DNA from: Gemmatimonadota bacterium
GTDB lineage: Bacteria; 4572-55; J002
DNA length: 46,618 nt
Assembly: GCA_003697105.1 (NCBI GenBank)
Contig: RFFQ01000025.1
Location: 1 to 46,618, forward strand
Direction of reading: 5' to 3'
Positions 1 to 46,618 of this stretch are shown one piece after another (within the stretch, counting starts at the first letter, position 1; the number at the start of each line of letters is the position of its first letter). The position numbers were made by a program, and so were the translations under genes. The notes beneath the pieces are model-generated. The model ran no database searches. It saw nothing but the letters and a program-made list of their open reading frames with translations, and was not told the origin of the DNA.

Positions 1-105
1 ATGCAACGTCTCTCCGGATAATGTGTTTCAATTAACGTGTGATGCGCATTCACGAATGGCTCGATCATTTCCTGTCACCTGATGTTCCCGGTGGCGGTTG
101 CGGTG

Positions 106-134
106 GTAGAGACGTTGCAATGCAACGTCCCTAC
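106..134. repeat. 29-bp inverted repeat with truncated second copy at 1-13
   Basis: Arms GTAGAGACGTTGCA (106-119) and TGCAACGTCCCTAC (121-134) pair with a single mismatch around one central base. Bases 2-13, TGCAACGTCTCT, repeat the right arm, so a second copy is probably cut by the window edge. This looks like a dispersed palindromic (REP- or MITE-like) element. I recall similar palindromes from other bacterial genomes but could not check. Confidence 0.7.
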
Positions 135-192
135 GGGGGTATCCTACCGAATCCAGATAAGCGCGAAGGTGCATTGAAACATCAAAACAACT

Positions 193-228
193 GAGCCATT
201 TGGGAATGCTCCCCAATGGCTCTTTTTT
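193..228 (+). terminator. Rho-independent terminator
   Basis: GAGCCATT pairs with AATGGCTC, with a further GGG/CCC inner stem, and six T residues follow at 223-228. It would stop a plus-strand transcript from left of the window. It may also act for the minus-strand WD40 gene, whose RNA would read the same hairpin followed by a weaker T-rich stretch. Confidence 0.75.
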
Positions 229-355
229 ATGCCTTCCAGCCCGTGAAACACGACTTTTCTAATTATTTTAGTCATAATTTGAACTCAGCCGGTTAAAAAA
301 AACAGACCTCTCAACAAGATAGATACTGTTTTATAAACCATGTTTTCTCCATCGG

Positions 356-2044
356 TTAAGGGGTTGGTTGGCAGATGCCGGCGGCGTTTTCCGGGTAGCG
401 TTGGTGTAACAACTGGCAGGCACGCTTGATCATATCATCCAGATCAAAACTCCAAATATAAATTGAGCCTTTTGCATCCGTGATGGCGAGCAGATCGCCG
501 TGCGGGTTGAACCGGATACGGGTTAGCTCTGCTTCACTGAAATTATCAATCGATTTGAGTAGCTCGCCGTCCATATTCCAAAATTTGAGGCTTCGATCGG
601 CTCCGGCGGACGCGATTACATTCTCGCTCAAGCTAAAATCGATGCTCCGCACACTGCCTTCATGTCCCCGTAGCGTGTGGATGAGGTTTGCTTCGCGATC
701 CCAGAGGTTGATGACCATACCATCCCCCGCCGAAGCGAAGTAGTTACCGCTGGGATGGTACACCACATCTTGCACGCTGGCAATGTGTTCCTTCAACGTG
801 ATCATCAATGTGCCGTCTTCAATGTCCCACGCTTTGAGCGTTCGGTCTATACTGCCGGAGATAAGGAAGGGTTGGGTGGGGCTGAGGGCTACCTGAGTGA
901 CCGCCCCATTGTGCCCCCGAAAGACGTGTACTTCCTCTTGAGAGCGTAATGACCATAACCGGAGGGTATTATCGTTGCCGGCAGAGACCAGTTGCTGCCC
1001 ATCTTTGCTGAACACGACATCCCAGACGGTGCCATGATGCCCACGAAACACCCAATCCTCCGCTCCAGTAACCCAATTCCACAACCGGATCGAGCCATCC
1101 TGACTACCGGAGGCAAGATATTGCCCGCCGGGATGGAATGCCACACTGTAAACGGCAACCGGATGCGCCAACGTGCGGCGCCATGTGCCATCTGTGCCCC
1201 ATAACTTGACCGTGCTATCCGTCGCGGCAGTCGCGAGGTGCTTTCCATCGGGGCTGAATGCCACATCCCAAATGCGCCCGCGGTGCCCCTGTGGGAACTG
1301 GCGGCGTTTATCTTGCCCGAACACCACCCTATTGAGAGAGGCGAGCACGTTTAGCCGGGTGGTCATATTTACTGTGGATTCTGGAATGTGTTGCAGTTGC
1401 TTTCCGGCTTGAATACTGGCAATTAACGCATTGAGGGAGTCATTTGTGGCAAGAGAGGTTTCTGCCGTGTTCTGCAAGTTTTGTATCTGTTTGATCTGTT
1501 TACGGTGTTCAATGCGGCTTGTGGGCACCGGAGGGGGTGGTTCTGGGGTAGGTTCCGGTTTTGTTTCCATCATTGCTAAAATCGAGTCTTCCAATACGGT
1601 TTTTTCCTGCCGGAGTTGGTCGATTTCCGTCACTAATGCCGTAATATTTTGTTGCAAACTGTCCCGTTCGGTGGCGGTTAGCTCTTTTTGTTGGATGACG
1701 TGCTGGAGGGAATCTTGAAGCTGTTGTTTTTCGGCGGCTAACCGGGCTTTGGCTTGGATTTCCTGCCGTAGCCGCCGTGGATCCGCCTGCGGCGGTGCGG
1801 ACGGGATGGAGGAGGTCTCGCCGTAAGCCTCCGCTTTTTCGTAGGCTTCCAATAAGCGCTGGATCCGCTCCTGCTCCGCTTGGGTGGAATCCAGACCCCG
1901 TTTTAGGTCATGATTTAATTCGATGGCGTGTTGTAATTCCTTTTTAAAATCGCGGGCTTTTAGCTCGGTTAAGATGGCGTAACTTAGCACTGCCAAAATC
2001 AAAATGGTAATGCCACCTACGAGTAACATTCGACGGTTTGACAT
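356..2044 (-). CDS. Membrane-anchored coiled-coil WD40 repeat protein
   Basis: 562 residues. One N-terminal membrane segment (about 6-27) is followed by Gln/Leu-rich coiled coil (about 30-160), a proline-rich linker (PEPTPEPPPPVP, about 164-174) and a WD40 beta-propeller (about 250-540). Repeats carry typical VAFSPDG, LASGSQDGSIRLW and GH motifs. The lead-in (DSLNALIASIQAGKQL) and the tail after the propeller (KRACQLLHQRYPENAAGIC) resemble the flanks of WD40 domains in cyanobacterial-type STAND proteins, but no NTPase is present. One N-terminal membrane segment suggests the propeller faces the periplasm. No catalytic function can be assigned; a scaffold role is an inference. The start lacks a strong ribosome site, but the TM segment begins directly after it. 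Confidence 0.85.
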   Translation of the reverse strand: MSNRRMLLVGGITILILAVLSYAILTELKARDFKKELQHAIELNHDLKRGLDSTQAEQERIQRLLEAYEKAEAYGETSSIPSAPPQADPRRLRQEIQAKARLAAEKQQLQDSLQHVIQQKELTATERDSLQQNITALVTEIDQLRQEKTVLEDSILAMMETKPEPTPEPPPPVPTSRIEHRKQIKQIQNLQNTAETSLATNDSLNALIASIQAGKQLQHIPESTVNMTTRLNVLASLNRVVFGQDKRRQFPQGHRGRIWDVAFSPDGKHLATAATDSTVKLWGTDGTWRRTLAHPVAVYSVAFHPGGQYLASGSQDGSIRLWNWVTGAEDWVFRGHHGTVWDVVFSKDGQQLVSAGNDNTLRLWSLRSQEEVHVFRGHNGAVTQVALSPTQPFLISGSIDRTLKAWDIEDGTLMITLKEHIASVQDVVYHPSGNYFASAGDGMVINLWDREANLIHTLRGHEGSVRSIDFSLSENVIASAGADRSLKFWNMDGELLKSIDNFSEAELTRIRFNPHGDLLAITDAKGSIYIWSFDLDDMIKRACQLLHQRYPENAAGICQPTP

Positions 2045-2096
2045 GCGCGTACCAACTGGAGTTGAAGGAAAGGAGGAAGTGATTTGTTTGTTGGTA

Positions 2097-2125
2097 ATTG
2101 TAGCATAAAATTAAGGGTTCAGCAA
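2097..2125 (-). promoter_or_regulatory. Candidate promoter of the WD40 gene
   Basis: On the minus strand, TTGCTG (2120-2125) and TACAAT (2097-2102) are 17 bp apart. A TG one base upstream of the -10 gives an extended -10. The predicted start lies about 50 bp before the gene. The -35 is weak. Confidence 0.45.
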
Positions 2126-2156
2126 CCTATTTGTTGATGTTTCCTCCTTCACGACC

Positions 2157-2182
2157 TTCGCCAAAACGAAAAATTTGGCGAA
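2157..2182. promoter_or_regulatory. 9-bp perfect inverted repeat
   Basis: TTCGCCAAA (2157-2165) and TTTGGCGAA (2174-2182) are separated by 8 bases. The site lies downstream of the dUTPase-like gene and about 30 bp upstream of the WD40 promoter. No T-tract follows, so it is either a factor-assisted terminator or an operator for the WD40 gene. Confidence 0.4.
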
Positions 2183-2234
2183 CCTATTGCGCTTTAACCC
2201 CGTGTAACCGTTTTGCCCGTCTCGGGCATTTATA

Positions 2235-2747
2235 TCAGAGATTTTCCCCCTGATAGATGCCTTGATACCCGTTGGTTTTTGTGCCGAGCCGGAAAAAGAC
2301 CAGTTGCAGAATCCGTGCGTTTTGCTGAAGGTGCAACCCTTGCGGATTGTAAACCACTAGCAGGGATTGGCTCTGTCCGCAATAGCCGGCGTCCCATACG
2401 GCGCTTTCCACGGTTGCTCCCACCCGCAACATGGAAGAACGGGGGCGGGCAAGTGCCATGACATCTTGGGGCAGATTCACCACTTCGTTAAATTGCACCA
2501 AATAACATCCCGGGGCTAACGGAAGCCACCCTTTTGCGTCAAACTGCAGTTCTGTGGTTTCTGGTAGTTGGCGCGCCGTATTGGAAAAATCTAACGTGCC
2601 AGCTCCCTTAAATTGGTACACGGCTTTCAAACTGAGATCGACCCCGTTGGGTTGCACTTGCACTGCCGGGTCAATCAGACCACTCAACAGGGGGGGGTCT
2701 TGATTGAGTAAAGTACGAATATCATGTTCGGTAAAAACGGAAGCCAT
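2235..2747 (-). CDS. dUTPase-like protein of the dCTP deaminase family
   Basis: 170 residues, matching the Dcd/Dut trimer-forming family in length. Visible motifs are IDPAVQVQPNGVDLSL near the N-terminus, RPRSSMLRVG (101-110), VWDAGYCG (118-124) and the C-terminal YQGIYQGENL. Bacterial dCTP deaminases use a Glu two positions before the SN/YN at the end of the core; here that position is V131, whereas the Asp expected of dUTPase motif 3 is present (D119). Hydrolysis of dUTP to dUMP and diphosphate is therefore more likely than dCTP deamination. It lies last in the trmFO-methyltransferase-cnoX run, 39 bp after cnoX, with AAAGGA ahead of the start. Confidence 0.75.
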   Translation of the reverse strand: MASVFTEHDIRTLLNQDPPLLSGLIDPAVQVQPNGVDLSLKAVYQFKGAGTLDFSNTARQLPETTELQFDAKGWLPLAPGCYLVQFNEVVNLPQDVMALARPRSSMLRVGATVESAVWDAGYCGQSQSLLVVYNPQGLHLQQNARILQLVFFRLGTKTNGYQGIYQGENL

Positions 2748-2786
2748 TATTTATTCCTTTCGGGTTGGTTTCATAGGTTTTGCGCA

Positions 2787-3602
2787 TCAGGAATACAGTG
2801 CCCAACTGAATTTATTCCGGTATGTTTGGGTTGTCTCATGCGAGTCCCCCAAATAATTGAAGATGGCGCGACATGCCCGATTAGCCACCCCGTCGGCGTA
2901 ATTTTTATTGATACCCACCACTTCAATGAATTTTTCTAGGGCTGCGGGAAAATCTTGTTGAGTCAAGTGCTGGATGCCGTCCAAAATATCCGCTTTGAGC
3001 GAGCTTTCCGGCAATTCTACAGGGGACTGTTGGAGGTGGAACAGTTCGGCAAATGTTCGCAGGGCTTCTGCCGCATCAAAGGATGGGGAATCCCCTTCAA
3101 CCGGTTTGACCAGTTCCACCGCGCGCTCCGGCTCTGTGAAAATATATGTTTTTGCCAGTAGTACACGCGCCGCGTGGTTATCCGGTTCGGCATCAATAAT
3201 GGTCTGTAGAAGTTGGCGGGCGGCTTCGGTCTCTCCTGCCGCCAGATGTTGTTGTGCCTGTTTGAGAGTTGAGCGGTGTTTGCTGGGCAGTGCTTTTTTC
3301 AGCCACTGTTCAATCATCTGTTCGGGCAGAGCTCCGACAAATTCATCCACAACCTTACCATCCACAAATAATTTTACATTGGGGATGCCTTGGATGCCGT
3401 ATTCCCGGGCAATCTGGGGAAACTGGTCGGTATTCACTTTTACCAGTACCCAATCCTTATGGTGCTTTTGAGCGAGTTTTTCCAACACCGGTGCGAGTAC
3501 CCGGCAAGGTGCGCACCATTCTGCCCAAAAATCGACCACTACTGGAATTTTATAACTGTGCTCGATGACATCTTTTTGAAAATTTTGTGTGTCATATCCC
3601 AT
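2787..3602 (-). CDS. cnoX: Thioredoxin-TPR co-chaperone, CnoX/YbbN-like
   Basis: 271 residues from the ATG at 3602, chosen because GGAG lies 9 bases ahead and the longer frame reads through the neighbouring gene. A thioredoxin domain (1-110) carries the active site WCAPC (C30, C33) and the cis-proline region GIQGIPNVKLF. About 150 residues of TPR-like helices follow (AAGETEAARQLLQTI, NHAARVLLAKTY). This order is that of E. coli CnoX (YbbN), a chlorine/oxidant-activated holdase that also protects thiols and works with GroEL and DnaK. Both Cys are kept here, so redox activity is possible. Cytoplasmic. It sits 43 bp after the methyltransferase. Confidence 0.85.
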   Translation of the reverse strand: MGYDTQNFQKDVIEHSYKIPVVVDFWAEWCAPCRVLAPVLEKLAQKHHKDWVLVKVNTDQFPQIAREYGIQGIPNVKLFVDGKVVDEFVGALPEQMIEQWLKKALPSKHRSTLKQAQQHLAAGETEAARQLLQTIIDAEPDNHAARVLLAKTYIFTEPERAVELVKPVEGDSPSFDAAEALRTFAELFHLQQSPVELPESSLKADILDGIQHLTQQDFPAALEKFIEVVGINKNYADGVANRACRAIFNYLGDSHETTQTYRNKFSWALYS

Positions 3603-3645
3603 TTTGTCACTCCATTTTGATGAGTTGTGTCTGATGATTGCTCCA

Positions 3646-4437
3646 TTAGGTTGACCGTCCTTTTTTTGCGACGACCATAATCCGGTAGGTTTTATCCGAC
3701 GGCGGGGTGAATTCCAGATGTTCGTAGATGTCCACCTGCGCAAAGCCGGCATGATCGAGCAAGCGGCGGATGGTGCTATAGGGGTAGAAGGTCTCTTTGT
3801 GGGTTTCCTGCCCGCGCAGGTAATAGCCGTTGTCTTGCCGGGCAAAAAAGGTCAGTTTGAGGGTAGAAATCCGGGTAGTCGCGTTATATTCGCTCTCCCA
3901 AATTGAGGTTAGATTCTTGGTTTCGCGCACGGTGGTGCCTTCTCCCCAGATTTGGCTAAGGGCAAACTCGGTGTTCATATCAAAGATATACAGCCCGCCG
4001 GGGCGTAGATGGTTGTAGGCGCATTGATAAGCTTTTTGCAACTGAGATTCTTTCAGCAGATAATTTAAACTATCATAGAGGCAAATCACCGCATCGAAGT
4101 GTTCCCTTAAGTCAAATTGGGTCATATCTGCCTGAATAAATTGGGTTTGGGGATATTTTGACTGGACACGTTCCTGAGCCACTTCCAACATGGCTTCGGA
4201 AAGATCGATGCCGGTGATGTCATAGCGATATTTGGCAAAGTAACCCGCCACAATGCCCGTACCGCAGGCAATATCCAACACCTTGGTGCCCCTGAGATTG
4301 TAGCGCCGGAAAATCCGCAAAATATAATCCACCCAACCGGCGTAATCGACATCATACATCAATTCGTCGTAATAGCGGGCAATGGTGGAATAGGGTAAGT
4401 TTGATTTTTTTTTCAGGTTAAACACGTTGATTCTCAT
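3646..4437 (-). CDS. Class I SAM-dependent methyltransferase
   Basis: 263 residues. The Rossmann SAM-binding motif VLDIACGTGIVAGYF is near residue 54, followed by ITGIDLSEAML (acidic residue binding the ribose) and QADMTQFDL (motif around the adenine). A DSLNYLL stretch follows the DAVICLYD motif. The substrate cannot be read from sequence. The first 20 bases overlap the end of trmFO, so the two are probably translationally coupled. Confidence 0.85.
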   Translation of the reverse strand: MRINVFNLKKKSNLPYSTIARYYDELMYDVDYAGWVDYILRIFRRYNLRGTKVLDIACGTGIVAGYFAKYRYDITGIDLSEAMLEVAQERVQSKYPQTQFIQADMTQFDLREHFDAVICLYDSLNYLLKESQLQKAYQCAYNHLRPGGLYIFDMNTEFALSQIWGEGTTVRETKNLTSIWESEYNATTRISTLKLTFFARQDNGYYLRGQETHKETFYPYSTIRRLLDHAGFAQVDIYEHLEFTPPSDKTYRIMVVAKKGRST

Positions 4438-5755
4438 CCATAATACCGGTTTGAAGCCATGCTTCTAAGGTGGTTAAGGCGCGTTCGACCATCTTTTGTC
4501 GCCGGGCTTGCCGTCCTCCTTTTGGCTTTGGCGTAATGGGAGGGAAAAGCCCAAAATTGATATTCATGGGCTGGAAATGATCGGGGTCTGCGGTGGTAAT
4601 GTAGTGAAGGAGCGCGCCGGTGGCGGTTTCCGGTGGCGGGTAAATGGGGGGTTGTTGGTGAACAAGCCGGGCTAGATTGATGCCGGCGATCAGTCCGGTG
4701 GCGATATCTTCGACGTAGCCTTCTACCCCGGTGAGTTGCCCGCCCACAAAGAGATCATCTCGTCGTTGGGTTTGCAGGGTGGGGCGAAGCGTTCGCGGGC
4801 TGTTCAGATAGCTGTTGCGGTGGATACTGCCGTAACGGTAAAACTCCGCGTTTTCCAAGCCGGGAATCAACCGGAAGATGCGTTTCTGTTCCCCGATTTT
4901 CAGTTGCGTTTGGAACCCGACCAGATTATAGCTGGTTTTAGCGGTGTTTTCTGCGCGAAGTTGCACCACCGCGAACGGTTTATCACCCGTGGTGGGATCG
5001 GTTAATCCAACGGGTTTCATGGGTCCGAAGGTGAGTGTTTCCCGCCCGCGCCGTGCCATCTCTTCGATAGGCATACACCCTTCAAAGTAGTGGCCGCGCT
5101 CAAAATCTGCCGGTAGGTGCGGTTCGCCGGCGATCAGTTCTTCGTAAAATCGATTATATTCCGCTTCTGTCATGGGGCAGTTGAGGTACGCCTCATCCCC
5201 GCCTTTGTCGTAGCGATTTTGAGAGAACACTTTGTCAAAATTGATCGACTCCGTCGCCACAATTGGGGAAATGGCATCATAGAAGAACAAATCTTGTTCG
5301 CCTAAGGTAGCGGAAATATCGGCAAACAGAGCATCGGACGTCAGCGGCCCGGTGGCAATCAGAACCGGCACATCTACTGGAATATGAGTGACTTCTTTCC
5401 GAATGATCGTCACGTTGGGGTGGTGTTCTAATTTTTCGGCAATATAAGCGGAAAATTGCGCCCGATCCACTGCCAATGCTTGTCCGGCAGGGACACGCGT
5501 CGCATCAGCCGCCTCGATTAGGAGTGAACCCAAGCGCCGCAGTTCTGCTTTTAGCAACCCATGCGAGGTAGATACATCATTGGATTTCAGGGAGTTACTG
5601 CACACAAGTTCCGCCAGATCGCCGGTTTTATGCGCTGGTGTTTGCTTTGCCGGGCGCATTTCATACAGTTCCACAGGGACGCCTCGGGTAGCAATTTGCC
5701 ATGCCGCCTCGCAACCGGCAAGCCCTCCACCGATAACAATCGCTTTGGGTGTCAT
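4418..5755 (-). CDS. trmFO: Methylenetetrahydrofolate-tRNA-(uracil-54-C5)-methyltransferase
   Basis: 445 residues from the ATG at 5755, preceded by GAAGGA. TrmFO makes ribothymidine at position 54 of tRNA using methylene-THF and FADH2. The N-terminal FAD motif is VIGGGLAGCEAAWQIA. The conserved catalytic cysteines are present: C52 in LVCSNSLKS and C227 in FEGCMPIEE (equivalent to B. subtilis C53 and C226). The YLNCPMT and GQLTGVEGYVEDIATG motifs are also typical. It is first in the run with the methyltransferase, cnoX and dUTPase-like genes. Confidence 0.95.
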   Translation of the reverse strand: MTPKAIVIGGGLAGCEAAWQIATRGVPVELYEMRPAKQTPAHKTGDLAELVCSNSLKSNDVSTSHGLLKAELRRLGSLLIEAADATRVPAGQALAVDRAQFSAYIAEKLEHHPNVTIIRKEVTHIPVDVPVLIATGPLTSDALFADISATLGEQDLFFYDAISPIVATESINFDKVFSQNRYDKGGDEAYLNCPMTEAEYNRFYEELIAGEPHLPADFERGHYFEGCMPIEEMARRGRETLTFGPMKPVGLTDPTTGDKPFAVVQLRAENTAKTSYNLVGFQTQLKIGEQKRIFRLIPGLENAEFYRYGSIHRNSYLNSPRTLRPTLQTQRRDDLFVGGQLTGVEGYVEDIATGLIAGINLARLVHQQPPIYPPPETATGALLHYITTADPDHFQPMNINFGLFPPITPKPKGGRQARRQKMVERALTTLEAWLQTGIMDENQRV

Positions 5756-5790
5756 GGGGTATCCTTCTATATCATGTCTCACAAAATAGT

Positions 5791-5824
5791 ACCAGCAAGG
5801 AGGTGTTTTACCCCCCTTGCTGGT
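5791..5824 (-). terminator. Terminator hairpin after the TonB receptor gene
   Basis: ACCAGCAAGG (5791-5800) pairs perfectly with CCTTGCTGGT (5815-5824). On the minus strand the stem is followed by ACTATTTTGT, a partial T-tract. It separates the receptor gene from trmFO. Confidence 0.7.
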
Positions 5825-5840
5825 AATTTTCATTTATGGC

Positions 5841-8057
5841 TCAATATCGTACGCCGAGATATATCTCGCGGCCTTTGGTCGGTCCCCACGCAAACGCTGT
5901 ATCAAAATAGGGACCAAAGGGGTCTTCCCAACTTAAAATAGGGTGTTCTTGGCGGTAGTCAAATAGATTTTCGACACCGGCGTAAATTTCCAACCGCTGC
6001 CAACGGCGGGTCAGTTGCAGGTTTGCCGTAAAATACGCCTCAGAAACCGGCGGTTGTTGCAAGTCCGCGGGTAATGTTGATGTATCTGGCAGGTGTTGCT
6101 CGCCGTACCAATGCAGCGACCCATCCACATACCAATTGCTTTGCAGTGGGCGGTAGGAGAGGGTGGTCAGTACTTTATGTTGCGCATTAAACGGCAGTTC
6201 GATCTTTTCGCCATCAACTCTGCGGTAAACATCCAAAAAATTGTAGGCAATTTTGCTGTTGATTGTTTCCCGCACGTCAATCAACAACTCTGCTTGCAAA
6301 CTGTTTGAGGCGGATTCTCCCTTAAAATTACTGATGTACGCCTGCCTTGGATCGCGATCATAATCCGGGAAAATCTGATTGGAGAACCGGGTGTGATACA
6401 CATCCACGCTGAGATGACCACTGATGGCGTCCCAAGCGTAATAATACGTTGCATTTGCCCCGAAACTAGCCGCTCGTTCCGGATCGAGATCGCCAGCGAT
6501 AATTACATCCCGCGAACTGGCAAGAAGATTGACATTTTCTGCGAAGATATTGACCGTGCGCAAGCCCGTCCCCGCTGAGAGACGGACATCCATCTGGGGC
6601 AATAACCGGTATTTCAGCAGGGCACGTGGGGTGATAAACATCCCCACATCGGGATGCTGATCGGCGCGCACCCCAACAATCACGGTGGCATTGTCCCAAT
6701 TGAAGACTTGCTCCGCAAACACGCCCGGAATCACGTCTGTTTTGTTGTAAATACCATCATAGGTGCGCTCCAACGGGTTGGCGAGAAATCGAATATCCTC
6801 ATTAAGGGTCAAATAACGCAAACTGAGTCCTGTGCGTAAGGTGTGGGTTTGCCAATCCCGCTCGTATTGTAGATTGGCGTAGCCCTGAAACTGATCTGCC
6901 TGATACTGTACGGTGCCGAAATATGCCTCTTGATCCTGATAGACGGTAGAGGCAAATAACGCCAGCCGGTGTTGGGCATTTAACCGGCGGATAGTTTTCA
7001 GATAGATTTCCGGTTGGGTGAGGGCAACGGTTTGCCCAAACACTTGCGTACTCGCTCGATCCTGTTCTGCATCATAGGTCACTTGCCCACCGGTGCGGTG
7101 TTCGTGCAAATAGCGCAATCCGATTTGCGTGTACCAACGGGAGTCATTTTTGGTGCCATATTGCCACTTGTTGTACATCATGTAGCGGGTTAGTAAGGGT
7201 AAATCTGTAAATTGGTCGGCATTGTTATCGATGCGGCGGGCAGGTTGCACAGAATGCGCCGCCAGCAACGTTTGCCAGCCTTTCCACTGGCGGCTGATCG
7301 TGGCGTTGTACTGGGTTTCGCCAAAGCTGTTGCCGTAAGCATTGATTGCGAGTGGAGACTCCTTTTCGGGTGTTTTCAGTTCCACATTGACCTGCCCGCT
7401 GATGCTCTCAAACCCTTGTAATACCGAATTTACGCCTTTTGTCACGTAAATATTTTCGATCAATGTGCTGGGATAACTGCTAATTCCATAGGTATAGGTT
7501 AAGCCTTGTATCAAGGGCATTCCATCGATCAACACCTGATTGTAAACGCCGGACAATCCCAAAATACGTAATTCTCGGGTGTGGGTGATGATATTTGTCG
7601 TAACCGCCTCCACCGATGAATTGCTACCAAAACAGCCGGTTAAATCACAGCAGGCGGCTTTGGTAAACTCGGCATCGGTGATGACTTCGGTTTTGTAGGC
7701 TGTTTCACGGTCGATAAATCCGGCGATCTGTTGCCCCACTACGGTGACTTCATCCATGTAGATGGTGGCGGGTTTCAAACTGATCAGCACGAAACTCGGG
7801 TCAGTTACGGTGAGCGTATCTGGGGCAAAACCGATGTATTGAACGAGCAAAGTGGACTCCGGTTGGTCTGGCATCTCAATCGCGAAATTACCGTCAGGGT
7901 CCGTCAGGGTCCCAATGGGGGTACCTTGCCACGAGACATTTGCCCCGGCAAGTGCCGCTCCGGTTGAATCGTCCATGACCATGCCGCGTAGAATTTCCGC
8001 GGGAAGCCCACTGCACGTCATAAAAAGTAGAATCAGGGTGTAAATTCCTGTTTTCAT
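5841..8057 (-). CDS. TonB-dependent outer membrane receptor
   Basis: 738 residues from the ATG at 8057, preceded by AGAGGAGT. A signal peptide (about 1-20) is followed by a carboxypeptidase-regulatory-like domain (about 22-100; GAALAGANVSW, TLTDPDGNF), a plug domain (about 105-230) and a 22-strand-type barrel ending in an aromatic residue (LGVRY). The plug contains an unusual CC (136-137) and a further C142 just before the conserved LRILGLSGVYNQVLIDGMP stretch. A plug variant with a paired cysteine at this place is, as I recall, common in Bacteroidota receptors next to heavy-metal genes. The ligand is unknown. It is cotranscribed with the small Cys-rich gene 35 bp upstream. Confidence 0.9.
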   Translation of the reverse strand: MKTGIYTLILLFMTCSGLPAEILRGMVMDDSTGAALAGANVSWQGTPIGTLTDPDGNFAIEMPDQPESTLLVQYIGFAPDTLTVTDPSFVLISLKPATIYMDEVTVVGQQIAGFIDRETAYKTEVITDAEFTKAACCDLTGCFGSNSSVEAVTTNIITHTRELRILGLSGVYNQVLIDGMPLIQGLTYTYGISSYPSTLIENIYVTKGVNSVLQGFESISGQVNVELKTPEKESPLAINAYGNSFGETQYNATISRQWKGWQTLLAAHSVQPARRIDNNADQFTDLPLLTRYMMYNKWQYGTKNDSRWYTQIGLRYLHEHRTGGQVTYDAEQDRASTQVFGQTVALTQPEIYLKTIRRLNAQHRLALFASTVYQDQEAYFGTVQYQADQFQGYANLQYERDWQTHTLRTGLSLRYLTLNEDIRFLANPLERTYDGIYNKTDVIPGVFAEQVFNWDNATVIVGVRADQHPDVGMFITPRALLKYRLLPQMDVRLSAGTGLRTVNIFAENVNLLASSRDVIIAGDLDPERAASFGANATYYYAWDAISGHLSVDVYHTRFSNQIFPDYDRDPRQAYISNFKGESASNSLQAELLIDVRETINSKIAYNFLDVYRRVDGEKIELPFNAQHKVLTTLSYRPLQSNWYVDGSLHWYGEQHLPDTSTLPADLQQPPVSEAYFTANLQLTRRWQRLEIYAGVENLFDYRQEHPILSWEDPFGPYFDTAFAWGPTKGREIYLGVRY

Positions 8058-8092
8058 GGCATACTCCTCTTGAAATGATAACATATTGTGGA

Positions 8093-8428
8093 TTAACAAG
8101 TATGAACCGTATCCACGATTTGTGGAGGACGCCAAATCTCGTAACTAATGATCCAAAGGGCTGGCTGGAATCGGGTTATAGGAGCATACAAAATGATGAG
8201 ATGGGGGAGACCCGTCAATGTTGAGTGGACCCACCCGGTGCAACAACTCCGGTGACAGGGCACTAACGGATTGCAAGGGGAGTCTTCTGCGGTTTCGCTT
8301 CCGGTGACGGGTGCCGGCGATGGAACGTCGCAACAACTCGAGGCGGGTGCGGGGATTGACGTTGCCCAAACCGGTTGAATCAATAATACGATAAGATAAA
8401 GGATGAACAAGAAACTTACGAGTTTCAT
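8093..8428 (-). CDS. Small exported Cys-rich protein upstream of TonB receptor
   Basis: 111 residues from the ATG at 8428; a TTG nine bases further upstream is the alternative. A clear signal peptide (1-22, ending VWA) is followed by a short Cys/His-rich part: CC (32-33), C52, C58-H59, CC (62-63), H68 and a terminal C111, plus a PP pair at 101-102. Layout and position just ahead of a receptor resemble small CC/PP proteins found beside metal-related TonB receptors (HYC_CC_PP or DUF2946-like), but I cannot confirm membership. A metal-binding role is an inference. No strong ribosome site is visible. An overlapping 104-codon frame in another phase lacks a signal peptide. Confidence 0.6.
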   Translation of the reverse strand: MKLVSFLFILYLIVLLIQPVWATSIPAPASSCCDVPSPAPVTGSETAEDSPCNPLVPCHRSCCTGWVHSTLTGLPHLIILYAPITRFQPALWIISYEIWRPPQIVDTVHTC

Positions 8429-8487
8429 GATTCGCAAAAATGGGATTGGATGATAGCAAATGTAACCTTATTTAACCAGATGTGCTG

Positions 8488-8516
8488 AAAATCGGCGGAA
8501 TTGATCCGTTTGTCAA
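8488..8516 (-). promoter_or_regulatory. Candidate promoter of the receptor operon
   Basis: On the minus strand a consensus TTGACA (8511-8516) is 17 bp from a poor -10, GATTTT (8488-8493). The spacer holds CGGA-5-TCCG, a short inverted repeat that could be an operator. The poor -10 makes this tentative. Confidence 0.35.
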
Positions 8517-8529
8517 GGGGAATATGTTG

Positions 8530-11500
8530 CTATGCGACGGATAGGTGCTGTTGCAACTGGTGTAATCCCTTTTTGAGACGGACGATTTCGGCTTCCAGTT
8601 CATCAAGTTGGGATTCCACGCTCTGGGGGGCGGGTGGTTCGGAAAGGGACGAAGTGGTGATCGCTTCGGTTAGGGCATCGATCCGGTGTTGGTAATCAAT
8701 ATTAGGGGTTTGTTGGTAAAGGGATTCGTAAAGTTGAATTGCCTGCTTGGCATCGTTTTGATTCCGGATAATTTGGTAAAGTTCATCGTTAATTCGGGCG
8801 AGATGCTCTTTTTGGTTGGTTTGGGTCCGCAACGTTTTAAGGGCGTCGATCACGACTTCCTGCTCCGCCGGGGAGGTGCTCTGCCGGTAGCGAATCTTTA
8901 AGTCCAGAAAACGGCATTGAAATACCAAATCCGGTTGGTGCTGTTTTTCGGCGAGCTGGTGGGCTTCGGTATTCATTGTTTTGGCTTCTTCCAAACGGTC
9001 AAGATGGTAGCAAAAGTTGGCGTACGTCTGCAATAGGGAAGGTATAATTTTCTTGAGATTCCACGTTCGGCACAAGGTCAATGCTTTTTGGTAGGCGGCT
9101 TCGGCTTTATCAAATTCTTTCAGTTGAGTGTACAATGCCGCGATGTTAATCAACGCAATACTCATGGCACGTTTATTGTCCACTTCTTCTGCCAGTACTA
9201 GGTTGCGCTGATAGTGTTGCAGGGCTTGGTCATACTCTCCCCGCAGATAATGCACATTGCCGATATTACCATGAACGGCGGCAAGCTCGATTTTATTCCC
9301 GATGCGCTGGCTGACCTCCAGTTTTTGCCGGTAACATGCCATTGCTTGCTCGTACTGGCCCAAACTGCGGTGAACAATCCCCATATTGCCAATGCTGATC
9401 GCCATGGCGGTTAAATCGTCCTGTTCCAGCGCCAGTTGGTACTGCTTTTGGAAGGCATTCATGGCGTCGTCCGGCTTGCCCATGTCTTTCAATGCCAATC
9501 CGATATTATTCAAAAATTTAATTTTAAGGTATTGGTTATCAATCGTATTGGCAATTTCCAACCCATTTTGATAATTTGCCAATGCGGCGGCGGCTTCGCC
9601 ATAATGCCAGTGGATCAGTCCTGAAACTTGCAGACATTCTGCTTGTCCTTCCAAATTATTTTGGGAGAGGAACGTTTCGTAGGCGGGGCGCAAGTATTTG
9701 AGGGCTTCACTGTAGTTGCTTTTTTTATAATACGTTATTGCCAATCCTAATTGTCCTTTGGCGCGGTGAAGGGGATCGCCGTGACCGCTGTTATGGTTAA
9801 GGATAGAGGTATAAGTTGCTAGGGCATCATCTAAAGCGGTTGTATCCAGTTGAACTCTGCCTTTTTTGAGTTGGATGTCTATTCGTGCGTCCACCTCTTC
9901 TGGCGGGATCAATTCCAATAGCTGGTCATAGTAGCGAATGGCTTTATCATTGGCAAAATTTGCTTTGGCTTTTTCTGCGGCTTTTTCCAGATAGATACGG
10001 GCTTGGGTTGTGTTTTGTGCGTGGTAGTAGTGATGCGCCAGATGATCGACATGCTCTTCCAGAGAGGATTCAAAAATATGTTCCAGATGTTGGGCTAAAT
10101 ATTGGTGCAGATAGGGTTTATCAGTGATGCTGGCAACAATCATCTCTTGTACTTTGCTGTGTGCCAAACGATAAAAAAGCATTCCTTCCACTTCCAGAGA
10201 GGTGATCCACTCCGCTTGTTCCAGCCGGTCAAGGATTTGGGGTAGGGGGGTTTGGATGGCATCGATAATGACCTCTTGCAGGATTTCAAACCGTACTTCG
10301 TCTTCCAATAATGCCAGAATTTGGAGACAAAACACTTCATCTGGGCTAAAGTGTTCTCGTTTCCAGCGCTGTTCGATGATTTCAACCGAATCCAAACTGC
10401 CGGATTGTTCGGGCAGTGGTTTGGTTAGTTCCCAAGATGTACCGCGCCGGTCAATGACTTCGGTTTCCACGAGGGATTTCACTATTTCTTGCAACAATAG
10501 CGGGTTGCCCCCAATGTGTTGTTGGAGGTGGGACAATGCCGATTGTAACGAATTGCCTACGTGCCCTTTACCAAAAATACCGGTTAGATAGGTTTGGATG
10601 GCGTCCGGGGTGAGCGGTTGTAATTCTATCCGGTGGAGATGGTGCCGGTCTTGTAGGGGCTTAAGCCAATTCTGAATCCGCTCAAGCTGTTCTGTTCGAG
10701 CAGTGGCAATCAGGCTCAGATGTGATGTAGTTTTATCCGTTTTTTTCTGATGGTCTAGCAGACTGGTGAGGATTTGCCAACTGCCGGAATCCGCTGCATG
10801 GATATCTTCCAGACACAGAACCAGGGGTTCGTCCTGTTCTGCCAAAATATCCATTAAAAAGTCGGTAATTGTCTGGATCAAGATACGTTGTTCTGTGGAA
10901 GGGATTTGTACGGTATCCGGCATGATCTTTTGGAGTTGGGGATGTCGCGGTAGGATTTTTTTAAGGGTTGAGCCATGAATTTGAATAACATTTGCCGAGC
11001 AGTCGTAGAGCAACTCGCTGATGATGTCAATAAATGGGGAATAGCTGGTCAGAATATGCTCGATGCACTTTGCCTCCACAAAGCGGATATGGTGGATGCG
11101 GCAATGTTTTTTTAGTTCCTGTATGAGCCGGCTTTTACCAATACCCGCCTCACCGGTGAGCAATACCAACTGGGGTTGGGAGGATTCCATTAAGGCGGTT
11201 TTGATGGTATGAAGTTCCGCATCTCTCCCAATGAAATCAGCACCCATCACATACGCCCGGCGTGTTTCGGGGGTTTCCAAGGGGTAATTAGTGTTTAATT
11301 TCCGGTTGATGTCTTCAATGACCTCGACCCCACCGGCGTAGCGGTCTGTTGGGTGATAGGCAATCATGCGGCTGACGATCTCGCGCAGTGGAGGAGATTC
11401 AATCCGGGCTAATTCCAATTGTTGCTGGTGCTTAAATGTATCTGGCTTTTTTAGGATGTTCACCAGCGAGCCTGAACCATGCCGGGAAAACAATACGTGT

Positions 11501-14500
11501 CCGGTCAGCAATTGGTAGAACGTTACCCCCAAGGCGTAAATATCGACACCGTGATCGATGGTTTGTGCATTTAATACTTCGGGTGCCATGTAGAGGAGAG
11601 TCCCTTTGTGCCGCTGTTCCAGATGGTCTGCCAAATCTGCCAGACCAAAATCTAACACTTTGACCTGCTCGCCGGTCAACATGATATTTCCCGGCTTCAA
11701 ATCGCGGTGCAAAATTCCACGGCTATGGATGAACTGTACCGCCCGGCAGAGGTCAACCATGATGTCCAATGCTCGTTGCTGCCCGATTTGCCGTTGTTCT
11801 CGAAGCAGGTCAGATAAAGTCACCCCGTCAACGTATTCCATGATGATGAAATAATTTTCGGTGGTGCGATCCGCGCCAAAATCATACACGCGCACCAGAT
11901 TGGGATGGCGGAGGCGGGTCATCACTTCAAATTCTTTTTTGAAGGCTTCAACGGTTTTGTGGGTAAATGTATCCGGTTTGATGGCTTTTAGTACCATCTG
12001 TTGCCGTCCTCGCAAGAGGTCTTCCACGAGGACAACCGTCCCCATTTCACCTTCACCAAGAGCGTGAAGGCGCCGGTAGCGGTTAAGGGGCTGGTAAGGT
12101 GCAATCTGCGGTACTTTTTGGGCTAATTTTTCAATGTAACGCTGATACCCTCCGCCGGGATATTTTGCGGCGAGTTTTTTATACCGTTTCAAGGCACGGT
12201 TGCGATAGTGGTTGCGATGGGTCATCTCGTATAACTCATTATCGAGTTTGGCTTGATCGGGGGGATCGAGTTCGGCAAGGAGCGCTTCAAATTCATCCAA
12301 CACCGCGTGAGGCGTTTCACTTTGATAATATTTTAATTGGAGTTGTAATATCCGAATTTTTGTTATCATCTCTTCATGATTCGTCTCTGTTGCCCATGTG
12401 TAGGCTTGGGTAAGGAAGGGTTCAACTTCATCATATTTTTGCATTTTCAGCTTGAGGTCTGCTTTGCTGTAATACGTTCCGCAGAGGTAGTAACGGCGTG
12501 GTTTCGTATCATTTATGGCATCGCCATATTCGAGCGCCATATCCAGATATTTTTCCGCCTCCGCATAATTTTTCCACTGTTTGTAAATATCACTCATGCC
12601 ATTAAGTGCAATAATACAACTGAGTTTATTGCCTAATTCTTCTGAGATTTGCCATTTGCGCCGGTAACAGCGCAAGGCTTCCTCGTATTTACCCAAAGAA
12701 AGGTAAGCAACGCCCATATTTCCGCTCACCACACTAATGCTGCGTTTATCCCCCATTTCAAGGGTGAACTCCAGTTGCTGGTGATAGTACCGGAGAGCTT
12801 CTTCAAATTGATGTTGCATGATAAACACATTACCGCTGTTCCCCAATGCCATACACAAACTGGCTTTATCCCCAATTTTAGTAGCGATTTCGGCTTGTCG
12901 TTGGTAGTATTCCAGTGCTTTTTCATAATCTTTATGGTGCCAAAAATGAACATTGCCTATTGTGCCAATAGCGACGGCAATGCCGCGTTCATTCCCGATT
13001 TCTTCATCAATTTTGAGTTTACGGGTATAATATGCAAATCCCTCTTCAAATTGAGCCTGATCCAGATGCACATTCGCCACATTGCCGAGTGTTTCACTAA
13101 TGAGGTGTTTATCCTGTATTTTTTTGGCTATAGCCAGTCCCTGTTGGTACTCTGCCATTGCCTGCGGGTAGAGTTGTTGCCGAAAATAGACATTTCCGAT
13201 TTTATTATGAATTTTTCCAACCTCTGCCGGCGAACCCGTGCGCTCGTAGTAAGCAAGACATGCTTGTAATAGCTCCAATGCCGCCGGGTAATTGCCCTGA
13301 TTGTAAAAAATGGTTGCGACCCGCGTTTGGCTGGCGACAACCCACCGTTCATCGTTGAGCTGTTGGGCACGTTCTAGGGTCTGCTGGTAGAGTGCTAAAC
13401 TTTCGCTCCACTGTCCGGTACGTTGAAGAATATCCCCTTTTTGATGCAAAATCGCGATTTGCTCCGCTTCATCTAATTCCACTTTTTCCAATAATAATTC
13501 GTAATATTGAATCGCCTTTTGGTTGGCAAAATTGCGAACGGCTTTACTGGCAGATTTTTCCAGATAATACCGAATTTTCGCCTGATTGTTTGTTTGGCAG
13601 TAGTGGTATGCCAGTTCTTCGACGTGATTATCCAGATTGAGTTGGTAGATCAGTTCCAGTTGTTCCGCGATGTGGTGGTGGATTTGGGCTGGATTTGGTA
13701 TCTGATCCTGCACTACTTCCCGAATGCAGTCATGACTGGGACGGTATAGGATTGTCTGATCCACTTCTTCGCCGGTGATGAGTTCTTTATCTTCCAGAGC
13801 ACGCAAAATATCGATGGCTTCCGGCGGATTTTTGAGGATGAGGAGTTGTTCAAAAATTTCGAGCGGAATACTTTTGTTTACCAAAGCAAGAATTTGCAAG
13901 CCTTGCATTTCCGTAAAGCTTAAATTGAGCCGCTCCAACCGGTGTTTCACCAACATTTTTACATCATGGGAGAGTTCGGCTTCCGCGAACGCCGCGGTCA
14001 ACTCCCACGTTTTGCCTTGCCGGATAATGATCCCGCGTTCCACGAGAGATTTGACCAACTCTTGCAAGTAAAGTGGATTTCCTCCGACTTGCCGTTCAAT
14101 AGCCTCAACCGCCGCGAAAAGCGATTTTCCAACCCGGTCTTGACCGAAAATGGCGATCATGTATTGCTCAATGTCTGTTCGCCGGAACGGAGAAAGACGG
14201 ATAATTTGTAACCGCTGTTTTGCGTTAAGATTATCTATTAGGGGTTGAATATGGGGTAGTTCTTCTTCTTGACTACAGGCAAAAATACGGAAAAACCGCT
14301 CTGCAGGTTCTAAACGGGAGAGTTTAAATAGCAGTTCGCGCAATACTTCTTGTGTTCCCGGGTCTGCCGCGCCCAACCGGTGGAAAAGGAGTACATGGGT
14401 TTCCTGAGCTTCAATACTGTAATCGATCAGGAAACGGGTGATCGCCTCGATTAATATGCTTCGCTCAATTTGGCTATCTTGTACGGGTTTGGCAGCCATG

Positions 14501-15687
14501 CCCTGCAATTTGGGATGATTCGGCAACAGTTTTTTCAGATCACCAGCATACAGGGCGCATAGTTCCGGGCTGGCATTTAGGATGGCTTCGTTCAAAATAT
14601 CGATTATGGGGGCGAATGTTTTGGAACCGTCCCGGGAGATATACCCTTCCATCCCGTTGATCGCATGAAGTTGGCAATACTTTTTCAATTCCTGTAATAG
14701 GCGCGTTTTTCCCACACCGGATTCACCGGTCAGTAGTAAGAGTTGATCGGCATTCTGCGGTTGGTTCAATTTTGCCACGAGGGTTTTCAATTCTGCTTCG
14801 CGGGCAATAAAACTGGTACTTTGGACGTATGCTTCGCGGGTTTGAACCGTTTCCAGCGGGAAAGGGACTTCTCGATGCTGGTTAATCGCGAGGATCACAT
14901 CACTCGCGGTTTGAAAGCGTTCGTTGGGGTTGTAAGCGATCAGACGCCGGATTACATGGCGTAAATCGGGCGAGTCGATCCGCTGGAGCGCCTCTTGCTG
15001 GCGGATTTCAAATTGTTGTACATCTTTCAAAATGTGTAAGATAGCTTTAGAGGATTGGTTCCGGTAAAGGGTTTGCCCGTTGAGACGTTCGAGGAGTGTC
15101 ATGCCCAACGCAAAAATATCAGTACGCGGATCAATTGTTTGGTGCAATACCTCCGGCGCCATGTAAAGAAGTGTACCTTTTGTACGGGCGGGTTGTTGCA
15201 ACCCTAAATCTGCCAGACCAAAATCGAGGATTTTCAGGGTGGAAATATCTCGTTCCGGAGTTTGAAACATGATGTTGCCGGGCTTGATGTCCCGGTGCAA
15301 AATCCCCCGGCTATGAATGAATTCCAACGCCCGGCAAAGGGTGACGATGAGACTCAATGCCTCCTCCGTGGAAATCGGAAGCTGTGCCCGGATACTATCT
15401 GCTAATGATTCGCCGCCGACATATTCCATCGTCAAATAATAGAGATCGGTGGTTCGATCCCACCCAAAATCATAAACACGAGCCAGATTGGGGTGTTTCA
15501 GGCGAGTGGCAATGTCAAATTCTTGCTTGAACACGTTGAGGGTTGCCGGGTTGATCCGTTCTTTTTTGATGGTCTTGAGCGCCAACGTGCGATTTCCCCG
15601 TAGCACATCCCGCACTTGATAAACGGTACCCATCCCCCCTTCGCCGATGGTTTTGATGATTCGATAACGATGGTGAATTAACGTCAT
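8530..15687 (-). CDS. Giant tandem Ser/Thr kinase-STAND ATPase-TPR protein
   Basis: 2385 residues, an internal duplication of one three-part module. Copy 1: kinase 8-270 (GEGGMG 15-20, K38, HRD 131-133, DFG 155-157, APE 177-179), ATPase about 290-670 (Walker A GESGVGKT 321-328), TPR about 690-1180. Copy 2: kinase 1204-1465 (GEGEMG 1211-1216, K1234, HRD 1327-1329, DFG 1346-1348), ATPase about 1480-1870 (Walker A GEAGIGKS 1512-1519, Walker B LVLCLEDIH), TPR about 1880-2340, then a short coiled coil. Both kinases look catalytically complete. In copy 1 the Walker B acidic pair is HR (436-437) and the sensor-like Arg (R1664 in copy 2) is Q473, so that ATPase may not hydrolyse ATP. PknK-like kinases with an attached STAND ATPase are known; the double module is unusual. 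No membrane segment; cytoplasmic. No clear ribosome site precedes the ATG. Confidence 0.95.
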   Translation of the reverse strand: MTLIHHRYRIIKTIGEGGMGTVYQVRDVLRGNRTLALKTIKKERINPATLNVFKQEFDIATRLKHPNLARVYDFGWDRTTDLYYLTMEYVGGESLADSIRAQLPISTEEALSLIVTLCRALEFIHSRGILHRDIKPGNIMFQTPERDISTLKILDFGLADLGLQQPARTKGTLLYMAPEVLHQTIDPRTDIFALGMTLLERLNGQTLYRNQSSKAILHILKDVQQFEIRQQEALQRIDSPDLRHVIRRLIAYNPNERFQTASDVILAINQHREVPFPLETVQTREAYVQSTSFIAREAELKTLVAKLNQPQNADQLLLLTGESGVGKTRLLQELKKYCQLHAINGMEGYISRDGSKTFAPIIDILNEAILNASPELCALYAGDLKKLLPNHPKLQGMAAKPVQDSQIERSILIEAITRFLIDYSIEAQETHVLLFHRLGAADPGTQEVLRELLFKLSRLEPAERFFRIFACSQEEELPHIQPLIDNLNAKQRLQIIRLSPFRRTDIEQYMIAIFGQDRVGKSLFAAVEAIERQVGGNPLYLQELVKSLVERGIIIRQGKTWELTAAFAEAELSHDVKMLVKHRLERLNLSFTEMQGLQILALVNKSIPLEIFEQLLILKNPPEAIDILRALEDKELITGEEVDQTILYRPSHDCIREVVQDQIPNPAQIHHHIAEQLELIYQLNLDNHVEELAYHYCQTNNQAKIRYYLEKSASKAVRNFANQKAIQYYELLLEKVELDEAEQIAILHQKGDILQRTGQWSESLALYQQTLERAQQLNDERWVVASQTRVATIFYNQGNYPAALELLQACLAYYERTGSPAEVGKIHNKIGNVYFRQQLYPQAMAEYQQGLAIAKKIQDKHLISETLGNVANVHLDQAQFEEGFAYYTRKLKIDEEIGNERGIAVAIGTIGNVHFWHHKDYEKALEYYQRQAEIATKIGDKASLCMALGNSGNVFIMQHQFEEALRYYHQQLEFTLEMGDKRSISVVSGNMGVAYLSLGKYEEALRCYRRKWQISEELGNKLSCIIALNGMSDIYKQWKNYAEAEKYLDMALEYGDAINDTKPRRYYLCGTYYSKADLKLKMQKYDEVEPFLTQAYTWATETNHEEMITKIRILQLQLKYYQSETPHAVLDEFEALLAELDPPDQAKLDNELYEMTHRNHYRNRALKRYKKLAAKYPGGGYQRYIEKLAQKVPQIAPYQPLNRYRRLHALGEGEMGTVVLVEDLLRGRQQMVLKAIKPDTFTHKTVEAFKKEFEVMTRLRHPNLVRVYDFGADRTTENYFIIMEYVDGVTLSDLLREQRQIGQQRALDIMVDLCRAVQFIHSRGILHRDLKPGNIMLTGEQVKVLDFGLADLADHLEQRHKGTLLYMAPEVLNAQTIDHGVDIYALGVTFYQLLTGHVLFSRHGSGSLVNILKKPDTFKHQQQLELARIESPPLREIVSRMIAYHPTDRYAGGVEVIEDINRKLNTNYPLETPETRRAYVMGADFIGRDAELHTIKTALMESSQPQLVLLTGEAGIGKSRLIQELKKHCRIHHIRFVEAKCIEHILTSYSPFIDIISELLYDCSANVIQIHGSTLKKILPRHPQLQKIMPDTVQIPSTEQRILIQTITDFLMDILAEQDEPLVLCLEDIHAADSGSWQILTSLLDHQKKTDKTTSHLSLIATARTEQLERIQNWLKPLQDRHHLHRIELQPLTPDAIQTYLTGIFGKGHVGNSLQSALSHLQQHIGGNPLLLQEIVKSLVETEVIDRRGTSWELTKPLPEQSGSLDSVEIIEQRWKREHFSPDEVFCLQILALLEDEVRFEILQEVIIDAIQTPLPQILDRLEQAEWITSLEVEGMLFYRLAHSKVQEMIVASITDKPYLHQYLAQHLEHIFESSLEEHVDHLAHHYYHAQNTTQARIYLEKAAEKAKANFANDKAIRYYDQLLELIPPEEVDARIDIQLKKGRVQLDTTALDDALATYTSILNHNSGHGDPLHRAKGQLGLAITYYKKSNYSEALKYLRPAYETFLSQNNLEGQAECLQVSGLIHWHYGEAAAALANYQNGLEIANTIDNQYLKIKFLNNIGLALKDMGKPDDAMNAFQKQYQLALEQDDLTAMAISIGNMGIVHRSLGQYEQAMACYRQKLEVSQRIGNKIELAAVHGNIGNVHYLRGEYDQALQHYQRNLVLAEEVDNKRAMSIALINIAALYTQLKEFDKAEAAYQKALTLCRTWNLKKIIPSLLQTYANFCYHLDRLEEAKTMNTEAHQLAEKQHQPDLVFQCRFLDLKIRYRQSTSPAEQEVVIDALKTLRTQTNQKEHLARINDELYQIIRNQNDAKQAIQLYESLYQQTPNIDYQHRIDALTEAITTSSLSEPPAPQSVESQLDELEAEIVRLKKGLHQLQQHLSVA

Positions 15688-15734
15688 ATGATGATTTTGT
15701 TTGTTTTCGTTTTAAGATGGTTACTGATGCTCAG

Positions 15735-15763
15735 AGTAAACACTATTCTGCGACATCTGTCAA
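15735..15763 (-). promoter_or_regulatory. Promoter of the tandem kinase gene
   Basis: On the minus strand a consensus TTGACA (15758-15763) and TTTACT (15735-15740) are exactly 17 bp apart. Transcription would start about 40 bp before the kinase ATG. It is divergent from the suf promoter in the same 260-bp gap. Confidence 0.6.
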
Positions 15764-15834
15764 CCTGTTTTTGCACATCGGTGTGGTATAATTTCACGGT
15801 GCATTTTTGTGACCAACGTGTTTTAGGAATCTGT

Positions 15835-15871
15835 ACTTTTTTGTATATTTTAATCTTGACTTTTTTGTATA
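15835..15871 (+). promoter_or_regulatory. 13-bp direct repeat at the suf promoter
   Basis: ACTTTTTTGTATA occurs at 15835-15847 and again at 15859-15871, 24 bp apart start to start. The second copy overlaps the end of the proposed -35. A paired site at this position is a plausible operator, for example for the Rrf2 regulator encoded at the end of the same operon, but nothing in the sequence proves the partner. Confidence 0.45.
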
Positions 15872-15882
15872 GATTATATACT
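15856..15882 (+). promoter_or_regulatory. Candidate suf operon promoter
   Basis: TTGACT (15856-15861) and TATACT (15877-15882) flank a 15-bp spacer, shorter than the ideal 17. A second -10-like TATAAT is at 15787-15792 but has no good -35. The first would give a leader of about 60 bases before sufB. Confidence 0.45.
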
Positions 15883-15947
15883 TTCCCGCCCAATACTATC
15901 CAACAGAATTTTAATTTTCATCAGACCAAGCCAAAAGGAGTGGGCGA

Positions 15948-17435
15948 ATGAGTTCAGTGGTAGAGGATACGAAACGTGTGGAAAACGAGCGTCATGATAG
16001 TGATGCGATTATTGATTCGCATGTGGCGCAGGAGTATAAATATGGCTTTTACACTGAGATTGAGGCGGATTCACTTCCCCCGGGATTAAACGAGGAGATT
16101 ATCCGGGCACTTTCTGCCAAGAAAAATGAGCCGGAATGGATGACGGAATGGCGTTTAAAAGCCTTCCGGCACTGGCAAAATATGGAAGAGCCGAGATGGC
16201 CCAATGTGACGTATGAACCGGTGGATTATCAGGCGATTACCTACTATTCCGCCCCTAAAAAGAAAGGGGAGGGTCCGCAAAGTTTGGATGATGTGGACCC
16301 CGAATTGATCCGTACTTTTGAAAAGCTGGGTATCCCGCTGGAAGAGCAGAAAATGTTGGCAGGTGTCGCGGTTGATGCTGTTTTTGATAGTGTTTCGGTG
16401 GCGACAACCTTCAAGGAAGAACTTAAAAAGGCTGGAGTCATCTTCTGTTCCATGTCAGAAGCGATTCAGGAGCATCCAGAACTGGTCAAAAAATATTTGG
16501 GGTCTGTGGTGCCGCAAACGGATAACTTTTTTGCCGCGCTCAATTCGGCAGTCTTTAGTGATGGGTCGTTTTGTTACGTACCCAAAGGGGTACGTTGTCC
16601 GATGGAACTATCCACGTATTTTCGCATCAATGCTATGAATACGGGGCAGTTTGAACGCACATTGATTGTCGCCGATGAAGGGGCTTATGTCAGCTATCTG
16701 GAAGGATGTACCGCTCCCATGCGGGATGAAAATCAGTTACATGCGGCCGTTGTGGAACTGGTGGCGCTGGATAATGCTGAAATCAAATATTCTACGGTCC
16801 AAAATTGGTACCCCGGTGACGAGCAAGGTAAAGGTGGGATTTACAACTTTGTGACCAAACGAGGTCGAGCCGAAACGAACGCCAAAATTTCATGGACTCA
16901 GGTGGAAACCGGTTCTGCCATCACCTGGAAATATCCCAGTGTGATTTTGAAAGGGGACAATTCCATCGGTGAGTTCTACTCCGTGGCACTTACCAAAATG
17001 CGCCAACAAGCGGATACCGGCACCAAAATGATACACTTGGGTAAAAACACGCGCAGTACGATCATCTCGAAAGGGATTTCTGCCGGCTATAGCAATAATT
17101 CGTATCGTGGGTTGGTCAAAGTGATGAAGGGGGCGGCAAATGCCCGAAATTACACCCAATGCGACTCCATGTTGATGGGTGATAAGTGTGGTGCCCATAC
17201 GTTCCCTTATATTGAAGTCAAAAATTCAACTGCCAAAGTGGAACACGAAGCGACAACATCTAAAGTGGCAGAAGATCAAATTTTTTACTTGATGCAACGT
17301 GGCCTTTCGGAAGAAGATGCGGTCTCGATGATTGTGAACGGTTTTTGTAAAGAAGTGTTCCGCCAACTGCCGATGGAGTTTGCCGTGGAAGCCCAAAAAT
17401 TGCTTAGTATTAGTCTGGAAGGCAGTGTGGGCTAA
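15948..17435 (+). CDS. sufB: Fe-S cluster assembly scaffold SufB
   Basis: 495 residues, the usual SufB length, with AAGGAG 8 bases ahead. SufB forms the SufBC2D scaffold that builds Fe-S clusters in the cytoplasm. The catalytic cysteine lies at C405 in [21 protein letters not shown], the same number as E. coli SufB C405. The conserved stretches [26 protein letters not shown] and [19 protein letters not shown] are present. First gene of an eight-gene plus-strand operon; 54 bp to sufC. Confidence 0.97.
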
Positions 17436-17489
17436 ACACGAATCTTGAATCGCTTACAACTACTTAAGATTTAAGGAGATTGATACAAC

Positions 17490-18257
17490 ATGTTAGAAAT
17501 TAAAAACTTACATGCCTCTGTGGAAGGTAAAGAGATTCTCAAAGGGGTAAATTTAAAGATGAATGCGGGAGAAATCCACGCGATTATGGGACCCAATGGC
17601 TCCGGGAAAAGTACGTTGGCACAAGTTCTTGCCGGACACGAGGCGTATGAGGTCACGGAAGGGGAAGTGCTTTATAACGGGATGAACCTCCTTGACTTAG
17701 ACCCCGAAGAGCGCGCTCGCGAGGGCGTTTTTCTGGCATTTCAGTATCCGGTAGAGATTCCGGGAGTCAGCAATGCTTACTTTTTGCGCTCTGCCTTGAA
17801 TGAAGTGCGTAAACATCACGGTTTGGAAGTGATTGATGCCGCCGATTTCCTCCGTCTCGCTAAGGATAAAATGAAAATGCTGGATATGGATAAAAGCATG
17901 TTAAACCGCTCCGTTAATGAGGGGTTTTCTGGGGGCGAAAAGAAACGGAATGAAATCTTCCAAATGGCGATGTTGAACCCTAAACTCGCCGTGTTAGACG
18001 AAACGGATTCCGGGTTAGACATCGATGCCCTTAAGATTGTCGCCAACGGTGTTAATACGCTCCGTTCCGCCGATAACGCCTTTCTGGTGATTACGCATTA
18101 TCAGCGGTTGCTCAACTATATCGTGCCGGATTTTGTCCATGTGCTGGTGGATGGGCGCATTGTTAAATCGGGCGGTAAGGAACTTGCCTTACAGTTGGAA
18201 GAAGCCGGCTATGATGAGGTCAAAATGGAAGCTCTACAAGCGGCAGGCATTGCCTAA
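17490..18257 (+). CDS. sufC: Fe-S cluster assembly ATPase SufC
   Basis: 255 residues, ABC-type ATPase of the SufBC2D complex. Walker A is GPNGSGKST (34-42), the Q-loop is [12 protein letters not shown], the signature is [14 protein letters not shown] and Walker B is [12 protein letters not shown], the SufC-specific variant. SufC drives the conformational change that lets SufB-SufD form a cluster. AAGGAG precedes the start at about 12 bases. Confidence 0.97.
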
Positions 18258-18273
18258 CAAGGGAGGCGAATTG

Positions 18274-19614
18274 ATGAAAACCACCACCGAATTTAACCAA
18301 ATGTATCTATCTGATTTTAAAAGGGTTGAGTCCAGTTTGAATGGCGCGAAAGATCATCCGGTTCATGCCTTGCGCCAAGCCGGAATCACCCGTTTTAATG
18401 AACTCGGTTTTCCGACGACACGCCATGAGGAATGGAAATATACCAATATTCTCCCGCTGGCAAAAACAACCTTTAAGGCGTCTTTTCGCTACGATGCCGC
18501 TGGAGTAACGCCGGAAACGGTGACGCACTTCAGTTTTGAAGGCTTGGATTGTATCCAGTTGGTTTTTGTGAACGGTCACTTTTCGGCGGAACTCTCCCAC
18601 ACCACCGATTTGCCGGAAGGTGTGACGGTCCTCAGTTTGGCGGAGGCGTTCAACTCTCACCCAGACCTCATCCAAGCGCATTTAGGTAAATATGCCGTGG
18701 CGGATGAAAATCCATTTGTGGCACTTAATAATGCTTTTATTCAGGATGGGGCATTTCTTCATGTGGCAAAAAATATTGTGCTGGAAAAGCCGGTTCATTT
18801 CCTCTATCTATCCAGTGCCCCAGATGAACCTGTTCGTTCCCATCCTCGCAACCTCTTTATTCTGGATACCGGCGCTCAGGTCAACGTTATTGAGCACTAC
18901 ACCGGAATCGAAAATCAAACATACTTTACCAATCCGGTCACGGAAGTGGTGCTTGCGGCTAATGCGGAAATTCATCTGATCCGCCTGCAGGATGAAAGCA
19001 AAAATGCCTACCATGTTTCGGCAACACAGGTTGTACAGCAACGGGACAGCCGGTTTTATGCCAACTCCTTCGATTTTGGAGCGAAAATTGTCCGTAATGA
19101 CCCGGGGATGCGTGCCGACGGGGAAGGTACGCATTCTGAACTCAATGGATTGTACGTACTCAACGGCGACCAGCATTGCGATAATCACACAGTGATTGAT
19201 CATGCCATGCCGAATGCGACCAGTCATGAAATTTATAAAGGTGTGCTGAGTGATAACGCTCGGGCGGTCTTCAATGGTAAAATTTTTGTCCGTCAGGACG
19301 CCCAAAAGATCGATTCGGTTCAAGAAAATAACAATATTTTGCTGAGTGATTCCGCCGAAGTGGATACCAAACCCCAACTGGAAATTTTTGCCGATGATGT
19401 GAAGTGTACCCACGGAGCAACCATCGGTAAATTAGATGATGAACCTATTTTTTATTTGCAAGCCCGCGGGATTGACCGTGAAAAAGCGAAGACCATCTTA
19501 ACCCATGCGTTTGCCTATCAGGTGATCGATTTTGTCCAAATCGAAGAAATGCACCCTTACTTGAACAAACTTCTTTCTGCACAGTTGAATGAAGCAATTG
19601 AGGTTGTCTTATGA
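18274..19614 (+). CDS. sufD: Fe-S cluster assembly protein SufD
   Basis: 446 residues from the ATG at 18274, preceded by GGGAGG; a longer upstream frame runs through sufC and was rejected. SufD is the SufB partner. The Fe-binding histidine expected in KCTHGATIGKLDDEPIFYL is H380 (E. coli H360). HEEWKYTN near the N-terminus and the AVFNGKIFVRQDAQKIDSVQ stretch are typical. Its last 4 bases overlap sufS (ATGA), implying coupled translation. Confidence 0.96.
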   Translation: MKTTTEFNQMYLSDFKRVESSLNGAKDHPVHALRQAGITRFNELGFPTTRHEEWKYTNILPLAKTTFKASFRYDAAGVTPETVTHFSFEGLDCIQLVFVNGHFSAELSHTTDLPEGVTVLSLAEAFNSHPDLIQAHLGKYAVADENPFVALNNAFIQDGAFLHVAKNIVLEKPVHFLYLSSAPDEPVRSHPRNLFILDTGAQVNVIEHYTGIENQTYFTNPVTEVVLAANAEIHLIRLQDESKNAYHVSATQVVQQRDSRFYANSFDFGAKIVRNDPGMRADGEGTHSELNGLYVLNGDQHCDNHTVIDHAMPNATSHEIYKGVLSDNARAVFNGKIFVRQDAQKIDSVQENNNILLSDSAEVDTKPQLEIFADDVKCTHGATIGKLDDEPIFYLQARGIDREKAKTILTHAFAYQVIDFVQIEEMHPYLNKLLSAQLNEAIEVVL

Positions 19615-20843
19615 CCGCGAGTTTTGATGTTCACCGGATACGGCAAGATTTTCCGGTATTGATGCAGACTATTGGCAGTAAACCGCTGGTGTATCTGGAT
19701 AATGCCGCTACTAGCCAAAAGCCGCAAGTGGTTATCGACGTGATCCGGCGCTACTATGCGGAGATCAATGCCAATGTTCATCGGGGCGTTCATACTCTGA
19801 GCCAGAAAGCCACCGCGGCGTATGAGGAAGCACGTTTAAAGGTGAAAAGCTTCATCAATGCGCCATCCGAACGGCAGATCATCTTTACGCGGGGCACCAC
19901 GGACGGGATTAATTTGGTGGTACATTGCTACGGACGGCAGCATATTGGCGCCGGTGATGAAATCATTATTTCCGCGATGGAACACCATTCCAATATTGTG
20001 CCTTGGCAGATGTTGTGCGAGGAAAAAGGCGCAACCCTCCGGATCATCCCAATGAACGAACGCGGTGAATTGGAAATTGAGGCGTACAAACAGTTATTTT
20101 CCGAACGGACTCAATTTGTCTCGCTGGTACACATTTCCAACTCTTTGGGAACGGTTAATCCAATTGAAACAATGATCCAAATCGCTCACCAGCATGGTGT
20201 GCCGGTATTGATCGATGGGGCGCAAGCCGTACCTCACGCTCCGGTGGATGTCCAAGCATTAGATTGCGATTTTTACGCGTTTTCCGGTCATAAGATGTTC
20301 GCCGCCACAGGAATTGGAGTACTGTACGGTAAAGCAGACCTGTTGGAACGTATGCCCCCGTATCAAGGTGGCGGGGATATGATCCTCTCCGTTAGTTTTG
20401 ATAAAACCATTTACAATGAGATTCCCCATAAATTTGAAGCCGGTACCCCCCATATCTCTGGTGTGATTTCATTAGGGGCGGCTATTGATTATCTGAATCA
20501 AATCGGTCGTGTGGCGGCTATGGAGTATGAAAATGCGCTCTTGGATTATGCTACCGCTCAATTAGCCGATATACCGCGTGTGAACCTGATCGGGACTGCC
20601 CGGGAAAAAGCTAGTATTATTTCGTTTACCATTGATGAGGTTCACCCGCACGATATTGGCACATTGCTGGATATGGAGAGCATTGCCATTCGGGCAGGGC
20701 ATCACTGTACCCAGCCAGTGATGCAATGGTTTCAGATTCCCGCCACGGCACGAGCGTCATTTGCCTTTTATAATACGTATGAGGAAGTGGATCGTCTGGT
20801 TCAGGCGATTCATAAGGTAATAGAGGTGTTTCATCATGGATGA
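19611..20843 (+). CDS. sufS: Cysteine desulfurase SufS
   Basis: 410 residues, group II PLP-dependent cysteine desulfurase. The PLP lysine is K228 in FSGHKMFAATGIGVLYG and the persulfide cysteine is C366 in RAGHHCTQP. VYLDNAATSQKP and NVHRGVHTLS are typical of the N-terminal part. It takes sulfur from cysteine and passes it to SufU next to it. The end overlaps sufU by 8 bases. Confidence 0.97.
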   Translation: MTASFDVHRIRQDFPVLMQTIGSKPLVYLDNAATSQKPQVVIDVIRRYYAEINANVHRGVHTLSQKATAAYEEARLKVKSFINAPSERQIIFTRGTTDGINLVVHCYGRQHIGAGDEIIISAMEHHSNIVPWQMLCEEKGATLRIIPMNERGELEIEAYKQLFSERTQFVSLVHISNSLGTVNPIETMIQIAHQHGVPVLIDGAQAVPHAPVDVQALDCDFYAFSGHKMFAATGIGVLYGKADLLERMPPYQGGGDMILSVSFDKTIYNEIPHKFEAGTPHISGVISLGAAIDYLNQIGRVAAMEYENALLDYATAQLADIPRVNLIGTAREKASIISFTIDEVHPHDIGTLLDMESIAIRAGHHCTQPVMQWFQIPATARASFAFYNTYEEVDRLVQAIHKVIEVFHHG

Positions 20844-21294
20844 ATATCGCGAACTATATCAGCAAATTATTTTAGATCACAATAAGAATCCGCGCAATTT
20901 TACCACCATTGACCCTAGCACGCATCACGCTGAAGGGTACAACCCGCTTTGTGGGGATCATTACACGATTTTCATGAATGTTGAAGGGGATGTTATTCGC
21001 AAGGTGGGTTTTCAAGGGAATGGTTGCGCGATTTCCAAAGCATCTGCCTCGGTCATGACAACATTACTGAAAGGCAAAACCATCGCCGAAGCGGAACATT
21101 TGCTGGAACTATTCCACGATGTGGTGATGGGGAAACAGGAACTGCCCAGTGATGATGATGACGATCCCGCTCTGGATAAGATTCGGGCGTTTGTAGGTGT
21201 ACGTGATTTTCCGGTGCGGGTTAAATGTGCCACATTACCGTGGCATGCCGCCAAGGCGGCCCTGCATGAGGCGGATCAGGTGTCAACGGAGTGA
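20836..21294 (+). CDS. sufU: Sulfur-transfer protein SufU
   Basis: 152 residues, the Gram-positive-type SufU. Three zinc-binding cysteines are present, C39 (NPLCGD), C64 (GNGCAIS) and C131 (VKCATLPW), with D41 as fourth ligand. The roughly 20-residue insertion relative to IscU (about 95-125, with a run of Asp) marks it as SufU. It accepts persulfide sulfur from SufS by ligand swapping. A 138-bp gap follows before the next gene. Confidence 0.95.
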   Translation: MDEYRELYQQIILDHNKNPRNFTTIDPSTHHAEGYNPLCGDHYTIFMNVEGDVIRKVGFQGNGCAISKASASVMTTLLKGKTIAEAEHLLELFHDVVMGKQELPSDDDDDPALDKIRAFVGVRDFPVRVKCATLPWHAAKAALHEADQVSTE

Positions 21295-21350
21295 TAATCA
21301 TATTTACATAATTTTTTAATTATCCCCGAGTATGGAAACCTGTGGTTAGG

Positions 21351-21398
21351 TTAGCGGATAACGGCGTGTCCCTTGGAGAGGGGCACATCGCTCGCTAA
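21351..21398 (+). other. Nested hairpin between sufU and the MIP18 gene
   Basis: TTAGCG (21351-21356) pairs with CGCTAA (21393-21398), enclosing GTGTCCC (21366-21372) with GGGGCAC (21380-21386). No T-tract follows, so it is not a simple terminator. It could adjust expression or stability of the downstream part of the operon. Confidence 0.4.
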
Positions 21399-21432
21399 AT
21401 TGCATTTCACACATCAGGGTATAGGTGTTATC

Positions 21433-22050
21433 ATGGCATTTCTCGGCATATTCAAACGGGATGATGCGGATACAACCGCAACATCTTCATCGCTCTCTCA
21501 ACAACAAGTAATTGAGGTTTTAAAGCAGTGCTACCCGCCCAATAATCCCCAAAGCGTTTACGATTTAGGTCTTGTTTCGCTGGTGGAAGTGGAAAACGGC
21601 AACGTGCACATCGATTTGACGGTGGATCGACCAAAATCTCCAGAAACCAAAGCGCTGGTGGAGAAGATCGACGCTCAGGTGAGGACGCTGGGCGGACTGG
21701 AAGAACTTACAATTGATGTTCATGGGAAGAAAAATACCCAATCCACAGACCTAACCGAAGCGGATATCATCGACGTTATCAAAACCTGTTATGACCCGGA
21801 GATTCCGGTCAATATTTATGAATTAGGGCTGATTTACGGGATTGAAATTCTGGATGGCGGTGTCGTCGATATAAAAATGACGCTAACAGCTCCAAATTGT
21901 CCGGCGGCGCAATCCTTGCCGGAAGAGGTTCGTTACAAAATTAGCCAATTGGATGGGGTGCAAGATGTCAATGTTAATATTGTCTGGACGCCGCCTTGGA
22001 CTCCAGACTTAATGTCAGAAAGCGCACGGCTTGAACTCGGTATTTTCTAA
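21433..22050 (+). CDS. Tandem MIP18/DUF59 Fe-S protein, SufT-like
   Basis: 205 residues from the ATG at 21433, with AGGTG ahead. Two MIP18-type domains (about 22-97 and 107-185) follow each other. The second carries DPEIPVNIYELGLIYGIE and the conserved cysteine motif TAPNCPAAQ (C156). The first keeps VYDLGLVSLVEVENG but has DRPKSPETK where the cysteine motif should be, so it has lost the metal or persulfide site. Single-domain SufT proteins help mature Fe-S clients; this double form in a suf operon probably does the same, with the first domain structural. Confidence 0.85.
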   Translation: MAFLGIFKRDDADTTATSSSLSQQQVIEVLKQCYPPNNPQSVYDLGLVSLVEVENGNVHIDLTVDRPKSPETKALVEKIDAQVRTLGGLEELTIDVHGKKNTQSTDLTEADIIDVIKTCYDPEIPVNIYELGLIYGIEILDGGVVDIKMTLTAPNCPAAQSLPEEVRYKISQLDGVQDVNVNIVWTPPWTPDLMSESARLELGIF

Positions 22051-22090
22051 ATTTCATCCTTTTTTCACAATAAAAGCAGGAGATATGTAC

Positions 22091-22627
22091 ATGGCGCGTA
22101 ATTTAATGGCAGGGCGTCCTCCGATTTATGACCCGGAGGCGGTAATTCCCATGCGGGACGAGTTAAAAGCAGTTGGATTTGAAGAATTACTAACTCCCGA
22201 AGATGTGGATCAGGCGATCCAAAATAATACAGGTACTCTATTGGTGGTGATCAACTCCGTTTGTGGGTGTGCCGCCGGCAGTGCCCGCCCCGGGGTTGCC
22301 CTGGCGTTACAACATACTACCATCCCCGATCGATTGATGACGGTGTTTGCTGGTATGGAGCGGGATGCGGTGGACCGCTTACGGGAATACCTCGTTGGGT
22401 ATCCCCCGTCATCCCCTTTTATGGTGATTTTTGAGGGTGACAAACCTGTGTTTGTCCTTCAACGAATGGACATTGAGGGTCATACTCCGCAGGAGATCGC
22501 GGCGGATTTAGCTTCCGCATTTGAAAAATATTGTTCTAAGCCCGGACCATCCATCTCTCCAGAAACCTTTGAAGAGCTGGGTTTTGCCCGATTTTGTGGC
22601 TCTAAAATCCCCAAGTTTGTTGCTTAA
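22091..22627 (+). CDS. BrxA/BrxB family bacilliredoxin
   Basis: 178 residues. Of two close ATGs (22085, 22091) the second has better spacing (8 bases) from AGGAG. The family motif INSVCGCAAGSARPG gives the CGC active site at 58-60. Bacilliredoxins remove bacillithiol from oxidised protein thiols; whether this organism makes bacillithiol is unknown. The protein is about 35 residues longer than typical BrxA, with a tail after the core that holds two more cysteines (KYC and RFC). Its place between the SufT-like and Rrf2 genes suggests protection or repair of Fe-S assembly thiols. Confidence 0.9.
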   Translation: MARNLMAGRPPIYDPEAVIPMRDELKAVGFEELLTPEDVDQAIQNNTGTLLVVINSVCGCAAGSARPGVALALQHTTIPDRLMTVFAGMERDAVDRLREYLVGYPPSSPFMVIFEGDKPVFVLQRMDIEGHTPQEIAADLASAFEKYCSKPGPSISPETFEELGFARFCGSKIPKFVA

Positions 22628-22648
22628 CCCCAAGTATAGGGTAGGTTT

Positions 22649-23146
22649 ATGAAGTTTAGTACCCAAGAAGAGTATGGCTTACGGTGTTTGTTACATATTG
22701 CCAAGCAAGGTTGCGGGGGTAGCCAAACGATTTCAGAAATTAGTGAGGCAGAAGGGTTATCCAGCCATTATGTGGCAAAGTTGATGCGCATCTTGCGGCA
22801 AGGTGGTTTTGTCGCGAGTGTGCGGGGGCAAGCCGGTGGCTATGAATTAGCTCGCGCCGCAGACCAAATTCGGGTGAGTGAGGTGATCACCGTGTTGGGT
22901 GGTAAGTTTTTTGATGATGATTTTTGTGAGCGCCATGCCGGGGCGGAGGAATGTTGTATCCATTTGGATGTGGCGTGTTCCTTACGCGGATTATGGTTTC
23001 GTGTCCAAACGGCAGTGGATCAAGTTCTATCACAGACAACCTTGCAAGATTTGATTACACCGGAATCTTCTGGCGGTAGCCCGCTCATAAATATGGGTGA
23101 CTCCGGGGTACTAGAGTCGCAGATTTACTTGGGGCACGCCACGTAA
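22649..23146 (+). CDS. Rrf2-family regulator, likely Fe-S sensing
   Basis: 165 residues. An N-terminal winged helix (MKFSTQEEYGLRCLLHIA, LSSHYVAKLMRILRQGGFV, RGQAGGYELAR) is typical of Rrf2. C93, C102, C103 and C110 lie in the cluster-binding region used by IscR (three Cys), but with different spacing, and the SLRGLW after C110 is typical of suf-linked Rrf2 proteins. As last gene of the suf operon, 21 bp after the bacilliredoxin, it most likely represses the operon according to cluster supply. The exact target site is not proven; see the direct repeat at 15835-15871. Confidence 0.9.
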   Translation: MKFSTQEEYGLRCLLHIAKQGCGGSQTISEISEAEGLSSHYVAKLMRILRQGGFVASVRGQAGGYELARAADQIRVSEVITVLGGKFFDDDFCERHAGAEECCIHLDVACSLRGLWFRVQTAVDQVLSQTTLQDLITPESSGGSPLINMGDSGVLESQIYLGHAT

Positions 23147-23189
23147 CTGCCTCTTTGGTAGTCGGTGTGCCATGCCCTAAAGCAAACAC

Positions 23190-23227
23190 GCGCCATCATC
23201 TAGTAAGAACGATGATGGCGCTTTTTT
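23190..23227 (+). terminator. Rho-independent terminator of the suf operon
   Basis: GCGCCATCATC and GATGATGGCGC form a perfect 11-bp stem with a 10-base loop, followed by six T residues. The stop codon of the convergent TPR gene lies inside the T-tract, so the two operons meet here. Confidence 0.92.
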
Positions 23228-24602
23228 ATGAGGATTTATGGCGGGTGGTTTTTTGTTTGGCGCGTTTTAAGGTGGCATTCAACGTGGGCGTGATCGTTTT
23301 TATCAGAGCATTTAGCTCAGAGATATCCAGTTGTGCCGCTTTTTTGAGGAATGTGGCCGTGCGGGAGAAGAGCGTTTTTAATTTTTGGTACCGTTGGGGG
23401 TCTGTGTCAGACAATTCCCGAAAATATTGCCATATTTGGCGGGGCAATAGTTCGTTTAGAAAGGATTTGAGCCGTTGGTAATCCTCCTCCATCTGGTGAT
23501 ATTGGTTTCTTAGATTATCAAGTGCTTGGCGGGTCTGATCTGTGTGATGCTGGATTTGGACGTTGGTTAGTTGGCGGTTCGAGCGTTCCGCAAACAAAAT
23601 GGATTGGTAGTGATGGTACTGCTGGTAATGATAAAGTGCTTGCTGAGGTTGGTTCACTTCTTGATAGAGGGTGGCTAATAGATAGTGTGCCCGATGAATC
23701 TCCTCTTTATCTTGAATCTTTTCCGCCAGTTCCAAAGCGTTTGTTAAGTGGCTGGCGGCTTTATCTAAATCCCGGAATGACGTTTGAGAGAGCAGGTAAC
23801 ATTCACCCAATCCGATTAAAGCGACCATCTGATTATGTTTGTGTCCCACCTGTTTTGCCAGTGTCAACCCCAATTGGAATTGCGCCAAGGCGAGGTCATA
23901 TTGGTTGAGTTTCAGATGAATTCGTCCCATATCATTTAATGCAAAGACTTCCCCGTACCGGTTCCCCACGTGGCGGCAGATTTCTAGCCCGCGTTCATAA
24001 TATTTTAACGCGTCATCATACTTTTCCAACGTTGTATATATTTTCCCTAAGTTATTCACTGTAATACTTTCGCCGTGCATATTGCCTGTTTTTTGGCATT
24101 TATCCAGTGCTTCCAACATGTATTCCAGCGCTTTGGTTTCATCAAGCAAACTCATATAAACGAGACCAATGCTGATCAACACAAATGCTTCAATATAATT
24201 ATCGTTTTCTTGCTGGCACATTTTTAATGCTTTGAACCCAATTTCAAGTGCCGAGGAAAACTCTGCGAGACGGCGGTGTGCGTCTGCCAAGGTGTTTAGA
24301 AGTTGAATTTGTAAGGTGTGATCGTTTTCCCGTTCGGCATAGGGCATGGCTTCCATGATCAACCGTTTAGCCAGATCATAATGCCCCGATGAATAATAGC
24401 AAAATGCTTGCGTACGAAGGCTATATGCCTGCCCTTTTTCATAACCAATCTCTTTTGACAGGGCGATAGCTTCCGCTGCCAAATCCAGTGCGCGTTCCTG
24501 AATCGTTTGAAGTTCCCATGCCAGCTCATTCAATAGATCGATTCGTGCGGTACCGTGGGCACTTTGGAGTTGCTGTTCCAGTTGGATGATTTTTTCATTC
24601 AT
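23226..24602 (-). CDS. TPR-repeat protein with C-terminal coiled coil
   Basis: 458 residues. TPR units of the TPR_12 style fill about 10-340 (for example AYSLRTQAFCYYSSGHYDLA, NNLGKIYTTLEKYDDALKYY, ALNDMGRIHLKLNQYDLAL). A coiled-coil stretch (about 345-400) and a basic helical tail follow. The repeats resemble those of the giant kinase at 8530-15687 but no kinase, ATPase or output domain is present. No signal peptide; cytoplasmic. Likely a protein-interaction module, partner unknown. AAAGGTG lies 9 bases ahead of the ATG, and a leader of about 240 bases precedes it. Confidence 0.85.
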   Translation of the reverse strand: MNEKIIQLEQQLQSAHGTARIDLLNELAWELQTIQERALDLAAEAIALSKEIGYEKGQAYSLRTQAFCYYSSGHYDLAKRLIMEAMPYAERENDHTLQIQLLNTLADAHRRLAEFSSALEIGFKALKMCQQENDNYIEAFVLISIGLVYMSLLDETKALEYMLEALDKCQKTGNMHGESITVNNLGKIYTTLEKYDDALKYYERGLEICRHVGNRYGEVFALNDMGRIHLKLNQYDLALAQFQLGLTLAKQVGHKHNQMVALIGLGECYLLSQTSFRDLDKAASHLTNALELAEKIQDKEEIHRAHYLLATLYQEVNQPQQALYHYQQYHHYQSILFAERSNRQLTNVQIQHHTDQTRQALDNLRNQYHQMEEDYQRLKSFLNELLPRQIWQYFRELSDTDPQRYQKLKTLFSRTATFLKKAAQLDISELNALIKTITPTLNATLKRAKQKTTRHKSS

Positions 24603-24646
24603 GGGGATTCACCTTTTTAGTTGACAGGGATGACCAGTTCACACCC

Positions 24647-24842
24647 GGTCTCATTCGTCATGCCATCCGGGAAACACGGGCAATTTTGCCATTGTGAGAC
24701 CCCAGCGGGTTTCGCAAAACCCTATGTTTTTCTAGGATAGCATCCGCTAAAGACCGGATATAAGACCCACAACCTGCTTGATAGGCGAAAGTTGTGCCAA
24801 CCGAAATCAGACCAGCGCTAACTGGGGCTGTTCGGTGTTTCC
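24647..24842 (-). ncRNA. Candidate structured RNA leader of the TPR gene
   Basis: The 5' leader contains a closed multibranch fold. Outer stem: 24835-24842 with 24670-24677 (8 bp). Second stem: 24822-24828 with 24699-24705. Hairpins: 24791-24796 with 24768-24773; 24755-24759 with 24742-24746; 24717-24722 with 24707-24712 (GGGTTT, 4-base loop); 24687-24690 with 24679-24682. An alternative 7-bp pairing, 24695-24701 with 24647-24653, excludes the second stem, as in a switch. I could not match it to tmRNA, 6S, SRP, RNase P or common riboswitches by eye. It may be a riboswitch, a free RNA or chance. Confidence 0.45.
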
Positions 24843-24852
24843 AATTTTATCT

Positions 24853-24881
24853 AGTATATCATATTAGAGGGAATCTGTCCA
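24853..24881 (-). promoter_or_regulatory. Promoter of the structured leader and TPR gene
   Basis: On the minus strand TGGACA (24876-24881) and TATACT (24853-24858) are exactly 17 bp apart. The expected start is near 24846, directly before the outer stem of the proposed RNA fold and about 245 bases before the TPR ATG. Confidence 0.65.
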
Positions 24882-24921
24882 TCACTGAAAATAAAAATCG
24901 CATGAGACCGGTATTCAGGGC

Positions 24922-24950
24922 TTGACGTGGGATACACGCATGCGTTATTT
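24922..24950 (+). promoter_or_regulatory. Candidate promoter of clpS
   Basis: TTGACG (24922-24927) and TTATTT (24945-24950) are 17 bp apart, about 90 bp before clpS. The -10 is weak. The remaining bases between here and clpS show nothing else notable. Confidence 0.35.
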
Positions 24951-25044
24951 TTTGAACATCTTTGAGCGCCGGTCTTTGGTTGCTCACATTTTTCAGCGCC
25001 AAAAAGGTAGTACTGGTACGATTAGGAAAGGGGTTAGTTGAGTC

Positions 25045-25356
25045 ATGCCGGATGTTATTGATGTTCCGCAAATAAAGCCCAAACCAGCTAAAGGAAGGGC
25101 TAAATCGGATAAACTTGATAAACTCCCGCGTTATGCCGTGATTCTGCATAATGATGATGAGCATTCAATGGATGAAGTGGTGGCGTATTTGATGCAGATT
25201 TTCGGATTTTCGCTTGGTAAAGCGACTTTGCACATGCTGGAGGCGCACTATGAAGGGCGCTCCACCGTGATGGTCACCCATCAGGAACGGGCAGAATTGT
25301 ACCGCGATAAGATGCGTTCTAAAACCCTCATTGCCTCTATTGAACGATTGGACTAA
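25045..25356 (+). CDS. clpS: ATP-dependent Clp protease adaptor ClpS
   Basis: 103 residues. ClpS binds proteins with destabilising N-terminal residues and delivers them to ClpA-ClpP. The N-degron pocket motif ILHNDDEHSMDEVV and the helix ATLHMLEAHYEGRSTVMV with the pocket histidine are present, after a flexible basic N-terminus of about 28 residues. The partner aat gene is at 42178. Seven bases separate it from the next gene, so the two are cotranscribed. Confidence 0.95.
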   Translation: MPDVIDVPQIKPKPAKGRAKSDKLDKLPRYAVILHNDDEHSMDEVVAYLMQIFGFSLGKATLHMLEAHYEGRSTVMVTHQERAELYRDKMRSKTLIASIERLD

Positions 25357-25363
25357 TCCCCGA

Positions 25364-26638
25364 ATGCTGCGACGAATCGCTCTTTACCTCATCGTGCTGG
25401 CCGGATTCTGGATTACAGGTGTGAAGGTAGCCTATCCCCAACCTGTGGAAGATCGGGGCTTGTGGGTGGTTCGGAATACTTTGACCTCTCCAACAGCAAT
25501 TGACGACCTCATTTACTGGGCTGTAAACGCCAATTTTAATTCGTTATTTGTACAAGTTTGCGGGCGGGGTGATGCCTATTACCGCTCCGAATTATTGCCC
25601 CCCGCAGAACCCTTTTTGGACAACCCACCGAGCTATGACCCCTTTGCCTATTTGGTGCAACAGGCGCATCGCTACGGGCTTGAAGTACATGCCTGGATTA
25701 ACGTATTTTACATTTGGTCCGCCGCGAATCCACCCCGTTCCGCGCGCCACATCTATTATCGCCATCCCGACTGGATTATGACCGATCAGGATGGGCGTTC
25801 TATGCGGGATTATACCCACACGGAACGCCGGCAAAAAGGAGTGGAAGGCATTTTTATTTCACCCGGTATTCCACAAGTGCGCAACCATTTACGCGAGATT
25901 GTGAATGAAATTCTCGAACAATATCCCGTGGATGGGATTCATCTGGATTATGTGCGCTATCCAGGTGCCTCCTATTCATTTGATTTTGTAACCCGCCACC
26001 GCTTTGAGCGAAAAGCAAAAGTTGACCCTTATGCCTTGCTTAATAATCAGTTGACCTTTCCGAGTACGGAAGAATTTTTGGCAAAAGTAAATGAGTGGAA
26101 CCAGTGGCGGGCAGATCAAATTACCCGGCTTGTACGGGCATTGCATTATGACATCAGCCGTAAACGTCCGCAGGTGAAACTTTCTGCCGCGGTGATTGCG
26201 GATGTGGAACGAGCGTATTATCGCTTTGGGCAAAAATGGGCAGATTGGTTGGCGGAAGGTATCTTAGATTTTGCCGTGCCTATGGCATACACCACAAACA
26301 TGGCAGATTTTGAGACTTATGTCCGTGATGCCGTGGCTCTGGCGGGTGACCGCCCTGTTTATGTGGGTATTGGCGTCTGGAACAAGCCGTTTGAGGATGC
26401 TTTGTTACAAATTCAAAAATGCCGGGCAGAAGGCGTGCAGGGTGTCGTGCTTTTTTCTCACAATGCGCTAACTCAACGTCCTGAATGGTATCTGGCTCTC
26501 CGGCAGGGTGCTTTTCGGGAACGTACTCTCCGCCCGGAAATGCCGTGGAAAGGTGTTCCGGAAATCGCTATTGAAAATGAAATGGAGTGGAAAATCCCAC
26601 CACTGCAGTGGTTAATCCCCAATTTAGTCCTCGATTAA
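25364..26638 (+). CDS. Secreted GHL10-family glycoside hydrolase-like protein
   Basis: 424 residues from the ATG at 25364, which starts a signal peptide or anchor (RRIALYLIVLAGFWITGVKVA). Then comes a TIM-barrel GHL10 (PF02638) domain: RGLWVVRNTLTSP, NFNSLFVQVCGRGDAYYRS, GLEVHAWINVFYIW and VDGIHLDYVRYPG with the conserved Asp. Relatives act on cell-wall or exopolysaccharide glycans; the substrate here is unknown. A longer frame starting in clpS was rejected. No strong ribosome site is seen, so translation is probably coupled to clpS. It converges on lptFG with only 15 bp between. Confidence 0.85.
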   Translation: MLRRIALYLIVLAGFWITGVKVAYPQPVEDRGLWVVRNTLTSPTAIDDLIYWAVNANFNSLFVQVCGRGDAYYRSELLPPAEPFLDNPPSYDPFAYLVQQAHRYGLEVHAWINVFYIWSAANPPRSARHIYYRHPDWIMTDQDGRSMRDYTHTERRQKGVEGIFISPGIPQVRNHLREIVNEILEQYPVDGIHLDYVRYPGASYSFDFVTRHRFERKAKVDPYALLNNQLTFPSTEEFLAKVNEWNQWRADQITRLVRALHYDISRKRPQVKLSAAVIADVERAYYRFGQKWADWLAEGILDFAVPMAYTTNMADFETYVRDAVALAGDRPVYVGIGVWNKPFEDALLQIQKCRAEGVQGVVLFSHNALTQRPEWYLALRQGAFRERTLRPEMPWKGVPEIAIENEMEWKIPPLQWLIPNLVLD

Positions 26639-26653
26639 GCATTCATACCGGAG

Positions 26654-29218
26654 TTACGCGCTCTGTTCGGCTTTCCACAACGTGATCAATGCGGCGACTC
26701 CGAAAAAGAGATTACCCATCCAAGCCGCAAAGAGCGGGTCTAGCGCACCCGTTTCTCCCATCGAGCGTCCTACTTGGACAAAACCCCAATAGATGAAACT
26801 GACAAAAATGCTGATGCCAAACCCGAGGGCATTTCCCCCCCGTGCCGTCGCACTGGAAAGTGGCGCTCCAAACAGCACAATAATAAAACTGACAAATGGA
26901 AACGCTAGCTTAAAATGCCACCGTACCAACCACTTTGTCACATCTTCCCCTCCGGCACGAATGCGTTCAATGTACTGCCCCAGTTGCACATAGTTCATCT
27001 CATCCGGTTGAAGGGCTTTATTGGCAAAATCTGTAGGGATTTCGGTCAGATACGTCATTCGGACTTCGTGAAAGTGATAGGCTTCCTCAACATGTGCCGC
27101 CGTGTTGAACAACCGCACATAACCTTTCTTAAACACCCAACTGGAATCTTGGTAAACTGCTTGTTTTGCATCGATTCGCATCATCAGAGTATCATTGAGG
27201 GGGTATGTTAGCAATACATCACTCAACGTTTGGATTTTGGGGTCGTAGCGGCGAGCGTAGTACATCCGATCTCCCTCGCCCCGGTGAAATACATTTTGGC
27301 GAATGCGTTCGCTGGATGTTTCTCGTTTCCGAATTTGTTTATTTTCGATATAATTCATTTGACGCATGGTGTGCGGTACCACCAATTCATTGAGTGCCAT
27401 CACTCCAAAGCTGATCAGCAATCCGATGAAGAAGACCGGTAGTAGCAGGCGAGTCAGGCTAATCCCCGCGGCTTTCATTACCATGATTTCACGGTGTTTT
27501 GCCAATCCGCCAATCCCGAAAATACAAGCGAGGAGAACGCCAATGGGGATCACAATCGTTAATATCCACGGAATTTTTAACAGATAATACAGGGCGACAA
27601 TCTCTGCTGGTACCTCGTTAGAAACATAGCGGTGCACTCGCTCAAAAAAATCCACCACGAGAAAGATCACGATAAATGAAATCAGGCAAAATGCGAACGC
27701 TACCAGAAAGTTCCACGCCACATGTAAATCAAGCAAGCGAACCCATTTCAACCGGACGGATTGAATTTCAATCGTGGCGTAGGATTCTCCGGCAGTGGGG
27801 ATATGGCTCTGGCGGCGAAACCAGCGAAACACATTGAAGATTTGCAACCATCCCCAATCAATGGCTTTGGTTTCGCGCACGTTTTGGATGCAGAGGTAAA
27901 TTCCGGCAATGCCAATCAGGATATTTGCCCCCCACATTGCCCAGAATGGGGATGCCAGCCCCCGGTCGGCCATTCGTTCGCCCCCAATGAGGAACATGTA
28001 ATAGAGGATGAAAAATCCTAAGCTGACACTGAATCCAACCCCGACACCCCCCCGTCGCGCCACAATACCGAGTGGCGCACCTACCAGTACAAACACAACA
28101 CAAGCAAAGGGGATGGCATATTTTTTCTCGATTTCTACCTGATAGCGGTTGATCTGTTTCTGCTTGGAGTCATACAGCCAAGATTGTTGCTGAAACCGTT
28201 GCATAGACTGGTTTTTCCGATCTACAGGTTTCAGCCGTAAGAAGGGATCAATCTGCTGGCGGTTCCGTGTCCGGTTGGTATCGGGAGTGATAATGTATCG
28301 CTGCAAATAGGTGCTTGTGGGGAATCCTTTTGCCAGATCATGCATGGTGTACCGCCACTCGTCTTCCAGAGTGGTTATCATCTTTTCCAGAGCGTTTTGC
28401 TGTTCTTCGCGGTAGGTCTGGATGCGTTCCCGCATGTGGTCAACACTCATTTCGCGGTCACCGCGGTAACTGCGTTGCTGTCGTTCTAGTTCATCCCCCA
28501 CGCCGGGGATGATCAACTGGTGCTTCTCAAAATCAAGGCGATGAAACCGGCTGGGGTCTTTGGGATCAACCTCTTGCAATTCACCATCTTCCAACGTAAG
28601 TACAAGCACGGTTTCGTTATTTTCAAAGCTAAGTTCTCCCCGTTTAGCTTCAATTTTTCGGGGTGACCGGCGAGGCTGATCCGGCAATTCATAAATGGTC
28701 ACATCGCGCATTTTAGAGGTTAGTGGATCAAGATGGCGGACATAGATGCTATACCCCTCAAATTCCTCAATAAACAAACCTTCCACCAGCTTGAGCGCCG
28801 GGCGTTTGCGGTGAATATCGATTAATAAATTTTTGAGTTTATGATTGGACTCCGGCAGGATCGTATTGTTAAAATAAACTAAACTAATTGCGATCAAACC
28901 AGACATCAGAAAACTGGGTAAGACCATCCGGTAAAGATTCACCCCGGAGGCTTTGAGCGCGGTGACCTCATTATCCTGCGATAATCGGCCAAATGCCATT
29001 AATGTGGCTACTAATACGGCCATCGGCACTGTCATCGCCAGAATGTAAGGCAAGCTGAGCATAAAAATTTCGGCAACAACCGAACCGGGCAAGCCTTTGC
29101 CGATGATCAGGTCGAGTAAATCGAACAATTTATCCATAAATAGCACAAATGTCAGAATCGCTAGTGCGGAAATAAAGGGTCCGATATGTTCGCGGAGAAT
29201 ATAGAGGGATATGCGCAT
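26654..29218 (-). CDS. Fused LptF-LptG lipopolysaccharide export permease
   Basis: 854 residues holding two complete YjgP/YjgQ permeases. Half 1 (about 1-450): N-terminal membrane helices, periplasmic beta-jellyroll-like part, a hydrophilic helical insert (about 255-360), then VLVGAPLGIVARRGG and closing helices. Half 2 (about 490-854): helices from LDLHVAWNFLVAFAF, periplasmic part, then VLFGAPLSSATARGG. Normally LptF and LptG are separate proteins of about 360 residues that pair in LptB2FG to pull LPS from the inner membrane. Here the order LptF-like then LptG-like with a linker (about 450-490) fixes the pair as one chain. Last gene of the uppP/PAP2/kinase run. A repeat stretch lies just upstream and no ribosome site is obvious. 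Confidence 0.9.
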   Translation of the reverse strand: MRISLYILREHIGPFISALAILTFVLFMDKLFDLLDLIIGKGLPGSVVAEIFMLSLPYILAMTVPMAVLVATLMAFGRLSQDNEVTALKASGVNLYRMVLPSFLMSGLIAISLVYFNNTILPESNHKLKNLLIDIHRKRPALKLVEGLFIEEFEGYSIYVRHLDPLTSKMRDVTIYELPDQPRRSPRKIEAKRGELSFENNETVLVLTLEDGELQEVDPKDPSRFHRLDFEKHQLIIPGVGDELERQQRSYRGDREMSVDHMRERIQTYREEQQNALEKMITTLEDEWRYTMHDLAKGFPTSTYLQRYIITPDTNRTRNRQQIDPFLRLKPVDRKNQSMQRFQQQSWLYDSKQKQINRYQVEIEKKYAIPFACVVFVLVGAPLGIVARRGGVGVGFSVSLGFFILYYMFLIGGERMADRGLASPFWAMWGANILIGIAGIYLCIQNVRETKAIDWGWLQIFNVFRWFRRQSHIPTAGESYATIEIQSVRLKWVRLLDLHVAWNFLVAFAFCLISFIVIFLVVDFFERVHRYVSNEVPAEIVALYYLLKIPWILTIVIPIGVLLACIFGIGGLAKHREIMVMKAAGISLTRLLLPVFFIGLLISFGVMALNELVVPHTMRQMNYIENKQIRKRETSSERIRQNVFHRGEGDRMYYARRYDPKIQTLSDVLLTYPLNDTLMMRIDAKQAVYQDSSWVFKKGYVRLFNTAAHVEEAYHFHEVRMTYLTEIPTDFANKALQPDEMNYVQLGQYIERIRAGGEDVTKWLVRWHFKLAFPFVSFIIVLFGAPLSSATARGGNALGFGISIFVSFIYWGFVQVGRSMGETGALDPLFAAWMGNLFFGVAALITLWKAEQSA

Positions 29219-29225
29219 AAAAAGC

Positions 29226-29284
29226 GGGGTGAGTTTGTGAGTTTTACGAGTTTGGGAGTTTATGAGTTTGTGAGTTTTATGAGT
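29226..29284 (-). repeat. Short array of AACTCGTAAAACTCC-type repeat
   Basis: On the minus strand this reads as runs of AACTC[AG]TAAAACTC and AACTCCCAAACTC, the same degenerate units found at 33410-33625 and 42108-42176. It covers the junction between the response-regulator kinase and lptFG and extends into the last codons of the kinase gene. Confidence 0.75.
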
Positions 29285-30381
29285 TGATGCGTTTGCGATT
29301 CCACATTGCTTATTGGGAGGGTAAAATGGAAGGTGCTACCCTGACCTTGTTCGGATTCCACCCAAATTTTACCTCCGTGGGCGTCCACAATGGATTTGCA
29401 AATGGCGAGTCCGAGTCCGGTACCTTTATGCTTTTGATTTGATTCTAATTGGCGATATTTGTCAAAAATCACCTTTTGCTCCGAAGGAGATATTCCAGGT
29501 CCATCATCTGCTACCGAAACATGTAAATTATTTTTTTCCTGAAAGAGGTGTAACCGCACGGTGCCGCCTTCCGGGGTAAACTTGATTGCATTGCTCAATA
29601 GGTTCATCAGGACTTGTTCGTATTTTGTTGAGTCCAGCTCGATCATTGGTAGGGATTGGTCAAGTTCAGCTGTGACCGTAATGCGATATTTTTCAGCTAG
29701 CGCCCGCATTCGCTCAAAAATGCCATGAGTTAGATAGACCACATCGGTAAGTTGTCGGGATAGTTTGACTGCTAGAAATTCAAGGCGGGATAAATCCAGT
29801 AGATTATTGACATGTTTCAGCAAATTATCTGTTGTTTTCAGTACAGTTTCCAAATATTCGGTTTGCTGTACGTTAATTTCTCCGACGGTGCCATTTTTAA
29901 TCAGTTCTGTTGTGGTGTAGATCACTTGGAGCGGGCTACGCAGATCATGAATGAGCATGGACATATATTCTTGTTTAAGCCGTTCCAAATCGCGTTCTGC
30001 CTTGACTGTTCGCAAGATGGAGCGGACACGTACTTGGAGTTCGGCGGTATCGATGGGCTTCGTGAGGTACTCATCGGCGCCGAGTTGGAAACCCTCTTCA
30101 ATACTTTTTGCGTCCCGGAAGGCGGCACTAAGGATAATCACCGGAATTTTTTCCGATAGGGTGTTGGATTTCAATTTCTTCAGTACGGAAAACCCGTTCA
30201 TCACGGGCATTTGTACGTCCAGTAGGATTAAGTCCGGCTGGTATTGGGTGACCATTTCGAGGCATTGTTGCCCGTTTGTTGCACACAACGTGTTGTATTC
30301 GTTACCTAGAATAGTTGCCAGAAGTTCCAAATTATCTGGGTAATCATCCACGATCAGGATTGTGCTTCGATGGGATTCCAT
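29260..30381 (-). CDS. Response regulator-histidine kinase
   Basis: 373 residues. An N-terminal receiver (1-125) has D12/D13, phosphoacceptor D55 in LILLDVQMP and K108. Then HisKA with H145 in [11 protein letters not shown] and a HATPase with [18 protein letters not shown] and GTGLGLAI boxes. No membrane segment or DNA-binding domain; cytoplasmic. It lies 10 bp after the GAF kinase and probably works with it as a phosphorelay. The last roughly 10 residues ([13 protein letters not shown]) are read from the repeat DNA at 29226-29284, so the original stop was probably replaced. Confidence 0.93.
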
Positions 30382-30391
30382 GTTGGTCTGT

Positions 30392-32812
30392 TTAGCCTCC
30401 CATAGATTTCATCACAGCATGTCGTTTAGCCGATGGTAATTTGATGATAAATTTGCACCCGCTGCTGATTTCTTCATTATAATGGTACGGACTTTCGACC
30501 CAAATTCGCCCCCCATGTTTTTTGATAATGTCCTCACAAATGGCAAGTCCGAGTCCGGTACCTTCCGGTTTGTTGGTTAGGATGTCACCCGCCTGATAGA
30601 ATCGAGTGAAAATGTGCTTTTGGTCTTCTGATGGAATACCTTTGCCCGTATCGATTACACTGAGTATTAACCAATTTTTATCATGTTGCAAGCTGATGAG
30701 GACGGATCCCTTTGCCGGGGTAAATTTATAAGCATTGTCCACTAATTTAGACAACGCAAGTTCCAATTTGATGGCATTACCGTGTACGGGTGGGGCGTCT
30801 TCCTCTACATCAAGTTGGAAGGTTATGCCTTTTTTCTCAAAATTCGGGGCTAAATTGTCGTACACGTTCCGGATCACATCTTGTAACCGGAGGTCTTCCA
30901 TTGCCCATTCTACTTTTCCGGCGTCTTCTTCAGCGATATGGATGATGTCATTGGCGATGGTGGATAAATTCCGGCTCTGATTCAGGATGGATGTGGCAAA
31001 TTTTCGGGTTTTTTCCAGACCTAAATCTACCCCAGAGGCTAATAATTCTGAACAGGCGATAATCCCAGAAAGGGGGGTTCGAAGTTCATGTGAGATGTTG
31101 GTAATAAAATTGGATTTCATGCGGTCTAACATTTTCAACTCTTCCACCACATGGGTTAACTCCCGATTGGTTCGATCCAATTGGTCGTACAGCCGTACGT
31201 TTTCAATAGCAATGGCTATTTGGTCACTTAAGCATTCCAAAAATGCCAGCTCGGAGTAGGAAAATTCACGTGTCAAAGCTTGGCTATCGACATAGATGAC
31301 GCCCACTTTGCGGTCTTTCACTTTGAGGGGTACACACATGATTGTTTTCAGTTGCAACAACATGCCACTTTGGCTGTTAACCGGATTTTTACCAGATTCC
31401 GTATGACACGTGGAGATTCCCGTTTTCAGCACATTTTCCACAACCGACCGGCTATAAGAGATGCTCAGTGGTAGTGATTCCTGATGTTGGTTGCGAGCAA
31501 CGCTTAAAATCAAGGTATCGTACTCATCAATGGTGAATAACAAGCCGCGCTCCGCGCCGGTCAAATCGATAATCATATCGACGACACTGACCATCAGTTC
31601 TTCCAGTTTAACGGTGGCGGTGAGTGCCTCAATAACATCCAGCAGCATGACTACATTGCGATAATCTCGTGCGGTTTCCCCGGTGAAAATTCCGGCTAGC
31701 TTATCGAAACGGTAATGTTGTGCCTCGTAATCGGCTTCCCATACACGGTAGCAATTGCCGCCATCCAGTTTTGCCCGTGCTAAGGCTTGATCCATGTGTT
31801 TGACGAGCATCTCTTTATTGGGGGCATGTTCGGGATATGCCACTACCCCAGCACTAATGGTCAACGGTACGTCGCAGTTGTGAAAAGCCTTCTTTTCGAC
31901 AGCTTCGCGCACTTGTTCGGCAACAACTTTACCGCCTTTGAGGTCCGTTTGGGGGCAGAGCAAAATAAACATATCCCCCCCGTACCGGGCGCAGATATCG
32001 GCTTTGCGGACACTCTCCCGGATGGTCTGTGCAAGTTCAGCCAGGACGGCATCGCCTTGTTGGTGCCCATATCGCCGGTTCACCTGTTGAAAGCGATCCA
32101 CATCGATAATCACCAGTGAAAAGGGGATTTTATTTTGATCGGCAATGCGAATTTCTTGGGTTAAGCGTTGCTCAAAATAGCGGCGATTGTCCACATGTGT
32201 TAAAGCGTCTGTGGTGGCTTGTTGGTAAAGCCGAGCGTTAATCATGGCAATCGTGGCTTGGTTCCCAAGTGCCTGAAAGAACATCAATTCATCACGGCTC
32301 AAATCCAATTGTTGGTGTTGTCGATCCACATAGACTACACCAATAATATCATGCAGATAGGAAAGAGGTATTTCGCGGCGTTCATGCATTAATTGTTTAT
32401 CTTGTTCCCGTAAAATCACTTTTAGGGGGATGCAGAGCATTGCGCTGAGTTGTAATTTTTCCAAGGCGGCGTGTTGGTCTGCAAGATAGGGGTCGGTAAG
32501 TGGTTCCTTGACCCACAGGATTTCTCCGGTTTCTTGGACATATTGTAGCACGTGGTTTAACAGTTGGGTTGTTGCGGGGTCTTGCTGTAATCCGGTTAGG
32601 TTTTCATGGTGAGCCGTACGGGCAACCGCAATTTCCCGGTTGTGGGCTTCATCCATCAGGACGAGGATACCTCGATCTGCCTGTGTTAATTCAACCACCG
32701 TATCAACAATAAGAACGAGGGTATGGTCATAATCCGGTACGGAATAGTTCAGTACGGTTCCAATTTCAAACAGGCGAGACCACCAATGATCGACACGAGA
32801 GATATTTGCCAT
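30392..32812 (-). CDS. GAF-GGDEF-GAF histidine kinase
   Basis: 806 residues. GAF 1 (about 15-195), GGDEF-like domain (about 200-355), GAF 2 (about 395-540), coiled coil (540-570), HisKA with H575 in [10 protein letters not shown] and HATPase ([25 protein letters not shown]). The diguanylate cyclase signature is GGDMF (278-282): the catalytic Glu is Met, so c-di-GMP synthesis is doubtful although [13 protein letters not shown] is kept. No membrane segment, so the stimulus is probably internal, bound by the GAFs. It starts 3 bp after the PAP2 gene and ends 10 bp before the receiver kinase, a clear operon. Confidence 0.93.
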
Positions 32813-32815
32813 AGC

Positions 32816-33397
32816 TTATCTGTTTGGGTTAAGTTTCGGAAATAGATTTTGGGTGATAATGCGTTCTAAGATTAGGACAAAACTTGCCCAATAGATACCA
32901 ACTATCGCACCCCCGATCACATCTAAGGGATAGTGTACCCCGATGTAAATACGGGAGTAACTCACTGAAAATGCAATGAGTAACACCACTGGTATTGTTT
33001 TGGGAAAATTTACGCTGAAATAGGTTGCCAGCCCGAACATGTTCGCGGCATGGGAAGACACAAATGAATACGATTTTTTGCGCGACCAGTATATTGCATC
33101 CGGTAATTCAATACAGGGGCGTAGCCGTTTGAACAATGGTTTAAAAATGCTCGATGCCGTTTGGTCTGCTAGGAGAATCACCAGCAAAATACCAACTGCC
33201 GCAATGCGTCCTTTTTTGCCCCCCCGAATGACCAGCCAGAGCCACGTGACCACAACTAACGGAATCCAGTTATCAAAATCGGTAATGAAAGGCATCACGA
33301 CATCTAAAAATGGTGTCCGTGCGTGGTTGATCAGGTAAAATGTACGAATGTCCCACGCCAAAAGTGCTTCCCAGATCGGAACAAGTTGATCAATCAT
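32816..33397 (-). CDS. PAP2-family membrane phosphatase
   Basis: 193 residues, about five membrane helices. All three PAP2 motifs are visible: K86-x6-R93-P94, S115-H116 (SSHAANM) and S148-R149-x5-H155-x3-D159 (SRIYIGVHYPLD). Members dephosphorylate undecaprenyl diphosphate, phosphatidylglycerol phosphate or lipid A. With uppP directly upstream, undecaprenyl or lipid A substrates are the best guess. The spacing to the next kinase gene is 3 bp. Confidence 0.9.
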   Translation of the reverse strand: MIDQLVPIWEALLAWDIRTFYLINHARTPFLDVVMPFITDFDNWIPLVVVTWLWLVIRGGKKGRIAAVGILLVILLADQTASSIFKPLFKRLRPCIELPDAIYWSRKKSYSFVSSHAANMFGLATYFSVNFPKTIPVVLLIAFSVSYSRIYIGVHYPLDVIGGAIVGIYWASFVLILERIITQNLFPKLNPNR

Positions 33398-33409
33398 AAT
33401 GTACTAGAC

Positions 33410-33625
33410 TCTCAAACTCTCCAACTCACTCAACTCGTAAAACTCCCTAACTCCCAAACTCCCAAACTCGTAAAACTCCCAAACTCCCAAACTCGTAAAA
33501 CTCCTCAACTCCCCAACTCGTAAAATTCCTCAACTCCCCAACTCGTAAAACTCCCTAACTCACTCAACTCGTAAAACTCCTCAACTCCCCAACTCGTAAA
33601 ACTCCCCAACTCACTCAACTCAAAA
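33410..33625 (-). repeat. Tandem array of about 25-bp degenerate repeats
   Basis: CTCGTAAAA (one copy CTCGTAAAATT) starts at 33434, 33467, 33492, 33517, 33542, 33568 and 33593, giving a period of 25-26 bp after the first unit. Units follow the pattern ACTCGTAAAACTCC then CAACTCCCCA. On the transcribed minus strand it is G-rich with several GGG runs. It fills the whole uppP-PAP2 gap and the uppP stop codon lies inside it. Confidence 0.88.
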
Positions 33626-34415
33626 CACTCCATCCAATACCGGTGAGTCCGACCAGAGCGCAATAGTAGGCAAAATATTCTAATTTCCCTCGTTTAACTA
33701 CTTCCAGCAAGAGTTTGATTGCAACCACGCCCGAAGCATAGGCGGCGAGTGTCCCTGCTAGGATGGGAAGAAGTGTGTCCCACGCTGTTCCAGTTTCAAG
33801 AATATCTTTTGTTTTTAGGAGAGTTGCACCTAAAATTACGGGAATTGCCATTAAAAATGAAAATTCGGCGGCTTCCTGTTTATCTACTTTCAAATAAAGG
33901 GCGGTACAGATTGTCGAGCCAGAGCGGGAAATCCCGGGGATAATTGCAAATGCTTGGGCGATACCAATCACAATGCTTTTCCAAGCGGAGAGGCAGTCGC
34001 TTTGATCCGGTACAAATCGCGTGAAAAACAGGATTGCTGCCGTTACCAGTAAGGCACATGAAACTATTAGATAATTATCAAAAGCAGATTCGATCGGGTC
34101 TTTAAACAGCAGTCCAACAATAACAGCAGGAATCGTGGCGAAACCGATGAAGACCACGACATCAAAATCGCGGTTTCGTTGCTTTTTCTGGATAACCTGA
34201 ATTGGTGAGCGGAGAAGTACCCCAATCCGGTGCCAAAAAACCGTTATGATGGAAAGCACCGTCCCAAAATGCACAAAGACTTCAAATGTAATATCATCAA
34301 TAATATGGACATTTAAAATTTCTTGAGCGAGCACCAAATGCCCGGAACTGCTGACCGGTAGAAATTCGGTTAATCCTTGGATCAGCCCCAAAATGACTGC
34401 TTGTAAAACCGTCAT
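33615..34415 (-). CDS. uppP: Undecaprenyl-diphosphatase UppP/BacA
   Basis: 266 residues, integral membrane protein. The two family motifs are LTEFLPVSSSGHLVL (E17, S-rich, H26) and PGISRSGSTICTALYL with the catalytic Arg. It converts undecaprenyl diphosphate to the monophosphate carrier used for peptidoglycan and surface glycans. First gene of the minus-strand envelope run. Its last codons and stop (TGA at 33615-33617) lie inside the repeat array, so its C-terminus may have been trimmed or altered by repeat growth. Confidence 0.95.
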   Translation of the reverse strand: MTVLQAVILGLIQGLTEFLPVSSSGHLVLAQEILNVHIIDDITFEVFVHFGTVLSIITVFWHRIGVLLRSPIQVIQKKQRNRDFDVVVFIGFATIPAVIVGLLFKDPIESAFDNYLIVSCALLVTAAILFFTRFVPDQSDCLSAWKSIVIGIAQAFAIIPGISRSGSTICTALYLKVDKQEAAEFSFLMAIPVILGATLLKTKDILETGTAWDTLLPILAGTLAAYASGVVAIKLLLEVVKRGKLEYFAYYCALVGLTGIGWSVLS

Positions 34416-34436
34416 TACGCCCTCTTCATAAATATA

Positions 34437-34475
34437 AAGACACAGAGGTTCGGCGAATGTTTCCCCCTGTGTCTT
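34437..34475 (-). terminator. Terminator after the tail-anchored protein gene
   Basis: AAGACACAG (34437-34445) pairs with CTGTGTCTT (34467-34475), with AGG/CCC inside. On the minus strand it is followed by TATATTTATG, moderately T-rich. It separates the barrel/unknown pair from uppP. Confidence 0.7.
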
Positions 34476-34494
34476 ATCCGCAAAGTTGGTTGAA

Positions 34495-35337
34495 TTAAAG
34501 TGTCAGTAAAACTCCTAGCGTAGCAGATAGCAGAGTTCCTCCGAGTAAGGCAAGTAAAAGCACCGGTCGTAAGCAACCGGGCAGGTCCGCATAAGCATCT
34601 TTCGTCTCTTTTTGTTTGTCTTTATCCGCCACACGTTGAATGCCAACCGGTTCACCTTTGGTTTTACCATCCTTGTACACATATTCCCAGAAGGCATTTG
34701 TACGGGGATTGATGGTGGTGTTCAGTTCCTGAATGCGGGTTTCGATGGTGTCCAAATCTAGAATAGGGCAAAATCGATATTTTTCCAGACAGGTGTACAC
34801 ATGCTTACGCACTTCATTTTTGTTGACATGAAAGAGCATACCGTGCATTTCGCCAAATTGGCTTAAATTCGGTGAGCCAAATTCATATAAGCCCGCACGG
34901 TAACAACCCAATATGTTCTGGTCATCGCCGCTACCGTCACAGTAGATCGATGGATCGTAAGCATCCAAATAATCCCGGAAGCACCGCAACGCTGGCTCCT
35001 GTACGTCATCAAAATCTGGGGCGGCTTTGGCATCCACATAAACTAGATGCGGTTTAAATGGTTTTTCATCACGCTTCCACTCGTGTTCAATGCTACGAAC
35101 TAACTCCAATTGAAGAAAAAACGGTTCGATAAGTTTCGGCTCGCTACCAATCGCATAATGGGAACGATGTCGTGTTCCGGCGGTTTCCGTTTTACTCGCT
35201 TGCCGGGCTTGGTCGATCAGCTTAGAGTGGTGCGGGTCACCGGAAAAGTCATCATATTCCAGCGTGAGTACTTTGATTTTCTTTGCCTGAAAGCCCGGTT
35301 GGATCCGCTTGTTCTCACCTTCAATATAAGCCGGCAT
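34495..35337 (-). CDS. Unknown protein with C-terminal membrane anchor
   Basis: 280 residues, family not recognised. A perfect AGGAGG precedes the ATG, and codon use is like the neighbours, so the gene is real. There is no signal peptide. The body is hydrophilic with several conserved-looking Cys and Asp motifs (YDPSIYCDGSGDDQNILGCYRAGLYEFG, split here as a reading guide: SIYCDGSGDDQN then LGCYRAGLY). One hydrophobic segment (about 255-278) ends the chain, so it is probably tail-anchored with the body in the cytoplasm. It is 15 bp after the outer-membrane barrel gene, suggesting a shared envelope task. Confidence 0.75.
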   Translation of the reverse strand: MPAYIEGENKRIQPGFQAKKIKVLTLEYDDFSGDPHHSKLIDQARQASKTETAGTRHRSHYAIGSEPKLIEPFFLQLELVRSIEHEWKRDEKPFKPHLVYVDAKAAPDFDDVQEPALRCFRDYLDAYDPSIYCDGSGDDQNILGCYRAGLYEFGSPNLSQFGEMHGMLFHVNKNEVRKHVYTCLEKYRFCPILDLDTIETRIQELNTTINPRTNAFWEYVYKDGKTKGEPVGIQRVADKDKQKETKDAYADLPGCLRPVLLLALLGGTLLSATLGVLLTL

Positions 35338-35352
35338 GGTTACCTCCTTTCC

Positions 35353-35991
35353 CTAATAGATACGAATCCCCAGCCGAACCCCCAATCCGGAAACACCAAT
35401 TTCTTCTTCGATAGGCAGACCTTCCTTACGACCCGCACTGCGGGAAACCGTCGCATCATTCCAGAAGAGTTCGCCAATAAGGTCAGAGCGACTTCCTAGC
35501 GGGTACAAGAGTCCCCCGGCGAGTGACCAACCAAATCCACCATAATTCCGGGTACGGCTGGAATTATTTTCGTGGTCTTGTTCTTTGTTGCGCAACCACT
35601 GATAGCCGATGCCAAGATTCAGATATGGATTAACTAGAAATTGGGACACCGGTAAGTTGATGGAAAGGTTGAACATAAATGGGACCAGTAAGGTATGGAA
35701 TTCCGTCTGAATGGAACTCCAGTGGCTGTCAATACCACTCGGGTGGCTACCGGCAATTTTGACCCGTTTTTTGTATTCCTGCTGGTAAAAATCCACACTG
35801 AATCCAAAATTAACGCGTTGATCGACCGCTCGCCCGTATTGAGCGCCTAAAATCCACCCAGATTTGGTATCTGTCGGGTTAAAATAACCGACCCGAAAAT
35901 CAAAACTGGAGTTATATGCGGAAACCGCAAAACTAAGGGAAGGAAGAAACAGTAAGAGTCCGAAAAAGGTGCAAAAAGCGGTGGGTTTCAT
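35353..35991 (-). CDS. Outer-membrane beta-barrel protein
   Basis: 212 residues. A signal peptide (1-23, ending LSFAVSA) is followed by alternating amphipathic strands (FDFRVGYFNP, GWILGAQYGR, VNPYLNLGIGYQWL, GGFGWSLAGGLLYPLG) and a C-terminus GLGVRLGIRIY ending in an aromatic residue, typical of eight-strand OmpA/OmpX-like barrels. Ligand or function cannot be told. It leads a two-gene operon with the unknown tail-anchored protein and has its own strong promoter. Confidence 0.85.
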   Translation of the reverse strand: MKPTAFCTFFGLLLFLPSLSFAVSAYNSSFDFRVGYFNPTDTKSGWILGAQYGRAVDQRVNFGFSVDFYQQEYKKRVKIAGSHPSGIDSHWSSIQTEFHTLLVPFMFNLSINLPVSQFLVNPYLNLGIGYQWLRNKEQDHENNSSRTRNYGGFGWSLAGGLLYPLGSRSDLIGELFWNDATVSRSAGRKEGLPIEEEIGVSGLGVRLGIRIY

Positions 35992-36055
35992 TGTTTATTG
36001 TTCTCCATCAAAATTGAGCGGAGTGCTAGACCAATCCAACGTGAATCGTGTGAGT

Positions 36056-36084
36056 ATTATAACACCTTTACGGATACGATTCAA
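36056..36084 (-). promoter_or_regulatory. Strong promoter of the barrel operon
   Basis: On the minus strand TTGAAT (36079-36084) and a consensus TATAAT (36056-36061) are exactly 17 bp apart. The leader would be about 58 bases. Confidence 0.75.
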
Positions 36085-36136
36085 GAGAATTGTTCTTTCA
36101 ATGATGGATTCCTGCCGCTATGATCGTGAGCTAGGG

Positions 36137-37711
36137 TTAGGGCTTGGGATGCAAGGTAACTACTGGCACAATCATCTCTTCCATGGAGATGCCGCCGTGA
36201 TGGAAACTATCGGCGTACTGTCGCTTGTACTCCGAATAGTTGGTGGGATAAACAAAATAGTAATCTTCTTTAGCAAGGATATAGTTCATACTTTTGGAGG
36301 TTGCCGGAAGCATGTAATCTGTGGGGTTGGTGATTTTCACCGCGTCTTTTTGGTCGCAGTTGAGGTTGTTACCGTATTTATAGCGCAGGCTGGTTGAGGT
36401 ATCCCGGTTCCCATAAGCGGTAGTGGCTCGCCGTCCCATCACCGAGCCGTGATCTGTGGTCAGCACTACCGTTGCCCCTTGAGAGGCAATGATTTGGAAC
36501 ATCTCTCGAACCGGAGAGTGCTCAAACCACGCCCGCGTTAGTGCCCGAAATGCGGCTTCATCCGGGGCAATTTCCCTCATCACCTCCAGCTCTGAACGGG
36601 TATGGACAAGAATATCCATGAAGTTAAACACCATTGCGACAAGCGGCATCCGGTCAAACGAGGCAACCGTGCGGTTGGCTTCTTGGGATTCCTCGGTGGT
36701 AAACACCTTGATATATTTGGGTAACGGGTTGATTTTGACTTCCAAGTCCGCCAGTTGACGCTCCAATAACTGCCGTTCATGGCGGTTTTTACTGCCTTCT
36801 TCATCCCTGTTGCCATTGATGCCGTACCAATAGTGGGGATATTTTTCAGCAATTTCCAGCGGAAATAATCCGGAAAAGAGCGCATTGCGCGAGTAGGGTG
36901 TGGCGGTGGGCAAAATCGAATAGTAACTGTCACGCTCAATACTAAAGTATGGGTTCAAGAGCGGTTCGATCATCAGCCATTGATCGTAGCGCATACAGTC
37001 CATTACGATAAAATAGGTGGGTTTGCCGTGCCGCAAATGGGGTGCGACGTATTTTTTGACGACATCGACGGAGAGTGTCGGTGACGTCTCCCGCTGGTGA
37101 ATCCAGCCGGTATAGTGGCGTTCAATATAGCGGCAAAATTCATGGTTGCTTTCGTTCAGATTACTCTGGTGCATGGTTTTCAAATCGCTATCTTTGTAGT
37201 GATCCAGTTCCACATCCCATTCACACAGCCAATGGTATAACGCGATCCAATCTTCCGGCGTCATGGGACCCATGCGCCGGGCTTGCCACTGGGCAAATTC
37301 GCGGGCATAGTCCTGCCCCAGACGATTTTCCCGGATCGTCCGGGATTCTAATGTCCGCTTACAGGCACTTAAAATTTGGCTCGGATTGACCGGCTTGGTC
37401 AGATAGTCATCGATTCGCTTCCCGATAGCTTCATCCATCAGATGTTCTTCTTCATTTTTAGTGATCATGATGATCGGGATATTGGGGTCATAATTTTTAA
37501 TTTCGGTTAATGTGGTTAAGCCATCTTTACCGGGCATCATTTCGTCCAGTAGCACCAAATCGTAGCGGTTTTGTTCAACGAGGGCAATCGCATCATCTCC
37601 GTTGGTCACTGGCGTGACATCATACCCTTTTGCTTTCAAAAAATGAATATGCGCCTTTAATTGATCGATTTCATCGTCTGCCCAGATAATTCGCTTGGAT
37701 TGCAATTTCAT
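36137..37711 (-). CDS. porX: PorX-type response regulator with PglZ domain
   Basis: 524 residues. The receiver (1-120) has D12-D13, phosphoacceptor D56 in LVLLDEMMPG and K106/K107 region DYLTKP. The rest is an alkaline-phosphatase-superfamily PglZ domain with metal ligands D238 (VMDCMRYDQW), T271 (ATPYSRNALFSG), D366/H370 (FMDILVHTRS), D420-H421 (TTDHGS) and a late HHGG. P. gingivalis PorX has this length and layout, controls T9SS genes and hydrolyses cyclic and linear oligonucleotides. The secreted protease at 43642-46392 carries a T9SS sorting tail, in line with this role. It follows a small gene by 12 bp. Confidence 0.92.
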   Translation of the reverse strand: MKLQSKRIIWADDEIDQLKAHIHFLKAKGYDVTPVTNGDDAIALVEQNRYDLVLLDEMMPGKDGLTTLTEIKNYDPNIPIIMITKNEEEHLMDEAIGKRIDDYLTKPVNPSQILSACKRTLESRTIRENRLGQDYAREFAQWQARRMGPMTPEDWIALYHWLCEWDVELDHYKDSDLKTMHQSNLNESNHEFCRYIERHYTGWIHQRETSPTLSVDVVKKYVAPHLRHGKPTYFIVMDCMRYDQWLMIEPLLNPYFSIERDSYYSILPTATPYSRNALFSGLFPLEIAEKYPHYWYGINGNRDEEGSKNRHERQLLERQLADLEVKINPLPKYIKVFTTEESQEANRTVASFDRMPLVAMVFNFMDILVHTRSELEVMREIAPDEAAFRALTRAWFEHSPVREMFQIIASQGATVVLTTDHGSVMGRRATTAYGNRDTSTSLRYKYGNNLNCDQKDAVKITNPTDYMLPATSKSMNYILAKEDYYFVYPTNYSEYKRQYADSFHHGGISMEEMIVPVVTLHPKP

Positions 37712-37723
37712 GAATTTCCCTTT

Positions 37724-37969
37724 CTAGCTCTGTAAGCGCTGGTTTAAAAGTTCAAATGCCAATTTACGGATGCCCTGATGCTTCACATAAGTAATCGTGG
37801 TCAGGGTGGCATCATCTAGATAAGCGGCATAAAGTTGCAAAATTTCCAGTAAGCGGGTTTCTGCCGGAATACGGGTCGCTGGATCATCCATTTGGGCTAA
37901 TTGGCATAATTCTTCAATGGCTTCGGGATGATCATTGATGCCCGGAATAATAATGTTTGTTTCTGCCAT
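37724..37969 (-). CDS. Small unknown protein ahead of porX
   Basis: 81 residues with a strong AGGAGG 7 bases before the ATG and only 12 bp before porX, so it is a real and cotranscribed gene. No signal peptide or membrane segment. The sequence is rich in Glu, Leu and Ile and looks alpha-helical (ATRIPAETRLLEILQLYAAY). No family recognised. Its place suggests a PorX partner or regulator, which is inference only. Confidence 0.8.
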   Translation of the reverse strand: MAETNIIIPGINDHPEAIEELCQLAQMDDPATRIPAETRLLEILQLYAAYLDDATLTTITYVKHQGIRKLAFELLNQRLQS

Positions 37970-38154
37970 GGTGTAACCTCCTCGGGGTCTTGTTAAGCGA
38001 AGATAATGCCAGCTGGATAAATGGCATAATAATTTTATTATCAGTATCTTATAGGTTGGGTATCCAGTAGTGGGGGTGTATTTTTTGCAACGTTACGGAT
38101 GAATGAAGAGACGGTGGGTTGAAGAATACCAGAACAGTGAGATTTTTACATAAA

Positions 38155-38193
38155 TTTAAGACTGCCAGTCTGCAAACGGCTGGCAGTCTTAAA
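38155..38193 (-). terminator. Perfect 14-bp hairpin after the P-type ATPase gene
   Basis: TTTAAGACTGCCAG (38155-38168) and CTGGCAGTCTTAAA (38180-38193) pair fully with an 11-base loop. On the minus strand the stem is followed by TTATGTAAAAATC, a weak T-tract. It lies 23 bp past the ATPase stop. The rest of the 38000-38150 gap shows only a CCAGCTGG palindrome (38009-38016) within ATGCCA/TGGCAT arms. Confidence 0.75.
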
Positions 38194-38215
38194 GAGATTT
38201 ACATTTGGGGGGGGG

Positions 38216-40324
38216 TTATCGCAGTGCCCGCATCGCGTTGAAAACCGCAAGTAATGCCACCCCGACATCGGCAAAGACCGCGCTCCACATGGTGGCTATT
38301 CCCGCCGCCCCTAGCCCGATAAATACCCCTTTAATGCCAAGAGCTAGGACAATATTCTGCCAAACAATACGACGGGTTTTTTTTGCGATCCGAATGGCTT
38401 CTGCGACTTTGGTGGGGGCGTCGTCCATCAGGACAACATCGGCAGTTTCAATGGCGGCATCCGAACCAAGACCGCCCATGGCTAGCCCCACATCCGCCCG
38501 GGCGATAACCGGTGCATCGTTGATCCCATCGCCCACAAACGCCACCGTTCCTTGACCCCGTGCGTTCTGCAAGACATCTTCTAATGCCGTTAATTTATCT
38601 TCGGGCAACAGTTCTGCTTTGACGTGATCAATGCCAATCGCCAACCCAACCCGATCCGCCACCGCCTGATTATCACCGGTGAGCATGACAATATGATCGA
38701 CGCCAACGTGTTTCAGGTCGCGAATCGCCTGAGCCGCATCCGGTTTGAGTTCATCATCGATCCGCAGATAACCGGCATAATGGCGATCCACTGCCAGATG
38801 CACCACTGTACCGGGCACTTGGCACACCGCATCGCTATGATCGATCTCCTGATGGTGAAGAAATCGATCATTCCCTGCAGTGACGGCACGGTTGGCTACG
38901 GTTGCTTGAACACCGTGCCCGGCAATTTCCTGATAATTCTTTACCGGATCACACGTTTCTTTACCGTATGCGCTCACAATGGATTGGGCGATAGGATGGT
39001 TGGACTGCGATTCCACATGGGCTCCCCAATGTAGCATTTCGGCCGAAGAGAGATTGCTATGAGGTACAATATCTACTACGTTAAATACGCCCTGAGTCAA
39101 GGTACCGGTCTTATCGAACACAACCGTTTTGACTTTTGCCAGTACATCAAGATAGTTTGACCCCTTGATCAAGATTCCACGCCGGGATGCACCCCCAATT
39201 CCGCCAAAATAACTCAGCGGGATGCTAATCACCAAAGCACACGGGCAGGAAATCACCAGCACAACCAGTGCGCGATATACCCAATCCGTAAAGGAAGCCC
39301 CGGGCACGAGCAACGGCGGTAAAAGCGCGATGGCTATCGCGGTAAGCACCACAATCGGCGTGTAATAACGCGCAAATACCGTGATAAACTTCTCCGTTTT
39401 TGCCTTGCGATTGGTGGCATTTTCCACCAGATCAAGTACTTTGGCAATAGAGGATTCGCCAAATTCACGGGAGACCCGAACGGTGAGAGTACCCGTTTTG
39501 TTGATCGTTCCGGCAAAAACCTCATCATTTACATGCACTCCTCGCGGTACGGATTCGCCGGTTAGTGCGGAGGTATCCACTTGCGAATCACCCTCAACGA
39601 TGATCCCGTCTAAAGGGATTTTTTCACCGGGTTTAACACAGATCAACTGCCCGACCCGCACCTCTTCGGGATCGACATCCTGTATTTGGTCACCCGTTTT
39701 GAGATGAGCAATATCCGGGCGAATCGCCAACAACGCCTGTATGGAACGCCGGGAGCGAATCACAGAAAGTTCCTGAAAAAATTCACCCAGCCGGTAAAAA
39801 ACCATCACCCCGACCGCTTCCGGGAGTTCCCGGATCAATATGGCGCCCACAGTAGCGAGGGACATCAGAAAGTTTTCGTCAAAAATTTGCCCCTGCCGGA
39901 TATTACGCCACGCCGTCCGTAAGACGGGTCCTCCCGCGACCAGATAGAGCGGTATGAAAAATATCCACGTGCCATACTCGGCGGGAGTATGCGCTAACTG
40001 GATTTGGAAAAATAAACCAACTATAAACGTGATGGTAATAATTGCGAGTAAAATACCCTCTCGAACCAGTTTGGCGCGGTCTTCCGTGTGGGCAGAAGTG
40101 GGTTTACGGTGTTGGGAAATCTCGGTTAGCGTAATTTGCGGCTCGGCGGCAAGAATCGTTGCTTTGACGGTTTCCCATTCATCGGTGTCAATCTGCAGGG
40201 TTGAGGTCATAAAATTGAGCGACACGTGACGTACACAATCCATATTTTGGAGGGTCGCTTCCAAACCGGCGGCGCAACTGGGGCAATCAATGTTTTCAAT
40301 ACGGAATTTTTGCATCATGGTCAT
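38216..40324 (-). CDS. Zn/Cd/Pb-type heavy-metal P1B ATPase
   Basis: 702 residues. An N-terminal heavy-metal domain has C14-x2-C17 (IDCPSCAAG). The transporter has the membrane CPC at 360-362, the phosphorylated aspartate D404 in DKTGTLT, the TGES loop (255-258) and GDGINDAPV near the end. The stretch after CPC (ALVISIPLSYFGGIGGASRRG) is like ZntA/CadA Zn, Cd and Pb exporters rather than copper pumps. Inner membrane, exports metal from the cytoplasm. Three close ATGs exist (40324, 40318, 40315), so the first residues are uncertain. It is divergent from the SucC-ferredoxin gene with 208 bp between. Confidence 0.93.
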   Translation of the reverse strand: MTMMQKFRIENIDCPSCAAGLEATLQNMDCVRHVSLNFMTSTLQIDTDEWETVKATILAAEPQITLTEISQHRKPTSAHTEDRAKLVREGILLAIITITFIVGLFFQIQLAHTPAEYGTWIFFIPLYLVAGGPVLRTAWRNIRQGQIFDENFLMSLATVGAILIRELPEAVGVMVFYRLGEFFQELSVIRSRRSIQALLAIRPDIAHLKTGDQIQDVDPEEVRVGQLICVKPGEKIPLDGIIVEGDSQVDTSALTGESVPRGVHVNDEVFAGTINKTGTLTVRVSREFGESSIAKVLDLVENATNRKAKTEKFITVFARYYTPIVVLTAIAIALLPPLLVPGASFTDWVYRALVVLVISCPCALVISIPLSYFGGIGGASRRGILIKGSNYLDVLAKVKTVVFDKTGTLTQGVFNVVDIVPHSNLSSAEMLHWGAHVESQSNHPIAQSIVSAYGKETCDPVKNYQEIAGHGVQATVANRAVTAGNDRFLHHQEIDHSDAVCQVPGTVVHLAVDRHYAGYLRIDDELKPDAAQAIRDLKHVGVDHIVMLTGDNQAVADRVGLAIGIDHVKAELLPEDKLTALEDVLQNARGQGTVAFVGDGINDAPVIARADVGLAMGGLGSDAAIETADVVLMDDAPTKVAEAIRIAKKTRRIVWQNIVLALGIKGVFIGLGAAGIATMWSAVFADVGVALLAVFNAMRALR

Positions 40325-40429
40325 CCGAAAAAATGCGGTTGAACTCCAAATTTATATGTCTGGAGCAGTGCCGGAGGTGAAATCGTCCCGAAAATACGAA
40401 TGAAGCCGGTAAACGTCAAGCGAAAACGG

Positions 40430-40448
40430 GATTTTGATAATCATTGAC
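40430..40448 (+). promoter_or_regulatory. Fur-box-like site at the SucC-ferredoxin promoter
   Basis: The 19 bases match the E. coli Fur consensus (GATAATGATAATCATTATC) at 15 positions by eye, with a TGATAATCA palindromic core. The site overlaps the -35, the usual place for iron repression. AT-rich DNA can match by chance, and a different metal regulator or the divergent ATPase could be the target. Confidence 0.45.
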
Positions 40449-40472
40449 AAATAGCCTCTTTTTGCTTACCAT
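40444..40472 (+). promoter_or_regulatory. Promoter of the SucC-ferredoxin gene
   Basis: A consensus TTGACA (40444-40449) is 17 bp from TACCAT (40467-40472). An ATCCG/CGGAT hairpin (40471-40475 and 40484-40488) sits at the transcription start. The gene begins about 55 bp later with GAGG ahead of its ATG. Confidence 0.55.
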
Positions 40473-40532
40473 CCGGTTCTAATCGGATAAAAAACTCTAA
40501 TTATATGGCACTGATATTTTAATGAGGTTATT

Positions 40533-42080
40533 ATGGCACGTATTCATGAATTTCAAGGCAAAGCATTGCTCAAACAGCATAAGATTTCCGTTCCCCATGG
40601 ACGAGCGGCACGCACGCCGGATGAGGTGTACCAGATTGCTCTGGAGATTGGCAAGCCGGTCGTCATTAAAGCACAAGCATGGACCACCGGCCGGGCAGGG
40701 CTGGGGCTGATCCAATTTGCGGATACGCCGGATGAGGCAAAATCAATCGCAGAAAGTCTGTTTGGCCAGATTGTCAAAGGTTTTCCGGTGGAAGTTTTGC
40801 TGGTGGAAGAAAAAATCCGTATTGCTCAGGAATTTTACGCCGGTGTCATCATTGATGATAAAAATGCTTGCCCGCTGATGATTTTCAGCTCCAAGGGCGG
40901 TACCGGCATTGAAGAAATTGCAGCAAAACATCCGGACAAGGTTGCCCAATACCAAATTGACATCATTGAAGGCTTGCGGGATTTTGAGGCACGTGACCTT
41001 ATCCGTCGAACTGGTATCCACGGTAAGTTGCAAATGAAACTGGCAAATGTGCTGGTTCAATTGTACCAAACCGCTCGGGATCACGAAGCCCGTTCTGCCG
41101 AGATCAACCCCTTGGTTGTCTTGGAAGATGGGGCGATCCTAGCCGCGGATTGCCGGATAACCGTTGATGACTATGCCGTATTTCGCCATCCTGAATTGGG
41201 AATTGATGTTGCGCGAGAGTTTGGCCATCCCCCGTCAGAATTAGACTTGATCGCGTACAATGTAGAGAAAAATGACTATCGCGGCACCTTTTACTTTGTT
41301 CAGATGGAGACGGGATTTCAAGCCGGAGAAAAATACATTGGTTTTCATGGCGCCGGTGGTGGTGGTTCCATGATGAGCATGGATGCCGTGACCCGCAAAG
41401 GATATAAAATTGCCAATTTTACGGATACCAGCGGCAACCCGCCCGCATCAAAGGTTTACCGTGCCGCGAAAATTATCCTCGCGCAAAAAGGTATTGATGG
41501 CTATTTTGGCAGTGGCTCTGGTGTTGCCAGTCAAGAGCAGTTTCATTCCGCACGAGGATTGGTCAAGGCATTTCGGGAGGAACAGCTTTCCATCCCTGCC
41601 GTGATCCGGTTAGGCGGTAATGCCGAAGATAAAGCGGTCGAAATTCTGGAAACATACACGAAAGATTTACCGGCACCGGTAGAGGGTTATAAAAAAGATG
41701 ATTCCGTTGATTTTTGCGCCGAGCGCTTTGACCAGTTGGTTCAACAGGTGAAAGAACAGGGCTTGAAACCTGCCACTCCTTTCCAAAAACCCGAAGCAAA
41801 AGAACCATACGTTTTCCAAACCCTAACCGGATCGGTAACATTTGATTATGCTTTATGCGCCGGTTGTGAATCCCATGCGTGTGTAGAACAGTGTGTCCCG
41901 CAGATTTTAAAGATCGATGAACACGGTTTGCCGGTACTGGCGATCTCTATTGAAGAGGCGGCAAAAGGTAAATGTACCGAGTGCCTCGCTTGTGAAATCG
42001 AATGCTATTTTCACGGCAACAAGGGCGGTTATGTGGATTTACCCATCCCCGGCTTGGAAGAATACCGCCGGAAACAATGA
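40533..42080 (+). CDS. SucC-like acyl-CoA synthetase fused to di-cluster ferredoxin domain
   Basis: 515 residues. Residues 1-390 are a succinyl-CoA synthetase beta-type subunit: ATP-grasp (HEFQGKALLKQH, KAQAWTTGRAGLGL, SAEINPLVV) and the CoA-ligase flavodoxin-like domain (HGAGGGGSMMSMDAV, DGYFGSGSGVASQEQ, IPAVIRLGGNAEDKAVEIL). A linker leads to a ferredoxin-like tail with eight cysteines: C442, C445, C450, C454 and C481, C484, C487, C491, enough for two 4Fe-4S clusters. Ordinary SucC is about 390 residues with no cluster. No sucD-type alpha subunit lies nearby, and alpha carries the phosphohistidine, so a partner elsewhere is expected. It may link a ferredoxin-dependent oxoacid oxidoreductase to acyl-CoA formation, but substrate and redox role are unknown. 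Confidence 0.9.
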   Translation: MARIHEFQGKALLKQHKISVPHGRAARTPDEVYQIALEIGKPVVIKAQAWTTGRAGLGLIQFADTPDEAKSIAESLFGQIVKGFPVEVLLVEEKIRIAQEFYAGVIIDDKNACPLMIFSSKGGTGIEEIAAKHPDKVAQYQIDIIEGLRDFEARDLIRRTGIHGKLQMKLANVLVQLYQTARDHEARSAEINPLVVLEDGAILAADCRITVDDYAVFRHPELGIDVAREFGHPPSELDLIAYNVEKNDYRGTFYFVQMETGFQAGEKYIGFHGAGGGGSMMSMDAVTRKGYKIANFTDTSGNPPASKVYRAAKIILAQKGIDGYFGSGSGVASQEQFHSARGLVKAFREEQLSIPAVIRLGGNAEDKAVEILETYTKDLPAPVEGYKKDDSVDFCAERFDQLVQQVKEQGLKPATPFQKPEAKEPYVFQTLTGSVTFDYALCAGCESHACVEQCVPQILKIDEHGLPVLAISIEEAAKGKCTECLACEIECYFHGNKGGYVDLPIPGLEEYRRKQ

Positions 42081-42107
42081 ATATGAATAATGAGTAATGA
42101 TATACTC

Positions 42108-42176
42108 CCAAACTCGTAAAACTCCCAAACTCATAAACTCCCAAACTCGTAAAACTCATAAACTCCCAAACTCACC
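42108..42176 (+). repeat. Short array of AACTCGTAAAACTCC-type repeat
   Basis: About three degenerate units (ACTCGTAAAACTCCCAAACTC, split as ACTCGTAAAACTCC then CAAACTC, with ATAAACTCCC variants) fill the gap before aat. Same family as 29226-29284 and 33410-33625. The aat ATG begins right after it. Confidence 0.8.
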
Positions 42177-42177
42177 T

Positions 42178-42882
42178 ATGCTTCGTTTTCCCAAATTCTT
42201 TAAATCATCATCGGCTCCGAGAAATCCAGATTATCTCGAACCTGATTTTTTGTTATCGGCATATATAATGGGGATGTTCCCCATGGCGATCCCGGAAGAG
42301 GGGGATGAAATTTACTGGTTTTCTCCGGACCCGCGCGCGATTCTTCCATTAAATGCATTCCACATTCCACATGACCTCAAGCGAATTTACTATCGCAAAA
42401 AGCCTTTTGATTTACGAGTGAATACGGCATTTGAGGAAGTCATCCGGGCGTGTGCGAATACAGAAAAGCGCTTGAGCGATCCAGAACGTAAAACGACGTG
42501 GATTTCCGAACGCATCATTCAGGCATATACCCGGCTACATCGCTTGGGTTTTGCTCATAGCGTGGAATCATGGCAAGATGGTGAGTTAGTTGGTGGGTTG
42601 TATGGGGTGGCGCTGGGCGGTGCTTTTTTTGGAGAATCCATGTTTAGTTATGTCTCAGAAGCTTCCAAAGTGGCTCTGGTTTATCTCGTAGAACGGCTGA
42701 ATGCGCGAGGATTCCGGTTATTGGATGTTCAGTATCAAACAGCACATTTAGCACGGTTTGGTGCAATTGAAATTCCTAAAAAAGATTATATGAAACGATT
42801 AGAACACGCCCTAAACCAGCAAAATAGTTACTTTGACCAACCGCCACCTCTGCAATCAAGCACTCTATCACTGGAGATTTGA
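42178..42882 (+). CDS. aat: Leucyl/phenylalanyl-tRNA-protein transferase
   Basis: 234 residues from the ATG at 42178; the longer frame reads repeat DNA and was rejected. Aat adds Leu or Phe to proteins starting with Lys or Arg, making them ClpS substrates. Motifs FSPDPRAILPL, GGLYGVALGGAFFGESMFS and LLDVQYQTAHLARFGA are those of the family. No ribosome site is seen because the repeat array abuts the start. The stop overlaps the next gene's ATG by one base (TGATG), so they are coupled. Confidence 0.93.
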   Translation: MLRFPKFFKSSSAPRNPDYLEPDFLLSAYIMGMFPMAIPEEGDEIYWFSPDPRAILPLNAFHIPHDLKRIYYRKKPFDLRVNTAFEEVIRACANTEKRLSDPERKTTWISERIIQAYTRLHRLGFAHSVESWQDGELVGGLYGVALGGAFFGESMFSYVSEASKVALVYLVERLNARGFRLLDVQYQTAHLARFGAIEIPKKDYMKRLEHALNQQNSYFDQPPPLQSSTLSLEI

Positions 42883-43604
42883 TGAATATTTGGGCGATTG
42901 CTGATTTACACCTTTCGTTTGCGCAACCCAAACCGATGAGTATTTTTGGTGCGCATTGGCAAGACCATTATCGCCGGATTGCCCAACACTGGTGGCTAAA
43001 GGTCCATCCTCAAGATGTGGTCTTGATTGCCGGGGATATTTCATGGGCAATGAAACCGGTTGAGGCTGAACCCGACCTCAACTGGATTGGCAATTTACCC
43101 GGCCGAAAGATTATGATTAAAGGGAATCATGATTTTTGGTGGGGGAGTGCTCGAAAAGTCCGGCAACAACTCCCAGCGGATATGTTCATTCTGGATGGGG
43201 AAGCGATGGAGATCGAAAATACAATCGTTTGTGGTACCCGGGGTTGGCTGGCGCCGAACGACCCCACATTTGACCCCGAAATTGACCAAAAACCATTTGA
43301 GAGACAACTGAGACGCCTTGAACGGGCTCTGGATCAAGCTCAGGTACTGCAAACCCAAAATCAACCCATCTACGTAATGCTACACTACCCGCCGCTCACG
43401 ACTCATGGAGAACATACCCCCTTTTTGGAATTAATCCTGTCCACACCAGTACATACCGTCCTTTACGGGCATTTGCACGACACCGAATCCCAACAACAGG
43501 CACGAAAAGGATGGGTGGGCGGGGTTCGCTACCAACTAATTGCCGCTGATTATCTTCAATTTGATCCGCAGTTGCTTTCTCCATCAGGTGAGATGCATCT
43601 CTAA
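42882..43604 (+). CDS. Calcineurin-like metallophosphoesterase
   Basis: 240 residues from the ATG at 42882, with CTGGAG ahead; it overlaps the aat stop by one base. The five metal-site blocks are in order: D8-x-H10 (IADLHLS), IAGDISW, KGNHDFWW, MLHYPP and YGHLHD. These are typical of binuclear Ser/Thr or nucleotide phosphoesterases of the YkuE/Icc kind. No signal peptide; cytoplasmic. Substrate unknown. Confidence 0.9.
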   Translation: MNIWAIADLHLSFAQPKPMSIFGAHWQDHYRRIAQHWWLKVHPQDVVLIAGDISWAMKPVEAEPDLNWIGNLPGRKIMIKGNHDFWWGSARKVRQQLPADMFILDGEAMEIENTIVCGTRGWLAPNDPTFDPEIDQKPFERQLRRLERALDQAQVLQTQNQPIYVMLHYPPLTTHGEHTPFLELILSTPVHTVLYGHLHDTESQQQARKGWVGGVRYQLIAADYLQFDPQLLSPSGEMHL

Positions 43605-43620
43605 GATGCACCTCACCTGA
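43584..43620. terminator. Bidirectional hairpin between convergent genes
   Basis: TCAGGTGAGATGCATC (43584-43599) pairs with GATGCACCTCACCTGA (43605-43620) with one mismatch. It contains the end of the phosphoesterase gene and lies 22 bp before the protease stop. No T-tract is present on either side. Confidence 0.6.
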
Positions 43621-43641
43621 CCTGTTCTCACCAGTTTGAAG

Positions 43642-46392
43642 CTACTTCAACAGCACCATCCGGCGCATTTGGGAAAATTCACCGGAAGTCAACTGGTAGT
43701 AGTAAATTCCGCTTGCCAACGGACGCTGGTTATCTTGGCGACCGTTCCATTCCACTTGATACGACCCTGCCGGTTGTTCGTCATCAACCAATGTTCGGAC
43801 TAACTTTCCGCTGCCATCATAAACTTTGAGCGAGACGTGTCCCGTGTTGGGGATTTCGTAGGTGATTATTGTGAATGGATTAAATGGGTTCGGATAATTT
43901 TGGTGCAAAGCGTAACGCCGAGGTGTATGGATTGTTGTCTGTTCGGCTTCTACTCCCACCGTGATTTCTTCGCCGTAGAGAATCATGTTATCGATAAACC
44001 ATCCCCGCTCGGTATCGTTAGTAGAAGCAAACCGGAAACGAAATTGAACATCTTCGCCCATGTAATCCATCAGCGGGAATTCGACCCGTAGCCAACCATC
44101 GGTCTCTCCGGTGAAGCCGGCTTGCCCGTTTAACCCCACCACCGATTGATCCGGATAACCGCCATCCGGTTCAATGAGATTCCAGGTGGTGCCGGCATCG
44201 GTAGAAATGGCTACGTTGCCACCGTCCCACCCTTCAGACATTTCATACCACGTATAAAAAACCAAGCGGGCATCATCAACAATCTGCAACCGGTAAGTGG
44301 GGGTGAATAAATCGTACCGGCGTTGGGGTTCATATAGGTCATCTAAATCTGTGCCCCATACATTGACGCCACTGTAGGCGTAGGCGGGTCCGCCACTTTC
44401 TTGCGGTTCTCCCCATTCCCACTCGCTCCGGTTCCCGCTAGGTACGAAATTTTCATCGCTAGTCTCGAAACTTCGTACAAACGTGAGTTCCATATTGTGT
44501 TCCACTTCACCATTAGCCGGTACAAAAATATGGATTTCCTGCGGGTCATGATCGGGAGCATACACCCAAAATGTATATTCATAATCGCCGGCAAGACTGA
44601 CGTTATAATTTCCTTCTGCATCGGTATAAAAGGGATCGACCGGTACGCCAATGGGGGTGATTTCGACTCCCTCCAACGGATACCCGCGCACGGAGGTAAT
44701 CGTTCCGTGAAAAATGCCTTGTGGGCGGGCATCCAGTTGAATATCGACCATAACGGTCTCTTCAGAGGCGACGGTGTAGCTTATCTCGGAGATAAAATCA
44801 TAATATCCGAACCGTTCGGCACTGATAATATATTCCCCCGGTTGGACGGAAAGATGGTAAAATCCTTCCATATCGGAGAGGGTTTCAAAATTGGTATCCT
44901 CGATGTAAACTCGGGTTTCGCGCAAGGTTTCACCGCTTTCGGCATCGGTAACGGTGCCTTCAAATGCGGCGAGGCGGGCGAACGTTTCCATGACCGCGGC
45001 ATAGGCATCAATAACACCGAAACCGAAGGTATTATCTTCCCCCGGTGTGCCCTGATCGACTGCGGTGACCATCAGAATATCCTTCATTTCGTCCACTTCC
45101 AGATTGGGGTCTACTTGACGTAACAAGGCGCAAACTCCGGTGACATGCGGTGCTGCCATAGAGGTACCGCTCATCTGCCCGTAACTGCCGCCCGGCAAGG
45201 TGGAGCGGATGTCAACGCCCGGAGCAGAGACTTCCGGCTTGATCGTCTCGTTATCGCAATCAGAGGGTCCCCGGCTACTAAAGTTGGCAATCGGGTACGG
45301 CGGGCTACTGTGACCATTCACGGCACCCACGGAGAAAACCGTATAAGGACTCATGATCTGATTAGGCGGGTTGCCGATAGTGGCAGAACCGGGACCTTCA
45401 TTTCCGGCGGCAAAAATAACGGCACATCCGCCGGCTTCGCAGATTTCAATGGCTTCGTTGAATAAATTTTGGCAGTCATAACTGGCATTATGAAACCGCC
45501 ACGAGTTATTGACCGCGTCCGGCACATCATCAATGGTTTCCGGGTCACCGTCGGGGTCCGCCAGCCATTCAAAACTATCGATGTAGTGCCAAGTGGTAAA
45601 TTGCATGGGTAATCCGGCGGCAATCCATTCTGCCGCCCATGCCACCCCGACCGTATCGTTTGCGCTAGCGCCACATTCTGTACCCATGACGTGTGTGCCA
45701 TGACTCCCGCTGATCGGCTCCGGAAATTGGCTGTTGGGTGCGGTCGGTGCAAACCAACATTCTTCCCACGGTTCGTGCACGCCGCGCCAGCGATCGGCTA
45801 ATGCCGGGTGATTACCATCGACCCCGGAATCCATGTTTGATATGAGCCGCCCTTCACCGGTGATACCCATTGCCCAACATTGGGGCGCATTGATCACCCG
45901 CAAGCCGGGTTCGACACTCCGCAAACTTGACCCCTCCTGCCGGATTTCTACCGGCTCATTGATACGGGCTTCGTAATTGATGTGTAACATACGCACGTCG
46001 GTACGATCTGCCAGTTCATATACCACTGACTTTTGCACTTCGGCAAAAATGGCATTGGTGATCCAAAATTGCTCAAACCGCCGGACCCGGTCTTCACCAG
46101 ACCGTTGGGCGAGTAGGTCAGCAACTTCCGCCTGAGACCGCTGTGCCCACTCCTGCGCCGCCGTGATGACCTCATAATGTCGTTGTTGGCGAGTGGCGCG
46201 GCGTAATTTAAGCTCGCGATCCAGCGCGTGAATATCCAGCTTATCTGCCATTTCAATCCCGATGACTATAAAATCCGTTTCAGAAAGTTGATCCAGTTGG
46301 GCTTGTAATGGTTCGGAAATTGTACCGCTAAATACTGGTGGAATCAGACTAAGGCTAAGCAGCAATGCAAAACACATAGAAAGGTAACGCAT
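43642..46392 (-). CDS. Secreted subtilisin-like protease with T9SS sorting domain
   Basis: 916 residues from the ATG at 46392, with AAGGAG 10 bases ahead. Signal peptide (1-22), propeptide-like region (about 30-150), S8 catalytic domain (about 175-450) with D188 (SNMDSGVDG), H231 (GSHGTHVMG), oxyanion N331 (AAGNEG) and S411 (SGTSMAAPHV). Then two carboxypeptidase-regulatory-like domains (about 476-637), a MAM/immune-inhibitor-like jellyroll (about 640-808) and a T9SS type A tail (about 826-916; NYPNPFNP, SLKVYDGSGKLV, GIYYYQL). It is exported by Sec and then across the outer membrane by T9SS. No T9SS channel genes lie in the window, but PorX does. Confidence 0.95.
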   Translation of the reverse strand: MRYLSMCFALLLSLSLIPPVFSGTISEPLQAQLDQLSETDFIVIGIEMADKLDIHALDRELKLRRATRQQRHYEVITAAQEWAQRSQAEVADLLAQRSGEDRVRRFEQFWITNAIFAEVQKSVVYELADRTDVRMLHINYEARINEPVEIRQEGSSLRSVEPGLRVINAPQCWAMGITGEGRLISNMDSGVDGNHPALADRWRGVHEPWEECWFAPTAPNSQFPEPISGSHGTHVMGTECGASANDTVGVAWAAEWIAAGLPMQFTTWHYIDSFEWLADPDGDPETIDDVPDAVNNSWRFHNASYDCQNLFNEAIEICEAGGCAVIFAAGNEGPGSATIGNPPNQIMSPYTVFSVGAVNGHSSPPYPIANFSSRGPSDCDNETIKPEVSAPGVDIRSTLPGGSYGQMSGTSMAAPHVTGVCALLRQVDPNLEVDEMKDILMVTAVDQGTPGEDNTFGFGVIDAYAAVMETFARLAAFEGTVTDAESGETLRETRVYIEDTNFETLSDMEGFYHLSVQPGEYIISAERFGYYDFISEISYTVASEETVMVDIQLDARPQGIFHGTITSVRGYPLEGVEITPIGVPVDPFYTDAEGNYNVSLAGDYEYTFWVYAPDHDPQEIHIFVPANGEVEHNMELTFVRSFETSDENFVPSGNRSEWEWGEPQESGGPAYAYSGVNVWGTDLDDLYEPQRRYDLFTPTYRLQIVDDARLVFYTWYEMSEGWDGGNVAISTDAGTTWNLIEPDGGYPDQSVVGLNGQAGFTGETDGWLRVEFPLMDYMGEDVQFRFRFASTNDTERGWFIDNMILYGEEITVGVEAEQTTIHTPRRYALHQNYPNPFNPFTIITYEIPNTGHVSLKVYDGSGKLVRTLVDDEQPAGSYQVEWNGRQDNQRPLASGIYYYQLTSGEFSQMRRMVLLK

Positions 46393-46495
46393 AACAGACT
46401 CCTTAAATGGTTGAGGGGGTGAAATAAGGGGAAAATGACCGGCGGATTGGGGACGAAACACCCGCCGTTCCTCCGCGAGATGTAGGGAAGAGGTC

Positions 46496-46534
46496 GCAAC
46501 TTGGGGAAGCTGATTATAGAATAACCCAAGTTGC
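46496..46534 (-). promoter_or_regulatory. Inverted repeat flanking the protease -10
   Basis: GCAACTTGGG (46496-46505) and CCCAAGTTGC (46525-46534) are perfect 10-bp arms around a 19-bp centre holding TATAAT on the minus strand (46513-46518). The -35 is not consensus, so activation or repression by a dimeric regulator binding both arms is plausible. The leader then holds a CGGCGG/CCGCCG hairpin (46440-46445 and 46462-46467). Confidence 0.55.
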
Positions 46535-46570
46535 TACCTATAAGCTGAGACAGGTAATTGAATAACTGAT

Positions 46571-46590
46571 TAAAAATAGCACTATTTTTA
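46571..46590. terminator. AT-rich palindrome at right edge
   Basis: TAAAAATAG (46571-46579) and CTATTTTTA (46582-46590) form a perfect 9-bp palindrome with a 2-base centre. It may be a weak terminator for a gene beyond the window or an upstream element of the protease promoter. No gene is visible from 46393 to the edge. Confidence 0.35.
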
Positions 46591-46618
46591 GCTCAAAGCC
46601 TTCTGGGATCACAGCGTG

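Follow-up and report, generated by a model that had tools for sequence, protein, structure and literature searches.

A candidate subtype of citryl-CoA synthetase/citryl-CoA lyase with a ferredoxin-like tail on its large subunit

Introduction

Enzymes that cleave citrate are markers of the reductive tricarboxylic acid (TCA) cycle and are relevant to how citrate synthase arose. ATP-citrate lyase is said, after work by Moller et al. in 1987, to act in acetate oxidation with ATP formation in Desulfobacter postgatei. Two described systems lie close to the genes reported here. CcsA/CcsB and Ccl of Hydrogenobacter thermophilus (6hxq, 6hxp) are encoded, as in our family, by SucC-like, SucD-like and stand-alone lyase genes. 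ATP-citrate lyase (AclA/AclB, 6hxj; human ACLY) would carry out the same chemistry and has the SGG and GGGxS...SGNP motifs in common with our family, but lacks the ferredoxin tail that the large subunit described below possesses.

Thiel et al. 2017 (PMC5459899) proposed a citrate-cleaving function for Planctomycete genes that bear sucC, sucD and citrate synthase annotations. The enzymes are placed there between the CCS/CCL of Aquificae and type II ACL, the genes being separate in OTU-14 and the alpha and lyase genes being fused in its relative DG_20. That proposal is for Planctomycetes only, the passages of the paper that present these genes make no mention of an Fe-S tail, and our likening of OTU-14 to the present family follows its description there. 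In isotope work on T. hugenholtzii, glycolysis was reported to be uncoupled from the TCA cycle for reasons left unexplained (PMC8129789), a finding to which an enzyme of this kind might be relevant. We searched the literature for citryl-CoA or ATP-citrate enzymes bearing a ferredoxin domain and found nothing relevant: citrate-splitting enzymes are an established class, but no account of one with a ferredoxin-like tail came to light.

Here we describe a gene family in which a citryl-CoA synthetase-like subunit is predicted to carry such a tail. To our knowledge this would be the first iron-sulfur module on this class of enzyme.

Results

A large subunit with a ferredoxin-like tail

The window, by which we mean the whole 46,618-nucleotide stretch of Gemmatimonadota DNA that was analysed (contig RFFQ01000025.1), contains an intact open reading frame of 515 amino acids at 40533-42080 (+) that starts with ATG and has no internal stops. 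Its parts are as follows.

40533..42080, +: predicted citryl-CoA synthetase-like large (beta) subunit of 515 aa, ending in a ferredoxin-like domain
40542..41120, +: nucleotide-binding ATP-grasp domain (Pfam ATP-grasp_2), residues 4-196
41334..41567, +: core of the CoA-ligase/substrate domain, residues 268-345, GAGGGGSMMSMDA...ANFTDTSGNPPASKVYRAAKIIL (matches 6hxq_B)
41748..41807, +: linker with little conservation (mean majority fraction 0.31), residues 406-425
41808..42047, +: ferredoxin-like tail, residues 426-505 (pLDDT about 90-97 in the model)
41856..41894, +: cysteine set 1, C442-x2-C445-x4-C450-x3-C454
41973..42005, +: cysteine set 2, C481-x2-C484-x2-C487-x3-C491

A sequence-only reading of the gene had described a SucC-type ATP-grasp/CoA-ligase part followed by two four-cysteine sets. 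The first part was borne out by Pfam ATP-grasp_2 (171.5 bits, residues 4-196) and by the top solved-structure match, Thermus aquaticus SucC (245.8 bits, residues 3-375); in this profile search the subunit is nearer overall to SucC than to CcsA (245.8 versus 120.3 bits). K46, R54, E100, E190 and N192, together with D206 just past the ATP-grasp domain, are invariant among 66 homologues. An AlphaFold2 model made with 51 homologues as input had a mean pLDDT of 91.9 (around 90-97 in the tail), and the best 50 matches in a fold search with this model were SucC/ACL-type chains only.

The eight tail cysteines sit exactly at the positions first noted, 442/445/450/454 and 481/484/487/491, and the beta subunit and the two-cluster ferredoxin-like part form one conserved unit, colinear end to end in homologues. 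The fusion would have been in doubt had homologues never kept these cysteines, or had a frameshift or assembly join lain between residues 390 and 440. The full set is present in 41 of the 66 full-length homologues, and homologues cross the junction in a single frame; chance or an assembly join is therefore excluded, and a frameshift as the origin of the tail is ruled out by the same collinear homologues.

Searching the tail with Fer4 profiles, as the sequence-only reading had suggested, gave a divided answer. Fer4_9 matched all 17 tails scanned (best E 1.9e-6), but the window tail scored 20.9 bits, under the Pfam cut-off of 27, and single tails are sub-threshold 4Fe-4S dicluster domains that do not reach the Pfam Fer4 cut-offs. 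Solved-structure profile matches to the tail were marginal (HycB4 and a 2-oxoglutarate:acceptor oxidoreductase subunit, best E 0.008), and a named ferredoxin type was rejected on this ground. Because these matches are marginal and the fold search returned SucC/ACL-type chains, we claim no specific ferredoxin ancestor. We infer from sequence that in most lineages the tail is a ferredoxin-like domain binding two [4Fe-4S] clusters.

Distribution of the family and a cysteine-poor clade

One scan of GTDB genomes found 71 loci encoding relatives, with 46-69% identity in the best segment and nearly all aligning over the full length. They occur in KSB1, Calditrichota, Zixibacteria, Cloacimonadota, Fidelibacterota and Acidobacteriota, and further in Chloroflexota (Anaerolineae, Thermoflexia), Coatesbacteria, Planctomycetota and others. 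In a tree built from the first 400 residues the tailed family is one clade with support of 100/100, far from SucC, on a stem of 1.76 in a tree whose program warned of long branches.

The 25 of 66 homologues without the full cysteine set form a single clade (100/99), nearly all from Planctomycetota and mostly from Phycisphaerales; its members retain no more than three of the eight cysteines, typically C442, C487 and C491. A model of one member retains the strand and helix order of the tail with pLDDT around 93; with its pTM of 0.59 and low TM-scores in the fold search, the model adds little beyond the secondary structure of the tail. Since this clade has lost most of the cysteines and yet keeps the domain, the clusters are dispensable there, and the loss amounts to a natural experiment on the role of the tail.

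Operon in relatives and scattered partners in the window genome

No alpha subunit adjoins the gene in the window, as had been noted, but this does not hold for the family, where the alpha gene lies just downstream, within 2.8 kb in 62 of the 68 loci having more than 1 kb of room (a table count; a scripted tally gave 49, lower because a strict start-distance rule was used). The order in relatives is beta, SucD-like alpha with CoA_binding and Ligase_CoA domains, citryl-CoA lyase and an HD-domain protein, followed by aconitase/homoaconitase-type, IDH-type or MmgE/PrpD genes. The lyase gene is downstream in 49 of the 57 loci with more than 2 kb of room (table count), and aconitase/IDH/PrpD genes adjoin the operon in 26/35 loci with room. 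The operon aconitase passes the homoaconitase cut-off (TIGR00139), and the IDH-like gene scores highest with homoisocitrate dehydrogenase models, though under their cut-offs. At three loci (L083, L086, L093) a single fused gene encodes alpha and lyase, as in AclA and as described for DG_20, this counterpart of the ACL form being limited to some Planctomycetota. The HD-domain protein and the aconitase/IDH genes set the operon apart from the H. thermophilus arrangement.

Several neighbours recur in parts of the family. The HD-domain protein is small, about 180-190 aa (for example L035 11320-11853), and is a frequent operon member. A methylmalonyl-CoA mutase large-subunit gene lies upstream of the operon in six Anaerolineae/Thermoflexia loci (L050, L059, L060, L066, L069, L101). 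At one locus (L057 2918-7924) two ETF-alpha-type genes, one of them with ferredoxin domains at its N-terminus, and a FAD/ferredoxin oxidoreductase gene are directly upstream of the tailed beta gene. In Phycisphaerales (L079 713-3971 and several other loci) histidine ammonia-lyase and urocanase genes are divergently upstream, and a link between histidine/glutamate breakdown and the citrate gene set is possible.

In the window genome the alpha (L109 10842-11741) and lyase (11845-12618) genes are side by side on contig 101, as separate genes unlike the fused AclA, so that the set does not have the AclAB make-up of a fused SucD-lyase AclA plus AclB. An HD homologue (L121 3334-3909) and an IDH-like gene are on contig 7, where a histidine ammonia-lyase gene (L121 7012-8628) comes after the latter, and a homoaconitase-type aconitase is on contig 29. 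Elsewhere in this genome are canonical sucC (C83) and sucD (C60) genes, a citrate synthase gene adjoining NADP-IDH (C135) and a frame of 899 aa that encodes an aconitase (C179). With its partners on several contigs, the citrate set is thus complete but scattered, parallel to the ordinary TCA set. In genome G001, which has the beta gene, neither an alpha nor a lyase gene of this type was found.

Substrate loops and lyase point to citryl-CoA

Over residues 268-345 the beta subunit matches the large subunit of H. thermophilus citryl-CoA synthetase, sharing with CcsA the GGGGS, ANFTD and GNPPA loop (GNPPAxKxYxxxKIIL in full), and GGGGS and GNP are conserved across the tailed family, as in the citrate loop of 6hxq_B. 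The family loops read GAGGGGS...SGNPP in beta and SRSGG in alpha, unlike the GNGAG...GGG of Thermus-type SucC and the SRSGT of the SucD genes tested, neither of which was found in the tailed family. Scores against the curated SucC models are also low (NF001913, 248.3 versus 370 bits; TIGR01016, 238.3 versus 375.6). The succinyl-CoA synthetase identity first proposed was not upheld, given these citryl-CoA-type loops and the separate canonical sucC gene. What the family shares with SucCD is the fold and the catalytic elements of the ATP-grasp domain and the His loop; it differs in falling below the NCBIfam sucC cut-offs, in its substrate loops, in its lyase partner and in its ferredoxin tail.

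The alpha subunit has an active-site histidine loop, FSHAGA, whose H256 is conserved across 97% or more of 63 sequences. The lyase passes the NCBIfam citryl-CoA lyase model NF004869 at about 270 bits (270.2-270.8, cut-off 212). Among solved structures it best matches the citryl-CoA lyase of H. thermophilus (201 bits, runner-up 75), to which it is 45% identical, and H64, H99, H147, R155, D196, R221 and R240 are conserved among 52 lyases. The roles that we take these beta, alpha and lyase residues to have are those known from the SucCD and citrate synthase families.

The family is distinct from each described form. Its beta and alpha subunits score nearer to SucC/SucD than to the Ccs subunits. 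The tailed beta is 515 aa long, versus 429 aa for the solved CcsA chain, and we know of no ferredoxin tail on CcsA. Identity to the ATP-citrate lyase-like AclB/AclA proteins of a Thermoflexus MAG (L124) is 22% for beta and 27% for the lyase.

The motif pair GGGxS...GNP (beta) and SGG (alpha) also occurs in those L124 genes and in a tail-less family (L017, L029). This second SucC/SucD-like ligase family (L017 G049, L029 G043, L019, L018) has GGGGAS...GGNP and SRSGG; at L017 a citryl-CoA lyase-like gene follows it, and CaiB-type CoA-transferase and enoyl-CoA hydratase-like genes lie close to it at L019.

Genomes in which no ordinary citrate synthase was found

Full-length citrate synthase was not found in 14 of the 16 Chloroflexota genomes searched, and 12 of those 14 have the lyase type (both by our own count); most genomes of this kind are draft MAGs, and the search was for the citrate-synthase fold, as distinct from Re-citrate synthase. 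In four Anaerolineae genomes (G120, G127, G130, G140) all citrate-synthase-fold, aconitase-family and Iso_dh matches are on the operon contig. On the closed Coatesbacteria chromosome G125 no citrate synthase was found except the lyase adjoining the tailed beta gene; an aconitase-IDH pair is at 816-819 kb. Several Anaerolineae MAGs and G125 thus yielded no citrate-synthase-fold gene besides the lyase, and there the complex seems to be the sole citrate enzyme of this kind. Because no other citrate-synthase-fold gene was found in the four Anaerolineae/Chloroflexota MAGs and G125, the gene set probably serves citrate there, and these genomes are the strongest evidence for citrate as the substrate.

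The Thermoflexus MAG (G117), one of the Chloroflexota genomes with the lyase type, has both the tailed operon and ATP-citrate lyase-like genes encoding an AclA of 609 aa and an AclB of 422 aa (L124 3727-6828). Since the two coexist, they may do different jobs.

Discussion

We consider it probable, at roughly three chances in four, that these genes encode a new Fe-S-tailed subtype of citryl-CoA synthetase/citryl-CoA lyase, citrate-splitting or citrate-making, in which the tail is non-catalytic. In the proposed scheme the beta and SucD-like alpha subunits would convert citrate, ATP and CoA to citryl-CoA, ADP and Pi, the ATP-grasp domain phosphorylating the histidine of the alpha-subunit FSHAGA loop and the GGGGS/GNPPA and SRSGG loops holding citrate; two histidines and an aspartate of the lyase would then split citryl-CoA into acetyl-CoA and oxaloacetate. 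As the reaction is reversible in principle, the complex could supply acetyl-CoA by splitting citrate, or it could run towards citrate and conserve ATP. Cleavage is more likely in the window organism because it has a citrate synthase of its own. A more speculative proposal, which we regard as unlikely, is that in bacteria without ordinary citrate synthase the complex makes citrate and ATP, with the tail sensing redox state and setting the direction.

The tail most probably serves to hold the complex together or to dock partners, and its clusters would add redox or oxygen sensitivity. The clusters lie outside the reaction chemistry, to judge from a whole clade that lost the cysteines and kept the domain; since there is in addition no redox step and no POR_N linkage, a docking/structural or redox-regulatory role is likeliest and electron delivery unlikely. 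The clusters might act as a switch that responds to redox state or oxygen and sets rate or direction, and so be more than purely structural; this is compatible with the citryl-CoA synthetase/lyase assignment, and we hold it as a tentative possibility. The invariance of the eight cysteines in 41 sequences from many phyla, their loss as a group in one domain-keeping clade, and the ETF and FAD/ferredoxin oxidoreductase genes upstream in two Chloroflexota loci are consistent with a switch; the reaction itself, however, is non-redox, and a structural cluster role explains the same conservation.

The sequence-only reading had instead suggested a SucC beta subunit, with the ferredoxin tail as a link between a ferredoxin-using step, such as an oxoacid:ferredoxin oxidoreductase, and substrate-level phosphorylation. 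In overall fold and in its best structural match the protein is indeed SucC-like, and POR_N-family genes are present in 31 of 32 genomes, but the POR_N matches listed are on other contigs or, in closed genomes, at least about 40 kb away. A KorAB linkage was rejected because none among the matches listed adjoins. Of the neighbours suggested in that reading, sucD-like and korAB-like, the sucD-like one stood, and the other conserved partner is a citryl-CoA lyase. With canonical sucC and sucD in the same genome, loops unlike those of SucC and most cysteines lost in one clade, such coupling is highly improbable. We also consider it quite unlikely that the complex acts on 2-methylcitrate or homocitrate, as part of a parallel pathway together with its neighbours of aconitase, PrpD and homoisocitrate dehydrogenase type. 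The parallel canonical citrate synthase, aconitase and IDH of the window organism leave room for such a substrate, and the MmgE/PrpD neighbours, the model scores of the operon aconitase and IDH-like genes and the methylmalonyl-CoA mutase gene upstream in some Anaerolineae fit it. The substrate loop, however, matches citryl-CoA synthetase, the lyase retains the Ccl residues, and the genomes in which the search turned up no citrate-synthase-fold gene but this lyase also speak against it.

If the citryl-CoA assignment is right, citrate-cleaving or ATP-forming citrate-making capacity is hidden in Chloroflexota, KSB1, Calditrichota, Zixibacteria and Planctomycetota, the tailed subtype falling below the curated NCBIfam sucC models, and TCA-cycle reconstructions would change for genomes seemingly without citrate synthase.

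Two other genes in the window were noted in passing. At 36137-37711 (-) a response-regulator receiver is followed by a long C-terminal domain, a product that presumably resembles PorX-type regulators of type IX secretion, and the S8-like protease encoded at 43642-46461 has a sorting-like segment at its C-terminus.
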